Part shown: in pieces, positions 1 through 64,000 of the stretch | Layout: each line of letters opens with the position of its first letter | Position numbering within the stretch: the first letter of the stretch is position 1 | Source: Fibrobacter sp. | GTDB taxonomy: Bacteria > Fibrobacterota > Fibrobacteria > Fibrobacterales > Fibrobacteraceae | Length of the DNA stretch: 64,000 nt | Direction: 5' to 3' | Assembly (NCBI GenBank): GCA_017412605.1 | Contig: JAFPWY010000003.1 | Span: forward strand, 124,001-188,000 | Notes under the pieces: generated by a model | What the model was told of the DNA's origin: nothing | Databases searched by the model: none | Seen by the model: the letters and a program-made list of their open reading frames with translations, nothing else | Translations under genes and position numbers: made by a program

Positions 1-162
1 GGCGGCAAGTATGGAGCGCACCCCGTTCGTGGAGGAAATCTCGAAATGGTTGCCGATTTCGCGCACGGTGGGTGGCATGTGGTTTTCCTTGGAGTACTTC
101 TTGATGTACTCGTAGATTTCCGCTTGACGGTCTGTCAGTTCCTTTTTCTTCGTGTTGTCCAT
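1..162 (-). CDS. lexA: LexA repressor, N-terminal part (cut by window edge)
   Basis: The first 54 codons encode the winged-helix DNA-binding domain of LexA, the repressor of the SOS DNA-damage regulon. The peptide begins [20 protein letters not shown] and continues with [12 protein letters not shown], matching the LexA arrangement of a TxRQ helix, an MPPTxxEI segment and the recognition helix. The rest, including the serine protease domain, lies outside the window. The ATG is preceded by GAGG seven bases upstream. Its promoter contains a LexA box, so autoregulation is likely. It follows hslO and thrH on the same strand but has its own promoter about 90 bases upstream. Confidence 0.93.
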
Positions 163-257
163 CTTTTGCCTCGCTTTTTAGCCTCGCAGTGGTTTGTTTT
201 GCCTTGCCCGGATTCGCAATTTTAATCGTAAATCCAGTTTTAGCAGCGACTTATATA

Positions 258-286
258 AATATAGTGCACTCTTGGGCAAATGTCAA
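258..286 (-). promoter_or_regulatory. lexA promoter
   Basis: Read on the minus strand there is a TTGACA (281-286), a 17-base spacer and a TATATT (258-263), a near-consensus sigma70-type promoter. It would start transcription near position 251 and give a leader of about 89 bases before lexA. The LexA box lies wholly inside the spacer. Confidence 0.85.
265..278. promoter_or_regulatory. LexA box (SOS operator) in the lexA promoter
   Basis: The plus strand reads TGCACTCTTGGGCA; the minus strand reads TGCCCAAGAGTGCA. This fits TGCNCN4GTGCA, the motif I recall as published for Fibrobacter succinogenes LexA. It sits exactly between the -35 and -10 hexamers, where bound repressor would block polymerase. 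Motif and position are seen in the sequence; binding is inferred. Confidence 0.85.
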
Positions 287-409
287 TAGTTTCACTGCAC
301 ATTTTTTCACTTTTTTAGAATATTCGCAAGCCGGAGCGTTTGGTTGCGAATCATTTATGGTTGTGCAGCGATGGTCAGAAAGGCTAAAATAATCGAAAAA
401 ATGGCTCAG

Positions 410-1027
410 TTACAGTGTGGACTGGAACTGGTGGAACTTCTCGAGAAGCTCGTCGTAGGTCTTGGTGGCCTCGAGTTGCGGGAACTGGGCCACGATGGAA
501 TCCGGCGCACAGAAGAACACGCCCTTTTCGGCCTGCTTGAGCATTCCCGTATCGTTGAAGGAATCGCCCGAGGCGAACACCTTGAAGTTGAGGGCCTGCA
601 GGTGCTTCACGACTTGAGTCTTCTGGTCGCTCATGCGCAGACGGTAACCCTTGATGCGGTCGTTTTCCACGATGAGGTTGTGACAGAAAATGGTCGGGAA
701 AGCGAGGTTCTTCATGATGGGGTAAGCGAATTCCTGGAACGTGTCCGAGAGGATGATCACCTGCGTTTCGTCGCGGAGCTTGTCCATGAAGTCGCGGGCG
801 CCATCGAGCAAGCCGAGGTTCGCGATGACGTTCTGGATGTCCGAAAGCTTGATGTTCTCGCGGTCGAGAATCGCGATGCGGCCCTTCATGAGCACGTCGT
901 AGTCGGGAATGTCGCGGGTGGTGAGGCGGAGGTCCTTGATGCCGGTTTTTTCGGCGACGGCAATCCAGATTTCAGGGGCAAGGACACCTTCAAGGTCCAG
1001 GGTGACGACACATTGCTTAGTGAACAT
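410..1027 (-). CDS. thrH: ThrH-type phosphoserine phosphatase / homoserine phosphotransferase
   Basis: A 205-residue HAD-superfamily enzyme of the ThrH type, known in Pseudomonas to hydrolyse phosphoserine and to transfer its phosphate to homoserine. The N-terminus carries the atypical nucleophile motif LDLEGVLAPEIWIAVAEKTG in place of DxDxT, followed by TTRDIPDYDVLM, then VIILSDTF (motif II) and ASGDSFNDTGML (Mg-binding motif). Length and motif order match the family throughout. It starts one base after the hslO stop, so the two are cotranscribed. The role is serine/threonine metabolism in the cytoplasm. Confidence 0.9.
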   Translation of the reverse strand: MFTKQCVVTLDLEGVLAPEIWIAVAEKTGIKDLRLTTRDIPDYDVLMKGRIAILDRENIKLSDIQNVIANLGLLDGARDFMDKLRDETQVIILSDTFQEFAYPIMKNLAFPTIFCHNLIVENDRIKGYRLRMSDQKTQVVKHLQALNFKVFASGDSFNDTGMLKQAEKGVFFCAPDSIVAQFPQLEATKTYDELLEKFHQFQSTL

Positions 1028-1028
1028 T

Positions 1029-1904
1029 TTACTTTCTCTCGTTTATAATGCTTTGCAAATCTTCTACGGTAATCTTGTATTTGGTGCGGCAGAAATCGCA
1101 GACGACTTCGAGATCCTTGCCCTCTTTCATGAGGTCTTCCAGGTCGGCCGTCTTGAGGGTCGCGAGCGTTGCGACGGTGCGTTCCTTGCTGCAGGGGCAG
1201 TACGGCTTCGGGTCGATCTCTTTTACGATGTCGATATCGTAGGGACCGCGCAGCTGGTCCAAAAGTTCGTCCAGGTTGAAGCCCTCGGGCGTGTTCATGT
1301 CCTTGAACTTCGGCAGGTTCTGCACGATGACTTCGATCAGGTTGATGTCCTTGTCTTCAAGGTCGGGGAAGGCTTCGATGTAGAAACCGGCAGCGTAGTC
1401 GAGCTTGCTCGGGTCTTCCTTGTTGAAGGCTGCCTCGATACCCACAGCGGAGCGGATTTGCTCGGACTGCAGCAGGTAGGTGGCGAGGTTCTGGCCCATC
1501 GACACGGAAGGCGCTTCAATAATGCTTTCGTGGACGCGCTTGCCCAGTTCGTTCAGCTTTATGACACTCACGCTCTGCGGGAGGAGGGCCGGTTCGTTCC
1601 CACCGACGGCCTGGAGTTCGGGCTGTGGAATCATGGCGCGCACGAGGCCCTGCGGCGTGGAGTCCGACTGGATGTGGGTGATTTCACCCGAAAAACGCGT
1701 GGTCAGGCTCACCGTGCCGGGGAACTTGAGGCTTGCGCTCAGGAAAATGCTTGCGATGGAGTTCTCGGCGAGGAGTTTCAACGCGAAACCTTGCGCATTG
1801 TGGAATTTGCCGATTTCGTTCATCGTCGCGGTCAAATCGACGACTATCAGGCGGAAGGGCGTCTTTTTGCCCGTAGCGCGGATGATGCGGTCCTTGAAAT
1901 TCAT
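1029..1904 (-). CDS. hslO: Hsp33-family redox-regulated chaperone
   Basis: Hsp33 is a cytoplasmic holdase switched on by oxidation. The C-terminus has the zinc-binding cysteines expected of the redox switch: CPC, then 30 residues, then CDFC. The N-terminal domain has the GTVSLTTRFSGEITHIQSDS-type core and the length (291 residues) is usual. I use the ATG at 1904 rather than the GTG at 1910 because a TATCTT box lies seven bases before that ATG and no ribosome-binding site is visible, which suggests a leaderless message. It is followed at one base by thrH. Confidence 0.9.
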   Translation of the reverse strand: MNFKDRIIRATGKKTPFRLIVVDLTATMNEIGKFHNAQGFALKLLAENSIASIFLSASLKFPGTVSLTTRFSGEITHIQSDSTPQGLVRAMIPQPELQAVGGNEPALLPQSVSVIKLNELGKRVHESIIEAPSVSMGQNLATYLLQSEQIRSAVGIEAAFNKEDPSKLDYAAGFYIEAFPDLEDKDINLIEVIVQNLPKFKDMNTPEGFNLDELLDQLRGPYDIDIVKEIDPKPYCPCSKERTVATLATLKTADLEDLMKEGKDLEVVCDFCRTKYKITVEDLQSIINERK

Positions 1905-1911
1905 GGGCACA

Positions 1912-1917
1912 AAGATA
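1912..1917 (-). promoter_or_regulatory. Putative -10 element of hslO (leaderless start)
   Basis: TATCTT on the minus strand lies seven bases before the hslO ATG. No clear -35 hexamer is visible because the upstream DNA is repeat sequence. If used, transcription would start at or next to the A of ATG. Confidence 0.4.
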
Positions 1918-1925
1918 GTAAAAAG

Positions 1926-2069
1926 GTGTGAGGTCGGCGCGTTGCGCCTTTGAGGTCGCTGCGCTTTGAGCTATGAGATGTGAGGTCGCGACCTTCGGTC
2001 GATTTGAGCATTGAAATCGCTCGCAAGCTCGCTTTGAGGTGTGAGGTCGGGGCTAAAGTCCCTCTGAGC
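1926..2069 (-). repeat. Array of variable-armed hairpin cassettes
   Basis: Repeated modules have the form GAGGTCG, a short arm, a few loop bases, the complementary arm, then a sequence like CTTTGAG or ATTTGAG. Arms differ between copies but mostly remain complementary: GCGC-gtt-GCGC, CGACC-ttc-GGTCG, GGGGC-taaa-GTCCC. Two further copies are imperfect. Between modules are 7-base words such as CTATGAG and ATGTGAG. This fills the first half of the 313-base gap between hslO and the DJ-1 gene; no gene is seen in it. Confidence 0.75.
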
Positions 2070-2092
2070 AGTTAGCGATGAGTAGTAAAAAC

Positions 2093-2183
2093 CTCATCGC
2101 TCACCGCTCATCGCTCACCGCTCATCGCTCACCGCTCACCGCTCATCGCTCATTGCTCATTGCTCTTGCCTCGCACCTCTCCA
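2093..2183 (+). repeat. 7-bp tandem array, about 13 units
   Basis: Consecutive 7-mers CTCATCG and CTCACCG alternate, then decay to CTCATTG, CTCTTGC, CTCGCAC and CTCTCCA. The register of seven is kept for thirteen units. It occupies the rest of the hslO to DJ-1 gap and stops about 35 bases before the DJ-1 start. Confidence 0.85.
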
Positions 2184-2217
2184 CATTTTATTACATTCTT
2201 TCAAAAAGAGGTAAACT

Positions 2218-2763
2218 ATGCAGATACTTTTCCTTATGGCCGATGGTTTCGAAGAAACTGAGTTCGTGACTCCGTTCGATTACTTGCAGCGTGCAGGTTT
2301 TGAGGTCGCGCTCGCGAGCGTTTCTGGCAAGGCCGAAGTTGTGGGTGCGCACGGGCTGAAAATTGCCGCCAATTTCGCTTTGAATGCAGCCGATACGGCC
2401 GCATTTGATGGTATCCTGCTGCCGGGCGGCGGTCCGGGAGTGCAGAACCTCAAGGCGAGTGCCGAGGTCGAGAAGGTTGTTTGCGATTTCAACGACCAGA
2501 ACAAGTGGATTTTTGCCATTTGTGCGGCCCCGCTTGTGCTCAGCAAGGCGGGAATTCTTGTAGACCGTACTGTTACATGCTTCCCCGGTTGCGAAACGGA
2601 GCTTGTCTGCAATGAATTTTCCGAAGACCGCGTGGTCGTAGACGGGAATATCGTCACGAGCCGTGGCGCTGGCACTGCCGAAGAATTTGCGTTTGAATGT
2701 ATCGCCCAGTTGGGTGGCCGCGAACTTTCGGAGAAAATCCGCAAGCAGGTCGTGGCTAGATAG
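2218..2763 (+). CDS. DJ-1/PfpI family protein (YajL/ThiJ type)
   Basis: A 181-residue DJ-1/PfpI-fold protein. The nucleophile-elbow cysteine is C102 in FAICAAPLVL, the conserved glutamates are E12-E13 in DGFEETEF, and LLPGGGPG is the family glycine loop. Members act as glyoxalases, deglycases or redox-responsive chaperones; the exact activity cannot be set from sequence. An AGAGG ribosome-binding site precedes the ATG. It converges with the Rrf2 gene with no gap. Confidence 0.88.
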   Translation: MQILFLMADGFEETEFVTPFDYLQRAGFEVALASVSGKAEVVGAHGLKIAANFALNAADTAAFDGILLPGGGPGVQNLKASAEVEKVVCDFNDQNKWIFAICAAPLVLSKAGILVDRTVTCFPGCETELVCNEFSEDRVVVDGNIVTSRGAGTAEEFAFECIAQLGGRELSEKIRKQVVAR

Positions 2764-3216
2764 TTACAGCCCGCAGTTGGACGGGTTTTTGCTCTTGCCG
2801 CGTTTTACGCCTTGCGATGCGACGAACTGGTCTAGGGTTACGCTCGTGAGGTAGCCCTGGATAATCTTGTCGAGTTCTTCCCACACGGGATAGGTCTCGC
2901 ATTCCGCCATTCTCGGGCATTTCCCGGCTTTTTCGTCGAGGCAGGATACCGGCACGACCGATGTCTCGGTTGTCTTCAAAATGTCGTAGACGCTGCAGGT
3001 CTTGGGGTCGCAATTCAGCTTGTAGCCGCCGGCCTTGCCGCGTTCGCCCGTGAGCAGTTTCGCCTTGACGAGTGTCCCCAGGATGCCCTCGAGGTACTTG
3101 ATGGAGAGGTTCTGCCTTTCGGCGATATCCTGCAGCTTGGTAAAGTTGTCTGGGCTGTTTTGGACAAGGTCAATCATAACGCGCAGGGCATATCTACCTT
3201 TTGTCGATATTCTCAT
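2764..3216 (-). CDS. Rrf2/IscR-family Fe-S transcriptional regulator
   Basis: A 150-residue Rrf2-family winged-helix regulator beginning MRISTKGRYALRVMIDL, the family hallmark. Three cysteines, C92, C100 and C106, sit where IscR has its [2Fe-2S] ligands (C92, C98, C104), with a slightly longer first spacing. This suggests a cluster-sensing regulator. It lies 23 bases downstream of sufB on the same strand, so it probably controls Fe-S assembly genes, including its own operon. A repressor downstream of its target is the reverse of the common iscR-first order. Confidence 0.88.
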   Translation of the reverse strand: MRISTKGRYALRVMIDLVQNSPDNFTKLQDIAERQNLSIKYLEGILGTLVKAKLLTGERGKAGGYKLNCDPKTCSVYDILKTTETSVVPVSCLDEKAGKCPRMAECETYPVWEELDKIIQGYLTSVTLDQFVASQGVKRGKSKNPSNCGL

Positions 3217-3239
3217 GATTCCTTCCCTTGTTTAAATCC

Positions 3240-4655
<1,416 letters not shown>

Positions 4656-4754
4656 GATGCGCCTATTTTCAAATTCGACCCAAATATAAAAAAGTTCCAG
4701 TTGATGCGGCGCGAAGCGTTTGTTTTGTTGCGCCGCTTTTCTAAATTGTAGGCG

Positions 4755-6584
4755 ATGAAAGAAAATTCGGGAAAAAAAGGAAAAGTATATCTAATTGGCG
4801 CCGGGCCGGGCGATCCGGGATTATTGACGTTGCGCGGAAAGTCCGTGCTCGAAAAGGCAGACGTAGTGGTTTATGACCGCCTTGTTTCGCCCGCCATTCT
4901 CGGGTTTTGCAATCCGAAGGCCAAGATGGTGGATGTGGGCAAGATGCCGACGCACCACAAGGTCAAACAGTCCGAAATTAACAAACTATTGGTGCAATTT
5001 GCTAGTGAAATGCCGAATGCGACCATTGCCCGCCTCAAGGGGGGCGACCCGTTCGTGTTCGGGCGTGGTGGCGAAGAAGCTTTGGAATTGCTTGCAGCTG
5101 GCGTAGAATTTGAGGTTGTTCCGGGTATTACCTCGGCGATTTCGGTTCCGGCTTATGCGGGCATTCCCGTGAGCCATCGTGGCATTGCGACCAGTTTCCA
5201 TATCATCACCGGCCATGAAAAGGCGGAATCTTCCTCCAATGTCATCCCCGCGCCCACTGATGTCATCCCCGCGCAGGCGGGGATCTCCTCTGCGCCGGTA
5301 GGTCTAGATTTTCCTGCTCTTGCGCATTGCCCCGGCACGCTCATCTTCTTGATGGGTATCGCCAACATGGATTTCATTGCCAAGCGCTTGATGGAATGTG
5401 GCAAGGACCCGAAAACTCCTCTTGCTTTTATCGAAAAAGGGACGACCCCGTACCAGCGCACCGTCATGGCGACGCTTGAAACGGCGGGGGAGACCATCGT
5501 CCGTGAAAATGTGACGGCCCCTGCAATAACGATTATGGGTGGCGTTGTGGAACTGGGCAAGACGCTTGCTTGGAAAAAGAATTTGCCGCTTTCGGGAAAA
5601 CGCCTTGTGGTAACTCGTGCTGCCAAGCAGGCTAGTGGGATTACTGCCCGCCTCACGGCTCTCGGCGCCGAAGTCATCGAAACCCCGATGATCGAAACCC
5701 GCACTTTGGAACGCCCTCTTGTCATGGCGCAAGCGCATGACAGCATCGGCTCGGCAATGCCTGTCTGTGAACAGCCTGTCACTGCACTCGCCTCGCATGT
5801 CATTGCGAGCCCCGAAGGGGCGCGGCAATCTAGCCCTGCCGACTTCAGTTCTCTCGCAAATTTCGACCTACTCGCTTTCACCAGCACAAATGGCGTGGAA
5901 AGCTTCTTCAAGCTATTGCTCGCCTCGGGCAACGACATCCGCATCCTTGCGGGCAAGAAAATTGCGAGCGTCGGGAAAATTACCGAAAAGAAGTTGCTCG
6001 AATACGGCATCCGCTGCGATTTCGTCCCCGAAGACCATACCGGCGAAGGCCTCGGAATGCTTCTTCGAAGCATTTTAGACGAAAGAACGCTCGTAAACTC
6101 GCTACAGACGAAAGACGAAAGAGGCTCAACAAATTCGCAGACTTTAGCAAGTTCCCTGAGCTTGTCGAAGGGAACTGAATTCACGAATTTGGATGAATCT
6201 CGCATCCTCCTACTGCAAGGCAACCTCGCCGACGACACTTTGCTCAAACTCCTCCCGCAGGCGACCCGTTGGGTGGTTTACGAGACGCTCCCCGTGGTGG
6301 AACTCCCTGAATGGAAGCGTGAAGCCGTTGCCAGCGCCGATGCCGTCGTGTTCGCCAGCACCAGCGCTGTTGATAATTTTGTCAAACTTCTATCTCAAAG
6401 CACCGTAGGTGCGACCTCGTGCCTCGAAGCGCCGCAGGCGCGACCCCGTACCTCGTTTTGCATCGGCCGCATGACGGAATCCGCAGCCCGCAAGCACGGC
6501 TTTGATACCGTCACTTCCGACGAGACGACGATGGATTCGCTCGTCAAGAAAATTGCGGAATACTATGCAGGGGAGGGCGCATAA
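4755..6584 (+). CDS. cobA-hemD: CobA-HemD fusion: uroporphyrinogen-III methyltransferase / synthase
   Basis: A 609-residue fusion. Residues 1-280 are the SAM-dependent uroporphyrinogen-III C-methyltransferase (SUMT), with [35 protein letters not shown] and [20 protein letters not shown]. Residues from about 285 are uroporphyrinogen-III synthase, with [29 protein letters not shown] and [11 protein letters not shown]. Together they close the tetrapyrrole ring and make precorrin-2. The protein exceeds the roughly 500 residues usual for such fusions because repeat DNA is inserted in frame near residues 162-178, 322-362, 440-478 and 547-568. It overlaps the next gene by one base (ATAATG). Confidence 0.93.
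5241..5288. repeat. In-frame palindromic repeat (GTCATCCCCGCG type) in cobA
   Basis: One partial copy (GTCATCCCCGCG at 5241) and one full copy with an 8-bp stem, ATCCCCGC-gcag-GCGGGGAT (5265-5284). It is translated as [10 protein letters not shown] within the methyltransferase domain, in a stretch that related enzymes do not need. This is a widespread dispersed repeat type in bacteria. Confidence 0.8.
5798..5832. repeat. In-frame ATTGC...GCAAT palindromic repeat in hemD
   Basis: TGTCATTGC and GCAATCTA flank GAGCCCC-gaa-GGGGCGCG. It is translated as [12 protein letters not shown]. The same family lies between genes at 20105-20138 and 40464-40499, in the other orientation. Confidence 0.8.
6151..6175. 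repeat. In-frame GTTCCCT...AGGGAAC palindromic repeat in hemD
   Basis: A 7-bp stem GTTCCCT/AGGGAAC encloses GAGCTTGTCGA. It is translated as SLSLSKGTE, the recognisable product of the common CCTGAGCTTGTCGAAGG-type dispersed repeat. Just upstream, GACGAAA is repeated in tandem. Confidence 0.75.
6394..6458. repeat. In-frame hairpin cassettes plus 7-mers in hemD
   Basis: Two cassettes, CACC-gta-GGTG and CGCC-gca-GGCG, each preceded by a 7-mer (CTCAAAG, CTCGAAG) and followed by CGAC and 7-mers (CTCGTGC, CCCGTAC, CTCGTTT). This is the same module as at 1926-2069 and 40517-40538, here translated without breaking the frame. Confidence 0.8.
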
Positions 6585-7501
6585 TGAAAGCCATCCTGAT
6601 TATCGCGCACCACTGCATATTGCCCGGGGCCTACAAGGGTTTCGAGGAAATCCTGGACAAGTTGCATCACGACTTGCCCGGTACGCGCGTGGCGAGCACG
6701 AGTCTCCTGGATTTGGAAAACGACCTGCGCACGCTCTTGCGCGAAGATGTGGAGTCAGTGACGCTCCTGCCTTATTTGCTGTTGAACGGTCAGCATTCCA
6801 AGAACGATGTGCCGCGCGTGGTGGCGAAATTGCAGGCGGAATTCCCGCAGATTCCTATAACGCTGTTGCCCTGCCTCGGCGACTGGAAAGAATTCGCTGA
6901 CATGGTCGTCGCCGGTGTCCGTAATGCACAGAAACCGCGCACTTGCGCCCCTTCATCATCCTCGAGCCTCGAACCTCGAACCTCGAACCTCTTCTCCATC
7001 GAAGTCAATCTCGAAGGCAAGAACGTCCTCGTGGTGGGCGGTGGCCGCATTGCGCTGCGCAAGGTCAAAACGCTTTTGCCGACTGGAGCCCGCATCACCG
7101 TGGTTGCGCCGCAGTTCGACCCAGAATTCCATAGCCTAGTGCCGTCAGCTATGAGCGATGAGGGCTCAAAGCTCAAAGCTCAGTGCTCACTGCTGAATCG
7201 CCCTTACGAGCCGCTTGACCTCCGAGGCGTCTTCATGGTCTTTATCTGCACCGACCAGCCTGCCGTCAATGCGCAAGTTTCAAACGATGCCCGCGCCCGC
7301 CGCATTCTGGTCAATAACGCCTGTGATTACCTCGACGGCGACTTTATCGTGCCCGCTCGCATGGATTTCGGTGAAAACATTGCCGTGACCGTCTCCACGC
7401 AAGGCCGAGCCCCTTCGCTCGCCAAGAAACTCAAACAGAAAATCCAGGCCGAATGGGCTGACGGCCTTGAACAGATCGAACGCGAATTTTTAAATTCATG
7501 A
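6584..7501 (+). CDS. CbiX-SirC fusion: sirohydrochlorin chelatase-like / precorrin-2 dehydrogenase
   Basis: Residues 1-118 resemble CbiX/SirB-type chelatases ([38 protein letters not shown]), supplying the histidines used to insert iron or cobalt. Residues 138-305 are a SirC/CysG-N precorrin-2 dehydrogenase with the NAD-binding loop [18 protein letters not shown] and the segment [18 protein letters not shown]. The fusion would oxidise precorrin-2 to sirohydrochlorin and insert the metal, completing siroheme with CobA-HemD. Repeat-derived insertions lie in the linker (residues about 119-137) and in the SirC domain (about 189-205). It starts on the cobA-hemD stop codon and hemB follows four bases after its end. 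Confidence 0.87.
6961..6995 (+). repeat. 7-bp array (CTCGAAC) inside cbiX-sirC
   Basis: CTCGAGC, three copies of CTCGAAC and CTCTTCT in exact register, in frame. They encode [11 protein letters not shown] in the linker between the chelatase and dehydrogenase domains. Confidence 0.85.
7149..7197 (+). repeat. 7-bp array inside sirC domain
   Basis: Seven consecutive 7-mers: CTATGAG, CGATGAG, GGCTCAA, AGCTCAA, AGCTCAG, TGCTCAC, TGCTGAA. It is in frame, read as [15 protein letters not shown], between the Rossmann core and the [10 protein letters not shown] segment. Confidence 0.8.
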
Positions 7502-7505
7502 TATT

Positions 7506-8474
7506 ATGATTATCCGTCCTCGTCGTTTACGCAAGAATGAAACCATCCGCAACATGGTTGCGGAAACCGCAGTCAACCCCGATTCGCTCGTCTACCCGAT
7601 GTTCGTGGTAGAAGGGGAGGGCGTTAAGGAAGAAATCCCTTCGATGCCCGGGCAGTTCCGTTTCTCTATCGATGAAATCTTGAAGGAACTCGAAAGCTGC
7701 GTTGCGCTGGAAATCAAGTCGATATTGCTTTTCGGCATCCCGCACCACAAGGACGAAATGGCGACTTGCGCCTATGATGACGATGGCATTGTGCAGCGTG
7801 CGGTGCGCTCCATCAAGGCGCATTTCCCCGATCTGTACGTGATTACGGACGTGTGCCTTTGCGAGTACATGAGTCACGGGCATTGTGGGATTATCAAGGA
7901 TGGCGACGTGGATAATGACCCGACGCTGGAACTCCTCGCGAAGACAGCGCTTTCTCATGCGGAGGCCGGAGCCGACATGGTTGCCCCTTCCGACATGATG
8001 GACGGCCGCGTGGGGGCCATCCGCAAATGTCTCGATGAACATGGGTTCACGAATACGCCTATCATGGCTTACAGTGCGAAGTTTGCGAGCGCCTATTACG
8101 GCCCGTTCCGCGATGCGGCCGATTCCGCCCCGCATTTCGGCAACCGCAAGAGCTACCAGATGGACGTGCGCAACGGCCGTGAGGCTCTGCGCGAAGTGGA
8201 ACTCGATATCGAGGAAGGGGCCGACATCGTGATGGTGAAGCCTGGCCTCGCTTTCCTTGATGTCTTGCGCCAGACAGCCGAAGTCAGCAACGTCCCGGTG
8301 GCAGTGTACAACGTGAGCGGCGAGTATTCCATGGTGAAGGCTGCGGCAAAGATGGGGTGGATTGACGAAAACGCCATCATCCGCGAAAATTTGCTAGCCT
8401 TCAAGCGCGCCGGAGCCGACATCATCATTACCTATCATGCAAAAGAAGCACTCGAGAAGGGCTTGGTAAAGTGA
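7506..8474 (+). CDS. hemB: Porphobilinogen synthase (delta-aminolevulinate dehydratase)
   Basis: A 322-residue HemB that condenses two 5-aminolevulinate molecules to porphobilinogen. Zinc-site cysteines C117, C119 and C127 lie in [14 protein letters not shown]. The two active-site lysines are in [18 protein letters not shown] and [14 protein letters not shown]. Length is normal, with no insertions, unlike the two genes upstream. It follows cbiX-sirC by four bases, so the three form an operon. The next enzyme, HemC, is not encoded in the window. Confidence 0.96.
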
Positions 8475-8622
8475 TTGTAATGCGCTGTTGATACTATGTA
8501 TTTACAGCGTATTTTTGTTAATTTGTTTTTTACGAACAAAAGAAATTTTTTATAATTTTATAATATATTATTGGTAAAGACAAAATAATAAATGCTGAAT
8601 TTATTCGAGTTTTTACTATATA

Positions 8623-9762
8623 ATGAACGTTGAATTAAGTATAACCGAACAGTGCAATCTCCGATGTAGTTATTGCTATTATAGGGATTCCCATGCAAAA
8701 CGTTGCTCCGTAATGAGCGATGAGGTCATGGAGGCGACCGTTCGGTTGGCGTTCAAAAAAATCCTAAAATCTGGCGACGATTTTCTCAATATTACGTTTT
8801 TTGGCGGTGAACCGCTTTTGCGGATGGATTTCATCAAGAAAACGGTGAAGTTTACAAAAGCGTTAGTAAAAGAGAACTCGGCAAAATTGGATAAATCGTT
8901 CGAACTTTTTTTCACGGTTGATACGAATGGAACGTTGCTGACGGACGATATTGTCCGTTATTTGAAGAAAGAAAAGTTTAGGGTGACTGTATCCCTGGAT
9001 GGTCCCGAGAAAAAGCATAACATTGCAAGGGTGACGGCGAACGGAAAGGGGAGCTTTAGGGCTATCAAGCCTTATATTCCGACTTTAGTGGAAATGGGGG
9101 CCGGTGTGGTAAGCGTGCTTACCCAACAACATGTAAAGGGCTTCGCAGATTCCATAAAATGGCTTTTCAAGCAAGGTTTCAAGTATGTGGGCGTGGCTCA
9201 GGACTTTAACGGCAAATGGACCGGAAAAGACTTTGACGACTTGATCGTTGAATATGAAAAGTTGGCTCGCTTCTGGTTCCGTTCCAAGAAACAGCACATG
9301 GACATAAGTTTGGGCCTGATTCAAAACAAGGTGGATATGTCGATTTGGGGAATGCGCCAGAAAGAAACGGGCTGCTTCATAAACTCCCAAACGCTAGTTG
9401 TTGCTGCGAATGGTAACACATTCCCTTGTTCGCGGTTTATCTCCAGCCAAAAGAATGCACCCTATATCACGGGAAATGTTCTCGATGAGCAGAGTGGTGT
9501 GTATAAAGGTATTTTCCCAAAAAAAATTAGTCGTTTTATCAACAGCGACAGGAAGGAGTGTAGAGATTGTGCGATACGGTATCGCTGTCTTGCGCATGAA
9601 TGTGGATGCACTTCTTTTTACTCGACCGGATCGCTGGATAAGATTTCGCCGGAAGTTTGCACGCACGAAAGGATCTTATGTGCCATCTGCGACGAATATG
9701 CCGCAAAGCTGATTCGTGATTTTTCGGCGCAAAAAAGTTTTCCAACCAACCCTAAACCCTAA
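8623..9762 (+). CDS. Radical SAM/SPASM protein, putative peptide maturase
   Basis: A 379-residue radical SAM enzyme. The SAM-cluster motif CNLRCSYC (C11, C15, C18) is at the N-terminus, with FFGGEP and VDTNGTLL as the SAM-binding strands. The C-terminus has a SPASM-type cysteine set (GCFINSQ, FPCSRF, ECRDCAIRYRCLAHECGC, VCTHERILC) for auxiliary 4Fe-4S clusters, as in anSME and RiPP maturases. A 101-residue gene follows 14 bases downstream and is a candidate substrate. The 148-base upstream region is strongly AT-rich and the ATG has no ribosome-binding site. Base composition is more AT-rich than the flanking hem genes, suggesting later insertion. Confidence 0.82.
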   Translation: MNVELSITEQCNLRCSYCYYRDSHAKRCSVMSDEVMEATVRLAFKKILKSGDDFLNITFFGGEPLLRMDFIKKTVKFTKALVKENSAKLDKSFELFFTVDTNGTLLTDDIVRYLKKEKFRVTVSLDGPEKKHNIARVTANGKGSFRAIKPYIPTLVEMGAGVVSVLTQQHVKGFADSIKWLFKQGFKYVGVAQDFNGKWTGKDFDDLIVEYEKLARFWFRSKKQHMDISLGLIQNKVDMSIWGMRQKETGCFINSQTLVVAANGNTFPCSRFISSQKNAPYITGNVLDEQSGVYKGIFPKKISRFINSDRKECRDCAIRYRCLAHECGCTSFYSTGSLDKISPEVCTHERILCAICDEYAAKLIRDFSAQKSFPTNPKP

Positions 9763-9776
9763 CCAAAGAGGATAAC

Positions 9777-10082
9777 ATGGCTACAACAACTGCAAAAAAA
9801 GAAACATTGACACTTGCGACTAAGCAGTCCAAAGAAATGAAAGCGGCTTTGAAAGAGTTCTTTCCCGCTGAAGCCGTCGAATATTTGAAGGAGACGAAGA
9901 AGAGAAGACCTCGTCGTCCTTTTATTGAAGGTATTCCGTACCCTGGTCCGATTTACAAATCTGCTGTTTTGTCGGATGCCGTAAAGCAAAAGCTTCTGAC
10001 TGAAAGCGTTCGTTTTGAAAGAGCTCAGGCGGAGTTTTTTGATTGCATCGATAATCTTTTGACGATTAGCAGCAAGCTCTAG
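9777..10082 (+). CDS. Small protein beside radical SAM gene, possible RiPP precursor
   Basis: A 101-residue protein I do not recognise. It has a helical, lysine/glutamate-rich N-terminal half, then a basic and proline/tyrosine-rich stretch (KKRRPRRPFIEGIPYPGPIY, about residues 42-61), then a helical tail with a single cysteine. A good ribosome-binding site (AGAGGA) precedes the ATG and a strong terminator follows, so it is the last gene of a two-gene unit with the radical SAM enzyme. It could be the substrate, or a partner protein. It is not cysteine-rich. Confidence 0.7.
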   Translation: MATTTAKKETLTLATKQSKEMKAALKEFFPAEAVEYLKETKKRRPRRPFIEGIPYPGPIYKSAVLSDAVKQKLLTESVRFERAQAEFFDCIDNLLTISSKL

Positions 10083-10114
10083 TCTGTTGAAGTAAAATCT
10101 TCCTTGATGACAGC

Positions 10115-10153
10115 AAGGTCTTCCTTACGGGGAAGACCTTTTTTTTATTTTTT
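10115..10153 (+). terminator. Rho-independent terminator of the radical SAM operon
   Basis: Perfect 10-bp stem AAGGTCTTCC/GGAAGACCTT with loop TTACGG, followed by a run of T. It separates the radical SAM pair from hemL, whose ATG follows a few bases later. Confidence 0.93.
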
Positions 10154-10158
10154 TCATC

Positions 10159-11445
10159 ATGAACCACTCTCTTAGTGAAAAACTTTTTGCAGAAGCCAAG
10201 AACTTGATGCCGGGCGGCGTGAACAGCCCGGTGCGTGCATTTGGAAACGTGGGGGCGACTCCTCCGTTCATCGCCCGAGCGAAGGGCAGCCACATCTACG
10301 ATGTGGACGGTAACGATTACATCGATTACGTGGGTAGCTGGGGCCCGATGCTTTTGGGACACGCCCACGATGCCGTTGTCAAGGCTGTGGCCGAGACGGC
10401 GCAGAACGGCCTTAGTTTCGGTGCCCCGTGCGGGCTCGAATCCAAGCTGGCGAAACTCGTGATGGAGTTGGTGCCGAGCGTGGAGATGATCCGCATGGTG
10501 AACAGCGGGACCGAGGCTACGATGAGCGCCATCCGTGCCGCTCGCGGTTTTACCGGCCGCGACAAGATTGTGAAGTTTGAGGGCTGCTACCACGGCCATA
10601 GCGACAGCCTGCTCATCAAGGCGGGTTCGGGCATGCTCACGACGGGCAAGCCGAGCAGCAAGGGCGTTCCGGCCGACCTCGCAAAGTACACGCTCACGCT
10701 CCAGTACAACGACGTGTCGGGCGTGAAGGAACTCTTTGACAAGATCGGCGACGAGATTGCGGGCGTTATCGTGGAACCGGTGGCCGGCAACATGGGTGTC
10801 GTTCCCGCGAAGCCCGAATTTTTGCAGACGCTTTCCGCAGAAACCAAGAAGCACGGCGCACTTTTGATTGTGGATGAGGTCATGACGGGTTTCCGTGTGG
10901 GTATCCACTGTGCGCAGGGCCTGTATGGCATCAAGCCGGACTTGACGACATTTGGAAAGATTATCGGCGGCGGTATGCCGGTGGGCGCTTACGGCGGTCG
11001 GCTGGACGTGATGCAGCAGATTGCACCGCTCGGCGGCATCTATCAGGCGGGAACGCTTTCGGGCAACCCGGTCGCGATGGCTGCTGGGTTAACCACGATG
11101 CAGGAACTTGTGGCTCATCCCGAGTATTACACACATGCCGAAGCGATGACAACTCGCTTGCTTGACGGCCTCAAGGATGCGGCTAAGTCTGCTGGAATCC
11201 CGCTGGCTGTGAACCAGGTGGGGGCGATGGGCTGCGTGTTCTTTACCGAGGGCCCGGTGGAATGCTTCGCTGACGTGCAGAAGTCCGACCTGGAACTGTT
11301 CCGCAAGTATTTCCTCGGCATGCTCGACGAGGGTATTTACCTTGCCCCGAGCCAGTTCGAGGCAATCTTCGTGAGTGCCATGCATACAGAAAGCGACATC
11401 GACCGTACCGTCGATGCCGCAAGGAAAGTTTTCAAGACGCTTTAA
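10159..11445 (+). CDS. hemL: Glutamate-1-semialdehyde 2,1-aminomutase
   Basis: A 428-residue PLP-dependent aminomutase making 5-aminolevulinate from glutamate-1-semialdehyde (C5 pathway). Typical segments are [54 protein letters not shown] and the PLP-lysine segment [19 protein letters not shown]. No repeat insertions. The upstream 76 bases are mostly the terminator of the preceding operon, with the T-run ending just before the ATG, so the hemL promoter must overlap it or transcription reads through. Confidence 0.97.
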
Positions 11446-11450
11446 CGCCT

Positions 11451-13184
11451 TTATCCTTCTTGCTCTGAATTTGTTTCAGGGCTGGTTGTCGCTTCGGCGT
11501 TTTCGGCTTTTTCAGCATTCTGCGCTTCGGCGTCCTTGTCGCGGATGGTTGCGCGGCGGATTTTTCCGCTGATGGTCTTCGGCAGTTCCGTCACGAAGTC
11601 GATGATGCGCGGACTCTTGTAGCTTGCAGCAATCTTCTTGGTGAACAGCTGGATTTCCTTTGCGAGTTCTTTCGACGCCTCGTAGCCCTTCTGGAGCACG
11701 ATGGTCGCCTTGACAGCCTGACCGCGGTCCTTGTCCTCTACGCCCGTGACGGCCACTTCAAGCACGGCGGGGTGCTTGTGGATGACTTCTTCCACTTCGA
11801 AGGGGCTGATGCGGTAGCCGGAACTTTTGATGAGGTCGTCGTTACGGCCCACGAACCAGTAATATCCGTCTTTGTCGCGGGTGGCCGTGTCTCCCGTATG
11901 GTAGACGCCGCCCTCGAACACGCGTTCGGTGCGTTCCGGGTCGCGGTAGTAGCCGCCGAACATGCCGAAGGGCTTGCCCTGGTCAATCTTGATGATGAGT
12001 TCTCCGACTTCGTCGTCGGCGCAGGGGTTTCCTTCTGCGTTTACGATTTCCATGCGGTACCCCGGGGAGGGCTTGCCCATGGAGCCCGGGTGCGGCTCGC
12101 TGAAGCCGAAGTTGCCCGTGGTGAGCGTGAGTTCGGTCTGGCCGTAGCCTTCCTGCATGCGGATGCCTGTCTGCTCGTAGAACTTGTTGTAAATGTCCAC
12201 GTTCAGGGCTTCGCCGGCGGTGGTGCAGTACTGTAAGCTCGAAAGGTCGTACTTGCCGATGCCGTGCTGCAATATGTAGCGGTAGACGGTGGGCGGGGCG
12301 CAGAATGTGGTCACCTTGTATTCTGCCATCTTCTCGAGCAACTTGCCGGGGATGAAAACCTTCATGTCGTAGGTGAACACGGCAGAACCGGCAATCCACT
12401 GCCCGTAAATCTTGCCCCAGAGCGCCTTGGCCCAGCCGGTCTCGGCGACGGTCAAGTGGCGGCCCCCGTCAACCACGTGCTGCCAGTATTTGGCGGTCAC
12501 GATATGGCCGAGCGGGTAGGTGAAGGTGTGTGCCACCATCTTCGGGTTCGAACTCGTTCCGCTCGTGAAGTACACGATCATGATGTCATCGTTCTTGATG
12601 GCGTCTTCGCCGGTGGGGCGTTCGAATTTGGCCGGGAAAATTTCGTAGTCGTCGTAGAAGCTTATCCAGTTCTGGCGAGCCGTCTGGCCGACCGTCACGA
12701 GCTTTTCTACGGACGAGCATTTGGATTTCGCCTTGTCGATTTCCTTTTGCAGGGTCGGTTCGTCGTATGTGACGATCATCTTGACTTCGGCCGCGTTGAA
12801 GCGGTATTCCAGGTCTTCGGCGGCGAGCATGTTCGTTGCCGGGATGGCGATGGCGCCGATGCGGTGGAGCGCAAGCAGGAAGAACCAGAATTCGTAGCGG
12901 CGGCGAAGGATGAGCATCACGCGGTCGCCCTTCTTGATTCCCTGTTCGATAAGGAAGTTCGCTGTACGCTGTGAGGCGAGCGAGAGGTCCTTGAACGTGA
13001 AAATGTGGCTTTCGTCGTTGTCGTCGCACCACACTAACGCTTCGCGCTTGGGTTCCGTCTTCGCGTATTCATCGACCACGTCGTAGGCGAAGTTGAAATT
13101 TTCCGGGATGGAAATCTTAAAATTCTTGTAAAGGTCCTCGTAAGACTCGTAATCTATGCGGGAGAGAAACTTGTTGAGTATCAT
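11451..13184 (-). CDS. AMP-forming acyl-CoA synthetase (medium-chain ACSM-like)
   Basis: A 577-residue ANL-superfamily enzyme that activates a carboxylic acid to its acyl-CoA through an acyl-AMP. Motifs: VYFTSGTSSNPKMV (phosphate loop), EGYGQTELT, the hinge segment YWFVGRNDDLIKSSGYRISP and the catalytic lysine in PKTISGKIRRATIR. Spacing fits the medium-chain acyl-CoA synthetase group more than acetyl-CoA synthetase. The last 25 residues are a low-complexity Ala/Glu/Asn tail rich in AE repeats. It is the last gene of the fabF-fabV operon, 25 bases after the DUF2334 gene, and converges with hemL. Confidence 0.88.
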   Translation of the reverse strand: MILNKFLSRIDYESYEDLYKNFKISIPENFNFAYDVVDEYAKTEPKREALVWCDDNDESHIFTFKDLSLASQRTANFLIEQGIKKGDRVMLILRRRYEFWFFLLALHRIGAIAIPATNMLAAEDLEYRFNAAEVKMIVTYDEPTLQKEIDKAKSKCSSVEKLVTVGQTARQNWISFYDDYEIFPAKFERPTGEDAIKNDDIMIVYFTSGTSSNPKMVAHTFTYPLGHIVTAKYWQHVVDGGRHLTVAETGWAKALWGKIYGQWIAGSAVFTYDMKVFIPGKLLEKMAEYKVTTFCAPPTVYRYILQHGIGKYDLSSLQYCTTAGEALNVDIYNKFYEQTGIRMQEGYGQTELTLTTGNFGFSEPHPGSMGKPSPGYRMEIVNAEGNPCADDEVGELIIKIDQGKPFGMFGGYYRDPERTERVFEGGVYHTGDTATRDKDGYYWFVGRNDDLIKSSGYRISPFEVEEVIHKHPAVLEVAVTGVEDKDRGQAVKATIVLQKGYEASKELAKEIQLFTKKIAASYKSPRIIDFVTELPKTISGKIRRATIRDKDAEAQNAEKAENAEATTSPETNSEQEG

Positions 13185-13209
13185 GTCTTGAATCCAGTGA
13201 TGACGGGTC

Positions 13210-13980
13210 TTACAGATCCCTGTACATGATTTTTTCGCGCATGGTGGAGGTGTAGCGCACCATGTTCAAAATTCGTTTTTCACCGATGGTCCTAAAATCC
13301 TTGTCGTGGAAAACCAGCCGGTGTACGCCACCCGGCAGGAGCATCTTGAGGCAGGCGTATGTCTGCGCAATACCGAGAAGCGGGGTCGGGATGATGGAAA
13401 AACTCAGTGTCCCGGAGCCGGTCTTCTTTGTCTTTCCGTCCACCTTCTGGTAGATGCCGTGGTAGTCCTCGTAGTAGTCGAAGATTTCCAGGGCCTGTTC
13501 CTTGAGGAACTTGTTCCCGAACCAGATGGGCGGGATGAATCCGGAGGGCTTTCCTGTGCCGTGTGCTTTCCACAGGGCGAGGCTCCTCTTGAGGAGAGCC
13601 TGCGTGAAGCGTTCGTCAAGGCCTGCGAACTCGGCTTCGTTGTTGGAAATCCAGAGGGCGATTTTGCCCTGGAGGCTGCGCTTGAGGGAAAGGTCCGCGC
13701 GGTGACGGGCCCCGTGGAGCATAATCTCGTAACCCTCGTTCACGAACTTCTCGAGTTCTTCGCGGAACTGTTCCGCCTCGGATTCCGGTGCGGCCCCGAA
13801 AGACGGAATGACGGCGATGCTGATGGGGGAGCCTGCGGCGTCCGCAATCTTCCTAATTTGGTTGCGCGTCCTCTTGAAGTTCAGTACGCTAAAGCTGTGG
13901 TAGCACAGGATGAATTTCTTCTTCTTGCGGGAGCTCTCTTCGGCTGCCTGGATGTCGGCGATGTCCTTGTTGTGTTCCAT
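13210..13980 (-). CDS. DUF2334-like polysaccharide deacetylase-fold protein
   Basis: A 256-residue protein with the NodB/DUF2334 layout: KFILCYHSFSVLNF near the start, ISIAVIPSFGAAP, then EIMLHGARHRADLS holding the metal-type histidines. It lacks a signal peptide, so it is cytoplasmic, and the substrate is unknown. It lies in a lipid operon between a 42-residue membrane microprotein and an acyl-CoA synthetase, hinting at work on a lipid-linked or acylated sugar. Function is inferred from fold only. Confidence 0.68.
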   Translation of the reverse strand: MEHNKDIADIQAAEESSRKKKKFILCYHSFSVLNFKRTRNQIRKIADAAGSPISIAVIPSFGAAPESEAEQFREELEKFVNEGYEIMLHGARHRADLSLKRSLQGKIALWISNNEAEFAGLDERFTQALLKRSLALWKAHGTGKPSGFIPPIWFGNKFLKEQALEIFDYYEDYHGIYQKVDGKTKKTGSGTLSFSIIPTPLLGIAQTYACLKMLLPGGVHRLVFHDKDFRTIGEKRILNMVRYTSTMREKIMYRDL

Positions 13981-13992
13981 GGAAAGCCTCGA

Positions 13993-14121
13993 TTAATTGT
14001 CGTTGTCCGAAGAAAAATGCTCTTCTTCGAGCTTCTGGGAAATAAAAAGGTGGTAGAAGAAAAACAAGATGACTGTCAGTGCAGATATCTTGAGCCATGA
14101 TTTGAACAGCCAATCGGACAT
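13993..14121 (-). CDS. 42-residue single-pass membrane microprotein
   Basis: A short gene starting MSDWLFKSWLKISALTVILF, with one hydrophobic helix (about residues 10-27) and an acidic tail ending SSDNDN. A strong ribosome-binding site GAAGGAGCG lies six bases before the ATG, and the stop is 12 bases before the DUF2334 gene, so the frame is well supported as part of the fabF-fabV operon. I do not recognise a family. It could be an accessory subunit or regulator of a neighbouring enzyme at the membrane. Confidence 0.72.
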   Translation of the reverse strand: MSDWLFKSWLKISALTVILFFFYHLFISQKLEEEHFSSDNDN

Positions 14122-14191
14122 ACGACGCTCCTTCGCACGGCATTGTGCTTTTTCATAAAAATACATTTTTTAGACGAAAAAAATGTAAATG

Positions 14192-15397
14192 CTAGATTCT
14201 TTCTACGGATTCAACATCGGCGGTGTAGTCCACCCCTTCGATATCAAATCCGTTGGTGGCGAGGAAATCGTGGCGGTAGCCCTTGAAGTCGCCTATTTGG
14301 GCGAAGTTTTCTTGCGTGATGGTTGCCATGCGCTTCTTGACTTCGTTCTGGACTTTCGGGGCCATTTCGAGATCGTCGATGCGGATGAGCCCGTTTTCGT
14401 CGATGGGGACGGAGGCGCCTGTGTAGAGGCGTTCGGCAAAGAGCCGTTCCATCTGCTCGAGGCCGCTTTCGTGGGTTCCTTGCCCCTTCATGACCTTGAA
14501 GAGAACGGAGAGATATAGCGGAATAATGGGGATAATCGCGCTGGATCGGGTTACGATAGCCTTGTTTACGGAGACGTAAGCCTCGCCGTTGAGGTTGGCT
14601 TTGAGCTCCTTGTTCAATTCCGTTGCCGTCATTTCGAGGTGCTTCTTGGCGTTGCCGATCGTTCCTTCTCGATAGATGGCATGGGTGAGTGGGGGGCCGA
14701 TGTAGGAGTAGGCGACCGTCTTTACGCCTTCGGCGAGAACGCCCGCCGCGGCGAGTTGCCTGGTCCAAAGCGCCCAGTCCTCGCCGCCCCTCACCTTGAC
14801 GGTGTTGGCCGCCTCTTCGGCGGTGGCGGGCTCTGCGCTGATGGTGCTTATCTTGCCGGTCATGCAGTCGATGGTTTCGCCGGTAAAGGGCTCTCCGATG
14901 GGCTTGGTTGCGCTGCGGTAGAGTTCGCCCGAATCCGGGTCTACGCGCACGGCCGAGGCTATGCTGTAAATGACGAGGTCAATTTTTTTGCCCATTTTTT
15001 GCGCGGCCTCGATGACCTGCTTGCGCGTTGCATGGGAGAAGGCGTCTCCATTGATCGTGAGGGAATTGAGGCCGGCCGTTTTTGCTTCGCTGTCGAAAGC
15101 CTTGTTGTTGTACCAGCCAGGTGTGCCGCTTATTTGGGTTGGCGAGTCGCTTCCTTCTTTTTCGAAGGAAACTCCGATGGTCGTTGCCCCGAATCCGAAT
15201 GCGGCGACAATACGGCTGGCCAGTCCGTAGCCGGAGGAACATCCGATAATGAGTGCGGTATGGGGGGCGTCCTTGGGGGTGCCCTGTTTGGCTCTCCATT
15301 CCTGGACAGCCTTGATTTGACGGCGTATGGCAACGGCACACCCTGTCGGGTGCGCGTTGACGCATATGTTATTCCGAATTAAAGGCTGAATAATCAT
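14192..15397 (-). CDS. fabV: NADH-dependent trans-2-enoyl reductase FabV
   Basis: A 401-residue FabV-type enoyl-ACP/enoyl-CoA reductase, which performs the last reduction of fatty-acid elongation. It begins MIIQPLIRNNICVNAHPTGC, has the nucleotide-binding GCSSGYGLASRIVAAFGFGA, and the FabV active-site pattern Y-x8-K in YSYIGPPLTHAIYREGTIG NAKK. Length is exactly that of the family. An AGGAGG site precedes the ATG. It follows fabF by 29 bases. No FabI or FabK is seen in the window, so FabV may be the main enoyl reductase; this family is known to be triclosan-tolerant. Confidence 0.94.
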   Translation of the reverse strand: MIIQPLIRNNICVNAHPTGCAVAIRRQIKAVQEWRAKQGTPKDAPHTALIIGCSSGYGLASRIVAAFGFGATTIGVSFEKEGSDSPTQISGTPGWYNNKAFDSEAKTAGLNSLTINGDAFSHATRKQVIEAAQKMGKKIDLVIYSIASAVRVDPDSGELYRSATKPIGEPFTGETIDCMTGKISTISAEPATAEEAANTVKVRGGEDWALWTRQLAAAGVLAEGVKTVAYSYIGPPLTHAIYREGTIGNAKKHLEMTATELNKELKANLNGEAYVSVNKAIVTRSSAIIPIIPLYLSVLFKVMKGQGTHESGLEQMERLFAERLYTGASVPIDENGLIRIDDLEMAPKVQNEVKKRMATITQENFAQIGDFKGYRHDFLATNGFDIEGVDYTADVESVERI

Positions 15398-15426
15398 TTT
15401 CCCCCTCCTAATTTTTTACAAGGCCC

Positions 15427-16677
15427 CTATTCCTTGTATTTCCTGATGACGACGATGCCGTTATGTCCGCCGAAACCGAGGGATGCCGATACGGCAACGT
15501 CTATGTTGCCTTCGACGCCCTTGTGCGGTACGTAGTCGAGGTCGCATTCCTCGTCGGGGTTGTCGAGGTTGATTGTCGCCGGGAAGAACGAGTCGCGGAT
15601 GGCGAGTGTCGAGATCATGGCCTCGATGACGCCGGCGGCGCCCACGCAGTGGCCGGTCATGCTCTTGGTGCTCGACACCTTGATCTTGTAGGCGTGCTCG
15701 CCCAGAGCGATTTTCAGCATCTGGGTTTCCGTGAGGTCGTTCAGGTGGGTGGACGTGCCGTGAGCGTTGTAGTAGTCCACGTCGGTCGGAGCAATTCCTG
15801 CATCCTTCATGGCGCGGATCATGGCTTTGGCACAAGTTTCTCCGCCCGGGCGGGGGCTCGTGATGTGGTAGGCATCGGCAGATGCGCCGTAGCCTGCGAG
15901 TTCTGCGTAAATCTTGGCACCGCGGGCCTTCGCGTGTTCGAGTTCTTCGAGCACCAGCACTGCACCGCCTTCGCCCATGACAAAGCCGCTACGGTCTTTG
16001 TCGAATGGGCGCGACGCCTTTTCGGGGTCGTCGTTGAACTTGTCGGTGAGGGCGTGCATGCCCGCGAAGCTCTTGATGGAATATTCGGTAATCCCGCTCT
16101 CGGATCCGCCGGCGAGGCACACGTCCAGGCGGCCCGAGCGGATGGAATCCAGGGCGACCCCGATGGCGTCGGTGCCGGAGGCACAGGCGGTGCAGATCGT
16201 GTGGGCCTGCCCGGTAATGCCTAAGGCTATGGAGACGTTCGCGCACGCCTCGTTCGGGATGAGTTCGGGCATAGCGAGCGGGGAAACCCTGCGCTTGCCG
16301 CCTTCGATATACTTATTATAGGTCTCGTCGAGAATGTCCATGCCGGCAAGGCCGTTCCCGGCCACGATTCCGGTGGTGTCTTCGGCCAGCTGTTCGCGGG
16401 TGAGTCCCGCATCCTTGACTGCCTCGTTCGCGGCTCCGACCAGGAACTGGGTGAAGCGGGCCATGCGGCGGGCTTCCTTCGGGTCGATTCCGTGTTCTTC
16501 GGGCTTAAAATCCTTGACTTCTGCAGCAATCTTAACCGGGCAGTTGCTCGCATCGAACTGCGTGATGGGTCCGATGCCGCTCTTGCCCTCTCGTATGGCG
16601 CTCCAGATATCGGGTACGGTCTTTCCGACTGGAGTGATCGCGCCCATGCCAGTAATTACAATTCTTCTCTTGTTCAT
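15427..16677 (-). CDS. fabF: Beta-ketoacyl-ACP synthase II
   Basis: A 416-residue condensing enzyme of fatty-acid elongation. The catalytic triad is C165 in ICTACASGTDAIG and the histidines in YNAHGTSTHLNDLTE and STKSMTGHCVGAAG. The start MNKRRIVITGMGAITPVG is the FabF signature. AAGGA lies just before the ATG, and TATCTT on the minus strand at about 16694-16699 could be its -10. First gene of the lipid operon. Confidence 0.96.
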   Translation of the reverse strand: MNKRRIVITGMGAITPVGKTVPDIWSAIREGKSGIGPITQFDASNCPVKIAAEVKDFKPEEHGIDPKEARRMARFTQFLVGAANEAVKDAGLTREQLAEDTTGIVAGNGLAGMDILDETYNKYIEGGKRRVSPLAMPELIPNEACANVSIALGITGQAHTICTACASGTDAIGVALDSIRSGRLDVCLAGGSESGITEYSIKSFAGMHALTDKFNDDPEKASRPFDKDRSGFVMGEGGAVLVLEELEHAKARGAKIYAELAGYGASADAYHITSPRPGGETCAKAMIRAMKDAGIAPTDVDYYNAHGTSTHLNDLTETQMLKIALGEHAYKIKVSSTKSMTGHCVGAAGVIEAMISTLAIRDSFFPATINLDNPDEECDLDYVPHKGVEGNIDVAVSASLGFGGHNGIVVIRKYKE

Positions 16678-16831
16678 AAGATCCTTTTTTTGGGGGTAAA
16701 GATAGTTTTTTATCTATGAACCATTAATACATTGCCCAAAATCGTGACCAAAAAGTATTATGTAATAAAAAAGAAGTGTTTCTGTAATATTATAACTTTT
16801 TTTTCCTGCTTTTAACAAGAAAAAGAAAAAA

Positions 16832-16860
16832 TTTGTGCTTTTAGGCTTTTTTTCTATTTT
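16832..16860 (+). promoter_or_regulatory. Putative promoter of the DUF2238 gene (leaderless)
   Basis: TTTGTG (16832-16837), 17 bases, TATTTT (16855-16860), then six bases to the ATG at 16867. No ribosome-binding site is present, so the message would be leaderless. The -35 match is partial. Confidence 0.5.
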
Positions 16861-16866
16861 TGTGGC

Positions 16867-17478
16867 ATGAAAGATATTCCCAAATCCCACCTTGTCCTGC
16901 TTGTACTTGTCATTTCGACGATTCTTTGGTCCGGTATCGGGGTTGTCGATACCTATTTGACCTGGGTCCTGGAGGCTGCTCCCGCACTTGTCGGGCTTCT
17001 CGTCCTCTTGCTGACGTACAATAAATTCCGGATGCCCACGTACCTTTATGCCCTGATGGCGTTCCACATGGCTGTCCTTCTGGTGGGGGCGCACTATTCG
17101 TATGCGAAGGTTCCGCTCGGTTTCTGGATGGAGGACTGGTTCGGCTTTACGCGCAACAATTACGATAAGATTGGGCATTTCATGCAAGGTTTTACCCCGG
17201 CGCTCTTGACCATAGAGCTTTTGCGCCGAACAACTCCGCTCCGGACTACAGGCTGGACCGTTTTCTTGGCAATCTGCGTTGCCGAGGCGATTTCCGCGCT
17301 TTACGAGATTATCGAGTGGCTCGCGTCTTTGAGCAATCCGACCGATACGGAGGCTTTTTTGGGCACGCAGGGCTACATTTGGGATACCCAGTCAGACATG
17401 TTCATGTGTCTCATCGGAGCCACCCTTGCCGTTATCCTTTGGGTTTTGTTCCGTCGTAAGGATGTTGTTGGCCAGTAA
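16867..17478 (+). CDS. DUF2238/YjdF-family inner-membrane protein
   Basis: A 203-residue integral membrane protein with about six hydrophobic segments, matching the YjdF/DUF2238 family. The conserved parts are the FTRNNYDKIGHFMQGF segment, the helix holding EAISALYEIIEWLASL and the late GTQGYIWDTQSDMFMCLIGA. Function in the family is unknown. It is divergent from fabF and converges with the thioredoxin-like gene, six bases away. Confidence 0.82.
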   Translation: MKDIPKSHLVLLVLVISTILWSGIGVVDTYLTWVLEAAPALVGLLVLLLTYNKFRMPTYLYALMAFHMAVLLVGAHYSYAKVPLGFWMEDWFGFTRNNYDKIGHFMQGFTPALLTIELLRRTTPLRTTGWTVFLAICVAEAISALYEIIEWLASLSNPTDTEAFLGTQGYIWDTQSDMFMCLIGATLAVILWVLFRRKDVVGQ

Positions 17479-17484
17479 ATGGAC

Positions 17485-18003
17485 CTATTTGTTGCTTTTT
17501 AGCATGTCGGTGGCAATTTGCGAAAGCATATTCGTAAAGAATGTGCCGGCCTTATTGAAGGTGATTTCGCCTTTCTTGTTGCGGGCTACCAGGTGGGGGA
17601 CGCCCTCTGCTTTCATGTGGAATGCGTCATAGAGTGATTCTTGTAAGTAGATGGTTTTCCAGTCCCAGGGGAAATCTTGCTTGTAAACCCAGTTGTTGAT
17701 TTCGTCGGTGCTGTATCCGTTCATGCAAATGATTACACTAATTTTGTGGATACGAAAGAATTCTGTCAACGACTTTAAAAACGCGACTTCTTCGACGCAG
17801 TGCGGGCACCAGGTGCCCATAACGAAAATAAGTGTGCCATTTTCTCCAGCGTAGTCATCCAAAATTTTTGTTTCCCCGTTGAGCGCAATCAATTGGACGT
17901 CTCCCCGGATTTTTTTGGTAAACGGGCTGAACCCCTTTACGCCAAAGGTGTAATAGAGAGCGGCTACGATGAGCGCGAGGAGAAGAAGTTTTTTGATTGA
18001 CAT
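17485..18003 (-). CDS. Membrane-anchored thioredoxin-like (TlpA/ResA-type) protein
   Basis: A 172-residue protein with an uncleaved N-terminal anchor (IKKLLLLALIVAALYYTF) and a thioredoxin fold facing the periplasm. The redox pair is C66-C69 in MGTWCPHC, and the cis-proline region is GVPHLVAR. Likely a periplasmic thiol-disulfide reductase or oxidase; the partner is unknown. TATATT lies six bases before its ATG, a leaderless-type arrangement, although GGAAA between them could act as a weak ribosome-binding site. Confidence 0.85.
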   Translation of the reverse strand: MSIKKLLLLALIVAALYYTFGVKGFSPFTKKIRGDVQLIALNGETKILDDYAGENGTLIFVMGTWCPHCVEEVAFLKSLTEFFRIHKISVIICMNGYSTDEINNWVYKQDFPWDWKTIYLQESLYDAFHMKAEGVPHLVARNKKGEITFNKAGTFFTNMLSQIATDMLKSNK

Positions 18004-18128
18004 GTTTCCAATATACGCTTTTTTGCATGGATGTTGCTGTCTGGAAAGGCAAAAAGGCTGTTTTGGCGCGTCAAGTGTGATTTTTGCGACAAGGATTTCT
18101 ATCTTGTAGGGCGTTCTGAACGAGGTTT

Positions 18129-19124
18129 ATGATGATTGTATCTTGGATGACCACCAACAAGTGTAACCTGACCTGCAAGCACTGCTACCAGGACGCGGGC
18201 GAGAACAAGGCGGCCGAACTCACGACGGCGGAAGCCCTCAAGCTGATTGACGAAATCGCGAAGGCGGGGTTCAAGATCATGATTTTCAGCGGTGGCGAGC
18301 CGATGACCCGCCCCGACATTGTGGACCTTGTTGCTCACGCCTCGAGCAAGGGCTTACGCCCGGTGTTCGGCACCAACGGCACGCTCATCACGCACGACTT
18401 GGCGTTCAAGCTCAAAGCGGCCGGGGCGATGGCGATGGGTATCAGCATCGACAGCATCGACCATGACCGTCATAACGACTTCCGAGGCCTCCCGAACGCC
18501 TTCGAACTCACGATGATGGGCATCGAGAACTGCAAGGCGGCAGGCCTCCCGTTCCAGATTCACACGACCATCATGGACTGGAACCAGAACGAGATTTTCG
18601 ACATCATGGACTGGGTCAAGGAAATTGGCGCGGTGAATCACCAGATTTTTTTCCTCATCCCCGTGGGACGCGGCAAGGAAATCGAAGGTCACGCCCTCCG
18701 CGTCGCCGAATATGAAGGTTTGCTCCGCAAGATTATGGAAAAGAGCCGTACGCTCGGCATCCCCGTCAAGCCCACCTGCGCTCCGCAGTTCCTGCGCATT
18801 GCAGACCAGTTGGATATCAAGACCCGCTATAGCCGTGGCTGCCTCGCCGGTCTTGACTACTGCATCGTGAGCCCCATCGGCAAGGTGCGCCCCTGCGCCT
18901 ACATGATGGAAGAGGCGGGCGACGTTCACGACACGCCGTTCGACGAAATCTGGACGAACGCCGAGGTGTTCAAGAATCTACGTACCAAGGCCTATGCCGG
19001 AGCCTGCGGCAAGTGCAAGTTCAACGACCGCTGCGGCGGTTGTCGCGCCCGCGCCGCCTACTATCACGACGGCGACTACATGCAGGAAGATTCCTACTGC
19101 GCCTACGGGAGAGGGATTAAGTAG
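18129..19124 (+). CDS. AhbD/NirJ2-family radical SAM/SPASM protein (heme biosynthesis type)
   Basis: A 331-residue radical SAM protein with CNLTCKHC (C12, C16, C19), FSGGEP and a SPASM end (GACGKCKFNDRCGGCRARAA). Several stretches match my memory of NirJ2 and AhbD, the enzymes that modify iron-coproporphyrin or heme d1 precursors: PVFGTNGTLITHDLA, GISIDSIDHDRHNDFRGLPN, KPTCAPQFLRIA and RGCLAGLDYCIVSPIGKVRP. AhbD decarboxylates propionates to make heme b in the siroheme-dependent pathway. The siroheme genes lie 10 kb upstream, which supports that reading; ahbA, ahbB and ahbC are not in the window. GAGG precedes the ATG. The next gene starts on its stop codon. Confidence 0.82.
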   Translation: MMIVSWMTTNKCNLTCKHCYQDAGENKAAELTTAEALKLIDEIAKAGFKIMIFSGGEPMTRPDIVDLVAHASSKGLRPVFGTNGTLITHDLAFKLKAAGAMAMGISIDSIDHDRHNDFRGLPNAFELTMMGIENCKAAGLPFQIHTTIMDWNQNEIFDIMDWVKEIGAVNHQIFFLIPVGRGKEIEGHALRVAEYEGLLRKIMEKSRTLGIPVKPTCAPQFLRIADQLDIKTRYSRGCLAGLDYCIVSPIGKVRPCAYMMEEAGDVHDTPFDEIWTNAEVFKNLRTKAYAGACGKCKFNDRCGGCRARAAYYHDGDYMQEDSYCAYGRGIK

Positions 19125-19555
19125 TGGCTCATTGGCCGGTAATTCTGATAATATTGATTTTCGTCGCTATACCTTCTTTGCTTAAGTCAAAGGTGTATAT
19201 CGAAAGAGAAAATCTTAAATGGAAAGTTTGGCTAATTTCATTACCGGCATTCTGTGCTTTGTGGTTTATTGAATTTTTTTGTGGAGACGATTCTAGCAAT
19301 TTTGATTTGAGTAATATATTAGCGTGGCTAGGGTTTACTTTGGGAACTTGGCTTGTCTTGATAGCAGTTGTTTTTTTTGGTTCTTCAGGACTATCTCAGC
19401 GTTGGGAAAAAAAACCTGATGAAGTGGATGATGATGTGAGTAATCTTTTTGATTCGGCTATGAATATCTGTAAAGAAAAACGTGAAGGGAAGAACACTTC
19501 AACAAAGGAAGCTGAATATAAAAGGCAAATGAAAGATTTTGAAGAGAATGGTTGA
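19124..19555 (+). CDS. Small hypothetical membrane protein
   Basis: A 143-residue protein beginning with GTG that overlaps the preceding TAG by one base. It has three hydrophobic segments (about residues 4-20, 33-50 and 66-87), then a charged, lysine/glutamate-rich cytoplasmic tail. Not recognised. It is AT-rich relative to its neighbours. Translational coupling on both sides (1-base overlap before, 4-base ATGA overlap with tadA) supports that it is real. Confidence 0.65.
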   Translation: MAHWPVILIILIFVAIPSLLKSKVYIERENLKWKVWLISLPAFCALWFIEFFCGDDSSNFDLSNILAWLGFTLGTWLVLIAVVFFGSSGLSQRWEKKPDEVDDDVSNLFDSAMNICKEKREGKNTSTKEAEYKRQMKDFEENG

Positions 19556-20085
19556 TGATGGATAACACGAACGACGACGAAAAATTCATGCGTATGGCGC
19601 TCCGCGAGGCGCAAAAGGCTTTCGAGGAGAAGGAAATCCCTATCGGCTGCGTTATCGTAAAGGATGGCGTGGTCATCGGCCGCGGTCACAACCAGATAGA
19701 GATGCTCAAGGACGCCACTGCCCATGCCGAAATCCTTTCCATCGGGACGGCTGCGGGTCACTTGGAAAACTGGCGTCTGGATGGATGTACTTTGTATGTA
19801 ACGCTTGAGCCCTGCCCGATGTGCGCGGGGGCCATTCTCAACAGCCGTGTTTCCCGCGTGGTCTACGGCTCCCCGGATACCCGTTTTGGCGGCTGCGGAA
19901 CGACGGTCGACGTGATTACGGGCAATGCCCTCAAACGCGAGGTCGAGGTGGTGGGTGGTGTGCTCGCCGACGAGTGCCTCGGGCTCCTGAAGGCGTTTTT
20001 CCAGCAAATGCGCCTCGAAAAGGGCGATTCCGGCAATAAGGGAGGCTCGGGGCTCGAGGCTCCAGGCCCGAGCAATGAGCGGTGA
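19552..20085 (+). CDS. tadA: tRNA-specific adenosine deaminase
   Basis: A 177-residue TadA that converts wobble adenosine 34 to inosine in tRNA-Arg(ACG). Zinc-site motifs are TAHAEILSI (HAE) and EPCPMCAGAIL (PCxxC). The helix DEKFMRMALREAQKAFEE is typical. The start is ATG at 19552 or two codons later. The last 14 residues, GGSGLEAPGPSNER, are encoded by a 7-bp repeat array that also provides the stop codon, so the tail is probably repeat-derived and not functional. Confidence 0.95.
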   Translation: MMMDNTNDDEKFMRMALREAQKAFEEKEIPIGCVIVKDGVVIGRGHNQIEMLKDATAHAEILSIGTAAGHLENWRLDGCTLYVTLEPCPMCAGAILNSRVSRVVYGSPDTRFGGCGTTVDVITGNALKREVEVVGGVLADECLGLLKAFFQQMRLEKGDSGNKGGSGLEAPGPSNER

Positions 20086-20091
20086 GCGGGG
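20043..20091 (+). repeat. 7-bp array over the tadA stop codon
   Basis: Seven units: AGGCTCG, GGGCTCG, AGGCTCC, AGGCCCG, AGCAATG, AGCGGTG, AGCGGGG. The tadA TGA (20083-20085) lies within it. Confidence 0.8.
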
Positions 20092-20104
20092 CGCAAACTG
20101 ACGG

Positions 20105-20138
20105 AGATTGCTTCAGGGCTTCGCCCTTCGCAATGACA
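20105..20138. repeat. Palindromic repeat, AGATTGC...GCAATGACA family
   Basis: AGATTGCTTC and TTCGCAATGACA flank an AGGG-cttcg-CCCT stem. Same family as at 5798 and 40464. Confidence 0.85.
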
Positions 20139-20143
20139 AACCC

Positions 20144-20213
20144 CTTGCCCCTAGCCTCTAACCCTAGATTCTAGCCTCTAGATTCTAGCCCCTAGCCTCT
20201 AGTCCCTCCTCTA
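20144..20213 (+). repeat. 7-bp array (TAGCCTC/TAGATTC), ten units
   Basis: Ten 7-mers in register: CTTGCCC, CTAGCCT, CTAACCC, TAGATTC, TAGCCTC, TAGATTC, TAGCCCC, TAGCCTC, TAGTCCC, TCCTCTA. It ends four bases before a TATATT box and 16 bases before the next start codon. Confidence 0.85.
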
Positions 20214-20229
20214 TTTCTATATTCAAAAC

Positions 20230-21060
20230 ATGAATTTTATCAAATTTTGCGCTACATCCGCAGCGCTGCTTTTGCTGTGTTCTTGTGACAAGAACGATGT
20301 CGTCCTGGCCTTCAACACCCAGGATGCCTCCTTGCGTACTTTTTATCTTGAGTCGTCCCTGAACGTACTCTTGCCCGAAGATTCCGCCAATGCTACGCCG
20401 GAGTCCATGCAATCCCATATCAAGGTGCGCAGCACGCTTAACATGCTGGTCCCTTACGATGACGGCTCCGCTCGATTCGAGATGAAGGTCGATTCCGTGG
20501 AATATACCTCGGACAAGCGGTCTGTCGAGGAATTCCGCAATATTGAAAAGCTTGTTTCCGTTCAGCATTTCCAGTTCAAGCTGGCCTCTGACGGGACAAT
20601 AAGCGATCCGGTTGTCGAAGATGCCGAAGTCAGGCTGGGGGACGATGATATCGACCTCATGAAGGTTTTCCTGAAAATCCAGCCGGTACTGCCGGCCAAG
20701 CCAGTTTCCATAGGCGAGACCTGGGAACGAATGGTGACTATACCGGGTGCCAATTCGATTACGACCGTGTACAAGTCCTTCACCCTCGAGGATGTCATGA
20801 TTCACGACGGGGCGCAAATCGCAAAGATCGGCATGAACCTCAAGTACAAGGAAGAACCGGATTCCACGTCCGACCTGCATATGGAAAGTCAGGGATTTAT
20901 CGTTGGTTCGGGCTCCATCCTTTTCGATGTTAGCCATGGGGCCGTAGCCTCTGCGAATCTTGAAATCAACGGCGACTTGAACGTCAAGGACCTTGTTGCC
21001 CAGGATTCCATCCCGAACATGCACGTCATACAGAAAATCAAGATGAGGAGTGAACCTTGA
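20230..21060 (+). CDS. Lipoprotein of the motor-like operon
   Basis: A 276-residue lipoprotein: signal peptide with lipobox LLCSC (cysteine about residue 19), then a beta-rich domain with segments such as SRSTLNMLV-like and GETWERMVTIPGANSITTVY. I do not recognise a family. It is the first gene of six packed genes leading to the MotA-like and MotB-like pair. TATATT ends six bases before the ATG with no ribosome-binding site, so translation may be leaderless. It overlaps the next gene by four bases. Confidence 0.72.
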   Translation: MNFIKFCATSAALLLLCSCDKNDVVLAFNTQDASLRTFYLESSLNVLLPEDSANATPESMQSHIKVRSTLNMLVPYDDGSARFEMKVDSVEYTSDKRSVEEFRNIEKLVSVQHFQFKLASDGTISDPVVEDAEVRLGDDDIDLMKVFLKIQPVLPAKPVSIGETWERMVTIPGANSITTVYKSFTLEDVMIHDGAQIAKIGMNLKYKEEPDSTSDLHMESQGFIVGSGSILFDVSHGAVASANLEINGDLNVKDLVAQDSIPNMHVIQKIKMRSEP

Positions 21061-21773
21061 TGCGTCGTCCGCAAACTTTATTGGCCGCTTCGCTTTTGCT
21101 TGTGGCGACGGCGATAGCAGGGGAGATGCCCTTCCCCCAGCCAGAAAAGGGTATGGTTCGTCTGCAGGCCAAGGATAGCCCCTACATCCTGGAGCAAGGC
21201 GTCGTGTTCTCTTCTACGGATACGCTCTATGTTGAACCCGGCGTGACAGTCTTCATGGGTGAATACGCCAAGATTATGCTTCGCGGTCCGGTCCGCATCC
21301 AGGGAACGCCTGAAAAACCGATTACATTCCGCAGCGCCGACTCCAGCGAAAGCTGGAACGGAATCCATTTCGTCACTAGCAGCAAGCCTTTTGAAGTGCG
21401 AAACCTTGTGATAGAAAATGCCTTCCGCAACACGGTGTTCCGCACCGATGGTATTTTCGACAAGGTCAAATTCGTCAACAACTACTATGGGCTCTGGGTG
21501 GACGAGGTCTCCCAGATGTACCTCACTGACTGTGAATTTTCGCGTAACCGCTTTGCGCTGTCGCTCCGTGCCGCCAACGTGACTGCAAACAATACGAACA
21601 TCTCCAACAATGTCTATGGCCTTTACCTGGAGGCCAAGGCCAAGTTTAACGGGGATATGGCGCTTGTCACGAACAATTTGGAAGCGGACGTCCGTAATGA
21701 ATCCGATGAGCTTGCCAACAAGGGCAAGAGGGTTCGCCGCAATATTTGGCAAAGAGTTGAGGCCCGTTTCTGA
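21057..21773 (+). CDS. Secreted right-handed beta-helix protein
   Basis: A 238-residue exported protein with a cleavable signal peptide (about residues 1-21). The body has short repeating strands typical of a parallel beta-helix (VEPGVTVFMGEYAKIML, PITFRSADSSESWNGIHF, KVKFVNNYYGLWVDEV, NISNNVYGLYLEAKAKF). Similar folds bind or cleave polysaccharide, but no catalytic motif is evident. The ATG overlaps the previous stop (ATGA); an in-frame ATG lies one codon on. Probably periplasmic or outer-membrane linked, in the motor-like operon. Confidence 0.75.
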   Translation: MMRRPQTLLAASLLLVATAIAGEMPFPQPEKGMVRLQAKDSPYILEQGVVFSSTDTLYVEPGVTVFMGEYAKIMLRGPVRIQGTPEKPITFRSADSSESWNGIHFVTSSKPFEVRNLVIENAFRNTVFRTDGIFDKVKFVNNYYGLWVDEVSQMYLTDCEFSRNRFALSLRAANVTANNTNISNNVYGLYLEAKAKFNGDMALVTNNLEADVRNESDELANKGKRVRRNIWQRVEARF

Positions 21774-21784
21774 GGTAGTGAACC

Positions 21785-22705
21785 GTGGAAGAGTCGTTCC
21801 GTCGAGCAATACGTAAGATGACCGGGACAAGCGTTCGCTTGTCTGTCCGGCCGGACAGGTCGTCCATGGTGGCGTCGCTGTCTCAGTCGATGATGGTCAC
21901 CTGGTCCATCGCGTTGTTCGAACACCTGGACGCCATGATGTCCAATGCGGAATCCATGGTCGGCGCCTCCGAGCTCATCTCTTTCAGCAAGTCCGCCTGG
22001 AAATTGGCGGATTCCAGCTTCCCGCAGATTATCCAGGATGCAAACGCGCTGTACGACGAGTTCCGCGCCAAGTGGATGCAGCGCTTCTCTACGGAAGAGG
22101 TGCTAAGGCTTCTGCTCGAAGGCGGCGACTTCTTGACGCACGACGAGGAACAGGGCTGGGCGCTCACCGTGAAGAACAACAAGCAGGACATCAGCGCCTT
22201 CTACTCTGCGACCATCCACTTGCTGGTGAGCGATGCCGAACCGCTGTTCGTCCGCATGCACGGCCGCGTGATGCAGCTGCAGGAAAAGCTCTGCAAGTAC
22301 TGGCACGGCGAAAGTGCCGTGGATGCCGTTTCCAAGCTGTTGCCCTGCCTGGAGACATCGCTCCGCGAAAAGGAGAACGCGCTGGTCCTTTCTCTCCGCA
22401 GCACGCTGAACTCGATTGCCAAGAAACGTTTCGCCGCTGCATTTATGGGCAAGGGCGCTACGCGTTACTACGCCTCCGCAGCCGGTTGCGCAAGGAATGT
22501 CGGGCGCTTCTGGAATCCGCACGGTGCGTACGAAAACGGTTTCCTCGCCTTTACCGATGATTTTTGTGATTATGCCCGTGGGCTCACCATCCAGATTATT
22601 GAATGGTATCAGAGCAAATGGGCGCTTTTCCTCCGCGGGTTCTCGCGGGGACAGTTAAACTTGTTTGAAACCCCGGCCCTCTATCAGGCCAAAACCAATT
22701 CGTAA
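21785..22705 (+). CDS. Unknown 306-residue protein of the motor-like operon
   Basis: A largely helical, soluble protein without signal peptide, starting at GTG with GAGG nine bases upstream (an alternative ATG is at 21818). It has aromatic and cysteine-containing segments (KLCKYWHGESAV, RYYASAAGCARNVGRFWNPH) but no motif I know. It ends eight bases before the MotA-like gene, so it probably acts with that complex in the cytoplasm. Confidence 0.72.
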   Translation: MEESFRRAIRKMTGTSVRLSVRPDRSSMVASLSQSMMVTWSIALFEHLDAMMSNAESMVGASELISFSKSAWKLADSSFPQIIQDANALYDEFRAKWMQRFSTEEVLRLLLEGGDFLTHDEEQGWALTVKNNKQDISAFYSATIHLLVSDAEPLFVRMHGRVMQLQEKLCKYWHGESAVDAVSKLLPCLETSLREKENALVLSLRSTLNSIAKKRFAAAFMGKGATRYYASAAGCARNVGRFWNPHGAYENGFLAFTDDFCDYARGLTIQIIEWYQSKWALFLRGFSRGQLNLFETPALYQAKTNS

Positions 22706-22713
22706 GGATATAC

Positions 22714-24483
22714 ATGAAGAACGCTTTCACTTCGATCTTGCTTCTTAGCGTCGTTGGCCTCGCTGTATTACTGGCGGGTGCATTCTATTTCGGCGCTCCG
22801 CTTTTCGGATGGATTATCATGATAGCGATTTTCGCCGTGTTCATTGTGGAACAGGCCCTGGCACTCAAGAAGCTTAGGCAGATGTCCGCCGAAAGCGAAA
22901 TCATCGATGAGTGCGAACGCCGCCGCATCTATTCGGCGAGCGGTGACGGGGTTGTCGCGGCAAGAATCCGCCTGGCAGATCGTCTGTTGAACAAGGGCGT
23001 CCGCTTGGATTCTCCGGTGGCTTTCGAGGTGCTCTCGACGGGTTCGTCCATCTCCATTCCGCGCAGTGCGAGTGGCTCCGTGATTCTCCTTGGCCTTATG
23101 GGTACGTTCTTCGGTCTCATGTACTCGGTCGCGACCGCCGGTGGCGCCATTGACAATTCTACGACGCAGGCGACTCTCGATACCATCCAGCTCTTGTTCC
23201 AGGGAATGAAGGGTATCTTCGGTACGAGCCTTTGCGGCCTGTTTGCTGCGCTTATCCTGAATGCGACACGCAGTGTGCTGATTGCTAACCGTGAAGCCTT
23301 CATGAGCCGCCTCGATTCCATGACGCTCGATATGCAGGGCTCGGTGGCCGAAGCTGGTGAAGAAAACAAGAGCGAAATCGAACGCCTTTTCCAGGTGGTG
23401 ACGAAAAACTTGAACGATGTCGTGAACTCCGTACAGGAAAGCCTTTCCGGTATTGTCAATAAGGTCGGGACGGATCTCGCTGCTGCGACACAGAGCATTT
23501 CAAGCAACATAAATACTTCGGTCGAGAAAATTTCTACAGACGTCGGCCAGTCCGTCGAAAAGCTTTCTTCCGACATGTCGAAGGCTGTGTCCGGGTTGAA
23601 CTCCATGATGGACGGCTTGGGCAAGAACCTCGGCGATTCCGTGGCGTCCTCTTTTGCTCCGATGGAAAAGAGCGTGAAGTCGCTGGCCGAATCGGTCGAT
23701 TCTATCCCGGGCAAGCTGGACGAAAAGCTCAGTGGACTCTCCGGCTCGCTGCAGACGGGCCTCGCCAGCATCGGCAACGAAGTCAAGGCCGGTCTCGAAA
23801 ACGTCACGGCCGCGGCAAGCAAGAACATTGCCGAATCCGTCACCGAACAGGTCAAGCAGTCCGGCGAACAGTGGAAGTCCTTTATGGATGCGCTTTCTGC
23901 CAAGACCGACTCCAATACGGAATACCAGAAGGAAAGCCTCGAAACGCTCAAGAACGTCGCCCTGCAAGTTGCCGAGAAGGCGCAGGCCGGTTCTGCCGAA
24001 CTCAGCCAGTCCGTTTCCGAAAAGATTTCCGCGCTCTCCACGGACATTTTGGGCGCATTCCAGAAACTCTCCGAAACCTCCGCCGTGCTGCTCGAGGCCC
24101 AGAAGGCCCTTACCGAAAGCATCGACAACCGTGTGGTCAAGGAGAAGGAAGCGACAGACGCTCTTGGCGGCAACATCGTCGAGACGGCGGAACTCATGCG
24201 AGTGAACCAGTCCGAACTGAGCGCAAATCTCGAGATGCTCCGCACGGGCCTCGAATCCATCATGGAGAAGCTGAACGGCGATACGGCCGAATGCGACGAC
24301 GAGGACAACTTTGTCGAGCACCTTAACCAGACGCTGGAAGCCTTCCACGAGCGCGCAAGCGAAGTGCTTATGGAGAATGCCGTCAAGACGCAGGAAATCC
24401 TCCTCGAGGTCATGGAACAGATGCAGCGCTTCTCCGTATCTTCCGCCCCGTCGGTTGCCCAGCAGCCTAAGGCCGAGGAATAA
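22714..24483 (+). CDS. MotA/TolQ/ExbB-like (ZorA-like) channel protein with long coiled-coil tail
   Basis: A 589-residue protein. Two N-terminal hydrophobic helices (about 6-26 and 29-49) precede the channel pair, about 118-140 (VILLGLMGTFFGLMYSVATA) and 164-190 (GIFGTSLCGLFAALILNATR). GLMGTFFGL and GTSLCGLF correspond to the conserved MotA/ExbB/ZorA channel segments. Residues 195-570 form a long Ser/Ala/Glu-rich coiled coil projecting into the cytoplasm, as in ZorA. It would form the pentameric stator around the MotB-like partner, encoded two bases downstream. No flagellar genes are present. Confidence 0.85.
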   Translation: MKNAFTSILLLSVVGLAVLLAGAFYFGAPLFGWIIMIAIFAVFIVEQALALKKLRQMSAESEIIDECERRRIYSASGDGVVAARIRLADRLLNKGVRLDSPVAFEVLSTGSSISIPRSASGSVILLGLMGTFFGLMYSVATAGGAIDNSTTQATLDTIQLLFQGMKGIFGTSLCGLFAALILNATRSVLIANREAFMSRLDSMTLDMQGSVAEAGEENKSEIERLFQVVTKNLNDVVNSVQESLSGIVNKVGTDLAAATQSISSNINTSVEKISTDVGQSVEKLSSDMSKAVSGLNSMMDGLGKNLGDSVASSFAPMEKSVKSLAESVDSIPGKLDEKLSGLSGSLQTGLASIGNEVKAGLENVTAAASKNIAESVTEQVKQSGEQWKSFMDALSAKTDSNTEYQKESLETLKNVALQVAEKAQAGSAELSQSVSEKISALSTDILGAFQKLSETSAVLLEAQKALTESIDNRVVKEKEATDALGGNIVETAELMRVNQSELSANLEMLRTGLESIMEKLNGDTAECDDEDNFVEHLNQTLEAFHERASEVLMENAVKTQEILLEVMEQMQRFSVSSAPSVAQQPKAEE

Positions 24484-24485
24484 CT

Positions 24486-25124
24486 ATGCGGTTCAAGCAA
24501 GACGAAAACCGTAATCCGTGGATGGCCTATACGGACTTGGGCGTGGCCCTCGTGTCCCTGTTCATCCTCGCTTTCGTGGCGATGGCCACTCTCAAGGAGC
24601 AAAAAGCCGAAGACCTGACGCGTACTGAAGAAGAAGTGCTCAGCTGTCAGGAGCAGATGCGCAAGATTGCGGCCGAGCGCAACGCTCTCCTGTCCAAAAG
24701 TTTGCAGACTTCCATCGAGGCGGGCCTTATCGCCCTCGAAGATGGCAAAATCCAGATCCAGGCAAGTTTCCTTTTCCCGCTGAACGGGGCGAACCTCACG
24801 CCGGAAGGTGTTAGCGTGATTCAGGGAATCAGCAAGGGCTTGCTCGACGCGCTGGATTCCAGCGATGTCATCATGGTGAGCGGCTTCACGGACGACACTC
24901 CGGTGAAGTCTTCCACATACACCAACTGGCACCTTTCATCGGAGCGCGCGGTGAACGTGGTCAAGGCGCTTGTTGCGCAGGGATTCCCCCCAGACCGCCT
25001 CTTTGCGGCCGGGTTCGGTGAACACCAGCCCAAGTATCCCAACGACAGCGAAGAACACCGTCGTCTGAACCGCCGCGTGGAAATCGGCGTTACCCCGCTC
25101 ACGAAGACCAGCTTCAAGGAATAG
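24486..25124 (+). CDS. MotB/ZorB-like OmpA-domain protein
   Basis: A 212-residue partner of the MotA-like channel. A single transmembrane helix carries the candidate proton- or sodium-carrying aspartate D17 in MAYTDLGVALVSLFILAF. After a short linker, residues 90-205 form an OmpA peptidoglycan-binding domain (VSGFTDDTPVKSSTYTNWHL, SSERAVNVVKALV, GFGEHQPKYPND, RRLNRRVEIGV). It would anchor the complex to the cell wall and couple ion flow to movement of the long MotA-like tail. Confidence 0.88.
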   Translation: MRFKQDENRNPWMAYTDLGVALVSLFILAFVAMATLKEQKAEDLTRTEEEVLSCQEQMRKIAAERNALLSKSLQTSIEAGLIALEDGKIQIQASFLFPLNGANLTPEGVSVIQGISKGLLDALDSSDVIMVSGFTDDTPVKSSTYTNWHLSSERAVNVVKALVAQGFPPDRLFAAGFGEHQPKYPNDSEEHRRLNRRVEIGVTPLTKTSFKE

Positions 25125-25127
25125 GCC

Positions 25128-25781
25128 ATGGACGAAATTGTGGCAGGACTCAAGCAGCGCGTTGACGCTATCCGCAAGACAGGCAAGGTGCCTCATTGGC
25201 GGATGGTCTACGCCGAGTACCTGTTGAACCGTGCCCAGGAATACATCGCGGTCGACCGTGAACCCGAGGCAAGGCTTGTCGCGGCGAAGATTGACCGTTG
25301 GATTGCAACGCACACTCCGCAGGCGGAAGACCATAGCATGGCTCGTCTCCAGCCCATCGAATTCTGGGATAAGGGACTCCTGTCGGACATCTCGGCACAA
25401 ATCAAGAAGACGCTTGCGGCTAAGCGCCTGCTTGTCCCCTCGACGGAACGCGATTCCATTTTGCGCCGCCTCGACGTGGTGGAGGGCTGGATTGGTGAAG
25501 GCAAGTTCCTGAAGGCGCATGACGAACTTCTCTCGTTACGTTCTGCGCTGATTGCTCGCTTGCGCCGCAGCTATCGTGCGCGACTTGCCGCAGCATCTGT
25601 CTACCAGGGAGGTTCCTTGCCTCCGGGAACGCAGATTGGCCCCTACAACGCACGCCATACACTTGAAGAAACGTTCCACATCGTCGGCGAACGCGACCCG
25701 ATTTGGGTCGAGGATTTCCTGGAAATCTACAACGAACTGTTCAAAATTGTGGAACGCCTGGTCCCGCAAGAAAAAAAGTAA
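25128..25781 (+). CDS. Unknown 217-residue helical protein of the motor-like operon
   Basis: A soluble, mostly helical protein, last of the six-gene unit, starting three bases after the MotB-like stop. Segments such as HWRMVYAEYLLNRAQEYIAV and RRLDVVEGWIGEGKFLKAHD suggest helical-hairpin repeats. No signal peptide and no family recognised. Tight packing suggests a function with the channel pair, perhaps as a cytoplasmic effector or assembly factor. Confidence 0.7.
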   Translation: MDEIVAGLKQRVDAIRKTGKVPHWRMVYAEYLLNRAQEYIAVDREPEARLVAAKIDRWIATHTPQAEDHSMARLQPIEFWDKGLLSDISAQIKKTLAAKRLLVPSTERDSILRRLDVVEGWIGEGKFLKAHDELLSLRSALIARLRRSYRARLAAASVYQGGSLPPGTQIGPYNARHTLEETFHIVGERDPIWVEDFLEIYNELFKIVERLVPQEKK

Positions 25782-25808
25782 AATTTTTAGTTATAACTTC
25801 GTTTTTAT

Positions 25809-25835
25809 GTTATATTAGCAAAAGAGCAATATAAC
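25809..25835. promoter_or_regulatory. Inverted repeat before the FISUMP gene
   Basis: Perfect 8-bp arms GTTATATT and AATATAAC around an 11-base spacer. The left arm includes a possible -10 box (TATATT). No T-run follows, so an operator or leader hairpin is more likely than a terminator. Confidence 0.45.
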
Positions 25836-25858
25836 GTGTTTTCTTTTAAGGAGAAACT

Positions 25859-27169
25859 ATGAACAAGTCCTGGTTTGGTCTCTTGGCTTTGAGTTTTGTC
25901 GTTTCCGGTTGTATTGGAGATGGCGATGATGACAAATCTATTGATTTAAGCGACAGTGGCGACAAGAATTTATATGAAAAAGTCGTGATCAAGAATGGCT
26001 ATTTTACCGATTCCCGCGACAAGAACAAGTACAAGGTTGTGAAAATTGGTTCCGATTACTGGTTTGCCGAGAATCTGCGTTATGCGGACAGTTCCAAGAC
26101 CAAGAATCTGAAAGGGAACATGCGCTGCCTGGATGACAAATCCAGTAATTGCGAAAAGTACGGCCCTCTATACACATGGACTGCGGCCATGGACCTGGAC
26201 GATTCTTTGCTTTCAAAGAAAGCGGGTTCATTGCGAGTTTGGCAATTCCAGGGCGTCTGTCCTAACGGCTGGACAATTCCATCCAATAAGCAGTGGAATG
26301 ATCTCCTGGATGAGGTCGGAAGCCTAAATGGTGATGAAGGAAAAGGAACGAGTCTTAAGTCGATTTCTACATGGGACAAAAATGATTCCGTCCCGGGAGG
26401 CATGAACCGTTTCGGTTTCAACATGCTGGCTGGAGGTCGTCTCAACAACGATGGCGGATTCCTCTCGGGCGGCAAGTACGCTTACGTCTGGACCTCGGAA
26501 GAGGTTGATGCCGGCACTGCCAGGGGATTCTCCTTCCACCACAATAAGGAAGGCGTGGATAACGGAGATTATTACAAGGATCATGGCATGTCTGTACGCT
26601 GCATCCTTGCGGCTGAGGCGTCTTTGACCGTAGAAGGCGACCTTGACTCTTCCTATATCGCCGAAATTCCGTTTGATTATGGCACTATGAAAGTGGGTGG
26701 CGAGAGCTACAAGACCATCAAGATTGGTCAGACGACCTGGATGGCCGAAAACGTGAACTACAAGACCGAAAACAGCTGGTGCTACAATAACGACGACTCG
26801 TCTTGCAAGAAGTTCGGGCGCCTTTACAATTGGGAAGCGGCTCTGACGATTTGCCCCGAAGGTTGGAAACTCCCGGGAAGGGCTGATTTCAATGCTTTGA
26901 TTGAATACCACCAGGACATGCGTTTCATTCGTTCTAAGGATGAATGGAAAAATGATGATGGCCTCAATTTCTGGGGCTTCAATCTGCTGCCGGGCGGCGG
27001 CTTCAAGGCAGGGGACTTCTTTGATGCAAAGGTTAGCGCATACCTCTGGTCCAGCGAAGCGAACGCCGATTCTGAATCGTTTGCCTTGTTTGTCAATTAC
27101 TACGGCGATGCGTCCGTCAAGTCGTACAGCAGAGGAGCGGGCTATTCTGTCCGCTGCATCAAGGAATAA
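25859..27169 (+). CDS. Lipoprotein with two FISUMP domains
   Basis: A 436-residue lipoprotein (lipobox VSGC). Two FISUMP domains follow at about 40-250 and 268-436. Each has the WxAENL segment (YWFAENLRYA, TWMAENVNYK), a GxLYxWxxA segment (GPLYTWTAAMD, GRLYNWEAAL), a CPxGWxxP segment and the closing SVRCI. FISUMP is a domain amplified in Fibrobacter, probably exposed at the cell surface; its role is unknown. An AAGGAG site precedes the ATG. Confidence 0.9.
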   Translation: MNKSWFGLLALSFVVSGCIGDGDDDKSIDLSDSGDKNLYEKVVIKNGYFTDSRDKNKYKVVKIGSDYWFAENLRYADSSKTKNLKGNMRCLDDKSSNCEKYGPLYTWTAAMDLDDSLLSKKAGSLRVWQFQGVCPNGWTIPSNKQWNDLLDEVGSLNGDEGKGTSLKSISTWDKNDSVPGGMNRFGFNMLAGGRLNNDGGFLSGGKYAYVWTSEEVDAGTARGFSFHHNKEGVDNGDYYKDHGMSVRCILAAEASLTVEGDLDSSYIAEIPFDYGTMKVGGESYKTIKIGQTTWMAENVNYKTENSWCYNNDDSSCKKFGRLYNWEAALTICPEGWKLPGRADFNALIEYHQDMRFIRSKDEWKNDDGLNFWGFNLLPGGGFKAGDFFDAKVSAYLWSSEANADSESFALFVNYYGDASVKSYSRGAGYSVRCIKE

Positions 27170-27171
27170 AT

Positions 27172-27193
27172 CCGTTAAGGTTTACCTTAACGG
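27172..27193. terminator. Bidirectional terminator-like hairpin between FISUMP gene and alr
   Basis: Perfect 9-bp stem CCGTTAAGG/CCTTAACGG with loop TTTA, between convergent genes. The alr stop codon is inside it. T-runs are weak on both sides. Confidence 0.65.
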
Positions 27194-28405
27194 GTATTCC
27201 TTATATTCCTGAACGCCGAACTCCTGCTTGAGGTAATCCCAGCGGACGAGGCGGTTCTTCCAGAAGTATTTCCTGTAAAGACGCCGTGCAACGCGGCTAG
27301 TGAGTTCGTAAGGAATAGTGTGGTGGTCGTCCGCCACACTTTCCATTGATATACGGAAGTCCAGTTCGCCGTTTACGACATCGACTGTCTCTCCGACTTG
27401 CACGTCGGGGATGTGGCTCACGTCGACCATTGTCGCGTCCATGCACACGCGGCCGAGAATCGGGCAGATTTGCCCGCGGATCATCACAAAACCCTTGTTG
27501 TATTCACCACGCAGGTAGCCGTCGCCGTAGCCGATGGCGATGGTCGCGATCCTTGTCGGCTGCTGGGCCATCCAGTAGCCGCCGTAGCTCACGGTTTCAC
27601 CCGGCTTCACGACGTGGATGTGCCGGATGGTGCTCTTGATCTTCATGACGGGGTGGATGGGAATTTGCGATGGGGTCGGACCCATGCAGTTGTAGCCGTA
27701 GAGCGTGAGGCCAGGACGCACCATGTCGAAATGGCTTTCGGGGTGCGTGAGCGTGCCTGCCGAACTGCTGCAGTGGCAAATCTGCGGACGGATGCCCTCG
27801 GCTTCCAGCACGTCGACCAGACGGCTGAAACGCTGAATCTGCACGTCCGTCTTCGGGTTGCCCGGCATGTCGGCTGTCGCGAGGTGCGTGAACATGCCCT
27901 CGAAGGTGATGTGCTTGAGATGCAGGGCGGTCCTGATGCTGTCGAAGTCCTCGGCGTCGAAGCCATAGCGGTTCATGCCGGTGTCAATTGCGAGGTGGGC
28001 GAGGCATGTCGTCCCCGTCTCGGCGAGGAACTGGTCAAAAAGTTGCGCTGTCCGCAGGTCCGTGATGGCTGCGGTCAGCTGGAATTCCACGAAATAGGCG
28101 AAGTCGGCGGGGGTGCAGGGCCCGAGCACCAGGATGGGGAGGTCCATGCCGTACTGGCGCAGGAGCATGCCCTCGTTGATGTGCGCCACGCCGAGGTAGT
28201 CCGCACCGCCGAACTTGGCGGCAAACGAGCAGGCGAGGCTCCCGTGGCCGTAGGCGTCGGCCTTCACGGGAATCAGGATCTTCGTGTTGGCGGGAATCTG
28301 GCTCCGGATGAATTTGATATTGTTGCACAGGGCGTCAAGATTGATTTCAATCCAGTTCGGGCGCGCGATACGGTTCAGGTCGGGTGGGGTAGATAAAAGT
28401 TTCAT
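27182..28405 (-). CDS. alr: Alanine racemase
   Basis: A 407-residue PLP enzyme converting L- to D-alanine for peptidoglycan. The PLP lysine is in LIPVKADAYGHGSLACS; MVRPGLTLYGYN, ATIAIGYGDGYLRG (second catalytic base) and LGRVCMDATMVDVSHIP follow in the usual order. Length is slightly above average. It converges with the FISUMP gene. Confidence 0.95.
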   Translation of the reverse strand: MKLLSTPPDLNRIARPNWIEINLDALCNNIKFIRSQIPANTKILIPVKADAYGHGSLACSFAAKFGGADYLGVAHINEGMLLRQYGMDLPILVLGPCTPADFAYFVEFQLTAAITDLRTAQLFDQFLAETGTTCLAHLAIDTGMNRYGFDAEDFDSIRTALHLKHITFEGMFTHLATADMPGNPKTDVQIQRFSRLVDVLEAEGIRPQICHCSSSAGTLTHPESHFDMVRPGLTLYGYNCMGPTPSQIPIHPVMKIKSTIRHIHVVKPGETVSYGGYWMAQQPTRIATIAIGYGDGYLRGEYNKGFVMIRGQICPILGRVCMDATMVDVSHIPDVQVGETVDVVNGELDFRISMESVADDHHTIPYELTSRVARRLYRKYFWKNRLVRWDYLKQEFGVQEYKEYPLR

Positions 28406-28866
28406 GGTAAGAATAATATAGGAAACTCTTCACAAACCGGCCACAAGGCCATGTAAAAAAAGAATGCGTTTAACTTGGAGATGTCTAGATTGGAATAGAA
28501 CCGGTTGAGATATTTTTTTGTAAAAACCGGAAAGTTGCGCTTGCAGTGAAATCGCTCCCGAGCCCAGTATCTAAGCGCATCTCGCTAATTTGTTCAAGTT
28601 TACAATTGCATCGATGAATTTTTGTTTACGCTTTGGCGCGCAACGAAAAATTTTTTTCGGTGTACTTTAAGATTAAAGAGAGTAACAAATCGTTCTTTGT
28701 TCGAACAAAGGAACGAATATTGAACGGAAGTACAAATAACATAATTCCTTTGGCTTAGCCGTTTTTGTCCCCTCGACATTGCGTTCCCGAAGTATGCCCC
28801 GCCAACGGGGTAGTAAGTTCCCTTATTTTCAAAAACTTCAAATCCAATAAAACGGAGGATAAAATC
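28406..28866. other. 461-base intergenic region before the TonB-like gene
   Basis: No gene is seen. It holds the upstream regions of alr (minus) and of the TonB-like gene (plus), with a 27-base near-palindrome at 28690-28716. Confidence 0.6.
28690..28716. promoter_or_regulatory. 27-base near-palindrome
   Basis: TCGTTC-TTTGTTCG faces CGAACAAAG-GAACGA, symmetric apart from one extra G. It lacks a T-run and is 150 bases before the TonB-like gene, so a protein-binding site is the best guess. Confidence 0.4.
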
Positions 28867-29817
28867 ATGAAACCGCAAACCAAAAAACAAACAACAGAAA
28901 AGTTCATCGAGTCCCTGCTGCCGGATTCCGACAAGAGGATGTGGCGTATCGCCGGTACGTCCGTCATTGCCGCGCTTTCGGTCGGTTTCTGGGCGACTAC
29001 GTATGAACGCGTAATCGACGAGGTTGTCTTCGAAAAGACGGCGGCCGTGGAGATTGCGACAACCATGAACATCATCGAAAGAAAGGAGGAAAAGAAGCTG
29101 GAAAAGCAAGAAAAGAAAGTCGTAAAAGAAGAAATCAAACGCAAGAGGCAAGGCGGCGGTGGTAAGCGTGCTGGTAGTGGGAAACCTCGCTCTCCCGAGC
29201 AGCGGGGGATTCTCAAGATCATCGCCGCGCGGACGCAGAACGCGAATGCCGAAGTCTACAACTTGACGAACCAGAAGTTTGCGAAGGATATCGATAAGAT
29301 CCTCAAGAACGTGAACGGTTTGCAGGTGACCGGGAAGACGCAAATTGCGGCGACCCGTCATGGTAAGCTGGACGCCGGGTTCAACGAGGGCGTCGCCTCG
29401 GGCGGAAGCGGAGGAATCGGAGATGCGCTGGATGGCCTGATCAGCGGTTCTGCCGGGGCCATTTCCACCAAGACCATCGGGAAACTGAAGGCTCCTTCTG
29501 AGCGGGATATCGACGTGGGTCAGGGCAATTCCTCGCGTTCTGCTTCTGATATCATGAAGGTGGTCCGCCAGCGTACTCCGGGACTGCGTCATATCTACAA
29601 CAAGTTCCTCAAGAAAAAGCCCGGCTTCCAGGGCAAGGTCACGCTGAAGTTCACGATTGCCCCGGGCGGGGAAGTCGTCAGCATCGCGGTGGTCTCCTCT
29701 ACGACGGGCTACGCCGAATTCGACGCCGACATCAAGAATGCCGTCGGTCGGTGGACATTCAGCAAGGTCAAATCGGGGAATACCACGGTGACCATTCCCT
29801 TCACGTTCACTGAATAG
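28867..29817 (+). CDS. TonB/AgmX-like energy-transducer protein
   Basis: A 316-residue protein starting at the ATG with GGAGG upstream. One transmembrane helix (about 27-46), a lysine/glutamate-rich periplasmic rod (about 62-95), a glycine-rich linker and a C-terminal TonB/AgmX-like domain (about 228-316: RQRTPGLRHIYNKFLKKKPG, GKVTLKFTIAPGGEVVS, ending TTVTIPFTF). Such proteins couple inner-membrane ion channels to the cell envelope in transport or gliding. No exbB/exbD pair is adjacent; the MotA/MotB-like pair 4 kb upstream is the nearest channel. Confidence 0.82.
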   Translation: MKPQTKKQTTEKFIESLLPDSDKRMWRIAGTSVIAALSVGFWATTYERVIDEVVFEKTAAVEIATTMNIIERKEEKKLEKQEKKVVKEEIKRKRQGGGGKRAGSGKPRSPEQRGILKIIAARTQNANAEVYNLTNQKFAKDIDKILKNVNGLQVTGKTQIAATRHGKLDAGFNEGVASGGSGGIGDALDGLISGSAGAISTKTIGKLKAPSERDIDVGQGNSSRSASDIMKVVRQRTPGLRHIYNKFLKKKPGFQGKVTLKFTIAPGGEVVSIAVVSSTTGYAEFDADIKNAVGRWTFSKVKSGNTTVTIPFTFTE

Positions 29818-29843
29818 GACTCTGAAATCCTGTAAATGATACC

Positions 29844-29880
29844 ATTCCGGTGGCCACACGGCTGCCGGAATTCCTTTTTT
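29844..29880 (+). terminator. Terminator of the TonB-like gene
   Basis: Stem ATTCCGG...CCGGAAT with inner GCC/GGC pairing, followed by a run of six T. Confidence 0.85.
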
Positions 29881-29966
29881 GCCTTGTGGAATAGGCCTAC
29901 GCATTTGTGGATGCAGAAAAATTATATAGATTATCTGAAACAAGAATTTCTGGTAGAGGATCGGTT

Positions 29967-31151
29967 ATGCTAAAGGCGAAACATGGGTTTTCTTTTGTTG
30001 TTGCTGCAATTTCCGTTTTGCTGCTTGTCGCTTGCGGCGATGAGGTCACTGAAATCACCGAGGTGAACGAAACGGGCATGAAAGTTATCGAAAAGGGCAA
30101 GGAAATGCCCAAGTGTACCTCGGAAAACGAGGGCGCACTTGTGTATTCGCTGGATTCTGCCACGGCGTATGCCTGCGTCAACAGGGAATGGACCTCGCTT
30201 AACGGTAAGGACGGCCAAGACGGCAAGGATGGCATTGACGGAAAGGACGGCCAAGACGGCAAGGATGGCGCCGATGGGAAGGACGGTGCGAAAGGTGAAA
30301 AGGGCGACCAAGGTGAACAAGGTAAGCAAGGGGAGAAAGGGGACCAAGGAAAACAGGGTGAACAGGGCCCGAAAGGGGACGATGGTAAGGATGGCGAAGA
30401 TGGAACAGACTGTAGCCTGGCAGACAACGGGGACGGAACTGTGTCCGTTACTTGCGGGGATTCTACGATCATGGTAAACAAGGCCATGTGCGGCATGGAA
30501 CCGTATGATCCAGCAAAACAGTTTTGCGATGTACGCGACAATAAGGTCTATAAATACGTAAAAATAGGCACGCAGACCTGGATGGCCCAGAACCTCAACT
30601 ACGCCTATACTGATGTTCCTTATAAACAAGGAAACTATACCTCTGATTCCACCAGTTGGTGCTACAATAACGACGCAAACAACTGCTCCAAGTACGGTCG
30701 CCTTTACACATGGGCGGCGGCTATGGACAGCGTGGGTACATGGAGTGCAAATAGTAAGGGCTGTGGTTATGACACAACCTGTTCTCCGACTTATCCTGTT
30801 CGCGGTGTTTGCCCAGAGGGCTGGCACTTGCCAACAGAAGAGGAATTCGAAACTTTGTTCACGGCAGTCGGCGGTCAATCAACCGCTGGCAAAATGCTCA
30901 AGTCCGCGACTGGCTGGACGGCGTATAGCGGCATCACCAACGAGGATGCCTTCGTCTTCTCCGCTCTCCCTGCCGGCTACAGGAACGGCAACGGGGATTA
31001 CAGCGACGAGGGCAACTTCGCGTACTTCTGGAGTACAGAGAACAGTAGCAACTACGCGTACTACATGGACTTGAACTACAGCTACGACGTTGCGTGCCTG
31101 AGCAGCGACAACAAGTTCGACGGTTTTTCTGTTCGTTGCCTCAAGGACTGA
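29967..31151 (+). CDS. Collagen-like FISUMP lipoprotein
   Basis: A 394-residue lipoprotein. I start at 29967 (MLKAKHGFSFVVAAISVLLL, lipobox LVAC), with AGAGGA just upstream; an upstream in-frame ATG at 29907 would spoil the signal peptide. Residues 78-147 are collagen-like Gly-X-Y triplets (GKDGQDGKDGIDGKDGQDGK and so on). A FISUMP domain follows (about 190-394: GTQTWMAQNLNYAY, GRLYTWAAAMDS, CPEGWHLPTEEEF, ending SVRCLKD). This suggests a stalk-and-head surface protein. The stop codon lies in a direct repeat. Confidence 0.9.
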   Translation: MLKAKHGFSFVVAAISVLLLVACGDEVTEITEVNETGMKVIEKGKEMPKCTSENEGALVYSLDSATAYACVNREWTSLNGKDGQDGKDGIDGKDGQDGKDGADGKDGAKGEKGDQGEQGKQGEKGDQGKQGEQGPKGDDGKDGEDGTDCSLADNGDGTVSVTCGDSTIMVNKAMCGMEPYDPAKQFCDVRDNKVYKYVKIGTQTWMAQNLNYAYTDVPYKQGNYTSDSTSWCYNNDANNCSKYGRLYTWAAAMDSVGTWSANSKGCGYDTTCSPTYPVRGVCPEGWHLPTEEEFETLFTAVGGQSTAGKMLKSATGWTAYSGITNEDAFVFSALPAGYRNGNGDYSDEGNFAYFWSTENSSNYAYYMDLNYSYDVACLSSDNKFDGFSVRCLKD

Positions 31152-31257
31152 CAAGCCGAGTGAAGCGGTCGCCAAGTTTACTTGAGCGACCATTTCCGAG
31201 GCGCAGTAATCTGCGCTACGTAGTAGCGCCAGGACTGACAAGCCGAGTGAAGCGGTC
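31145..31257. repeat. Direct repeats flanking two alternative hairpins
   Basis: Two perfect 26-base copies (31145-31170 and 31232-31257, beginning GGACTGACAAGCCGAG). The first covers the FISUMP stop codon. Between them, GCGCAG-taat-CTGCGC and GCGCTAC-gta-GTAGCGC share the middle GCGC, so only one hairpin can form at a time. Confidence 0.85.
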
Positions 31258-31289
31258 CCTCTTCGATTTTTTTGAGCGGGTTCCAGTTC

Positions 31290-31318
31290 TTGCGCTTGTT
31301 TTTCATTTTTGCTATATT
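31290..31318 (+). promoter_or_regulatory. Putative promoter of the M29 aminopeptidase gene
   Basis: TTGCGC (31290-31295), 17-base spacer, TATATT (31313-31318). Transcription would start about 20 bases before the ATG. Confidence 0.55.
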
Positions 31319-31347
31319 CTCACGCGGAACAAAATGGAGACTTTGAA

Positions 31348-32466
31348 ATGACCGACCCTCGCATTACACAACTTGCTACGAATTTAATCAACGACGCTGT
31401 CCGCCTCCAGGCTGGAGAAAATATCCTCATCGAGACGACCGACACCCCGGACGAACTGTCCACGGAACTGGTCAAGGCTGTCGAAAAAGTGGGGGGCAAC
31501 GCCTTTGTCCACAACTACAACAGCCGTGTCCGTCGTCAAGTTCTCCTTTCTGCAAGCGAAGCCCAGATGAAGCTTTCGGCAGATTTAGCCCTTGCCGAGA
31601 TGAAGTGCATGCAGGCCTATATCGCTATCCGTGGCGCGGACAATGCCATGGAAAACTGCGACGTGAGCGACGAGAAAATGCTCATGTACCGCAAGATTAC
31701 CAAGGAAACGCTCGATTACCGCGTGAACAAGACGAAATGGTGCGTACTTCGCTGGCCCAATCCCTCCATGGCCCAGGGCGCCAAGATGAGCACCGAAGCC
31801 TTCGAGGACTTCTATTTCAAAGCGTGCCTGACCGATTACCCGAAGATGGGCCGTGCCGCCCAGAACCTGATTGACTTGATGAACAAGACCGACAAGGTGC
31901 GCCTTGTGGCAAACGACACCGACATCACGTTCAGCATCAAGGGAATCCCTGCCGTGCCTTGCTGCGGCAACATGAATATCCCCGATGGCGAAGTCTACAC
32001 GGCACCGGTGAACGGGAGCATCAATGGCGTGATTCACTACAATACGCCGACGCTTTACGAAGGCAAGCATTTCAGCGGAGTCCGCCTCGTATTCAAGGAA
32101 GGCAAGATTGTGGATGCCACCTGTGACTCGGGCGACAACGCCCAGCTCAACGCCATATTCGATACGGACGAAGGTGCACGCCGCGTGGGCGAGTTCGCCA
32201 TCGGTTTCAACCCCTTCGTGAATGCGCCGATGTGCGACATCCTCTTCGACGAAAAGATCGCCGGCAGCATCCACTTTACGCCGGGAATGTGCTACGAGGA
32301 CGCCTACAACGGTAACCAGAGTGCTATCCACTGGGATCTCGTGCTCATCATGCGCCCGGAATACGGCGGTGGCGAAATCTGGTTCGACGACAAGCTTATC
32401 CGCAAGGACGGCCTGTTCGTGGTCGACGAACTCAAGTGCCTGAATCCCGACCAGCTCGGGGAATAA
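31348..32466 (+). CDS. M29-family aminopeptidase
   Basis: A 372-residue cytoplasmic metallo-aminopeptidase of the M29 (AmpS/aminopeptidase T) family. The C-terminal segments GSIHFTPGMCYEDAYNGN and SAIHWDLVLIMRPEYGGGEI carry the metal histidines and aspartate, and GEFAIGFNP is a family landmark. I use the ATG at 31348, preceded by GGAGA, rather than the in-frame start at 31309. It stands alone with its own promoter. Confidence 0.92.
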   Translation: MTDPRITQLATNLINDAVRLQAGENILIETTDTPDELSTELVKAVEKVGGNAFVHNYNSRVRRQVLLSASEAQMKLSADLALAEMKCMQAYIAIRGADNAMENCDVSDEKMLMYRKITKETLDYRVNKTKWCVLRWPNPSMAQGAKMSTEAFEDFYFKACLTDYPKMGRAAQNLIDLMNKTDKVRLVANDTDITFSIKGIPAVPCCGNMNIPDGEVYTAPVNGSINGVIHYNTPTLYEGKHFSGVRLVFKEGKIVDATCDSGDNAQLNAIFDTDEGARRVGEFAIGFNPFVNAPMCDILFDEKIAGSIHFTPGMCYEDAYNGNQSAIHWDLVLIMRPEYGGGEIWFDDKLIRKDGLFVVDELKCLNPDQLGE

Positions 32467-32605
32467 AAAGCCGTTACAGGTCTTGACCTCTATATGACGG
32501 GGCTCACAAAATTGGGGGCCCTGATAAAATTTTTTTCTTGTCGACTCCTTTTTGATGGAAAACGTTATATTTTATTTACAAACCTAACGTCAAAGAGAGG
32601 GGCAT

Positions 32606-33436
32606 ATGAAAACAAGAAAATCGTTATTGGCAATAGCGGCCGTGTCTGCTGTCTGTTTAGCATTTTGCGGCTGCGATGGCAGCGCCCCTTCTGGGGCTGA
32701 CGGGACAGAATCCGCATTCGGCGGTTCCAGTTCAAGCGCCGGTATAGGAAACGGCTCTGGTAAAATTTCCAGCTCGGGAAAAACTTCCAATTCTGGATCT
32801 AAATCCGGTAGCGTCGTTTCGTGCTACGTGGAGTTGCCTGGTGGGGACGGGTCTGCGTCCTGTTCCGAGGTCCCGACATCCTATAAGACAATTGACTTGT
32901 TCAAGGAAACCTGTCAAGCGCAAAACGTAGAGGGCTTCGCTAAGGCCACCGTCGGCACGGGATGTCCTTCCGGAGGGAAAAAGTGTGACCAGGGCGGCGG
33001 CATCGTTGCCTACTACTATGGGCCGGCCGCCGAAGTCAATTCTTGCCTGGATGAATACGACGATGACGATTATGGCTACGGCGATGACGGAGGCTCTTCT
33101 TCTTATGATGGCGGTACCTACTATGATGGAGACTATACCGTCCCTGATGACTATTACGGAAGTTCGACTATACAGAGCGGTAGCGATGCGACAATCTCGG
33201 GGAGCGTCTATTCATGCGAGGCAACGTCTTCCGGCCATTCCTATTGTGGCGAAATAAGCCAATCCTCGAGTGGCGTGAACGATTTCATGATAGGCTGTAA
33301 CGAAGAGGGCGGCACTCTGGGAACGGGTTGTCCCACTTCTTCAAAGAAATGTTTGTTCGATGAGTTGCTGCTATACTTCTACGATTCTGTAGATAAGGCG
33401 AAGAGTTGCGAACAACTCTATGAAGAAGAGTGGTAG
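32606..33436 (+). CDS. Cysteine-rich lipoprotein with two related modules
   Basis: A 276-residue lipoprotein (lipobox CGC near residue 22). A Ser/Gly-rich linker leads to two related cysteine modules separated by an acidic Tyr/Asp/Gly-rich spacer. Each module follows C ... C ... C ... GTGCPxxxKKC ... Y/F-rich segment ... C (ATVGTGCPSGGKKC and GTLGTGCPTSSKKC). The pattern suggests disulfide-linked surface domains. Family not recognised. A GAGAGG site precedes the ATG. Confidence 0.75.
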   Translation: MKTRKSLLAIAAVSAVCLAFCGCDGSAPSGADGTESAFGGSSSSAGIGNGSGKISSSGKTSNSGSKSGSVVSCYVELPGGDGSASCSEVPTSYKTIDLFKETCQAQNVEGFAKATVGTGCPSGGKKCDQGGGIVAYYYGPAAEVNSCLDEYDDDDYGYGDDGGSSSYDGGTYYDGDYTVPDDYYGSSTIQSGSDATISGSVYSCEATSSGHSYCGEISQSSSGVNDFMIGCNEEGGTLGTGCPTSSKKCLFDELLLYFYDSVDKAKSCEQLYEEEW

Positions 33437-33457
33437 CTGCTAGATTTCGTTTTTTCC

Positions 33458-33481
33458 GACCCCCTCCCGGGGGTCTTTTTT
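33458..33481 (+). terminator. Rho-independent terminator
   Basis: GACCCCC-tccc-GGGGGTC followed by six T, directly after the cysteine-rich lipoprotein gene. Confidence 0.93.
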
Positions 33482-33518
33482 GTATATGAAACGATGTGTA
33501 TCATTTAGACTAAAAATA

Positions 33519-33541
33519 CGTTTTAACTTTTGTTAAAAACG
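33519..33541. promoter_or_regulatory. Inverted repeat upstream of the TIGR02147 promoter
   Basis: CGTTTTAAC-tttt-GTTAAAAACG (one extra A in the right arm). It is 41 bases before the -35 hexamer, so a regulator site is possible. Confidence 0.4.
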
Positions 33542-33582
33542 CTGTTTTCTGATAAAAAATTAAACTTTTGTATTATTTACTA

Positions 33583-33611
33583 TTGACAACACAGTTTTTT
33601 GTGGGTATATT
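33583..33611 (+). promoter_or_regulatory. Consensus promoter giving a leaderless TIGR02147 mRNA
   Basis: TTGACA (33583-33588), 17 bases, TATATT (33606-33611). The ATG is at 33619, seven bases after the -10, where transcription itself should start. No ribosome-binding site fits in between. Confidence 0.85.
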
Positions 33612-33618
33612 CTTTGGT

Positions 33619-34452
33619 ATGAAACCGATTATCGAATATCAAGATTACCGCGCCTTCATGGGTGACTTCTACGAAGAGCGCAAGCGGACTTCCGCCTTCT
33701 CGTGGCGGGAGTTTGCGAAGATTGCCGGATTCACCTCGCCTTCGTACCTGAAGCTCGTGTGCGAAGGCAAGAGCAGTCTGAGCAAGGTGACCATGGGGCG
33801 CGTGGCCAAGGCCATGGGGCTTACCGGCTACGAGGTGACCTATTTCGAGACCATGGTGAAGTTCGGCAACGCCAAGAAGGACTCGATCAAGATGGAGTTC
33901 CTCCAGGAAATGCAGGCCATGGCGCGAGACCACAAGGTGCGCATCATCGACAAGGATGCGTTCGAATATTATTCTACCTGGAAAAATCAAGCGATCCGCG
34001 AACTCGCCCCGATGATGCCCGGCGCCATGCCCGGTGAAATTGCCGATGTCTGCTGTCAGGATGTTTCGGCGTTGGAGGTCCGCAAGTCGCTCCAGTTCCT
34101 GGAACGGGCAGGATTCCTCCGCCAGACGCAACCGAATACCTACGAGCAGACGGAGAAGGATGTTGCAGGTTCCAAGGAAGGGCTCCCGATTGCCATTCGC
34201 GCGATGCACCGGGAGATGGGGAGGCTCGCCATCGACTCCCTAGACCAGTTTACTGCCGATGAGCGCAACGTCACCGGCCTTACGATAGGCGTAAACCGCG
34301 AATGCTACGAACGGGTTGTGCAGGAACTGACTGCCTGCCGCAAGAGGATTATTGCGATTTGTTCGGAATATTCGGAACTTTCGCAGGTTTACAGGTTGAA
34401 TTTACAATTGTTCCCCCTTAGTAGGGATGTTAAGGGAAAAGAGGAGGCATAA
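33619..34452 (+). CDS. TIGR02147-family protein (Fibrobacter paralog family, regulator-like)
   Basis: A 277-residue member of the paralogous family first named from F. succinogenes (TIGR02147). It begins MKPIIEYQDYRAFMGDFYEE, has the helix-turn-helix-like SWREFAKIAGFTSPSYLKLV and a long helical body with the LxxAGFLRQ winged segment. Probably a DNA-binding regulator; the target is unknown. I use the ATG at 33619, because the upstream in-frame start lies inside the promoter. It ends one base before the lipoprotein gene, so the two are cotranscribed. Confidence 0.85.
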   Translation: MKPIIEYQDYRAFMGDFYEERKRTSAFSWREFAKIAGFTSPSYLKLVCEGKSSLSKVTMGRVAKAMGLTGYEVTYFETMVKFGNAKKDSIKMEFLQEMQAMARDHKVRIIDKDAFEYYSTWKNQAIRELAPMMPGAMPGEIADVCCQDVSALEVRKSLQFLERAGFLRQTQPNTYEQTEKDVAGSKEGLPIAIRAMHREMGRLAIDSLDQFTADERNVTGLTIGVNRECYERVVQELTACRKRIIAICSEYSELSQVYRLNLQLFPLSRDVKGKEEA

Positions 34453-34453
34453 T

Positions 34454-36451
34454 ATGAAAAAGTTTATGTATATGGCTTTGAGCGCTTTTGCTCTGTTGGC
34501 CTGTTCGGAAGATTCGCCGAATGTCGGAGGCACATCCGAAGACCCGAACACATTGATAAATAATGGCTCGATCCTTGAAGGACGGCCGAGATTGTGCAGA
34601 ACTTCGCAAATGGCGGATGCGTCCGTCGATTGCGACTGGAGTGCGGAAATGTGGAATCCGGAGTCGGGAAATCGTGTCCATACCGGATTTGACAACGGTA
34701 CGAATACGTCGGGTATATGGTTTTGGAGGATTGACCCTACTGAGAAATTTCATCCATCTATTCAATGGCCGGCGGAAGTAAGCGAAGCCTATGATTCTCT
34801 TTCGTTGAGTAATGTGATTAGCTCCTGCGGAGGAAGTGTTTGTGGTCATATTGCGGTGGACGTAGATACGGCTTATTATCCATGGGGTTTTCCTTTTGTG
34901 GAAATTGAGTTCAGCATGGCTGGAAAAAATTCTTCTGGCGAATTTGATGCTGTTGATGCAAGCGATTTAAAAGGGTTGTGCGTAGGTTATGCGACAAACG
35001 GGCTAATCAAGATGACACTTGATTTTGGCGATACGATAAATGGTTTGTTTACCAATGGCTCTTATGGTGTAGAATTGGATTATGATTTTATGCATGAAGA
35101 TAGACCTGAAGATGATCGATATCTAGAACAGTGCTTTGCTTGGAGCGACTTTAAGGTAGTGAGCCATGATCCTTTTTCCGATTATCCCGGTTATCCTCCC
35201 ATTAGCCTCGAACAAGCTCTTAAGCACCTGGAGGGCATTCGATTCAGGTATGATGTAGCGTCCGATGCGACTGTAATGTTCAATATAGTTCGGTTGGGGA
35301 GATATACAGGAAGAGATCGAAAAAAAGCGAATGAGGAAAAACTCCCCGTGGTTGGTGATGATTGTGATTCTCCCGAAAGGATAGAAGATTTCTGTTTGTG
35401 TAATTATTCCGATTCCTTGGCGGTAAGGACTGGTAAAGAACTGGGATATCAAAGGGGGTTGGAAGAAGTTGAAAAAATATTGGCTGATTCTGTGAGTGAA
35501 TCATTTAAAAAAGAAATTCTGTATGAACTCGACCTGTTTAGATGGATGGAAATTTTAAATGATAAAGGTAGAGAGCAAACTCTTCAACCCTGTGACAATC
35601 CTGAGCCCAAGATTCTGCGTTGCTCAGATGGCTCTCTTCGCTTCTCACAGCAATATTCGGATGTAAAAAACAGATATGACGAAATTGCAGAAGAAGTAGC
35701 TCCTCAGAAAGTGCAGGAAATGATTGATTTCGTGAAAGATGCGTTGATTCCTGATGTTTCTCCTGTAGACAGCGCTTACGAACTTTATATGGATTACGGT
35801 GAACTTTGGAACTATGGAAGAGATGATTTTGTCAAGACGAATCTTTATGCGGATTCGACATGGCCCGAAAATCTCGTAAGGGGAGGAGAATGGTTCTATG
35901 AGTCGGATTCTGCGATTGGAGGAAACACTCTAGTTAATTGGGGAACAATCTCTGATTCTGTATGGAGCATAGCTGCGACGCGAGGCTATAATAGTGAGCT
36001 TTATGCATACATTCAATTTAACGGCGGGCAACCGGATATCGATTCTTATGCAAATATTGGTTTCTACGTAGCCGGTTTTGATTCAAATGGTGTTGCTCAA
36101 TCGGCAGATATCAGTAACTGGGATGGAATCTGCGTTGCTTATCTGGTCACGTCTGACATAAAATTGGCAATTGATCTTGGCGATTCCGTCAATCGGGATC
36201 TGGGGTACGATTTGCCCGTTGTGAAACTAACACCGGCGTTAGACTTTATAGATCTATTTACCAAAAGGTGCTTTGCTTGGAGCGATTTCAAACAGGAAGG
36301 ATGGGGGAAAGATCGGGAAAACTTTAAATATACCATCACAGGTGAAGAAGCTGTTCAAAAAGCCGTCAAGATGGTTTTCCAGATACGGCCGGAAGATGGA
36401 TGGGATCCCATTGAAGTTGCCTTCATGGGCATAAGTACAAATCATGAATAA
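34454..36451 (+). CDS. Large lipoprotein with two related beta-sandwich-like modules
   Basis: A 665-residue lipoprotein starting MKKFMYMALSAFALLACSED (lipobox LLAC), with AGGAGG upstream. Two modules, about 75-290 and 480-660, share sequence: WxxxSD/PxE-type opening, DxxSDLKGLCVGY / SNWDGICVAYL, I/LAxDxGD and the very similar QCFAWSDFK / RCFAWSDFK. The repeated layout resembles carbohydrate-binding or CIA30-like beta-sandwiches, but I cannot name the family. A charged helical region links them. Cotranscribed with the TIGR02147 gene, which suggests that protein controls it. Confidence 0.78.
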   Translation: MKKFMYMALSAFALLACSEDSPNVGGTSEDPNTLINNGSILEGRPRLCRTSQMADASVDCDWSAEMWNPESGNRVHTGFDNGTNTSGIWFWRIDPTEKFHPSIQWPAEVSEAYDSLSLSNVISSCGGSVCGHIAVDVDTAYYPWGFPFVEIEFSMAGKNSSGEFDAVDASDLKGLCVGYATNGLIKMTLDFGDTINGLFTNGSYGVELDYDFMHEDRPEDDRYLEQCFAWSDFKVVSHDPFSDYPGYPPISLEQALKHLEGIRFRYDVASDATVMFNIVRLGRYTGRDRKKANEEKLPVVGDDCDSPERIEDFCLCNYSDSLAVRTGKELGYQRGLEEVEKILADSVSESFKKEILYELDLFRWMEILNDKGREQTLQPCDNPEPKILRCSDGSLRFSQQYSDVKNRYDEIAEEVAPQKVQEMIDFVKDALIPDVSPVDSAYELYMDYGELWNYGRDDFVKTNLYADSTWPENLVRGGEWFYESDSAIGGNTLVNWGTISDSVWSIAATRGYNSELYAYIQFNGGQPDIDSYANIGFYVAGFDSNGVAQSADISNWDGICVAYLVTSDIKLAIDLGDSVNRDLGYDLPVVKLTPALDFIDLFTKRCFAWSDFKQEGWGKDRENFKYTITGEEAVQKAVKMVFQIRPEDGWDPIEVAFMGISTNHE

Positions 36452-36461
36452 AAAAGAACAA

Positions 36462-36491
36462 AAAAAAAAGCCTCTTTCGAGGCTTTTTTTT
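36462..36491. terminator. Bidirectional terminator
   Basis: A-run, GCCTC-tttc-GAGGC, T-run. It serves the plus-strand lipoprotein and the minus-strand lipoprotein that converge here. Confidence 0.93.
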
Positions 36492-36495
36492 ATGT

Positions 36496-37488
36496 CTAGT
36501 CCATCATCAGTTCTTCGTATGTGATTTTTCCATCGCGATAGTCCTTGCATTTGCCGACCATCTCTTTATAGACTAAAGTGCGAGATTCGTCCGTCACATT
36601 CTTTTTGACCAATTTTTCCACCTGAACCATGCGGCTTCCTTCGCATCTTTCTACGGACTCGACGACATCCCCATAAAGTTCCTTGTCAAAAGTGTCCTCG
36701 TCATCTTCCTCGTCTTCTGTGTTCATATAAGCCTTGCAAGTGCCTTCTGTACCCCAGTCCATTTCCATGGTGCTGTTCGTAATCATCGAGTCCCCTTCGA
36801 AGGTCACGTCGCCCTTCATGAGGAATTCAGTTCCTGCAAAGGTTCCGGTCATTTTTATCTTCCAGAAGTTGTCCGTCAATTCGCCTTCGCAAACAACATC
36901 TGCATCGTTCTTGGACATATCCAAGTTCGACAGGAAATTAAGCATCGCCAGCACATCTTCCTTGGTCATACCCGATTCTGCGAGAATTTCGTCCAACTCC
37001 TCGGGAAGGATTGCCTCAATCACTTTGTCAAAGCCCGAAGTCGGGACCCACTCTTCATAGATGCAAGTCCATTGCACGTTCTGGCCCAGGTAGACGGCCG
37101 ACTGAACGTCGCCATTTTGGCATTCTCCGTCGTTTAAAATATCCGAAAATTTTTTCCCGGTGTCATCCACATCTCCCATCTTCGTTTCAAAAGCCCTGAG
37201 AAGATTATACTGTTCCTGTGTCATTCCGATTCCTTCGAGATTGATGTTGGAACCGTTGCTTGTTTTAGCCGTTTCTTCGTTATCCTTAGTGTCTGTGGAG
37301 GTTTTGCCCTTATCGACAGAGCTTTCGCTTGAGGTGGAATCCTTTTTTACTTCGGTTGTTTGCTGGTCCTGTCCCGGATTGGAATTTTCGGATACGGGCT
37401 CGTTCGCATCCGATGACGTCGAACTGCTGTCGCAGGCTGTTAAGGCGAAAGATGCTGCAAATGCGATTGCGAGAAGTTTAAGTTTCAT
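36496..37488 (-). CDS. Lipoprotein, 330 residues
   Basis: Signal peptide MKLKLLAIAFAASFALTACD with lipobox LTAC, then about 60 residues rich in Ser, Thr, Asp and Glu (a surface linker), then a folded domain with scattered cysteines (GECQNGDVQSAVYLGQNVQW, DVVCEGELTDNFWKIKM). An acidic stretch (TEDEEDDEDTFDKE) lies near the end. Family unknown. Confidence 0.8.
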   Translation of the reverse strand: MKLKLLAIAFAASFALTACDSSSTSSDANEPVSENSNPGQDQQTTEVKKDSTSSESSVDKGKTSTDTKDNEETAKTSNGSNINLEGIGMTQEQYNLLRAFETKMGDVDDTGKKFSDILNDGECQNGDVQSAVYLGQNVQWTCIYEEWVPTSGFDKVIEAILPEELDEILAESGMTKEDVLAMLNFLSNLDMSKNDADVVCEGELTDNFWKIKMTGTFAGTEFLMKGDVTFEGDSMITNSTMEMDWGTEGTCKAYMNTEDEEDDEDTFDKELYGDVVESVERCEGSRMVQVEKLVKKNVTDESRTLVYKEMVGKCKDYRDGKITYEELMMD

Positions 37489-37603
37489 AAGAAATCCCCT
37501 ATAAGTTATGTTTTCTGAATATACCTTTATTTGCGCTGGCGCGCAAGCACCAGAGGCTAGGGGAAATCAGAAATAATGGGCAAAAACGTGTAATCGATAG
37601 GGG

Positions 37604-38353
37604 CTAATGCTGCTGCGGGGCTGCAAGTTCGACGGCCAGGTCCTTGAAACAGTTCGAATCCAGTGTTGTCTTTGTTCTGTATTCTTTGAAATCGAAAACC
37701 TTGGTTGACGATGTGTCTTTCTGGAACTTGCTATAGGCGTCCTTGCAGTCTTGTTCGTAATAGGGGAAAAGCGTCCTGGTTTCGGCTGAGCAAGTGACAT
37801 TGCCGGCCGAGAACTCGAATTTGAAAATCGCTCCTTCCGGGGGCAACACTTTCATGTAGGATCCGTCGCCCCGCAATACCGTGTTGCAATCGATGCGTTT
37901 GTCTTCGGGCTTTATCGTCATGTTGAGTTCGTCGATCAGACATTCGTTCTTGTAGTAGACAAGGTATTGCATCGTTCCGTTTTTTTCAAATATTACTCCT
38001 ATGTTTTTATCGGGTTCTGTCGAGCGGAACAATCCTATCGGGAAAGAATCGCCTTCGTAGGCAAAACGGACAACTCCGTCCGAAAAGACGATCCTAAGGG
38101 AATCTGTCGATTTGTTCAGCGAAGCCGGGGATTGATATTGCTTCCCGTTCATTGACCAGACAAGTTCGCCATGTTCTTCCTCGCACTGGCCCTGAATCTG
38201 AATCAGAGATGAGTCGGTGAATTCATAGGCCATCATGTCCGTAACGATGAACCGGTCCACGTCGATTTCAGAAGACGGTGTCGTGGAACCCGAACCCGTG
38301 CAAGCGACAAGTGTGAGGGACAATAGCGACAGAAAAGACCAAACCTTTTTCAT
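37604..38353 (-). CDS. Lipoprotein, 249 residues
   Basis: I start at MKKVWSFLSLLSLTLVACTG (lipobox LVAC), because CGGAG is nine bases before this ATG, while the upstream ATG at 38362 overlaps that site. The mature part is beta-rich with paired cysteines (QCEEEHGELVW, ITCS-like and CKDAYSKF). Not recognised. No operon partner: a 103-base gap separates it from the next lipoprotein, and a long inverted repeat lies 130 bases upstream. Confidence 0.78.
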   Translation of the reverse strand: MKKVWSFLSLLSLTLVACTGSGSTTPSSEIDVDRFIVTDMMAYEFTDSSLIQIQGQCEEEHGELVWSMNGKQYQSPASLNKSTDSLRIVFSDGVVRFAYEGDSFPIGLFRSTEPDKNIGVIFEKNGTMQYLVYYKNECLIDELNMTIKPEDKRIDCNTVLRGDGSYMKVLPPEGAIFKFEFSAGNVTCSAETRTLFPYYEQDCKDAYSKFQKDTSSTKVFDFKEYRTKTTLDSNCFKDLAVELAAPQQH

Positions 38354-38479
38354 CAAGAACATCTCCGTTTGGCCCGCAATTTAGCTTTTTTTTGAAAAAA
38401 ATCAAGAAATCCAAAAGAAACTTATAGGGAAGTTCAGAAAAAAACTTCATAAACAAAAGGGGTTCCCATAAACGTCTCG

Positions 38480-38510
38480 TTTAACATTTTGTAATATACA
38501 AAATGTTAAA
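38480..38510. promoter_or_regulatory. 14-bp perfect inverted repeat, AT-rich
   Basis: TTTAACATTTTGTA and TACAAAATGTTAAA around ATA. No T-run follows. It lies between two minus-strand genes, upstream of the lipoprotein start at 38353. Possible operator or remnant of a small element. Confidence 0.5.
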
Positions 38511-38569
38511 TGAACGCTCGAGAACCATATTGCTTGTTTTTAAAATTAATCTCTTTGGCGCTCAACATT

Positions 38570-39094
38570 CTAAGGCTTAATTGTTATCGGTGTTCCGTCT
38601 TTGACAGCGTCGTAGATTTCCTCGATTTCGTCGTTCGTGACGGCGATGCAGCCGGCGGTCCAGTCTTTCCACCTGTGCCAGAATTTAAAGAGGAATGCAG
38701 GGACCTTGTTCGGGTAGCCGTGGATCATGATATCGCCGCCGGGCTCGTAGTTGCCTTCTTTTGCGGCCTTGATTTGCTCTGCGTTCGGGTACGAAATTCG
38801 GAGCGATAAATGGAACTTGCTTTTAGGATTGTGCCACTCGATGGTGTAATTGCCCTCGGGCGTCTTGTTGTCACCGGACTTGACCTTTGCTCCGACTGGA
38901 TCCTTGCCCAAAGAAATTCTGTACGTCTTGACAACACTCTCGCCGTTGCGCAAGTGCATTTGGCGCTTTGCCTTTTCTACGAGAATGTTGTCGATGGGTG
39001 AGGTAATCATGACTTTAGGAAATTCCTTTTCCGATGAGCAAGAGAACAAAAGAAATGTTAGTAAAAGTAGGAGGGATGTTCGTGGAATTTTCAT
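38570..39094 (-). CDS. L,D-transpeptidase-family (YkuD) lipoprotein
   Basis: A 174-residue lipoprotein (lipobox FSC, C19) with a YkuD domain: catalytic C149 and H125 in MIHGYPNK and DWTAGCIAVTNDEI. The usual SxGCxR is here TAGCIA, so the serine and arginine positions differ; activity may be altered. PVGAKVKSGDNKTPEGNYTI is the conserved substrate-binding strand region. It would act in the periplasm on peptidoglycan cross-links or lipoprotein linkage. Confidence 0.88.
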   Translation of the reverse strand: MKIPRTSLLLLLTFLLFSCSSEKEFPKVMITSPIDNILVEKAKRQMHLRNGESVVKTYRISLGKDPVGAKVKSGDNKTPEGNYTIEWHNPKSKFHLSLRISYPNAEQIKAAKEGNYEPGGDIMIHGYPNKVPAFLFKFWHRWKDWTAGCIAVTNDEIEEIYDAVKDGTPITIKP

Positions 39095-39249
39095 CAGATG
39101 CTTTTCAACAATTGTAAACGTACAAAATAAAAAAACGTCTAAGTTTTATAGGATGATTCGGAAATCTTGCCGTCATCGGAAATCCACTGCTGATTTGCTT
39201 TGATGTCGCAAGAGTATTCGATGTTTTTTTCAAATAAGTATATGAAACA

Positions 39250-39942
39250 TTATGGATGTTTATCTATGTGTTTTTTTAAAGGTTTCTCGTCTACTATTTC
39301 CGAAATAGAATTTAATTTTGTTCTGTTACAATTAATGCATAATACTCGGAGATTTTCAACTGAAGTTGGTCCACCCTTGGATATTGGAATAATATGGTCT
39401 AATTCAATTTCTGTTTCGGGAACATATTTAAAGCATTTTTGACATATTTGTCCGTCTCTTTTTATAACTTTTATTAGTACATCGCGAGGAATGTTTCGAC
39501 TGTTATTTCGTAGCGTTTTGGTTTCAGTAAATTCCTCTCCAGAAAAGAATACTGGGCAAATATGACCAAATATTTTACAACTCATTTCAGTGAAAAATTT
39601 GGGTGGTTCGTTGATAAGATAATCATTAGGATTGAAAGATTTTACCATAAATTCGAAAAATTCTTTTTGTTTTTTTGATAATTTTTTTCCTTCTTTTGTT
39701 TTGTTTGCTCGTAAACAATCTTTCATATAATTGTTATCTTTTTGGGCTTCTTCTAAAGGAAGCGGTAATAAAGGAAATTGCTCTACTAATGGTCCATATG
39801 GGCAATATTTAAGCTCCCAACAGGGCTTGCAATATTTTCCTATCTTAGCCTTACTCTGCTTTATTAAGTCTTCATCAGAAATATTATCAGGTATATTGAA
39901 AATTTGTCGTATTGCTGGATCTATTTTTGTTTTTTTTCTCAT
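39250..39942 (-). CDS. HNH endonuclease-like protein
   Basis: A 230-residue protein with a C-terminal HNH domain (about 165-220): CQKCFKYV, ELDHIIPISKGGPTSVENLR, LCINCNRTK, giving the two CxxC zinc knuckles and the H-N-H triad. The N-terminal part has its own cysteine pairs (GKYCKPCWELKYCPYGP). AT-rich compared with its neighbours, with no methylase or restriction partner next to it. Probably acquired horizontally; target unknown. Confidence 0.83.
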   Translation of the reverse strand: MRKKTKIDPAIRQIFNIPDNISDEDLIKQSKAKIGKYCKPCWELKYCPYGPLVEQFPLLPLPLEEAQKDNNYMKDCLRANKTKEGKKLSKKQKEFFEFMVKSFNPNDYLINEPPKFFTEMSCKIFGHICPVFFSGEEFTETKTLRNNSRNIPRDVLIKVIKRDGQICQKCFKYVPETEIELDHIIPISKGGPTSVENLRVLCINCNRTKLNSISEIVDEKPLKKHIDKHP

Positions 39943-40037
39943 TTTTTCTCTCGTTGTTTTTTAACAAAACTATGTTTTTCTCGGTTTATAAAATCATATA
40001 GAATGTAATAATTTTAGAGGTCGTGATTGATGAAGAT

Positions 40038-40071
40038 AAAAAAAGTCCAAACTTTTAACCTGGATGCTTTT
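40038..40071 (-). terminator. Terminator downstream of the 67-residue gene
   Basis: On the minus strand, TCCA...TGGA with outer AAAAG/CTTTT pairing, then a run of seven T. Its position after the 40102-40305 gene supports that gene. Confidence 0.6.
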
Positions 40072-40101
40072 GAAATGCTGATGACGGTGTGGATGTTTCT
40101 T

Positions 40102-40305
40102 CTAGTTAATGAATAATCCAATTAGTTTGACGCAATATCCTTTAATTAAGTATAATAATCCTGATATATATGCAAAATACAGAATATTAAAGAACAGAAA
40201 ATTCCACAAAGTTTCTTTTAATCCAGCAAAATGCTTTGCAGAAATTCCCAAAGCCGCTAAATTAAAGAATAACCATACTAATGCATAGTTTGAAAGTGTG
40301 TGCAT
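40102..40305 (-). CDS. Small membrane protein, 67 residues (tentative)
   Basis: Starts MHTLSNYALVWLFFNLAALG and has two hydrophobic helices (about 5-22 and 32-55). No ribosome-binding site is seen and no family is recognised. A terminator-like hairpin follows downstream on the same strand. AT-rich, in the same island as the HNH gene. Confidence 0.42.
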   Translation of the reverse strand: MHTLSNYALVWLFFNLAALGISAKHFAGLKETLWNFLFFNILYFAYISGLLYLIKGYCVKLIGLFIN

Positions 40306-40331
40306 GTTTTTAATATAAATTATTTTAAGAC

Positions 40332-40366
40332 AAAAACGCCCTGGCTTTTAACCTGGACGTTTTTCG
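40332..40366 (-). terminator. Terminator-like hairpin downstream of leuD
   Basis: AAAAACGcCCtGG / CCtGGaCGTTTTT with two mismatches and loop CTTTTAA; T-run on the minus strand. The loop and inner stem resemble the hairpin at 40038. It would end leuCD transcription after the repeat cluster. Confidence 0.6.
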
Positions 40367-40373
40367 TAAAGGC

Positions 40374-40452
40374 GATCCCGGAACAAGTCCGGGATGACAT
40401 TTCGTGAGAGATCCTTCGACTTCGGCGTTTCACGCCTCCGCTCAGGATGACA
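40374..40452. repeat. Two dispersed palindromic repeats
   Basis: First: ATCCCGG-aacaagt-CCGGGATGACA. Second: GATCCTTCGAC ... GCTCAGGATGACA with inner GGCGT-ttc-ACGCC. Both are of the kind ending GGATGACA that is dispersed in many bacterial genomes. Confidence 0.8.
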
Positions 40453-40463
40453 ATTAGGGTAGG

Positions 40464-40499
40464 AGATTGCTTCACCCCTATTCGGGGTTCGCAATGACA
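40464..40499. repeat. Palindromic repeat, AGATTGC...GCAATGACA family
   Basis: AGATTGCTTCA and TTCGCAATGACA flank CCCC-tatt-CGGGG. Same family as at 20105 and, inside hemD, 5798. Confidence 0.85.
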
Positions 40500-40502
40500 A
40501 GT

Positions 40503-40559
40503 CTCGCACCTCATACCTCAAAGGCACGAAGTGCCGACCTCACACCTCATTCCTACTTC
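40503..40559 (+). repeat. 7-bp array with hairpin cassette, over the leuD stop
   Basis: CTCGCAC, CTCATAC, CTCAAAG, then GCAC-gaa-GTGC and CGAC, then CTCACAC, CTCATTC, CTACTTC. The leuD stop codon (40553-40555) is in the last unit. Confidence 0.8.
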
Positions 40560-41155
40560 AGAAAGTTCATATACGGCAGCTTGCTGGCGAGTTCCTGCAC
40601 TTTGTCGGCGTTGGCCATGAGGGCGGAACGTGCGTGCCAAGAACCGTCGAGGAACTGACCGCGCGGGCCGTCGGCAAGCGTGAGCTCGATGGTTTCGTCA
40701 CCCATCTTGAGCGTGCGGCTTTCGGTGCTCGTCACGAGTTCTTCGCTCGGGTGTGCTTCGATCCAGGCGAGGATCTTGTCTGCAACTTCGTGGCTCACCT
40801 TGTAGCAAGGCACGCCAATAGCGACGCAGTTACCGAAGAAGATTTCGGAGTAGCTTTCGGCGATGATGGCGCGGATGCCCCAGCGCTTGAGAGCCTGCGG
40901 AGCGTGTTCACGGCTGGAACCGCAACCAAAGTTCTGGTTCGAAACGAGAATGGAGCCGTTCTTGTAGGCCGGATCGCGGAACGGGTGAACCTTGCCCTGA
41001 GCGGCGAGGCCAGCGATATCGTCGGCAAAGGCGTTGTCGCCGAGGCCTTCGAAAGTCACGCACTTGAGGAAGCGTGCCGGGATGATACGGTCAGTGTCGA
41101 TGTCGTTGCCGCGTACAGGAACGCCGGAACCTTTAACAATGTCGATAGAATTCAT
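40553..41155 (-). CDS. leuD: 3-isopropylmalate dehydratase small subunit
   Basis: A 200-residue LeuD (swivel domain of the aconitase family), which with LeuC isomerises 2- to 3-isopropylmalate in leucine synthesis. Key segments are GVPVRGNDIDTDRIIPARFL near the start and NFGCGSSREHAPQALKRWGI. It begins 18 bases after leuC. The final residues run into a repeat array. Confidence 0.96.
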   Translation of the reverse strand: MNSIDIVKGSGVPVRGNDIDTDRIIPARFLKCVTFEGLGDNAFADDIAGLAAQGKVHPFRDPAYKNGSILVSNQNFGCGSSREHAPQALKRWGIRAIIAESYSEIFFGNCVAIGVPCYKVSHEVADKILAWIEAHPSEELVTSTESRTLKMGDETIELTLADGPRGQFLDGSWHARSALMANADKVQELASKLPYMNFLK

Positions 41156-41173
41156 TTTTTAAATCTCCTTGCG

Positions 41174-42583
41174 TTACTTGATGTACTTGCGGACGTCGGT
41201 GACACAGCCTTCGATGGCGGCGGCAGCCACCATGGCGGGGCTCATGAGGATGGTGCGGCCCGACGGGCTGCCCTGACGGCCCTTGAAGTTGCGGTTGCTG
41301 GAGCTTGCGCTCACCTGGCGGCCCTTGAGCTTGTCCGGGTTCATGGCGAGGCAGAGCGAGCAGCCCGCTTCGCGCCATTCGGCACCGGCTTCCTTAAAGA
41401 TCTTGTCGAGACCTAGAGCTTCGGCTTCCACCTTGATCTTCATGGAGCCCGGAACGACCCACATCTTCACAGTCGGGGCGACCTTGTGGCCCTTGATGAT
41501 TTCGGCGGCGGCCTGCAAGTCGCTGAGGCGGCCGTTGGTGCAGCTACCCACGAACGCGATGTCGATGGGGCGGCCAATCATCTTGGATCCTTCTTCCCAG
41601 CCCATGTATTCGTAGGCTTCGGAGATGACCTTCTTTTCGCTGCCTTCGAATTCATCGATCTTCGGCATGTTGCCGTTCAGCGGGATGGCCTGGGCCGGAG
41701 TGATGCCCCAGGTGACCATCGGTTCGAGGTTGTCGCAGTTGATTTCGACTTCGTCGTCAAACTGGGCGTCGGCGTCGGTAGCGACGGACTTCCAGTAAGC
41801 AACGGCTTCGTCCCACTTGTCGGCCTTCGGGGCGTACGGACGGCCCTTGAGGTATTCAAAAGTCTTTTCGTCGGGGTTGCAGTAACCGACGCGGGCGCCG
41901 CCTTCGATAGCCATGTTGCAGACCGTCATACGGCCTTCCATGCCCATTTCTTCGATGACCGGGCCGGCAAACTCGTAAGCGTAGCCAACGCCACCGTTCA
42001 CGCCGAGCTTGGCGATGTAGGCTAGGGCAACGTCCTTGGCGGTCACACCCGGCTTGAGCTTGCCGGTGAACTTGATGCGGCGAGTCTTGAGCGGGCTCAT
42101 GGCGAGCGTCTGGGTAGCCAAAACGTCGGCCACCTGGCTTGTACCGATACCGAATGCGATAGCGCCGAATGCGCCGTGGGTGGCCGTGTGGGAGTCACCG
42201 CAGGCAACAGTCATGCCCGGCTGGGTCACGCCTTCTTCGGGGCCCACGATGTGGATAACGCCCTGTTCGGCGGTAGCGGGGCCAAAGAACTTGATGCCGT
42301 TGTTCTTGGTGTTGTTTTCAATGTGGGAGAACATCTCTTCGGAAATGCCGTCCTTGAGCGGGCGGTTGCGTTCCGGGAAGGTGGTCGGGATAATGTGGTC
42401 GACCGTGGCGAACGTGCGTTCCGGGAACAGAACCTTCTGGCCTTCTTCGCGGAGCTGCGCAAAAGCCTGCGGGCTCGTGACTTCGTGGCAGAGGTGAAGC
42501 CCGATAAAGAGCTGGCACTGGCCGCTCGGGAGCTTTGCTACCGTGTGGCTTTCAAAAATCTTCTGATAGAGTGATTTTCCCAT
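41174..42583 (-). CDS. leuC: 3-isopropylmalate dehydratase large subunit
   Basis: A 469-residue LeuC with the [4Fe-4S] cysteines in [16 protein letters not shown] and [13 protein letters not shown], and the substrate segment [21 protein letters not shown] start at [18 protein letters not shown] because the sequence upstream of it is not family-like; an in-frame ATG at 42616 lies in a leader hairpin. First gene of the leuCD operon. Confidence 0.95.
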
Positions 42584-42609
42584 AATTGTGTCTCTTTTTT
42601 GCGCTCGTC

Positions 42610-42631
42610 CGGGCATTTACGCAAATGTCCG
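42610..42631 (-). promoter_or_regulatory. Leader hairpin upstream of leuC
   Basis: CGGGCATTT and AAATGTCCG pair over nine bases (one G-T) around ACGC. It lies between a TATATTTG promoter-like element (about 42655-42662, minus) and the leuC start. No leucine-rich leader peptide is seen. Confidence 0.4.
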
Positions 42632-42712
42632 AACGGAGCCGTTTGATTGCGGCACAAATATAGAAAAAACGAAAATGCGCGTCTAGCCTTTCGTCACGAA
42701 CCACGAACCCCA

Positions 42713-42743
42713 AAACAAAAACCCGCAGCCGATGGGTTGCGGG
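42713..42743 (-). terminator. Terminator of the 149-residue lipoprotein gene
   Basis: Minus strand: CCCGCAaCC-catc-GGcTGCGGG followed by TTTTTGTTTT. Confidence 0.9.
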
Positions 42744-42770
42744 CTTTTCTCTCTCGTAAAATCGTTTTTC

Positions 42771-43220
42771 TTAGTACTGTTCCAGCTGGGTGTCGAACTT
42801 GTACTTGTCCTTGTAGTAGGCAAGCATTTCGCCGACGTTCTTGAAGCCTCCGTTGCGGGCGGCCTGGCGGATTTCGGGGTCGGAACGCAGCATCTTGCGG
42901 AGTTCGGCGTCGATATCCTTGAAGAAGAGGTCGTTGCTGGCCATCGCGACGTGGTTCTGGTTGTAGTCGAGGTGGTAGCGGCGTTCAAGCGTCTGGAAGA
43001 GTTCCGACTGGCAGGCGTTCTCGGGCGGCTTGCGGTTGGCAACCGGCAGGTAGCACTTCTCGATATAGGCTTGCTTCATCTCGACGATCATCTGGTCGAT
43101 GGCGGGGATGTTGTGGTCGGAGTCGTGATTGGCAACTTCAACGGTGGGTTTTTGGACGGAGCCGCAGCCCATGAGGATTGTTGCGGCGATGGCGAGTGTT
43201 GCCAGGATGCTTAATTTCAT
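42771..43220 (-). CDS. Lipoprotein, 149 residues
   Basis: Starts MKLSILATLAIAATILMGCG (lipobox MGC). I use the ATG at 43220, with AAGG eight bases upstream, rather than TTG at 43226. The mature region is helical and charged, with two cysteines (IEKCYLPVANRKPPENACQS). Family unknown. Monocistronic with its own terminator. Confidence 0.78.
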   Translation of the reverse strand: MKLSILATLAIAATILMGCGSVQKPTVEVANHDSDHNIPAIDQMIVEMKQAYIEKCYLPVANRKPPENACQSELFQTLERRYHLDYNQNHVAMASNDLFFKDIDAELRKMLRSDPEIRQAARNGGFKNVGEMLAYYKDKYKFDTQLEQY

Positions 43221-43367
43221 TTTCAATACCTTTTTGACTTTTTAACCTTTCTATCAATCCCACATTCAAAGTTATTTAAAGTACGGGGAAAAAACGATAG
43301 TTGAATTGTAAAATAAACGCAATAAAAGGCCTGAAAACGTGTCAAAAATCTGTTATTTACTGTGTTT

Positions 43368-43416
43368 GTGATAGGGCTCACGGAGCGTAGCTTTTTAGGG
43401 GCGTGACGCCTATCAC
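43368..43416. repeat. Long interrupted inverted repeat at the end of the M23 gene
   Basis: GTGATAGG-gc-TCACG faces CGTGA-cg-CCTATCAC (13 of 15 paired) around a 19-base loop. The right arm contains the M23 stop. It may act as a terminator without T-run, or belong to the dispersed repeats. Confidence 0.5.
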
Positions 43417-44930
43417 GGAGGGGTCGGTTTGAACATGTAAAACCACTTCATCGGGTCGATTACTTTGTACTTAACGCCGCCGATGGTCTTGTCTCCGTTC
43501 TTTGAAATTAGGCCTGTCACAATGTGCGCGTGAGGCCCTGTCGTGCGGCCCGTGACGCCGATTGTGGCGATGGGATCGCCGGGCATGACTTCTTGCCCGT
43601 CAAGGTAAAGCAACTGGTCGCAGTGCATAAAGAGAATGACATCTTTCTCGCGGACAAGCGCAATGATAATTCCCCCGTTCTTGTCGCGGCTAGTCCACGC
43701 CTTTGCCGAGAAGGGGGCGAGGATGCGCGCGCCCTTCTTGCTGGCTAGGTCGATGCCGTGGTGAAGCCTTTGGTTCTGCGTGGCTTCCCTGTGATAAAAT
43801 TCGGTCAGGTAGGCGATGCTGTCGGAGACGATGGATGTCCAGTACTTCCAGGCGGCACCGATGGAGTCCGCAGCTTCGCGCCCCAGGTTGTCGGGCCTGG
43901 AGAACTTGATGACCGTGCCTTCCGGCGGGATGTTGAAATTTTCGACGCGCCACGAGTTGGTGGGGTAGTTGTTTTCTTCGAGAGTCGTTTCAACGTACTG
44001 CTGCACCATCTTTTCTGTAGTGATGATGGCGTTGAAGCGGCCTATGGCGTAGCGCCCGATGCGTTGCAGGGTTTCCTTTCCGTCGAACGTGAATTCGAAA
44101 GACGGTGCGACGGATAGTGCGTTGCGTTCCTGTATTCGGTTGCGCTCGTTTGAAATGGACGCCGTGACCTTGGTGACCTTCGCAAACGGGAGCATGAACG
44201 CGAGCAGGAAGAACAGGGGGAACAGCATCAGGAAAATCTTGGGGATGCCGTCAATCGGGTTCTTCTTCAGAATACCCATCTTGTGGAGGTTGCCCACGAC
44301 ATGCGTGTATGCTTCCGGGTTCTCCTTGAAGCGCTTTCCCTTGAATCCCTTGAGTTTGAAAGGACTTTTCTTTACGGCTTTCGCTACGCTTGGATGCTTC
44401 TTCTTGTCCGGCTTTTCCGGCACGTCCCAGAGGATAGTGCACTTCCCGACATTCTTTGCGTCGGCGAGGTAACTCGATGCCGTTGCCGCACTGTTTGCAG
44501 ATAAAATAAGCAGTCGGCTTATAGTGAGAACTCTGTCGCAGCCGCCGTTGATTTCGTCTGTGGGAAGGACCGCGATGACGTGCGGAATCTTCTGCTTAAT
44601 TTGTTCTATATTGTGGAAGAAATTCCTGAACGAATTCTCGTCTTCGGGAACGTGGCCGATTTTTGGCGTGATGTGGCCGCATCCTTCGTCTACCTGCGTA
44701 AGCGCGTCGATTCCTTTTTCCCCAATCGGCTTTGCGAAAAGGTCGTCCGTAGAAACTGGGGCGGATCCGTGATATTTGCACGAAAGGTCGACAACTAAAA
44801 AACGCGCGCCAGCGTTAAGCGCTAGCGCGAATTTCTGCAAGGCTTCGAAATCGATCTCTTTTTCGCCCGGATAGGCGACCAGAGTCAATCCGCCTTGATT
44901 ATACAGGTAGTCTAGGACTTTCCTTTGCAT
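43413..44930 (-). CDS. M23-family peptidase with cytoplasmic N-terminal domain
   Basis: A 505-residue protein. The N-terminal 220 residues are a soluble domain of unknown family (GGLTLVAYPGEKEIDFEALQ, VVDLSCKYHG). One transmembrane helix (about 228-250, FLMLFPLFFLLAFMLPFA) follows. The C-terminus is an M23 (LytM) domain with QRLHHGIDLASKKGARILAP (HxxxD) and TTGPHAHIVTG (HxH), the zinc ligands. So the peptidase domain faces the periplasm and may cut or bind peptidoglycan, with a cytoplasmic sensor or partner-binding part. Three bases separate it from the gene upstream. Confidence 0.85.
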   Translation of the reverse strand: MQRKVLDYLYNQGGLTLVAYPGEKEIDFEALQKFALALNAGARFLVVDLSCKYHGSAPVSTDDLFAKPIGEKGIDALTQVDEGCGHITPKIGHVPEDENSFRNFFHNIEQIKQKIPHVIAVLPTDEINGGCDRVLTISRLLILSANSAATASSYLADAKNVGKCTILWDVPEKPDKKKHPSVAKAVKKSPFKLKGFKGKRFKENPEAYTHVVGNLHKMGILKKNPIDGIPKIFLMLFPLFFLLAFMLPFAKVTKVTASISNERNRIQERNALSVAPSFEFTFDGKETLQRIGRYAIGRFNAIITTEKMVQQYVETTLEENNYPTNSWRVENFNIPPEGTVIKFSRPDNLGREAADSIGAAWKYWTSIVSDSIAYLTEFYHREATQNQRLHHGIDLASKKGARILAPFSAKAWTSRDKNGGIIIALVREKDVILFMHCDQLLYLDGQEVMPGDPIATIGVTGRTTGPHAHIVTGLISKNGDKTIGGVKYKVIDPMKWFYMFKPTPP

Positions 44931-44933
44931 AAA

Positions 44934-45344
44934 TTAGGCTTTTGCGGAGCCCTTGGGGTAGGTGACGCCGGAAGGCGGGGCCTTCACGAAGTTGTCCACC
45001 TGCATGTAGAGGTCTTCGGGGGAAGCTGTCGGGTTGAAGTAGATTTCCTGGTTGCGGTTCATGCTACGGCCCTTGAGCGGTTCCTGGCGGCGCGGGCGAG
45101 AAACGACGCCCAGCGGGAGCACTTCGAGCAGCGGGAGCAGGCCGAAATAGCGGAACAGGCTGAAATTCTTCTGCCAAGTCTGGCGTTCGGCCAGGATGGC
45201 GAATGTGCCTTCGAAGATTGTCCTGGACTGGAGCAGTTCATCGGAGGTCATGGTGACCAGTTCGTGGTTGGTGGGGAAGTTGTTTACGAAGTTGACGAGG
45301 TCGCCCTTGAGGTAGTTGGCGTCGCACAGAAATACGAATTTCAT
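44934..45344 (-). CDS. Hypothetical protein cotranscribed with the M23 peptidase
   Basis: A 136-residue protein, starting MKFVFLCDANYLKGDLVNFV, without signal peptide. It looks like a small alpha/beta domain with a proline-rich basic middle. Family not recognised. It ends three bases before the M23 gene, so it may interact with that protein's cytoplasmic domain. Confidence 0.72.
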   Translation of the reverse strand: MKFVFLCDANYLKGDLVNFVNNFPTNHELVTMTSDELLQSRTIFEGTFAILAERQTWQKNFSLFRYFGLLPLLEVLPLGVVSRPRRQEPLKGRSMNRNQEIYFNPTASPEDLYMQVDNFVKAPPSGVTYPKGSAKA

Positions 45345-45778
45345 TGTGTGTCCTTGTTTTTTTGAATGTATGAGTGCAAAATAAATCTTTCTGGAGCGTT
45401 TGTCAGCATTTTGGGACGTGCCGAAGCCCCGCTTTGGCCGAAAAAGTAACGTTTTTACAATTTTTTTACAAAAAAATCGTGATCGCGTATCTTCGTGAAC
45501 CGTCGTACACGGGCGTGAGTTCTTGCACTTGAAATGAATTTTGCTTGTAAGTCGTTGATACTCAACAACTTACGTATTCTGCAAAGATGCTTTTTTTACA
45601 AAAGGTGTCTTTTTTTTGCTAAAAACGAAACATATTTTACAATTTCCTTTCCAAAAACATTATATTTGGTGATTGTTATCACGTAACGTGTCGAGCGGTT
45701 CGTTTGAGAATTCCTATCGGGTCGATAGCGTAAAATGATGAACCAATTGAAATTATGTGTTTTAATGGGAGAACGTAA
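45345..45778. promoter_or_regulatory. 434-base upstream region of the giant gene
   Basis: No gene is seen. GTAAGT-c-GTTG faces CAAC-a-ACTTAC (45547-45573). TATATTTG at 45661-45668 is a likely -10 for the giant gene, giving a leader of about 105 bases that contains CACG-taa-CGTG (near 45681) and CTATCG-ggt-CGATAG (45714-45728). A weak GGGAGA ribosome-binding site precedes the ATG. Confidence 0.45.
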
Positions 45779-48700
45779 ATGAATCGAATGAAGTCTATGG
45801 CCGCGTTGCTTGCCTCCGCTGGCGTCTTGGCATCTTTTGTTATTGCTCAAGATGGAAAAGGTGGCGCTGCTGCAGTTGAAAATAATGCTCCTTCCGTGAA
45901 CGGCATTCCTGGCGAATCCATTCAGGAGGGCGGAAAGTTTGCTACGATCAAGTTGGATAAATATGTATCTGACGACATGGACAAGCCCGAACAGATCAAG
46001 TGGGCTGTCTCTGGAAACAAGAAACTCAAGGTTTCTATTAAGGACAGAGTCGTAACAATCGAAACACCGGACAAGTACTGGAACGGCTCGGAAGACCTGA
46101 CTTTCGCCGCGACTGACACCAAGGGTGCGGTCGGCTCCGAAACGGTGAACTTCACTGTCGAGTCCGTGAACAATCCGCCTACGGTTTCGCAGATTGCAGA
46201 CCAGACCGTGGACGAAGGAAAGCAGTTCTCAAAGATTAACCTCGATAACTTTGTCGCCGACCCCGACCACCCGAAGGACCAGATTCTTTGGGAATTTGAC
46301 ATCCAACCGGTGGGCAAGGATCAAGCTGATGGAGACCTCAATGTCGAAATCGATCCGAAGCGTGTCGCCACGATTGTGATTCCCGACCCGCATTGGTATG
46401 GTACGGCAAAGATCAAGTTTACCGCGACTGACGGCGAATACGCAAGCGACTCCAAGACCGCTACGTTCACCGTGAAGCCGATTAACGACCCGCCCGTCTT
46501 GCAGAAGATTCCGAGCCAGACGATCGAAGAGAAAAACGAATTCGAATCTATCTCCCTGTCCGATTTCGTTAGCGACGTAGATGATGACGTCTCCAAGCTC
46601 AAGTGGTCTATCAGCGGCAACAAGGACCTCAAGTTCGACATTGACAAGTACGGTACCGCGAACATCAAGATTCCGAACGAATTCTGGAACGGCTCCGAAC
46701 AGATTACGTTCACCGTGACCGACCCTGCTGGTGCGTCTGCCAAGACGACGGCGACCTTCACGGTCAAGTCCGTGAACGACGCTCCCGAGTTCATCAAGGA
46801 CGTTCCCGACCAGACGATCGACGAAAAGCAGGACTTCAAGCCGGTTCAACTGGACCAGCTGGTCAAGGATCCGGACCATGCTTTCGAACAACTTAAATGG
46901 ACAATTTCTGGCAACAAGGACCTGAAGGTTGCCCTGAACGGCAAGACCGCTACTATCGGTGTTCCGAGCAAGCTCTGGAACGGCTCCGAGACGCTTAAGT
47001 TCAAGGTTTGCGACCCGGCCGGTGCCTGCGCTGAATCTGAAGCTCCGTTCACAGTGAACTCCGTGAACGACAAGCCGGAATTCGTGAAGGCCATCCCGAA
47101 CCAGAACATCGACGAAAAGAAGCAGTTTGCAAAAATCAAGCTTGACGAATACGTGAAGGATGCCGACCACAAGCATTCCGAACTCTCCTGGGATGCCGAC
47201 GTGAAGCACCAGGGCAAGATGCCGGAATCCGGCACGCTCAACGTGAGCATCGACGAAAGCCGCGTTGCTACCGTTGAAATTCCGGACACCTACTGGAATG
47301 GCGCTGCTGTTGTTATGTTCACCTGCACTGACCCGGAAGGCGCTGCTGTGAAGCAGGAAGTCACCTTCACGGTGAAGTCCATCAACGATATCCCGGTGTT
47401 CAAGAAGATTCCGGACCAGGCCATCGAAGAAAAGAGCGAATTCTCTTCTATTATTCTTGACGAATACGTGAACGATGCCGACCACGACCTCTCCAAGCTG
47501 AAGTTCGATGTCTCCGGCAACAAAGACATTAAGGTCAACGTGAACCAGAAGACCCGCGAAGTGACGTTCAAGACTCCGAGCGAACTCTGGAACGGCGCTG
47601 AAACGGTGACGATTACTGCAACCGACCCGGAAGGCGGCAAGGCTTCCTCTGCATTCAAGCTCTCCGTGAAGTCCATCAACGACCCGCCGGTCATGAAGGA
47701 TATTCCGGAACAGTCCATCAAGGAAAAGGGCCAGTTCAAGCCCGTCGAACTCGACAAGTATGTTGATGACCTCGACCACGGTAAGGACAAACTCAAGTGG
47801 ACGATTACTGGCCAGCGTGAACTGAAGGTTTCTATCGACGCCAACCGCATCATGAAGGTGACCCCGCCGAGCCCGCAGTGGAACGGCTCCGAAACGCTCG
47901 TTATCAAGGTGACCGACCCGGATGGTGCAACGGACGAACGCTCTGTGGCCTTCTCCGTTGAATCCGTGAACGACGTTCCGGAATTCCTGAAGCAGGTGGC
48001 CGCACAGACCATCAAGGAAAAGGAACAGTTCCAGGTCATCAAGCTTGGTGAAATGGTGAAGGACGCCGACAACAAGCTGAGCGACCTCAACTTCGCCGTC
48101 AGCGTGCATCCGGCTCCGAGCGGAAAGAACAAGGGTGGCGACCTCACTGTCGAAATCGACGCTCAGCATGTTGCCAAGATTGTTATTCCGAACAAGCTCT
48201 GGAATGGTGCCAACGAAATTTCGTTCACCGTGACCGACCCGGAAGGCGCCAAGGCTACGTCCAAGGCCCTGTTCACCGTGACATCCGTGAACGATGTGCC
48301 GGTTCTTAAGAAGATTCCGGACCAGATGATTAGTGAAAAGATGCAGTTCACCGATATCAAGCTCGCTGAACTCGTCTCCGATCCCGACCACAGCATCTCC
48401 CAGTTGAAGTGGACGATTTCTGGTAACAAGGACTTGAAGGTCGACATCAACAAGGATGGTGTTGCCAGCGTCAAGATTCCGAGCCAGATGTGGAACGGTT
48501 CCGAAAAGATTTCCTTCGTCGTGACCGACCCGGAAGGCGCTTCTGCCAAGTCTGAAGCCGTGTTCACCGTGAAGTCCATCAACGACCCGCCGATCATGAA
48601 GGACATCCCGAGCCAGAAGATCAAGGAAAAGGAACAGTTCAAGACGATCGCCCTGGACGACTTCGTCAGCGACCTCGACCACGACAAGGCTCAGCTCAAG

Positions 48701-51700
48701 TGGACCTTCAGCGGCCAGAAGGACCTGAAGATTTCCATGGACGCAAAGCACGTTGTTACGATTGCTACTCCGAACAGGTTCTGGCACGGCACCGAGACGG
48801 TGAAGTTCACCGTGACCGACCCGGAAGGTGCTACCGACAGCCGCTCTGTGACCTTCACTGCTGAATCCGTGAACGACCTCCCGGTCTTCACCAAGCCCAT
48901 CAAGGACCAGAGCATTCAGGAAAAGCGCGAATTTGCTATCATCAACCTGGGCGACATCGTGACTGACCCGGATCACAAGCCGGAACAGCTTTCCTGGACG
49001 TTCAAGGTTGACGGTGCCAAGGGTGCCCCGAAGGGTTACACTCCGAAGCTCACCGTCAAGGTGGACGACAAGCGCATGGCCCGCATTGTTATTCCGGACA
49101 AGTACTGGAACGGCTCTGAACAGATTACGTTCACCGTTGTTGACCCGGATGGCGGCAAGGCCAGCTGCGTTGCCACGTTCACTGTGACATCCGTGAACGA
49201 TGCTCCGACCATCGGCAAGATCAACGACCAGGCTGTCGAAGAAAAGCAGGAATTTGCTCCGATCGACCTTGCTGCAATCATCAAGGATCCGGATCACTCC
49301 TACGACAAGTTGAAGATTGAAGTGACTGGCAACAAGGAACTGAAGGTCGACATCAGCAAGGAAGGCAAGGCGACTGTCAAGGCTCCGAACAAGATGTGGA
49401 ACGGTTCCGAGAAGCTCACGTTCACCGTGACCGACCCGGAAGGCGCCAAGGCCTCTACGTTTGCAACCTTCTCCGTGAAGTCCATCAACGACCCGCCGGT
49501 CATGAAGGAAATTGCTAGCCAGACCATCAAGGAAAAGGGCCAGTTCAAGCCCATCGAGCTCGACAACTTTGTCGACGACCTCGATCACCCGAAGAACAAG
49601 CTCAAGTGGAAGATCGAAGGTGCCAAGGAACTCAAGGTTGCCATGGATGCTAGCCACAAGGTGACTGTGACCCAGCCGAACCAGTTCTGGCACGGTTCCG
49701 AAAAGATCAAGTTCACCGTGACTGACCCGGAAGGCGCTTCCGACAGCAAGACTGTTACCTTCACGGTTGAATCTGTGAACGACGCTCCTGTGTTCGTGAA
49801 GGAACTTAAGGGCCAGTCCATCGACGAAAAGAGGCAGTTCCAGACCATCCGCCTGGATGACCTCATCAATGATCCGGACCATGCCAAGAACGATCTCAAG
49901 TGGTACTTCGACGTGAAGTCCGTCAAGGCTGCTCCTGCCGCTCCGGCCAAGAAGGGTGGCAAGAACGAACCGGCCGCTGCTCCGGCTACGACCAACGGAC
50001 TCTCTGTGAAGGTTGACGCCCAGCATGTCGCTACCATCGTCATCCCGAACAAGTATTGGAATGGCGCCGCGGACATCACGTTCACGGCCAAGGACCCGGA
50101 AGGCGCTGCAGTTTCCAAGACGGCTCGCTTCGAAGTCCGCTCCATCAACGACCCGCCGAAGATTTCTGATAAGGCTCCGAAGGGTGAAACCATCCGTGAA
50201 AACGGCCGCTTCACGACTATCGACCTTTCCAACCTCGCTACCGACCCGGATCACCCGGCTTCGAGCCTCAAGTGGACCTTCACCGGCAACAAGTTCCTGA
50301 AGGTGAACCACCGCAAGGACAACACGGTTGAAGTGGCCCTCCCGGATCCGCAGTGGAACGGCAAGGAAATGATCACCTTCACCGTGACCGACCCGGAAGG
50401 CGCTTCTGCTAACCACAAGATGACCTTCGAAGTCACGCGCGTCAACGACGCCCCGAACTTCGTCAAGAGAATTCCGGACCAGAAGATCAAGGAAGGCAAC
50501 AAGTTCAAGCCTATCCAGCTCGACGAATTCGTGAAGGACCCGGATAACAAGCCGAACGAACTCAAGTGGAAGGTTTCTGGCTCCCAGAAGCTCAAGGCTG
50601 AAATTTCCGGCGGCCGCGTGCTCACGGTCTCCGCTCCGGATCCGCACTTCTGGTGCGCTCCTGAAATGCTCGTGATCGAAGCTACCGACCCGGAAGGTGC
50701 TTCTACCTCCGCTACGGTGACCTTCGAAATCACCTCCGTGAACGATGCTCCGGTGCTCAAGGACATCCCGAACCAGAAGATCAGGGAGAAGGGCGAATTC
50801 AAGGAAATCGACCTGAACAAGTTTGTCCACGACCCGGATCACCAGAACCACGAACTCAAGTGGAGCGTGAAGGTGACCAAGGTCGGCGCTCCCGAGAAGA
50901 AGCCTGCTCCGAAGAAGCCCGCTCCGAAGAAGCCGGCCAAGAAGGGTGCTAAGGCTGACGAAAAGACTGAAGCTAAGGAAGAAGCAGCTCCGGAACCGAA
51001 GCATGACGACCTCGAAGTCGAAATCGACAGCAGGAACATCGCTCATGTCAAGCTCCCGTCCAAGTTCTGGAACGGCGAACGCAACGTCATCTTCACGGTC
51101 GAAGACCCTGAAGGTGCCAAGGCTAGCAAGACTGTCAACTTCCTCGTGGAATCTGTGAACGACGCTCCTGAAATGAAGGTCATCAAGACTCAGACCATCA
51201 ACGAGAAGGAAAAGTTCAAGCCGATCGACCTGAACGGCATCGCCAGCGACCCGGATCATCCGGTCAAGAGCCTCAAGTTCGAAGTCAACGCTACTCGCCA
51301 GCTCAAGGCTTCTATCGACAAGCTGAACCAGTTGTGGGTGGCTACTCCGGACAAGTTCTGGAGCGGTTCCGAAAAGATTACGCTTACTGTCCGTGACCCG
51401 GAAGGCGCCAAGGCGACCCAGCAGATTCTCTTCGAAGTCCTGCCGGTCAACGACCCGCCGATCGTGAAGTCGATTCCTGGCCAGAGAGTCAAGGAAAAGG
51501 AAAAGTTCGAACCGATCGACCTTTCCAAGGCTGCTACCGACCCGGACAACAAGCCGAACGAACTCAAGTGGAGTGTTACCGGCAACAAGGATTTGAAGGT
51601 GGACATCAGGGGTACCCGCGCTATGGTGCTGACCCCGACCCCGAACTGGAACGGCAAGGAAACCCTGACCTTCACGGTTAAGGATCCGTCCGGTGCTAGC

Positions 51701-53110
51701 GCATCTACCAATGCGACCTTCGAAGTGATTGCCGTGAACGATCCTCCGATGATGAAGCCGATCCAGCCGTTCATTATCGAAGAAAAGAAGACCTTCGCTC
51801 CGGTCGACTTCTCGAAGCTCGTTACCGATCCGGATAACGCTCCTGAAGAACTGACCTGGTCTCTCGATGATGCAAGGCCGATGCCGATCAAGACGAAGAA
51901 GGGCATTACCATGAAGATGGGCCGTCCCTCTGTGAAGCACGAAATCAACTTCAACATCGACGAAAAGGGTACTCTCACTGCTGAAATCCCGAACAAGTAC
52001 TGGAACGGTACCGAAGTCGTCACGGTCAACGTGTTCGACCCGGCCGGCGCCAAGGCCTCCATCGATGTCAAGTTCGTTGTCAAGCCGGTGAACGATCCTC
52101 CGACCGTCAAGGAAATTCCTGGCCAGGAAACGCTCGAAGGCAAGGGCTTCAAGCCCATCAAGCTCGACGAGTTCGTGACCGACCCGGATAACAAGGTCCA
52201 TGAAATTCGCTGGAAGGTCTCCGGTGCCAAGAACCTCGACGTGATGATTTCTGGCGGCCGCGAAGCCGTAATCAGGCCGAAGAAGCAGGATTGGTTCGGC
52301 GAAGAAACGCTCGTGTTCACTGCCACCGACCCGGCTGGCGCAAGCGACAAGACCGTTGCCAAGTTCGTCGTCAAGCACGTGAACTCCGCTCCTGTCATGC
52401 GCGACATTCCTGACTTCACCATCAAGGAAGACGACCGTCAGGGCGTTATCGCGGTCATCAAGCTCGACCAGTATGCCCGCGACAAGGACAACCGCTTCGA
52501 AGAACTCAAGTGGACCTTCACCGGCAACAAGTACCTGCAGGTGAAGCACGACAAGTTCAAGAAGACTGTGACCATTTCTCAGCCGCACGAGAACTGGAAT
52601 GGCAAGCCGGAACGCATCACCTTCACAGTGACCGACCCGGAAGGCGCCAAGGCTAGCAGGGCTGCTCTGTTTACGGTGATTGCCGTGAACGACCCGCCGG
52701 TTGCTGTCCCGCACACCTACATGACCCAGGAAGGCGAAGAACTCTCTGTTCCGGCTTCTGAAGGCCTGATGTCCGGTGTCAACGATCCGGATGGCGAAAA
52801 GCCGGTTGCCGTGGCTGTCGTCCAGAAGCCGCGCAACGGTAAGATCTCTCTGAACGAGAAGGATGGTTCCTTCACCTACATGCCGAATAAGGGCTTCAGC
52901 GGCCTTGACGAATTCACGTTCAAGGTTCGTGACCCGGGTGGTGCGTTCTCCAAGATTGAAACTGCCGAAGTCAACGTCAGCTTCAAGATGAAGGACCTCC
53001 GCGGCGGCGAAAAGAAGAAGGAAGCTCCGAAGGCTGAAGAACCGGCCAAGGACAAGGACGACGAAAACGCCGACCAGCCCAAGAAGAAAAAGAGAAAGAA
53101 AAGATCCTAA
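45779..53110 (+). CDS. Giant secreted protein of 23 tandem Ig/cadherin-like domains
   Basis: A 2443-residue protein with a signal peptide (MNRMKSMAALLASAGVLASF), then 23 domains of about 100 residues. Each starts VND/IND-xP-P and has IxEKxxF, a VxDPDH-type calcium-like acidic segment, LKWxxSGNKDLKV, WNGSE and FTVTDPEGA. Domains 2, 5, 8, 11, 14, 17 and 20 carry an extra loop, giving seven three-domain super-repeats. Domain 23 differs and is closest to standard cadherin-like repeats (NGKISLNEKDGSFTYMPNKG). The end is a lysine-rich tail ending KKKKRKKRS. Likely a long cell-surface filament or envelope-spanning adhesin. No sorting domain is recognised. Confidence 0.92.
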   Translation: MNRMKSMAALLASAGVLASFVIAQDGKGGAAAVENNAPSVNGIPGESIQEGGKFATIKLDKYVSDDMDKPEQIKWAVSGNKKLKVSIKDRVVTIETPDKYWNGSEDLTFAATDTKGAVGSETVNFTVESVNNPPTVSQIADQTVDEGKQFSKINLDNFVADPDHPKDQILWEFDIQPVGKDQADGDLNVEIDPKRVATIVIPDPHWYGTAKIKFTATDGEYASDSKTATFTVKPINDPPVLQKIPSQTIEEKNEFESISLSDFVSDVDDDVSKLKWSISGNKDLKFDIDKYGTANIKIPNEFWNGSEQITFTVTDPAGASAKTTATFTVKSVNDAPEFIKDVPDQTIDEKQDFKPVQLDQLVKDPDHAFEQLKWTISGNKDLKVALNGKTATIGVPSKLWNGSETLKFKVCDPAGACAESEAPFTVNSVNDKPEFVKAIPNQNIDEKKQFAKIKLDEYVKDADHKHSELSWDADVKHQGKMPESGTLNVSIDESRVATVEIPDTYWNGAAVVMFTCTDPEGAAVKQEVTFTVKSINDIPVFKKIPDQAIEEKSEFSSIILDEYVNDADHDLSKLKFDVSGNKDIKVNVNQKTREVTFKTPSELWNGAETVTITATDPEGGKASSAFKLSVKSINDPPVMKDIPEQSIKEKGQFKPVELDKYVDDLDHGKDKLKWTITGQRELKVSIDANRIMKVTPPSPQWNGSETLVIKVTDPDGATDERSVAFSVESVNDVPEFLKQVAAQTIKEKEQFQVIKLGEMVKDADNKLSDLNFAVSVHPAPSGKNKGGDLTVEIDAQHVAKIVIPNKLWNGANEISFTVTDPEGAKATSKALFTVTSVNDVPVLKKIPDQMISEKMQFTDIKLAELVSDPDHSISQLKWTISGNKDLKVDINKDGVASVKIPSQMWNGSEKISFVVTDPEGASAKSEAVFTVKSINDPPIMKDIPSQKIKEKEQFKTIALDDFVSDLDHDKAQLKWTFSGQKDLKISMDAKHVVTIATPNRFWHGTETVKFTVTDPEGATDSRSVTFTAESVNDLPVFTKPIKDQSIQEKREFAIINLGDIVTDPDHKPEQLSWTFKVDGAKGAPKGYTPKLTVKVDDKRMARIVIPDKYWNGSEQITFTVVDPDGGKASCVATFTVTSVNDAPTIGKINDQAVEEKQEFAPIDLAAIIKDPDHSYDKLKIEVTGNKELKVDISKEGKATVKAPNKMWNGSEKLTFTVTDPEGAKASTFATFSVKSINDPPVMKEIASQTIKEKGQFKPIELDNFVDDLDHPKNKLKWKIEGAKELKVAMDASHKVTVTQPNQFWHGSEKIKFTVTDPEGASDSKTVTFTVESVNDAPVFVKELKGQSIDEKRQFQTIRLDDLINDPDHAKNDLKWYFDVKSVKAAPAAPAKKGGKNEPAAAPATTNGLSVKVDAQHVATIVIPNKYWNGAADITFTAKDPEGAAVSKTARFEVRSINDPPKISDKAPKGETIRENGRFTTIDLSNLATDPDHPASSLKWTFTGNKFLKVNHRKDNTVEVALPDPQWNGKEMITFTVTDPEGASANHKMTFEVTRVNDAPNFVKRIPDQKIKEGNKFKPIQLDEFVKDPDNKPNELKWKVSGSQKLKAEISGGRVLTVSAPDPHFWCAPEMLVIEATDPEGASTSATVTFEITSVNDAPVLKDIPNQKIREKGEFKEIDLNKFVHDPDHQNHELKWSVKVTKVGAPEKKPAPKKPAPKKPAKKGAKADEKTEAKEEAAPEPKHDDLEVEIDSRNIAHVKLPSKFWNGERNVIFTVEDPEGAKASKTVNFLVESVNDAPEMKVIKTQTINEKEKFKPIDLNGIASDPDHPVKSLKFEVNATRQLKASIDKLNQLWVATPDKFWSGSEKITLTVRDPEGAKATQQILFEVLPVNDPPIVKSIPGQRVKEKEKFEPIDLSKAATDPDNKPNELKWSVTGNKDLKVDIRGTRAMVLTPTPNWNGKETLTFTVKDPSGASASTNATFEVIAVNDPPMMKPIQPFIIEEKKTFAPVDFSKLVTDPDNAPEELTWSLDDARPMPIKTKKGITMKMGRPSVKHEINFNIDEKGTLTAEIPNKYWNGTEVVTVNVFDPAGAKASIDVKFVVKPVNDPPTVKEIPGQETLEGKGFKPIKLDEFVTDPDNKVHEIRWKVSGAKNLDVMISGGREAVIRPKKQDWFGEETLVFTATDPAGASDKTVAKFVVKHVNSAPVMRDIPDFTIKEDDRQGVIAVIKLDQYARDKDNRFEELKWTFTGNKYLQVKHDKFKKTVTISQPHENWNGKPERITFTVTDPEGAKASRAALFTVIAVNDPPVAVPHTYMTQEGEELSVPASEGLMSGVNDPDGEKPVAVAVVQKPRNGKISLNEKDGSFTYMPNKGFSGLDEFTFKVRDPGGAFSKIETAEVNVSFKMKDLRGGEKKKEAPKAEEPAKDKDDENADQPKKKKRKKRS
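46166..52684 (+). repeat. Seven three-domain super-repeats (about 900-1000 bp each)
   Basis: Super-repeats begin near 46166, 47062, 47965, 48870, 49778, 50740 and 51735. In each, the first domain has the extra loop and the second and third do not. Loops in the fifth and sixth units are long and Ala/Lys/Pro-rich. Confidence 0.85.
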
Positions 53111-53128
53111 TCTTCGATAAAGCTATCG

Positions 53129-53167
53129 AAAAAGCCTTGCAGACAGAAAATCTGCGAGGCTTTTTTT
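53129..53167 (+). terminator. Terminator of the giant gene
   Basis: GCCTtGCAGA/TCTGCgAGGC stem, loop CAGAAAA, A-run before and T-run after. Confidence 0.93.
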
Positions 53168-53204
53168 ATAAGAACACTTGTGGCGAGACCGCATGTCCGT
53201 AGCC

Positions 53205-53234
53205 AAAAAAAGAAGCCCGGTGTAATTGCCGGGC
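53205..53234 (-). terminator. Terminator of the ABC-F gene
   Basis: Minus strand: GCCCGG-caattaca-CCGGGC, TTC, then a run of seven T. Confidence 0.9.
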
Positions 53235-53258
53235 TCCGTGTTTTCAATTTTTAGAAGC

Positions 53259-54851
53259 TTACTTCTTTTTCTTCTTGGTCTCGAGCCATTCGTCGAAGGT
53301 GATGCTCCTGTCGAGCACTCCGTTCGGCGTGAGTTCCAGGACGCGGTTCGCGATGGTCTGCACGAATTCGTGGTCCTGCGAGCAGAAGATGATGGGGCCC
53401 TGGAAGGCGGTGAGGCCGTTGTTGAGGGCGGTAATCGCTTCCAAGTCGAGGTGGGCGGTCGGTTCGTCGAGCAAGAGGCAGTTCGCGTTGCTGAGCATCA
53501 TGCGGCTGAGCATGCAGCGCACCTTCTCGCCACCGGAGAGCACGTTTGCCGATTTCAGGGCTTCTTCGCCGGTGAAGAGCATGCGGCCGAGGAACCCGCG
53601 GATGAACGTTTCGTCCTGTTCCTTGCTGTACTGGCGCAGCCAATCCACGAGGGAGAGGTCCGTTCCGAAGTAGGCGTCGTTGTTCTTGGGGAAGTAGCTG
53701 TAGCTGATGGTGTTGCCCCACTTGAGCACGCCTTCCGGGCACTTGGTCTCTTCGGCGATGAGCTGGAAGAATGCCGTCTTGAGCGTGTCGTATTCGCCGA
53801 CGAGCGCAACCTTGTCGCCGCTATTCAGGCTGAAGTTCAGGCCCTTGCAGACGATTCCGTCGCCGCCGTCGATGTCGGCGTTCTTGACTTCGAGCACAAT
53901 CTTGCCCGGTTCGCGGTCCATCTTGAAGTTGACCCACGGGAACTTGCGGCTGGAGGCCGGCATTTCCTCGACGGTCATCTTGTCGAGGAGCTTCTTGCGG
54001 CTGGTGGCCTGCTTGGCCTTGGCTGCGTTAGAGGCAAAGCGGCGGATGAACGCCTTCAATTCTTCGATCTTTTCTTCGGCGCGGCGGTTCTGGTCCTTGC
54101 GCTGTTTCTGTGCGAGCTGGCTTGCCGCGTACCAGAATTCGTAGTTACCGCCGTAGATGTTGATTTTGCCGTAGTCGATATCGCAGGTGTGCGTGCAGAC
54201 CGCATTGAGGAAGTGACGGTCGTGGCTCACCACAATCACGATGTTCTCGAAGCGTTCGAGGTAGTCTTCGAGCCAGCCGACGGTTTCCAGGTCCAGGTGG
54301 TTCGTCGGTTCGTCGAGCAAAAGGATGTCGGGGTTGCCGAACAAGGCCTGGGCGAGGAGGACGCGGATTTTCTGGCCACCGTCAAGGTCTGCCATGAGGC
54401 TGTAGTGGAATTCTTCGGGGATGCCGAGGCCCTTGAGGAGCACCGCGGCGTTCGAGTCGGCTTCGTAGCCGCCGATTTCGCCAAAACGGGTCTCGATTTC
54501 CATGGCCTGCATGCCCTGTTCTTCAGTCATTTCGGGCAGCGCGTAGAGTTCGTCGCGCTTCTTGCCGAGTTCGTAGAGCTCGGGGAAACCCATCATGACG
54601 GTTTCGAGAACGGTGTTCTGTTCGTAGGCGAAGTGGTCCTGCTTGAGGACGGCGATGCGTTCGCCCGGGTCCTTGGTGACCTCGCCGGTGTTGGGCTCGA
54701 GTTCGCCAGAAAGGATCTTGAGGAATGTTGACTTGCCGGCGCCGTTCGCGCCGATGACTCCGTAGCAGTTGCCGCGCTTGAAGGAGAGGTTCACTTCCTT
54801 GAAGAGGACGCGGCTACCGTATTGAAGACTGACATTAGAGACGTTGAGCAT
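53259..54851 (-). CDS. ABC-F family ATPase (YbiT/EttA type)
   Basis: A 530-residue protein with two ATP-binding domains and no transmembrane part, as in ribosome-associated ABC-F factors. Domain 1 has Walker A VIGANGAGKSTFLKIL, signature LDGGQKIRVLLAQALF and Walker B ILLLDEPTNHLDLE. Domain 2 has a degenerate Walker A (VGEYDTLKTAFFQL, keeping K-T) with signature LSGGEKVRCMLSRMML and Walker B LLLDEPTAHLDLE. The linker (about 240-300) is charged and helical. Probable translation factor; resistance role not excluded. Ends in a lysine run. Confidence 0.9.
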   Translation of the reverse strand: MLNVSNVSLQYGSRVLFKEVNLSFKRGNCYGVIGANGAGKSTFLKILSGELEPNTGEVTKDPGERIAVLKQDHFAYEQNTVLETVMMGFPELYELGKKRDELYALPEMTEEQGMQAMEIETRFGEIGGYEADSNAAVLLKGLGIPEEFHYSLMADLDGGQKIRVLLAQALFGNPDILLLDEPTNHLDLETVGWLEDYLERFENIVIVVSHDRHFLNAVCTHTCDIDYGKINIYGGNYEFWYAASQLAQKQRKDQNRRAEEKIEELKAFIRRFASNAAKAKQATSRKKLLDKMTVEEMPASSRKFPWVNFKMDREPGKIVLEVKNADIDGGDGIVCKGLNFSLNSGDKVALVGEYDTLKTAFFQLIAEETKCPEGVLKWGNTISYSYFPKNNDAYFGTDLSLVDWLRQYSKEQDETFIRGFLGRMLFTGEEALKSANVLSGGEKVRCMLSRMMLSNANCLLLDEPTAHLDLEAITALNNGLTAFQGPIIFCSQDHEFVQTIANRVLELTPNGVLDRSITFDEWLETKKKKK

Positions 54852-54900
54852 TTAGTTAATTGATGATTGATGATGGATGATTGATGATTAATTGTTGTTA
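54852..54900 (+). repeat. 7-bp array (ATTGATG), seven units
   Basis: TTAGTTA, ATTGATG, ATTGATG, ATGGATG, ATTGATG, ATTAATT, GTTGTTA. It starts next to the ABC-F start codon and covers the stop of the four-helix-bundle gene. Confidence 0.8.
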
Positions 54901-55253
54901 GGAAGAATTTTTGATGTTTTGATTATTTTCGTAATAATCTTGATAATAGATTCATTTTCCGCGTAAATTTCTTTGAATAGGTTTTCTTTAAGGAATGATG
55001 TTTCCTTAAGTAATTCTAGCCAATATTCTGTTTCTGAAGCTTCCTTTAAGGCTATGGACATTTTCGAAATGAAATCGGCTTTACTCTGTGCTTGTGTTGC
55101 TTCTTTTACATTTGCACCGATACTTGTTCCGCTTCTAAGAACTTGCTTGGATAGAACGTACTCTTTTCTCTCATTGGACAAATAAAGATAAAGATAGATA
55201 ATTTGGATGGCGAAGGCTTTTGTTTTTTCGGCAATTAAATTGTCTTTCTTCAT
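54888..55253 (-). CDS. Four-helix-bundle protein (23S rRNA intervening-sequence protein family)
   Basis: A 121-residue helical protein of the family found in 23S rRNA intervening sequences and elsewhere in genomes. The signature is VLRSGTSIGANVKEATQAQS followed by DFISKMSIALKEASETEYWL. Function is not established. AT-rich, bracketed by 7-bp arrays on both sides, and not inside an rRNA gene here. Confidence 0.9.
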   Translation of the reverse strand: MKKDNLIAEKTKAFAIQIIYLYLYLSNERKEYVLSKQVLRSGTSIGANVKEATQAQSKADFISKMSIALKEASETEYWLELLKETSFLKENLFKEIYAENESIIKIITKIIKTSKILPNNN

Positions 55254-55274
55254 AAAGCTTTTCCACCAGAATAC

Positions 55275-55309
55275 AGATTATCCATTATCATTTATCCATT
55301 ATCAATTGT
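55275..55309 (-). repeat. 7-bp array (ATAATGG type), five units
   Basis: Plus strand AGATTAT, CCATTAT, CATTTAT, CCATTAT, CAATTGT. It covers the stop codon of the activase gene and resembles the array at 54852 in composition. Confidence 0.75.
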
Positions 55310-58300
55310 TATTCGCTTTCTCCAGTTCGCGGGCGTTGATGATGAGCATCTGCAAGCGGTTCTCGATGTTCGCGAAACTCGTGTCCGGATCGTAGTCGAG
55401 GCTCAGGATTTGCACGTGCGGGCAACGCTCCTTCACGGCCTTGGTTAGGCCACGGCCACTGATATGGTTCGCAAGGCAGGCGAACGGCTGCAGGATGACG
55501 TAGCTGTTCACGCCATGCTTTGAGTTGTAGAGAATCTCGCCCGGGATGAGCCATCCTTCGCCCGTGTTGTAGGTCGGGTCGATGATGTCCCTGACGTAGT
55601 TCCTCAGCTCGTAGCAGTCGGCATGGTGCTCGTAGAGCTTGAATGCCTTCATCAGGTCTTGCACGCAGTTGTATGCGTAGGTGTAGACCTTTGCCGTGAT
55701 GCCTCCTTCGACACGGTCCATGATGGGGTTCGCGGAGAATCCGCGAGTCACTTTTTCGGCGCGCACCACTTCGTCGACGCGGAAGAAGTCGAGCATTCCC
55801 GGCAGGTAGACTTCCATGCCGTTGTCCATCAGGTACTTTTCCACGAAGCCGTTGGCGCTCGGGTGGTAGTTCATGAGGATTTCGCCGAGCACGGCCACGC
55901 GCGGCTTGCGGATGCCCTTCTTGCGGTCTTCGGTAATTTCGACCGAGTTGAAGGCTTCCACGGCAGCGGCAAACATGTCGAGGACCTTCTTGGGCAGGCG
56001 GAGTTCGCTCTTCTTGAGCTGGCCAGCCATGCTCATGATGAGCGGCATCCAGTGGTCATAGACCTTCTGCGTATCGCCCTTGTTCACTTCGTAGGGCAGG
56101 ACAGCGCGGTACATTGTCTCGATGGCGTCCATGAGGACGATGCCCCACAGCATGTGCAGGCGGAAGTCGAGGCCGACGGTAAAGCCCGGGTGCATTCCCT
56201 TGTAGTCGGTACCCGTCGTGATGATGGTGACGTCCTTGAAGCCCGCTTCGTCGAGGGCCTTGCGGGCGAGCACCGGGTACTGCACTGCACGGCAGTTTTC
56301 GCAGTTCTTGGCAAGGCACATGGAAACTTCGGTCTGCTTGACTTCGGGGTGGTTCACGAGCCACTTGAGGCATTCGCCGATGTTCACCTGGCAGGGGAAG
56401 CAGATGTCGTTGTGGACGAACTTCTTGCCGAGCTCGATGGCTTCCTTGTCGGCCACGGGCAGGTTCTCGGCCATGAATCCCTTCGCCTTGACGTATTCGC
56501 CGGCAAGGACGGAGAATGCCGGGGAAAGGTTCGGCGTCAAGATGCGGCGGCGCTTCTTGTCTTCTTCCACGAACGGCGTGTGGTAAAGCGGTTCGTGGCT
56601 TTCGGGCTTGTCGGGCAGGTTGGCTGCGCGGCGGGCCTTCACGGTCTCGATGAAGCTCTTGATGCGGATTCCCACGGGGCCGCGGGCGTCGCCTTCGTCG
56701 AGCTTGAGCATGAGCATTTCCTTGTTGGAATCGCGGTGCATCATGCGCATCATTTCGTCGGTCAAGATGGAGTCATGGCCGCAGCCGAAGCTCACGATCT
56801 GTGCAAGTTCGATGTTCGGGTCCTTGGACGCAATCATCGTCGCGCCGATCATGCGCAAGTGGAAGGTGTTCTTGATTTCGATACGGGTGTGGCTCGGCAC
56901 GTCCTGGTCGTACACGCCGGGGAGCGATTCCGTGGTGAGCACGGGGATGCCCATCGCAGTGAAGTGGCTTGCGATGTTGTGGTTGATGAGCATGTCCGCA
57001 TGGTACGGACGGCCTGCAATCACGACGGCGAACGTGTTTTTCGCACGCACTTCGTCCAAGACCTTCTGGCCTTCTTCCAGGAGCGTCGTCTTGTAGCAGT
57101 TGAGCGCCTTCTCGCCTTCGTCTATGGCTTTGTTCAAAAGTTTCTTGTCAAGCTTCCAGTTTTCGTGGAACCATTCGATGGTCTGGCTACGGCGAAGTTT
57201 GGCGTTGAACCAGTGGAAAATCGGCTGGTCCATCGGCACGCCGTAGTTCTTCTCGGGCTCGTCGGTGTTCTTGCAGACGTTGGGGTAGGCCTGCACCACG
57301 GGGCACACGGAAGTGGCGGTAAACTTGGTATGGTCGCTGGGGACTGCCACCATCATCGGGAAGAATATGCGGTCGACCTTCTTCTCGATAAGGCTGAGCA
57401 CGTGGCCGTGCACGAGCTTGGCCGGGAAGCAGACGGTGTCGGAAGGCACGCTGTGGAGGCCTTCCTCGAACATCTTGTAGTCGCTCTGGCGGCTCACGAC
57501 GACGGTGTAGCCGAGGCTCGTGAAGAAAGCCTTCCAGAAGGGAAGGGATGCCCAGAATTCCAGCACGCGCGGGATACCGATTGTCTTGCCCGTGTTTTCG
57601 ACAAGCTTGGCCGGTGCGTAGTCCTTCACCAACAGCTGGTTCGTGCGCTTGATCATGTCGGGCACGGAGAGCATCTTCTTGTTGATTTCGGCGATGAGCG
57701 CCTTCGTCTTCGGGTCGTTCGGGTCGGCAGTGACTTCGCCGCGTTCGCAACGGTTGCCCGTGACAAAGCTCTGGCCGTCACTGAAGGTGACGATGGTGCG
57801 AGAGCAATGGTTGGTGCAGTACTGGCAGAGCTGACCCGGCTGGTTGTGCCAGCTGAAGGTACGCATGGCCTCGAGGCCGATAAAGCTCGACTTGAGGTCC
57901 GGGTTCTCCTTGCGGCGTTCTTCCATGAACTTGCGGGTGAGGAGCGCGATACCGATAGCGCCCATTTCGCCCGGACGTTCGGGACGGATGGGCTTGAGGC
58001 CCGTGTACTGCTCGAAGGCGCGGAGGACCGCGTTGTTCTTGAACGTACCGCCCTGCACCACGACCTTCTTGCCGAGAGTGTTCAGGTTACGGATACGGAT
58101 GACCTTCGTAAAGACGTTGTTGATAATGGAACGGCAGATACCCGCGATGATGTCTTCGGGCTGCTTGCCGTCGCGCTGTTCCGTGATGATGGAACTGTTC
58201 ATGAACACGGTGCAGCGGCTGCCGAGCTGCGAGGGGCTCTTCGCGTTGAATGCGAGTTCGGCGATCTTTTCCATCGGGATGCCGAGGCTTCGGGCGTATG

Positions 58301-59735
58301 TCTCGATAAAGGAACCGCAACCCGAGGAGCAGGCCTCGTTCAGGATGATGCCGGTGACCACGCCGTCTTGCACGGAAATGGCCTTCATGTCTTGGCCGCC
58401 GATATCGAGGATGAAGCTCACGTCGGGGCAGAGGCGCTGGGCGGCGTTCGCATGCGCGACCGTTTCCACGGTATGGTAGTCGGCATGCACGGCTTTGGCA
58501 AAGAGCTGTTCGCCGTAACCGGTAGTGCCCACGCCCAAAATATTGAGCTTGCAGCCGTACTCTTCGTAGCGGTCGGCAAGTTCGTTCATGGCGCGCTTCA
58601 AAACGGCGAGCGGTTCACCGTCGTTACTGGCGTAGAATCCGTCGACCACATTGTCCTGCTCGTCCAAAAGCACGAACTTGGTGGTGGTGGAACCGGCGTC
58701 GATGCCCAGGTACACGTTGAGCGTGGAGCCGGAGGCGGGCTGCGGGTAGTGGTTGTCGGCCATCTTGTGTTCTTCGAGGAACATCTTGTATTCGGTGTCG
58801 TTCTTGAAGAACAGGTCGGCGGCCGCCTTGGCCTTGTTCTCGGCCTGACGTATTTCGTTGAAATGCACGAGGGCGTCGAGGGAGCCTTCCATGCGGTACT
58901 GGCATTCCTGATCGGCGAACATGGAGCCGAGAGAAAGGGCTGCACCCATGGCGACGAGCACTTCGGAGTGCTCCGGTACAATGGCCTGCTCGTCGGAGAT
59001 GCCCAGGCGTTCCTTGAACGCGCGTACGAGGGTCGGGTTAAACGTAAGGGGGCCACCCTCGAAAATCACGGGCGGCTTGATTTCCATACCCTGGGCGAGA
59101 CCGCCGATGGTCTGCTTGGCGATGGCGTGGAAGCTGGAAAGGGCGATGTCTTCCTTGGCAACGCCGTTGTTGAGCATGGGCTGGATGTCGGTCTTGGCGA
59201 ACACGCCGCAACGGCCTGAAATCTCGTAGACCTTCTGGCCGCGCTTGGCAAAGCCCTCGAAGGCTTCGGTCTTGATGCGGAGGAGTTCGGCCACCTGGTC
59301 GATAAATGCACCGGTACCGCCCGCACACACACCGTTCATGCGCATGTCGGAGGCAATGAGCTTGCCCGTGGTACGGTCTTTTTCGAAGAAGACCACCTTG
59401 GCGTCCTGGCCGCCCAGTTCGATAGCGACACGGGTATCGGGGTATGTGGCACGGACAGCAAGAGCGTTCGCGACGACCTCTTGCACAAAGAATGCACGCG
59501 TGGCTTCGGCAAAGGGCTGGCCGCCGCTACCGCAGAAGGCGACCCTGAAATTCTTGCCTGGGAAAAGGCCGTGGGCTTCACGAAGCACCTCGTGAACCTT
59601 CTGGGCCTGCATGGCATTGTGGCGCTGGTAAGTATAGTGTAAAAGCTTGGATGTCTCGGGATCGACGACCGCAATCTTCACGGTGGTGGACCCAACGTCC
59701 ACGCCGACCCATAAATCATTCTTAGAAATGCTCAT
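55302..59735 (-). CDS. Large acyl-CoA dehydratase activase-like protein (BcrA/BadF ATPase + DUF2229)
   Basis: A 1477-residue protein. Two ASKHA ATPase domains of the BcrA/BadF type occur in tandem: about 1-280 (LWVGVDVGSTTVKIAVVDPE, NGVCAGGTGAFIDQ) and 340-600 (YLGIDAGSTTTKFVLLDEQD, EACSSGCGSFIE). About 650-1250 is the DUF2229-type dehydratase-related part with clustered cysteines (LCQYCTNHCSRTIV, NDICFPCQVNIGECLKW, CLAKNCENCRAV), then a conserved C-terminal part. Classic activators are 260-residue homodimers that reduce 2-hydroxyacyl-CoA dehydratases by one electron; this long form is widespread in anaerobes and its substrate is unknown. TATCTT lies ten bases before the ATG. Confidence 0.9.
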   Translation of the reverse strand: MSISKNDLWVGVDVGSTTVKIAVVDPETSKLLHYTYQRHNAMQAQKVHEVLREAHGLFPGKNFRVAFCGSGGQPFAEATRAFFVQEVVANALAVRATYPDTRVAIELGGQDAKVVFFEKDRTTGKLIASDMRMNGVCAGGTGAFIDQVAELLRIKTEAFEGFAKRGQKVYEISGRCGVFAKTDIQPMLNNGVAKEDIALSSFHAIAKQTIGGLAQGMEIKPPVIFEGGPLTFNPTLVRAFKERLGISDEQAIVPEHSEVLVAMGAALSLGSMFADQECQYRMEGSLDALVHFNEIRQAENKAKAAADLFFKNDTEYKMFLEEHKMADNHYPQPASGSTLNVYLGIDAGSTTTKFVLLDEQDNVVDGFYASNDGEPLAVLKRAMNELADRYEEYGCKLNILGVGTTGYGEQLFAKAVHADYHTVETVAHANAAQRLCPDVSFILDIGGQDMKAISVQDGVVTGIILNEACSSGCGSFIETYARSLGIPMEKIAELAFNAKSPSQLGSRCTVFMNSSIITEQRDGKQPEDIIAGICRSIINNVFTKVIRIRNLNTLGKKVVVQGGTFKNNAVLRAFEQYTGLKPIRPERPGEMGAIGIALLTRKFMEERRKENPDLKSSFIGLEAMRTFSWHNQPGQLCQYCTNHCSRTIVTFSDGQSFVTGNRCERGEVTADPNDPKTKALIAEINKKMLSVPDMIKRTNQLLVKDYAPAKLVENTGKTIGIPRVLEFWASLPFWKAFFTSLGYTVVVSRQSDYKMFEEGLHSVPSDTVCFPAKLVHGHVLSLIEKKVDRIFFPMMVAVPSDHTKFTATSVCPVVQAYPNVCKNTDEPEKNYGVPMDQPIFHWFNAKLRRSQTIEWFHENWKLDKKLLNKAIDEGEKALNCYKTTLLEEGQKVLDEVRAKNTFAVVIAGRPYHADMLINHNIASHFTAMGIPVLTTESLPGVYDQDVPSHTRIEIKNTFHLRMIGATMIASKDPNIELAQIVSFGCGHDSILTDEMMRMMHRDSNKEMLMLKLDEGDARGPVGIRIKSFIETVKARRAANLPDKPESHEPLYHTPFVEEDKKRRRILTPNLSPAFSVLAGEYVKAKGFMAENLPVADKEAIELGKKFVHNDICFPCQVNIGECLKWLVNHPEVKQTEVSMCLAKNCENCRAVQYPVLARKALDEAGFKDVTIITTGTDYKGMHPGFTVGLDFRLHMLWGIVLMDAIETMYRAVLPYEVNKGDTQKVYDHWMPLIMSMAGQLKKSELRLPKKVLDMFAAAVEAFNSVEITEDRKKGIRKPRVAVLGEILMNYHPSANGFVEKYLMDNGMEVYLPGMLDFFRVDEVVRAEKVTRGFSANPIMDRVEGGITAKVYTYAYNCVQDLMKAFKLYEHHADCYELRNYVRDIIDPTYNTGEGWLIPGEILYNSKHGVNSYVILQPFACLANHISGRGLTKAVKERCPHVQILSLDYDPDTSFANIENRLQMLIINARELEKANNN

Positions 59736-59903
59736 AGTGGGCGTAAAGATAGAAAAAATAGGCAGTTAACAGAATATTATAAGATAGGAAAAGCGATAAG
59801 ATGCACGAAAACGGCTCTAGAAGGTTTTTTCCTCATTTTGCGGAAGAAATCTTTGATATTTTCAAAAAAAAAGTAATTTAAGAGCAATACTCGAGAGTTT
59901 TTT

Positions 59904-62231
59904 ATGCGTAATTTTTTGCCTCTATTTTTCATCATTCCTGTAGCCTGTTTTGCGACGGGCGGAACCATGGCCGGAATTGGGACTCGGACCAATCCCTGGC
60001 AGGTCGCCGACTACGAAGACCTTAAAATGGTGGGTGAGTCCCCCTACACGATGGACGGGCATTATCGCCTTGTCGCAGATATCGATGCCAGCGCCTCGAA
60101 AACGGAAGTTTTCCCGGGTATTGAAGCTTCTTCGGCGAGTGGATTCAAGCCGATTGGGCAGAAATTGGTTGTAAAGTCGGATTCTTCGATCGTTGTCGAT
60201 ACGATTGCGTCGAACGTCGGTTTCTCGGGCTTGTTTAACGGTGCGGGGCACGTCATCAGCAACCTGCATATCGTGAATTTTGCCGTGCCTTCGACAGGTT
60301 TCTTCTTTAAGATCGATTCCTTGGCAAATTTGGATAGCTTGACGCTCAAAAATTATTATTTCAAGGGAATCTATTCCGGTGGCATTGCGGGAGTAAACCA
60401 TGGGACAATCAATGGTGTCCATATCGATGCTGATACGCTTGATTTTGTGCATGCTGCAGGCGGCATCGTGAGCGAAAACCACGGTACGATTACGAATAGC
60501 AGCTTTTCCGGAATGATTCTTGGCGGTTATTTGGGCGGTATAGCCTACGATAATAGCGGAACCATTTCCAATTGTGAGGCGGTTCTCAAGAATGGGAGCA
60601 CCGAACGGGAGGCGGCGATGTTTGGCGGCATCTCGTACAACAACACGGGAACTATCAGGAATAGCAAGACTTCTGGCACAATTCGCGGTTCAACGAATAT
60701 CGGCGGTATCGCGTCCATCAACTACGGGACAGTGGAACGTTGTTCGTCGTCCGTGGACATCTATGGCGCTGGCGGCTCGGACAATTTTGGCATCAATGTT
60801 AAAAGTGTGGCTGCCCTGGGTGGCCTTGTGGCCGTGGATAGCGGCAAAATCCACAACTCCCATGCCAGCGGGAACGTGACGGCGACGGCGAGCAATGCCG
60901 GCGGGCTCGCAGGTATCACTTTTGGCGAAGTTATCGGGTGTACGGCTTCGGGAGAGGTAAAGACGCTCGCCTATAGCGGTTCCTTTGTCGGAACGAATCG
61001 CGGAAAGATCGATAGCAGTTCCGCTACGGGAAAAATTGTCGGTTCCGCCTATCTGGGCGGCTTTGCCGGCCAAAATCTCGGTGAAATCCGTAATTCCTAC
61101 GCTACGGGGAGTGTCGATGCCACCGCTTCGACTGCTGGTGGCTTTGTCGCCAAGAACGACACTTCGGGAATTGTTGAAAAAAGCTATTCCACGGGCAACG
61201 TGAACTGCTATGTGAACACGGGCGGATTTGCCGGTGAAAATATGGGAAAGATTTCCCAGTCGCATTCCCTCGGCCATGTTCAGGGGGCCTCGAATATCGG
61301 CGGGTTTATCGGCAAGCAGGATGGCGGTTCTACGGAACTGTCGTACTCGACGGGCCTTGTCCTGGGCGAGATTTCCGTGGGCGGTTTTGCCGGCGGCGTC
61401 AAGAATTCCTCCATTGACCAGTGCTATTCAACAGGTGACGTGCTGGAAGGCCATATCCAGGTATCCGGATTTGTTTCGTCCGTCACGAATTCCTCTGTGA
61501 CCAATTCGTTCTCGACCGGTAACGTGTACTCGTCGGATGACGTTTTCGAGAATGTGGGCTCCTTTGTCGCAGTCGCCGACTCCGCTTCTACGATAAAGAA
61601 CAGTTTCTCCATGGGGGCGGTATCGAACTCTGTCTTGCATGTAGACAAGATTTGCGCCACGAGCATGGTGGAAGGCGTTGAAGGGTACTACTGGAACATT
61701 TCCAACTGCACCGTCGTCGATAGTGCCAATTACGGAATCGGCCTGACGAGCGAACAGATGAAATCCAGCGAAAGCTTCGACAAGTTCAATTTTGAAAAGC
61801 AGTGGGCGTTCGAATCGGGAGCAAGTTTCCCGACGCTAAAGAATGTCGCTTTCGACACGACCATGAAGGATTCTGCGGGATTCTTCGGGAGCGAAATCGA
61901 GCGATATGTTCCCCCGAGCGAGAAAGATCCCGGCAAGACCGACATAAAGCAGGCTCCGGTGACAAAGGCTCGGCTGGCGGTGTCGTTCTCTTGCCGCTAC
62001 ACGCACGGAAGCGTCGAGATGAACTTTGCCTTGCCTCGTTCGGGCAAGGTGGATGTCCGCATCTTCGATTTCCAGGGCCGCGAAGTGGGTGCCGTTCCTG
62101 GGCGCGAATACGCCTCGGGCCGTGGCGATATGCGCTGGGATGCGTCGGGCCTCTCGAAGGGCCGTTACCTGGCCGTATTGCGGGTAGATGGCAAAATGGT
62201 TGCGAAGAGTGGCTTCGTGAAAGTGCGGTAA
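59904..62231 (+). CDS. Secreted GLUG-repeat protein with C-terminal sorting-type domain
   Basis: A 775-residue exported protein (signal peptide to about residue 18). Residues 120-590 are GLUG-type repeats, seen as GGIAGxNxGTIxxxxxxG units (GGIAGVNHGTINGVHIDADT, GGLAGITFGEVIGCTASGEV, GGFAGQNLGEIRNSYATGSV). The last 85 residues form an Ig-like end (GKVDVRIFDFQGREVGAVPG, DMRWDASGLSKGRYLAVLRV, ending FVKVR), resembling type IX secretion C-terminal domains. Likely a surface protein. The start is not marked by a good ribosome-binding site. Confidence 0.85.
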   Translation: MRNFLPLFFIIPVACFATGGTMAGIGTRTNPWQVADYEDLKMVGESPYTMDGHYRLVADIDASASKTEVFPGIEASSASGFKPIGQKLVVKSDSSIVVDTIASNVGFSGLFNGAGHVISNLHIVNFAVPSTGFFFKIDSLANLDSLTLKNYYFKGIYSGGIAGVNHGTINGVHIDADTLDFVHAAGGIVSENHGTITNSSFSGMILGGYLGGIAYDNSGTISNCEAVLKNGSTEREAAMFGGISYNNTGTIRNSKTSGTIRGSTNIGGIASINYGTVERCSSSVDIYGAGGSDNFGINVKSVAALGGLVAVDSGKIHNSHASGNVTATASNAGGLAGITFGEVIGCTASGEVKTLAYSGSFVGTNRGKIDSSSATGKIVGSAYLGGFAGQNLGEIRNSYATGSVDATASTAGGFVAKNDTSGIVEKSYSTGNVNCYVNTGGFAGENMGKISQSHSLGHVQGASNIGGFIGKQDGGSTELSYSTGLVLGEISVGGFAGGVKNSSIDQCYSTGDVLEGHIQVSGFVSSVTNSSVTNSFSTGNVYSSDDVFENVGSFVAVADSASTIKNSFSMGAVSNSVLHVDKICATSMVEGVEGYYWNISNCTVVDSANYGIGLTSEQMKSSESFDKFNFEKQWAFESGASFPTLKNVAFDTTMKDSAGFFGSEIERYVPPSEKDPGKTDIKQAPVTKARLAVSFSCRYTHGSVEMNFALPRSGKVDVRIFDFQGREVGAVPGREYASGRGDMRWDASGLSKGRYLAVLRVDGKMVAKSGFVKVR

Positions 62232-62236
62232 AGTTA

Positions 62237-62272
62237 TGAACTATCTCGGACTTGATTATGGTGATGTAATGT
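62237..62272 (+). pseudogene. Possible 5' remnant of ruvX/yqgF
   Basis: The frame reads MNYLGLDYGDVM and then leaves any recognisable sequence, stopping at 62288. M-x-YLGLDYG is the usual start of the RuvX/YqgF Holliday-junction resolvase-like family. It is short, so the match may be chance. It lies just before the FISUMP gene. Confidence 0.3.
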
Positions 62273-62309
62273 CAACTAAAAACAAAATAATTCCTAAAAG
62301 GGGAAATTC

Positions 62310-63908
62310 ATAAAAAAACTCTCTCTCCTCATACCTCTATCCTCATTCCTTCTCTTCGGTTGCGACGAGACGACCAACGTCACCGAGACGACCGGCCCGA
62401 CATCGGTCGCGAAGTTCAAGGACCTTGCCGAATGTACCGATGAAAACGAGGGCGACCTCGTGTACGTGAAGGATTCTGCGGCGGCGTACCTGTGCGCCGA
62501 CGGCGTATGGAACGTATTGAGCGCCTCCGCCGCGGATGGCTCCGACGGAAAGGGTGGCTCCGACGGAAAGGGTGGTTCCGACGGTTCTGACGGTAAGAAC
62601 GGCGAAAACGGAACGTCGTGCACGGCGACTGCGTTGAAGGACAAGTCGGGGTTCGAGCTGACTTGCGGTGGCAAGGTTGTCGGAACGATTACGAACGGTA
62701 CGGACGGCGAAAACGGAACGTCGTGCACGGCGACTGCGTTGAAGGACAAGTCGGGGTTCGAGCTGACTTGCGGTGGCAAGGTTGTCGGAACGATTACGAA
62801 TGGTACGGACGGCACCAACGGTTTGAATGGCGAGAAGGGAACCTCTTGCGAGGGCAAGAAGAACAAGGACGGCTCCGTGACGATTTCGTGCGGAGGTAAA
62901 GAGGTCGCTACTATCAAGAGCGGCGACGACGGCAAGTCGGCCTACGAGCTGTCAGGATTCGAAGGTACCGAAGAGGAATGGCTTAAATCGCTGAAGGGTA
63001 AGGATGGTGCAAAGGGTGAAAACTGCACGTCCGAAGAGAAGGGGAATGGTGTCGTTACGCTGAAATGCGGCGATGAAGACGCCGTGACGCTGTACAAGGC
63101 AGTGTGCGGAAATCAGCCGTTTGACCCGTCGAAAAAGTTCTGCTATGGATTGAAACTGTACGACTTTTGCGATGGCAAGGTTTACGACCCGGAAAATCAA
63201 TTCTGCTATGGATTGAAACCGTACGACCTTTGCGATGGCAAGGTTTACGACCCGGAAAATCAATTCTGCGCAATGCGTGGCGATGATGTTGAACGTGTCT
63301 ACAAGAAGGTGACCATTGGCACGCAGACTTGGATGGCGGAAAATTTGAACTACCAGACCGAAAACAGTTGGTGCGGTGGCGGAAGCGGAACTACGGAAGG
63401 CAACTGCGAAACCTACGGTCGCCTTTACACATGGGCCACGGCTATGGGCAAGGACGAGTCCACGTGCGGCTACGGCTACGATTGCGACCTTGGCACGGGC
63501 GATGTGCAGGGCGTATGTCCCGACGGCTGGCATTTGCCGAGCAAGGCGGAATGGGAGGCTCTGTTCACCGCAGTGGGCGATCAGGACATAGCAGGCCGGA
63601 AACTCAAGGGTACAACACTCTGGAAAGCGGAAGACGGCATCACCAACGAGGACGCCTACGGCTTCTCTGCGCTCCCTGCTGGCGAAAGGGACAACCGTGG
63701 CAACTTCATCGTACCTGGCTACTACGGCAACTTCTGGAGTGCCACTGAGAGCAATAGCAGCTACGCCGACATCATGTTTCTGCACTACAGCAAAGAGAGT
63801 GCGTACTTGAGCCTCAGCAGTAAGGACATCGCACTCTCGGTTCGTTGCCTCGAGAACTCGCTTGTAGAACTCCAACTAGGGGTGCGTAGCGCCACTAGAA
63901 AACCCTAG
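62310..63908 (+). CDS. FISUMP lipoprotein with collagen-like repeats; ATA in place of start codon
   Basis: A 532-codon frame. Reading from ATA at 62310 gives I-KKLSLLIPLSSFLLFGCDE, a complete lipoprotein signal (lipobox FGC), with AAAAGGGG six bases before the ATA. No ATG fits; the next possible start (GTG 62460) loses the signal. So either ATA is used as start or the gene is impaired by one base change. Then come Gly-rich triplets (about 74-98), two exact 35-residue repeats, a duplicated 21-residue segment and a FISUMP domain (about 330-515: GTQTWMAENLNYQT, GRLYTWATAMG, CPDGWHLPSKAEWE, SVRCLEN). The last 16 residues extend past the normal SVRCL end. Confidence 0.8.
   Translation: MKKLSLLIPLSSFLLFGCDETTNVTETTGPTSVAKFKDLAECTDENEGDLVYVKDSAAAYLCADGVWNVLSASAADGSDGKGGSDGKGGSDGSDGKNGENGTSCTATALKDKSGFELTCGGKVVGTITNGTDGENGTSCTATALKDKSGFELTCGGKVVGTITNGTDGTNGLNGEKGTSCEGKKNKDGSVTISCGGKEVATIKSGDDGKSAYELSGFEGTEEEWLKSLKGKDGAKGENCTSEEKGNGVVTLKCGDEDAVTLYKAVCGNQPFDPSKKFCYGLKLYDFCDGKVYDPENQFCYGLKPYDLCDGKVYDPENQFCAMRGDDVERVYKKVTIGTQTWMAENLNYQTENSWCGGGSGTTEGNCETYGRLYTWATAMGKDESTCGYGYDCDLGTGDVQGVCPDGWHLPSKAEWEALFTAVGDQDIAGRKLKGTTLWKAEDGITNEDAYGFSALPAGERDNRGNFIVPGYYGNFWSATESNSSYADIMFLHYSKESAYLSLSSKDIALSVRCLENSLVELQLGVRSATRKP
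62601..62810 (+). repeat. 105-bp direct tandem duplication in the FISUMP gene
   Basis: 62601-62705 and 62706-62810 differ only at a few positions (for example ACGAACGG versus ACGAATGG). Each encodes 35 residues starting GENGTSCTATALKDKSGFEL. Confidence 0.92.
63138..63263 (+). repeat. 63-bp direct tandem duplication in the FISUMP gene
   Basis: 63138-63200 and 63201-63263 encode FCYGLKLYDFCDGKVYDPEN and FCYGLKPYDLCDGKVYDPEN, each plus Q. Confidence 0.92.
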
Positions 63909-64000
63909 CAGACCCCAGCCCCGCCCAAAGCGGGGCAGGGGGCGTGGACCGCTTTGCGCATCTTTGTATTGCGTTCAAAAGTCAATCACACCAATAAAAA

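Follow-up and report, generated by a model that had tools for sequence, protein, structure and literature searches.

The stretch of DNA analysed here (the window; 64,000 nucleotides, positions 124001-188000 of contig 1 in a Fibrobacter assembly of 15 contigs and 3.53 Mb) contains at positions 8623-10082 a two-gene unit, in which an open reading frame of 379 amino acids is followed after 14 nt by one of 101 amino acids (Table 1). The unit lies between genes that we take to be hemB (7506-8474) and hemL (10159-11445), names based on resemblance and on an earlier reading of the DNA (the initial annotation). Its GC content is 0.35-0.47 versus 0.53-0.62 in the flanks (about 0.56), and both open reading frames are present as described, so that the initial annotation was right in calling it an AT-rich two-gene unit between hemB and hemL. 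A terminator of its own had also been claimed and was found, namely an 11-bp stem followed by a T-tract just 3' of the small gene; it is the longer of two terminator-like sites in the scan, a count that is by itself not significant (2.0 expected from shuffles). Promoter-like sites were not above chance (5 versus 3.0), and direct or inverted repeats of at least 14 nt were absent from 8480-10170. Elsewhere in the window a 609-aa open reading frame (4755-6584), presumably a uroporphyrinogen methyltransferase/synthase fusion, carries a PAQAGIS-like insert that is possibly a repeat element read in frame; the largest open reading frame of the window (2443 aa) is at 45779-53110.

Table 1. Features of the two-gene unit and its 3' end, in positions of the window
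Feature	Position	Strand	Evidence
Radical SAM/SPASM enzyme, 379 aa	8623..9762	+	ORF; NCBIfam/Pfam; solved relatives; best named family PapB-like maturases, below cut-off
CNLRCSYC radical SAM cluster motif, codons 11-18	8653..8676	+	three Cys invariant in 62/62 aligned relatives
SPASM cysteine region, C-terminal, residues 251-356, nine invariant Cys	9373..9690	+	alignment; Pfam SPASM 251-316
AGAGGA, Shine-Dalgarno-like, 5' of small gene	9767..9772	+	direct reading; Shine-Dalgarno-like word at 34/34 partner ORFs
Basic partner protein, 101 aa, candidate substrate	9777..10082	+	ORF; alignment to four diverged partners (I-x-G-I, C-terminal helix)
FIEGIPYPG, codons 49-57, I-x-G-I-P-like motif, candidate modification site	9921..9947	+	unsupervised motif search, 120.6 versus shuffle maximum 89.1
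Intrinsic terminator stem-loop, 11-bp stem, then T-tract	10115..10140	+	terminator scan

The first gene encodes a radical SAM enzyme with a SPASM domain (Pfam Radical_SAM, E = 4.4e-18, 66.4 bits, cut-off 29.5; SPASM, E = 4.2e-05, 24.2 bits, cut-off 21.5). In an alignment of 62 sequences, comprising the window enzyme, the 33 others of clades A-C (see below), 8 of 22 from clade D, 14 of 48 from clade E and clades F and G, the cysteines of the CxxxCxxC motif (residues 11, 15 and 18) and nine further ones (C251, C269, C313, C316, C322, C327, C329, C346 and C356) are invariant. Pfam and the alignment thus agree with the initial annotation, which had read a CxxxCxxC motif and a full SPASM cysteine set from the one sequence. 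The nine further cysteines should suffice for two auxiliary clusters, as is general among SPASM enzymes. Because the CxxxCxxC motif begins at residue 11, a recognition domain would not fit at the N-terminus of the enzyme.

In NCBIfam the window enzyme stays below every curated cut-off. Its best model is PapB (NF047865; E = 3.2e-59, 200.8 bits versus a cut-off of 340, a comparison made for the window enzyme alone, the other 61 members being judged by counts and best E-values); PapB matches 62 of 62 scanned members, with the best E-value of all models (1.4e-69). Two other names were considered and rejected, the anaerobic sulfatase maturase (TIGR03942; 113.6 bits, cut-off 349.45), with which no firm grouping was found, and the maturase of the FibroRumin system (TIGR04136; 58.2 bits, cut-off 400); matches to PADLOC viperin models are generic radical SAM cross-matches. 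The solved relatives by sequence are CteB (PDB 5wgg/5why; 4.4e-27 with 5wgg), anSMEcpe (5.9e-18) and TigE (8vpo; 4.1e-12). Overall the solved relatives comprise CteB, anSME, ChlB and TigE, none of which fixes the chemistry. The top fold match is anSMEcpe (TM 0.68); in the AlphaFold model of the enzyme the SPASM region is poor. Nothing close was found among PHROGs, viral contigs (12 loci at 23-38 % identity) or plasmids (best match 29 %), and there is therefore no sign of carriage by phages or plasmids.

A search for the enzyme in 150 relatives (E ≤ 1e-25) gave matches in 63 genomes with 1-4 copies each, four in the window's own genome. All 63 genomes belong to the window's family, the Fibrobacteraceae, 60 to the same genus and 3 to other genera. 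The 129 tblastn hits were reduced to 113 by dropping identical copies and those spanning less than 250 query residues, and to 111 distinct enzymes by removing two truncated duplicates (L027 and L028). From the tree of these 111, in which several inner branches are open, clades were picked by eye: A (14, including the window enzyme), B (14), C (6), D (22), E (48), F (4) and G (3). The window enzyme with its partner is apparently one copy of an undescribed Fibrobacter family.

Past the stop codon of all 34 enzymes of clades A-C, at a distance of 11-40 nt, there is a small open reading frame (69-183 aa) preceded by a Shine-Dalgarno-like word. The pairing that the initial annotation had proposed for the window unit is thus strict in these clades, with support from the family far above that of the window alone, and we regard the link between enzyme and partner as well supported. 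The partners are basic (median net charge +14.5 in clade A, +16.5 in B and +7.5 in C) and have at most one cysteine each, 11 of the 14 in clade A having none. Homologues of one clade A partner, sought in 130 genomes, numbered 6 and those of one clade B partner 5; every one of them is beside an enzyme. The window unit is built as the other clade A units are, with the enzyme followed by a small Lys-rich protein that carries an I-x-G-I-P-like motif. The most conserved parts of clade A partners are this central motif and the C-terminal helix. Beyond Lys-richness no leader is conserved in clades A and B, the N-terminus being variable; clade C partners have a common N-terminus. A clade B unit (L042, from position 2648 onwards) has a tandem of two small partners that differ from each other and each carry Gly-containing motifs. 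Two clade A units from different genomes (L065 and L060) share an open reading frame (MDMGIVSVRMDKETK...) approximately 480-560 nt upstream of the enzyme, which resembles a RelB/DinJ-type antitoxin.

The 101-aa protein of the window is basic and, in agreement with its earlier description as not cysteine-rich, contains a single cysteine (C90), which is followed by I-D-N-L and hence is not part of a CX3D motif. NCBIfam, Pfam, PHROGs and PADLOC contain no family for it, and among 100 relatives its only match at E ≤ 0.001 is itself; a pattern scan of contigs yielded 174 pattern matches, none of which was confirmed. That the protein is an orphan was nevertheless rejected, since the enzyme-centred loci show partners, which are too diverged for direct search. 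With the partner at locus L058 there is weak similarity (E = 0.009), and when it is aligned with four diverged partners, I-x-G-I does not vary and the helices at the C-terminus coincide. The predicted structure is of low confidence overall (pLDDT 65), with a confident helix only at residues 67-100; this model suggests a basic, helical protein whose motif lies midway along the chain, in a loop that is predicted to precede the helix.

The motif was recovered by an unsupervised search of width 9, in which non-redundant subsets of the partners (11 of 14 in clade A, 8 of 14 in B, 5 of 6 in C) and their shuffles were run with equal starts. For clade A the log-likelihood ratio was 120.6 (30 shuffles: mean 82.2, maximum 89.1), for clade B 93.3 (shuffle maximum 76.8) and for clade C 60.4 (56.0); since clade A partners are partly homologous, common ancestry explains part of the signal. 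The site chosen in the window protein was PFIEGIPYP or FIEGIPYPG, depending on the run; in some clade A rows (e.g., L060) other words were chosen, and in clade B mixed words. The initial annotation had singled out a basic Pro/Tyr-rich segment, RRPRRPFIEGIPYPGPIY (residues 43-60), as the possible modified core. Of this proposal the region around FIEGIPYPG has stood, being found again by the motif search and containing the conserved I-x-G-I; the basic part of the segment is not conserved. In clade A partners the pattern I.G[ILMVDT]P was counted 6 times over 1,532 aa; clade B partners (1,878 aa) lack it, and 238 neighbouring open reading frames, unlikely reading frames included, contain it once in a total of 95,831 aa. 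Of two further patterns, likewise picked after inspection, G[ILMVD]P was not enriched in clade C (1 versus 1.30 expected) and [AST]G[ILMVDE][PIVL] occurred 35 times in 9 non-redundant proteins of clade D versus 3.5 expected from shuffles; the clade D proteins, lipoproteins described below, are rich in similar words, e.g., PLAGIP and PLPGDP.

The partners evolve faster than the enzymes. Among 17 related pairs, 16 show a higher Ka for the partner than for the enzyme (1.3-6.8 fold), and in the remaining pair the two printed values do not differ; identity in a closely related pair (L071/L061) amounts to 96 % between the enzymes and 80 % between the partners. For the partners Ka stays lower than Ks in 16 of the 17 pairs, Ks not being calculable in the other, and they therefore look like real, fast-evolving proteins.

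The initial annotation had called the unit an insertion in the hem cluster, and the site is indeed a variable one. Among 30 hemB loci the gap between hemB and hemL holds the enzyme in 2, measures at most 32 nt in 7 and contains a membrane-type open reading frame of approximately 270 aa in 5; in 4 hemL was not reached. In the other 12 (L158, L159, L160, L163, L164, L166, L168, L172, L177, L181, L184 and L186) there is an unrelated, variable lipoprotein of 106-134 aa (MKKLM..AAL..TACGDDSS), which marks the gap as a hotspot for small variable genes. In clade A, ten of 14 copies adjoin hemB and/or hemL or stand in tandem there. The median GC content of the enzyme gene versus its flanks is 0.435/0.555 in clade A, 0.541/0.550 in clade D and 0.486/0.502 in clade E; the contrast in clade A fits a lateral arrival of clade A units.

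In clades D-G the enzymes have a different neighbour, a homologous Ser-rich open reading frame upstream of the enzyme, at 75 of 77 loci (no lipoprotein was found upstream at L138 and L113, and the one at L126 is listed with a wrong start). A cysteine is at the lipobox position in 74 of the 75 listed proteins, 44 of which fit a stricter lipobox pattern. In clade E 45 of 47 lipoproteins fit SM[VIA][STI]T[FYS]E near the C-terminus, the other two being close, and at 28 of the 47 loci the lipoprotein gene overlaps the enzyme start by 4 nt. At 14 clade E loci there is an apparent long gap before the enzyme, which in those read holds another lipoprotein; in the window's genome (contig 9) and in two other genomes four lipoproteins precede the enzyme in tandem. 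In the array of the window's genome (L200, 1477-5446; contig 9, approximately 186976-190936) the four Ser-rich lipoproteins directly 5' of the related enzyme differ in their middles and have the same kind of SM[VI]xTFExxD end. A search of 60 genomes with the first 44 residues of a clade E lipoprotein gave 31 matches in 17 genomes, all 31 within 4 kb of an enzyme. The initial annotation had named wide occurrence of the partner without the enzyme as evidence against its reading; this was not found, the sampled homologues (6/6, 5/5 and 31/31) being beside an enzyme only. These other members of the family probably modify the Ser-rich lipoproteins encoded directly upstream. Because the conserved end in clade E is SM[VI]xTFExxD, a single site for all clades is not established.

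We propose that the window encodes a leaderless two-gene protein-modification unit, a reading that we consider fairly probable. The enzyme would abstract a hydrogen from the co-encoded basic partner, the putative substrate, and thereby oxidatively modify the loop I50-E-G-I53-P, so that the I-x-G-I-P motif would be the site of modification. Recognition would proceed through the partner itself and the motif, with neither a leader peptide nor a recognition domain, and the product would probably be a modified cytoplasmic protein rather than a released peptide; the unit would be one of several types within the Fibrobacteraceae enzyme family. Modification of the whole protein is favoured by the lack of an N-terminal domain, of a leader conserved in clades A and B and, within 3 kb, of a common protease or exporter, and by the position of the motif in a mid-protein loop.

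The initial annotation had envisaged a ribosomal peptide with a modified core. The enzyme-partner pairing and the site suit that proposal; a classical leader and a released core have become less likely, since the enzyme is too short at its N-terminus for a recognition domain, no common protease or exporter was found within 3 kb, the partner is helical in a low-confidence model and the sister clades have lipoproteins. If the partner were nevertheless the precursor of a classical RiPP, its Lys-rich N-terminus would be the leader and the I-x-G-I-P core would be cross-linked (C-C, C-O or C-S) and cut out by a protease encoded at a distance. Most of the named families nearest to the enzyme are RiPP maturases, and short loci of two or three genes with a radical SAM enzyme and a precursor are described as common in RiPPs (PMC9062424). 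Against this stand the absence of a leader conserved across the partners and the location of the motif, which is not C-terminal. Within 3 kb of the clade A loci, some with short flanks and with neighbours not annotated singly, no common protease or exporter was found, nor any common cluster of open reading frames beyond the hem region and the enzymes. Moreover, sister enzymes pair with full-length lipoproteins. Few partners contain cysteine, for which reason a family-wide Cys-based cross-link was dropped, and for clade A, whose partners almost always lack cysteine, a thioether is improbable. We regard the classical RiPP as an unlikely reading, less likely than modification of the protein.

Alternatively, the small protein could be a PqqD-like accessory or chaperone that brings a distant substrate to the enzyme. 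Small proteins beside SPASM enzymes have been suggested to be PqqD-like helpers (PMC8939145), and modification of the small protein is something that we infer here. A helper is expected to change no faster than its enzyme, however, which is the opposite of what 16 of the 17 pairs show, and arrays in which up to four diverged lipoproteins stand in tandem are more readily understood as substrates than as helpers. We therefore think it improbable that the partner has this function.

Two further explanations are very improbable. An enzyme resembling anaerobic sulfatase maturases and acting on Ser or Cys of other proteins, with the small gene unrelated, would fit the top structural match (anSMEcpe), but not the score far below the TIGR03942 cut-off, the best E-value and the general match of PapB, nor the partner gene beside all 34 copies. 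That the 101-aa open reading frame is not a gene would explain why it has no database family and no homologue in the 100 relatives, but not why it shares its position and Shine-Dalgarno-like site with 33 other units and has a terminator behind it, why it is weakly similar to diverged partners, or why related pairs are under purifying selection.

The unit proposed here can be compared with several known systems. Anaerobic sulfatase maturases, the top fold match, act like the proposed unit on a whole protein without a leader; the window enzyme scores far below their cut-off and its partner is not a sulfatase. CteB, the best solved relative by sequence (over residues 5-354), acts on a Cys-rich peptide and has approximately 96 more N-terminal residues ahead of the match. 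TigE, related by sequence and fold, presumably modifies an Ile in a short motif; it is longer (472 residues in the chain) and distant, with 18 % identity. PapB, the maturase of the ranthipeptide PapA, is likewise a radical SAM/SPASM enzyme with a small co-encoded partner, and is described to link Cys with Asp or Glu within CX3D motifs with the help of a leader (PMC9413430), whereas the window enzyme lacks the space for a recognition domain, remains below the PapB cut-off and belongs to a clade in which most partners have no Cys.

TvgB forms cyclopropylglycine on Val of TVGG repeats and is active on synthetic four-repeat peptides (PMC9062424). The tvg cluster consists of five genes that include peptidase/transporters. 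To judge from the description of the motif, TvgB resembles the window enzyme in that an aliphatic residue near Gly in a short motif would be changed, here at a fixed distance from Gly; it differs in the motif itself, TVGG versus I-x-G-I-P, and in the size of the cluster. By analogy only with TvgB, which acts on a Val next to Gly, the residue changed in the window protein would be aliphatic, and most likely an Ile of the motif.

Much new peptide chemistry comes from radical SAM enzymes, which are a major source of it, and a leader is needed by most of those characterised; systems of a radical SAM enzyme and a lipoprotein exist in other phyla. No description of this Fibrobacter enzyme-partner family was found in searches of the open-access literature. 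A table in a 2014 survey of RiPPs in anaerobes has none for Fibrobacteres (PMC4289311), and in a study that reports pH-dependent radical SAM genes for acid-tolerant F. succinogenes S85 the relevant passages name no such system (PMC5442110).

Tentatively, and with considerably less confidence than for the window unit, we suggest a genus-wide leaderless family that would mark aliphatic residues of short Gly motifs in surface lipoproteins as well as in basic proteins of the cytoplasm; with its fast-evolving substrate arrays it would serve a diversifying marking of proteins, both at the surface and inside the cell, rather than the synthesis of peptide antibiotics. A single enzyme lineage in a genus of cellulose degraders is associated with two unrelated kinds of candidate substrates, several per genome. 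With partners that evolve faster than the enzyme and with two kinds of putative substrates, the substrate motif would be directly testable, and the family would offer a natural substrate library for one enzyme scaffold. Judged from the sequences, it may represent a new kind of bacterial protein modification and, in Fibrobacter, possibly an unrecognised modification of surface lipoproteins.

Follow-up and report, generated by a model that had tools for sequence, protein, structure and literature searches.

A divergent Zorya type III-like operon of Fibrobacter and relatives of it that lack the motor

Zorya type I (ZorABCD) and type II (ZorABE) share a ZorAB pair with a coiled-coil tail, a transmembrane aspartate and an OmpA-like peptidoglycan-binding domain, and their function requires ion flow, peptidoglycan binding and the tail (PMC11890865). 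Type III was defined by the authors of PADLOC as a ZorAB pair flanked by a DUF3348 protein (ZorF) and a DUF2894 protein (ZorG) (PMC8565338; also PMC11890865), and a type III system from Stenotrophomonas protected E. coli by reducing the plaquing of at least one phage (PMC8565338). It appears to be the least studied of the types, since the papers we found report no more than which genes it comprises and a single series of phage assays. In the annotated loci of Azoarcus, Caballeronia, Aquabacterium and Variovorax the genes follow one another on one strand as DUF3348-DUF802-OmpA-DUF2894. This F-A-B-G order recurs in 68 of 80 beta-proteobacterial loci, with 10 of the remaining 12 lying at contig ends, and 18 of 18 further proteobacterial loci carry all four genes.

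Here we describe an operon in a window of 64,000 nucleotides, contig positions 124001-188000 of a 3.5-Mb genome that is 99.5% complete and whose host, judging from its Fib_succ_major proteins and its relatives, would be a Fibrobacter. Genes 3-4-5-6 of this operon (Table 1) occupy the F-A-B-G positions on one strand, as in Pseudomonadota. A first-pass annotation of this DNA had known of no described system with such a composition; Zorya type III, as ZorF-ZorA-ZorB-ZorG, is one (PMC8565338).

The operon and its motor pair

Six co-directional open reading frames make up the operon (20230-25781). The intergenic gaps are 2-11 bases, as small as originally reported, and of the two overlaps then listed we find a single one, between genes 1 and 2, of 1-4 bases depending on the start. 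The central observation of that annotation, a MotA-like long-tailed protein and a MotB/OmpA-like protein packed into a tight six-gene operon, is confirmed, and the arrangement is conserved across Fibrobacteraceae. The 5′ neighbor is tadA and the 3′ neighbor an unrelated lipoprotein gene; scans for promoters and terminators did not exceed what shuffled sequence yields. The match of gene 1 to PF19777 (DUF6263; 3.3e-06) is barely past the cut-off.

Table 1. Features of the operon, in window coordinates
Feature	Coordinates	Strand	Description
Gene 1	20230..21060	+	Lipoprotein, lipobox LCSC with Asp at +2, DUF6263-like
Gene 2	21057..21773	+	Secreted beta-helix protein; PF13229 7e-08; signal-like N-terminus
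Gene 3	21785..22705	+	ZorF-like, probable remote DUF3348 homologue; helices throughout, plus an inserted beta-hairpin
Gene 4	22714..24483	+	ZorA-like (type 3) channel subunit, four transmembrane segments and a tail of ~390 residues, 589 aa
Tail middle	23302..23883	+	ZorA residues 197-390, poorly conserved coiled coil
Tail tip	24154..24423	+	ZorA residues 481-570, conserved
Gene 5	24486..25124	+	ZorB-like (type 3), transmembrane helix with D17 and OmpA-like peptidoglycan-binding domain
Gene 6	25128..25781	+	ZorG-like, probable remote DUF2894 homologue, C-terminal GPYN...DPxW motif

The hydrophobic segments of gene 4 lie at residues 8-26, 27-45, 123-141 and about 164-191. Its best PADLOC model is ZorA3 (5.8e-11), and comparison with beta-proteobacterial ZorA3 by hhalign gives 7e-15. 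Gene 5 matches the PADLOC model ZorB3 at 2.2e-44 (149.5 bits), against 3.8e-19 (67) for ZorB1 and 1.3e-05 (23) for ZorB2; it also matches NF006547 (1.5e-42) and an OmpA domain (1e-16), and aligns with ZorB3 by hhalign at 2.7e-44. Searches of PDB sequences with genes 3, 4 and 6 returned nothing meaningful. Across 11 sequences the ZorA pore residues L126, G127, G130, T131, G134, F169, G170, S172 and G175 are invariant, and G127, G130, T131, F169, G170, S172 and G175 remain so from Fibrobacterota through beta-proteobacteria. W12 and D17 in the single transmembrane segment of ZorB are invariant in Fibrobacterota and their beta-proteobacterial relatives, as are R154, R192 and N195-E199 (N195-R196-R197-V198-E199) in the OmpA-like domain. 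Judged by these residues, genes 4 and 5 encode an ion-motor pair in which the pore residues and the ion-coupling aspartate are intact and a peptidoglycan-binding domain is present.

The tail is conserved unevenly. Among the ZorA proteins of Fibrobacteraceae its middle is mostly 13-26% identical to the window per 30 residues; identity reaches 66% (block 481-510) and 76% (block 541-570) in the tip, and 73% and 69% in blocks of the pore, so the tip equals the pore in conservation. The tip is also retained in the motorless relatives described below, and Fibrobacterota and beta-proteobacteria resemble each other weakly in it (P=0.016). Because the tip is conserved and is kept where the pore is lost, it is the likely docking site for ZorF and ZorG. 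We know of no demonstration by anyone that ZorF or ZorG binds it.

Relationship of genes 3 and 6 to ZorF and ZorG

Neither gene 3 nor gene 6 matches a model in Pfam, NCBIfam or PADLOC at curated cut-offs, and the Pfam models of DUF3348 and DUF2894, searched against the host genome, hit nothing in or around the operon. Because genes 3 and 6 fall below the curated cut-offs, we file the operon as a divergent variant, outside the curated definition of Zorya type III. Plain hhalign comparison of gene 3 with DUF3348 gave 0.015-0.12 over short colinear segments, a weak result on which we do not rely alone; gene 6 and DUF2894 aligned colinearly at 0.0004-0.002 with a common GPxN...xPxxxxxF. As direct comparison was weak for gene 3 and moderate for gene 6, we turned to controlled profile tests. 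A DUF2894 profile of 103 proteins, run against 957 Fibrobacterota ORFs, gave its two leading ranks to the f2-family orthologues of gene 6 (1.4e-4 and 9.5e-4) and the third and fifth to the orthologues from genus g7. The corresponding DUF3348 profile did not single out gene 3 among the 957.

The reverse tests were run against 2,489 proteobacterial ORFs. With the profile of the gene 6 family, all of the first 20 positions and 45 of the first 50 went to ZorG, compared with at most 24 of 50 for 30 column-shuffled profiles (mean 5.3) and 18 for the reversed profile. With that of the gene 3 family, ZorF filled 17 of the first 20 and 39 of the first 50, with a maximum of 15 (mean 4.6) among 30 shuffles and 8 for the reversed profile. 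Each profile selects its own partner family and not the other one. ORFs of one family are not independent, so the shuffles rather than hypergeometric p-values are our basis; decoys from flanking genes yielded one usable family and were replaced by the shuffled and reversed profiles. When the Fibrobacterota profiles of genes 3 and 6 were searched reciprocally against 398 whole genomes of Pseudomonadota, no ZorF or ZorG came up at E<=0.05, just unrelated weak matches. AlphaFold models of a DUF3348 protein (pLDDT 86.7) and of gene 3 (81.1) have the same helix order, gene 3 adding its beta-hairpin, and their leading PDB matches are identical. Both models also match the dynamin stalk (Z 8.0 and 11.6), but helical bundles reach such values by chance, and we dropped this match as a functional clue, using it solely as a sign of common topology.

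Taken together, these comparisons make it very probable that genes 3 and 6 are remote homologues of ZorF and ZorG. The first-pass annotation had treated them as unknown partners, a description that the shuffle-controlled tests overturn. The operon would accordingly share with known type III systems its four-gene order and orientation, its best models (ZorA3 and ZorB3) and, in ZorA, a long tail whose C-terminus is distinct. It differs in that its ZorF and ZorG are too divergent for the Pfam and PADLOC models, in that its tail of ~390 residues is shorter than the beta-proteobacterial one (the whole ZorA has 589 aa here and mostly 600-1100 there), and in that the Fibrobacter side has two extra envelope genes, is core and vertical in its class, and has motorless derivatives. 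From types I and II it departs further: its ZorB scores far lower against the ZorB1 and ZorB2 models, and no PADLOC model of ZorC, ZorD or ZorE, whose absence had been noted earlier, hits any gene of the operon or any of the nine tested around it. The operon would thus extend Zorya type III to Fibrobacterota, where current models miss ZorF and ZorG.

Distribution and motorless relatives

The question posed at the outset, whether the neighborhood is core or patchy in Fibrobacterota, has a clear answer for Fibrobacter: genes 3 and 5 are present in 36 of 36 sampled species, unlike the patchy occurrence of most defence systems. In the other Fibrobacteraceae genera except g7, genes 1-6 occur in order, with one locus lacking gene 2, and mostly right after tadA. 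Gene 3 was not found in the sample of other classes of Fibrobacterota. Within the class inheritance follows the RpoB tree: in the tree of ZorF plus ZorG, as in that of RpoB, family f3 is separate from f2, g7 and the rest of f1, the order of f2 and g7 being weakly supported. Kept across Fibrobacteraceae, with dN/dS of 0.02-0.09 for all six genes between close species, the operon is conserved far above chance, and the substitution ratios indicate strong purifying selection. DUF3348 occurs in 20 of 398 sampled Pseudomonadota species, and within Variovorax ZorF is carried by 59 of 61 genomes, a near-fixed state unusual for a presumed defence system. This pattern points to long retention and not to rapid gain and loss.

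Twelve loci, 10 of 10 in family f3 (L080-L083, L215-L220) and two of two in genus g7 (L084, L085), have no motor. All 12 have the order zorF, a gene for an anchor protein (one or two N-terminal hydrophobic segments, a coiled coil or linker, and the tip) and zorG, and lack ZorB and the pore segments TM3-TM4. The ZorA remnants of g7 (L084:10519-11061, L085:8683-9312) are 180-209 residues long and consist of a transmembrane helix, a linker and the tip only, the linker being a repeated Pro-Lys-Ile-Glu-rich sequence with P-K-I-E-I/V motifs. Because the RpoB tree nests g7, with full support, between motor-bearing f2 and motor-bearing f1, the loss in g7 was independent of the state of f3. For f3, loss is the simplest explanation as well, since the full four-gene order is common to Pseudomonadota; a motorless f3 ancestor is the alternative. 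A MotAB-like pair in one motorless genome (G059) was considered as a relocated ZorAB and rejected, its sequence resembling a flagellar-type stator. Separation of the unknown genes from the channel pair had been named in advance as an outcome that would count against the original proposal. It did occur, in these 12 loci, yet zorF and zorG persist there together and the neighborhood is conserved elsewhere. Because both persist without the channel pair, we take zorF and zorG to form a unit able to outlive the motor. In the literature we searched we found no description of the core distribution or of motorless derivatives of Zorya type III; the motorless loci are natural motor-deletion variants that separate the role of the motor from that of ZorF and ZorG.

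Gene 1 has orthologues upstream in 10 of 10 examined motor-bearing Fibrobacteraceae loci and also in the motorless loci of g11, a genus of f3. Gene 2 is present in nine of the 10, being absent from L071, and is missing from every motorless locus. Both genes are missing from proteobacterial loci and from the motorless g7 and g10. In all six g11 loci (L080-L082, L215-L217) the DUF6263-like lipoprotein gene adjoins zorF. At two of these, L080 and L081, a Ser/Thr kinase gene with TPR-like repeats precedes the motorless operon, and a convergent KaiC/RadA-like ATPase gene and a holA-like gene face it.

Possible functions of the system

On balance we favor the view that genes 3-6 represent a diverged form of Zorya type III, passed on by vertical descent and extended in Fibrobacteraceae by lipoprotein and beta-helix genes, in which the state of the motor reaches ZorF and ZorG borne on the tip. 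If types I and II are a guide, it would be an envelope-sensing ion motor whose state is passed through the tail to a ZorF/ZorG module. We picture five ZorA and two ZorB subunits forming a rotary motor in the inner membrane that is inactive at rest; upon perturbation of the envelope, by phage entry or wall damage, ZorB would grip the peptidoglycan and ions would flow. The rod-like tail might then turn or shift, and its conserved tip, carrying ZorF and ZorG, would relay the motor's state to this cytoplasmic module. ZorF and ZorG look like non-catalytic helical adaptors, and none of the operon's products is recognisable as a catalytic effector. For the two secreted proteins, from genes 1 and 2, a periplasmic role is probable, with ZorB or the wall as the target.

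What such a system achieves is open to two live readings, defence and envelope upkeep. The operon may be Zorya type III in its usual anti-phage role, which merely happens to have reached fixation in these lineages, with ZorF and ZorG triggering or carrying out a toxic or nucleolytic step at phage entry. The best-scoring models, ZorB3 and ZorA3, fit this account, as does the reduced plaquing obtained with the Stenotrophomonas system (PMC8565338). We nonetheless rather doubt it, though it is a real possibility: the distribution is core and vertical in Fibrobacter and near fixation in Variovorax, the nine neighbors include no other clear defence gene, the operon has no nuclease or helicase, and motorless derivatives exist whereas the published model requires the motor. 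The first-pass annotation had preferred work at the envelope to defence. Its preference is neither established nor refuted: core, vertical inheritance favors housekeeping, and the phage protection that a type III system afforded E. coli (PMC8565338) speaks for defence. In its full form that proposal makes the operon a non-defence housekeeping motor of the envelope, for maintenance of the wall or outer membrane or for surface movement, with genes 1 and 2 as working parts. Core presence under strong purifying selection, a lipoprotein gene kept beside the operon even in motorless g11, and a beta-helix gene tied to motor-bearing loci speak for it; but the sequences give no pointer to movement, and genes 1 and 2 look accessory because they are missing from proteobacterial loci and from motorless g7 and g10. 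We regard it as unlikely.

A third account, that of a flagellar-type stator or an ExbBD/TolQR-type transporter motor with coincidental neighbors, draws on the general MotA/MotB-like architecture, since MotAB and PomAB stators are likewise channel pairs with an aspartate in the B-subunit helix and an OmpA domain, and generic MotB and OmpA models match gene 5. This is highly improbable and largely refuted. FliG_C was not found in the whole 99.5% complete genome, which agrees with the flagellum-independent, long-tailed ZorAB-like motor originally described, and the window's pair has a long tail and different partners. ExbBD, TolQR, GldLM and AglRQS are ion-driven, non-flagellar motors too, but their partner genes are missing here, ZorF and ZorG standing instead, and gene 4 has no match to the Pfam model MotA_ExbB. 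The ZorB3 match (2e-44), the constant company of ZorF and ZorG across phyla, the conserved order F-A-B-G and the profile tests with their controls all argue against this account.

Returning to the type III reading that we favor, because the unit of anchor, tip, ZorF and ZorG survives without the motor, we judge that this unit is where the function lies and that the motor serves as its energised regulator. More tentatively, Zorya type III may at its root be a cellular rather than a defence-island system, its core a membrane-anchored tip/ZorF/ZorG assembly workable motor-free, and ZorAB an optional regulator lost at least once, and probably twice, in Fibrobacteria. Near-fixed presence in Fibrobacter and Variovorax calls the blanket label 'defence system' into question, and a direct test becomes possible.

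Three other genes of the window deserve mention. A radical SAM protein with a SPASM-like Cys cluster (18129-19124) matches PADLOC viperin models at 2e-23, which may merely reflect the common radical SAM core. At 28765-29817 lies a gene for a TonB_C-domain protein (1.9e-07), beside which, in the part read, no ExbB/ExbD gene was seen. In a lipoprotein-like ORF at 29907-31151, collagen-like GxxGxx repeats (GKDGQDGKDG...) precede a Fib_succ_major-like C-terminal half.

Follow-up and report, generated by a model that had tools for sequence, protein, structure and literature searches.

Fibrobacter is a main fibre degrader of the rumen and its envelope is poorly understood. Giant Ig-like bacterial proteins are usually taken as stalks with a flexible number of domains. 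In the window, by which we mean the whole 64,000-nucleotide stretch of Fibrobacter DNA analysed here, one gene encodes a giant protein of tandem Ig-like domains for which a preliminary description reported an extra loop in every third domain. The locus raises the question of whether this rhythm is real and conserved, and what a bacterial cell might use it for.

Architecture and three-domain register of the giant protein

The reading frame of the giant gene proved to be intact, with the coordinates and length first reported for it exact, and its product of about 270 kDa is laid out as a signal peptide, 23 cadherin/Ig-like (Big_9, tandem-95) domains and a disordered lysine-rich tail (Table 1). 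Segmentation bore out the count of 23 tandem domains, whose spacings from d1 to d22 are 96, 105, 97, 97, 106, 98, 97, 107, 97, 97, 108, 97, 97, 123, 99, 99, 139, 97, 96, 118, 97 and 102 residues. The segment running from the LKW to the WNG motif measures 25–27 residues in each of the 16 non-loop domains, and 34, 34, 35, 36, 51, 68 and 47 residues in d2, d5, d8, d11, d14, d17 and d20, respectively, so that the extra loop sits, as had been claimed, in exactly these domains and nowhere else. For 7 long domains placed randomly among 21, such an exact period-three register has a probability of about 2.6e-5. The enlarged Ala/Lys/Pro loops reported for d14 and d17 are likewise real (the 51- and 68-residue segments); the loop of d20, on which the preliminary description was silent, is enlarged too, and d22 owes its 102 residues to an insert near IKEDDRQGV rather than at the loop site.

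Table 1. Features of the giant gene and of its surroundings, in window positions
Feature	Position	Strand	Remarks
Divergent upstream neighbours: 136-aa protein, M23 peptidase, small lipoprotein	42771..45344	-	order kept within Fibrobacteraceae
M23 peptidase	43413-44930	-	long cytoplasmic-looking N-terminal region, one membrane segment; syntenic in Fibrobacteraceae
136-aa protein	44934-45344	-	strongly conserved, 64-87% identity in family
Whole ORF, 2443 aa	45779..53110	+	269.8 kDa; mature protein pI 5.55
Sec-type signal peptide (MNRMKSMAALLASAGVLASFVIA) and short linker	45779..45880	+	by sequence reading; no lipobox Cys; putative cleavage site
Domain 1, cap	45881..46165	+	ordinary length
Unit 1: d2 (loop), d3, d4	46166..47062	+	
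Antisense ORF, 2161 aa	46229-52714	-	codon register with the giant gene
Loop segment d2	46292..46336	+	15 aa (7 in ordinary domains)
Unit 2: d5 (loop), d6, d7	47063..47965	+	
Loop segment d5	47192..47236	+	15 aa
Unit 3: d8 (loop), d9, d10	47966..48868	+	
Loop segment d8	48095..48142	+	16 aa; modelled as coil joining two strands
d9-d11	48287..49192	+	without counterpart in 20-domain orthologs
Unit 4: d11 (loop), d12, d13	48869..49774	+	
Loop segment d11	48998..49048	+	17 aa
Unit 5: d14 (enlarged Ala/Lys/Pro loop), d15, d16	49775..50737	+	
Loop segment d14	49904..49999	+	32 aa, Ala/Lys/Pro
Unit 6: d17 (largest loop, Lys/Ala/Pro), d18, d19	50738..51733	+	
Loop segment d17	50864..51010	+	49 aa, PAPKKPAPKKPAKK
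Unit 7: d20 (enlarged basic loop), d21, d22	51734..52681	+	
Loop segment d20	51860..51943	+	28 aa, basic
Domain 23, distinct C-terminal cadherin-like cap	52685..52978	+	best match to Big_9 and to Cadherin_5
Lysine-rich disordered tail, aa 2409-2443	53003..53107	+	pLDDT <50 throughout

With the loop columns removed, identity between domains is 49.2% at offset 3 against 42.9% at offset 1 and 42.4% at offset 2, and domains of the same class share 45.6% identity versus 42.1% for those of different classes, a value that none of 20000 label shuffles reached. Six of 97 columns separate the three domain classes at p<=0.01, and nearly all of these lie inside the loop hairpin, few outside it. We also built a tree of 64 domains taken from the window protein, one 20-domain ortholog and one sister-family ortholog, on which the class label changes 5 times for the loop class and 10 times for each of the other two, against a shuffled mean of 17. 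Since the sequences are short, 26 of the 61 branches are open and ortholog pairs contribute part of the clustering, the anticipated period-three grouping is supported but not clean. The tree sets d23 clearly apart as a separate type, whereas d1 is only moderately distinct, so that the picture of two distinct flanking domains holds in full for the C-terminal one. For the intervening d2–d22, the offset-3 peak, the register kept in complete orthologs and one unit-sized deletion uphold the view that they are seven copies of a three-domain unit repeated in register, that is, a higher-order super-repeat. The basic C-terminal tail noted earlier is real as well, and a basic cluster ends it in all full orthologs.

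The gene avoids TTA, CTA and TCA codons (1 observed versus about 12.8 expected), which is in keeping with good expression; measured against the genes of the window, its codon bias is no stronger than that of housekeeping neighbours such as ABC-F or leuC, and a ribosomal L2 gene was not found in this assembly. The sister-family orthologs L057 and L058 show extreme codon bias (ENC about 26.5). Because the same three codons are avoided, a long antisense ORF runs opposite the giant gene. We rejected it as a real gene, as it is shattered in the orthologs L103 (106 stops) and L114 (104 stops), and conclude from the sequences that it is a by-product.

Conservation of rhythm and domain number

The giant gene is single-copy in nearly all Fibrobacter genomes searched, where the named relatives with 93–94% identity are Fibrobacter MAGs, and it is also present in other genera of Fibrobacteraceae. 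Two genomes of the sister family (L057 and L058) carry an ortholog of about 46% identity, while none was found in four genomes of the sister-family genus g19 or in any further family of the class or phylum that was searched. Using an HMM of the domain, we segmented 54 complete ortholog rows representing 52 distinct loci, the window's included, as G060/UBA7003 and G087/Mx356 are duplicates of the same contig. Of the distinct loci, 43 have 23 domains and 9 have 20 domains. In every one of the 52 the loop recurs at domains 2, 5, 8, 11 and so on, and it is never lost; the shortest loop segment, 30 residues in d11 of four genomes of genus g16, still exceeds that of any ordinary domain in Fibrobacteraceae. 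The loops of units 1–4 are near-constant in size across orthologs, and the Lys/Ala/Pro-rich loop segments of units 5–7 vary in length from 42 to 68 residues. That no loop would be found out of register held for nearly all loci, but not for the sister family, where the loop site of d21 bears an insert in both genomes (32–33 versus 25–27 residues, that is, 5–7 extra) and that of d10 in one (a segment of 30 residues, about 4 extra).

Counterparts of d9–d11 of the window protein are missing from the 20-domain orthologs. These make up a single monophyletic group within Fibrobacter (support 1.0), and lineages with 23 domains surround it in the tree, which is most simply explained by one loss event: this clade lost exactly one three-domain unit, in register. 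As the loss of any three consecutive domains keeps the phase, the informative point is that the sole change in domain number that we found is of size three; one deletion event only was seen, and for placing a recombination junction inside d9/d12 the diagnostic columns are too few. Since the rhythm is kept in all complete copies examined, also after the loss of one block, rhythm and length probably matter for the proposed job of the protein as a rod in the cell envelope.

Predicted fold, charge polarity and surroundings

The giant protein scores 617.6 bits with the NCBIfam tandem-95 model NF012211 (cut-off 90) and 553.7 bits in 19 stretches with Pfam Big_9 PF17963 (cut-off 23.6), and thus belongs to both families; together with Cadherin_5 (PF17892), these describe the same domain family with its length near 95–100 residues and its tandem layout. 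Other tandem-95 proteins that we segmented (G038 C16 and G106 C486), unlike the giant protein, have no regular long/short pattern. An AlphaFold2 model of d8–d11 made from 35 sequences reached a pLDDT of 91.5 but a pTM of 0.51, so that the single domains are sure and their mutual arrangement is not; in it, the d8 loop is a coil linking the two strands of a hairpin. Foldseek matched the four-domain model to cadherins at E about 1e-18 and VIA-align at Z about 13–14; the two put it in the company of cadherins, protocadherins and the RTX extender AhLap, and the predicted fold, tandem beta-sandwiches with acidic/Asn residues at the linkers, is cadherin-like. Across 1215 domains the acidic/Asn columns N2 (99.8%), E17 (98.8%), D32 (100%), D34 (96%) and D81 (100%) are near-invariant, a set which we take to fit the cadherin Ca2+ ligand pattern and which suggests that Ca2+ is bound at the linkers. 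Classical cadherins and protocadherins share the fold and this type of ligand residues with the giant protein, which differs from them in its 23 domains with periodic loops, in having no membrane anchor that we could see, and in an identity of 12–18% only.

Among the matches listed, the whole-chain superposition of lowest rmsd was that on AhLap (6XI1; 6.1 Å over 365 residues); the absence of MhLap (6XI3) from the VIA-align matches listed has no bearing on how similar it is. In the parts of the published account that concern them, RTX extender rods are described as linear beta-sandwich rods with repeat rotation, stiffened by linker Ca2+, with a repeat pitch of i+2 for AhLap, i+3 for MhLap and i+4 for MpIBP (PMC7493085). 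Given this spread, and a pitch of i+2 for the rod of lowest rmsd, a rotation of about 120 degrees between neighbouring domains, by which the preliminary description would have lined up all loops along one face, is possible but not indicated by analogy, and the loops may not all face one way. The giant protein resembles the RTX rods (AhLap 6XI1, MhLap 6XI3, MpIBP and SiiE) as a predicted linear array of beta-sandwiches with putative linker Ca2+, and differs from them in its fixed domain number, in having no RTX or type I secretion parts, and in its three-domain super-repeat, of which none is described for RTX rods in those parts of PMC7493085.

A charge polarity along the chain was overlooked in the preliminary description. 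The mean net charge per domain rises from -5.4 in d1 and -7.8 in d2 to between -1.4 and +2.8 in d14–d22 (Spearman 0.91 over the means of d1–d22, 0.87 without inserts). The trend is positive in each of the 23-domain orthologs (median 0.79, minimum 0.42), and a rise of this kind is missing from nine other large proteins of the phylum, taken in 100-residue bins (rho between -0.67 and 0.26). All orthologs examined also show an ordering of loop charge (mean rho 0.87) and of loop length (mean rho 0.86) from the N- to the C-terminus.

The gene stands isolated between oppositely oriented neighbours. The divergent genes upstream, which were not found beside the giant gene in the sister family, faintly hint at envelope work. 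The 136-aa protein among them matched no Pfam or NCBIfam family, and we rejected its assignment as bactofilin-type on this ground. Elsewhere in the window we observed a 775-aa protein with GLUG motifs (59904-62231, + strand) and a 23S rRNA-intervening-sequence protein (54888-55253, - strand) whose gene is flanked by those for an ABC-F protein and a BcrAD/DUF2229 activase.

Candidate roles of the super-repeat

The period of three could be a fossil of gene growth by duplication of three-domain blocks, in which case the loop would have no function of its own: a surface hairpin tolerated the insertion, and duplication carried it along. Trimer duplication accounts for the register without selection; here and there, domains of one class group together across neighbouring units (7/10/13 and 8/11), and the long loops consist of low-complexity sequence whose length varies. 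We nevertheless hold this explanation to be improbable: in about 355 distinct loop positions from two families, with identities down to about 46%, we counted 0 losses; the loops of units 5–7 change length readily yet persist, those of units 1–4 hold near one length, and the ordering of loop charge and length along the chain recurs in every ortholog examined.

Equally doubtful, in our estimate, is the role of a stalk in a surface adhesin like those of the RTX or Bap type: the domains would keep an adhesive tip at a distance from the cell, and the loops or d23 would be binding sites for plant fibre or for anionic polymers of plants. Fibrobacter is a bacterium that adheres to plant fibre, adhesins commonly contain tandem-95/Big_9 domains, the RTX adhesin extender is the nearest solved four-domain rod by rmsd among the matches listed, and basic loops could bind pectin-like polymers. 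However, Pfam and NCBIfam scans of the giant protein (E<=0.01) gave no match to an RTX family, and no carbohydrate-binding or other ligand domain was found in such scans. RTX adhesins carry C-terminal RTX nonapeptides and a T1SS signal and have no cleaved Sec signal, whereas the giant protein, with its Sec-type N-terminus and Lys-rich C-terminus, does not fall among them. Nor does it appear to be a T9SS substrate, as no C-terminal sorting domain (TIGR04183 type) was matched in NCBIfam at E<=0.01 and the last 35 residues are predicted to be disordered, with no sorting-domain fold in the C-terminal model. Adhesin stalks usually vary in domain number, which is fixed here. Finally, a cadherin-domain envelope protein of cellulose-grown F. 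succinogenes, FSU_2932, has a mass of 317.9 kDa and a pI of 4.69 (PMC4619616); we rejected its identity with the giant protein because of the latter's mass and mature pI. Another giant protein of the same genome (L116:2046-10805; 2920-aa frame, 318.5 kDa, pI 4.83) fits FSU_2932, which is therefore not evidence for the 2443-aa protein.

We tentatively prefer, at somewhat under even chances, an envelope rod of fixed length that is stiffened by Ca2+, has a contact loop projecting sideways from every third domain and ends in a basic C-terminal anchor. Our reasons are that domain number, order and rhythm stay fixed in both families, that we found neither an adhesive nor a secretion domain, and that the loops are never lost although their length changes readily. 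After export by the Sec route, the 23 domains of the protein would form a very elongated rod with stiffening Ca2+ at its linkers; if each domain adds about 4.4 nm (our estimate), its length would be roughly 100 nm. In the cell envelope of Fibrobacter such a rod would be a structural part, either a spacer or a scaffold. Each unit would expose the loop of its first domain laterally as a contact site, placing such sites about 13 nm apart and regularly spaced toward a partner filament in the manner of titin super-repeats; as the loop sequences of units 5–7 are poorly conserved, a specific docking site is not evident, and the scarcity of class-specific columns outside the loop hairpin also speaks against this reading. 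The passage from short acidic N-terminal loops to long Lys/Ala/Pro-rich C-terminal loops and the lysine tail would give the rod an electrostatic polarity. With its basic end, the rod would probably hold on to an anionic polymer of the envelope or to the acidic half of the rod next to it.

In titin, A-band super-repeats of 11 domains in the C-zone, about 43 nm long, are thought to act as a length ruler and to offer binding sites at regular intervals (PMC10665226). Titin is likewise a fixed-order higher-order repeat of Ig-type domains (PMC10665226), and no homology is evident beyond an Ig-like fold; the giant protein is bacterial and exported, and its three-domain unit is marked by an inserted loop. 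The domains, their fold and tandem layout are already known, as are Ig super-repeats from titin (PMC10665226); what is new, as far as the open-licence literature shows, is a bacterial protein that combines a charge gradient with a loop-marked three-domain super-repeat of conserved copy number. In that literature we found nothing relevant on a bacterial three-domain super-repeat.

A further reading, which we rate as quite unlikely, is that of an envelope ruler of fixed length, in which the loops of every third domain are attachment sites on one face at one spacing and the graded charge makes the rod polar. Rods would then either align with an anionic polymer of the envelope or pair in a staggered way, the acidic half of one against the basic half of the next. 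If it were true, the 20-domain clade would be a natural experiment with a rod one period shorter. 

A fixed domain number, order and loop rhythm, together with the clean loss of a unit, are features to be expected of a part whose length is critical and whose contacts are periodic, and the 23- and 20-domain forms allow a direct test of the ruler.
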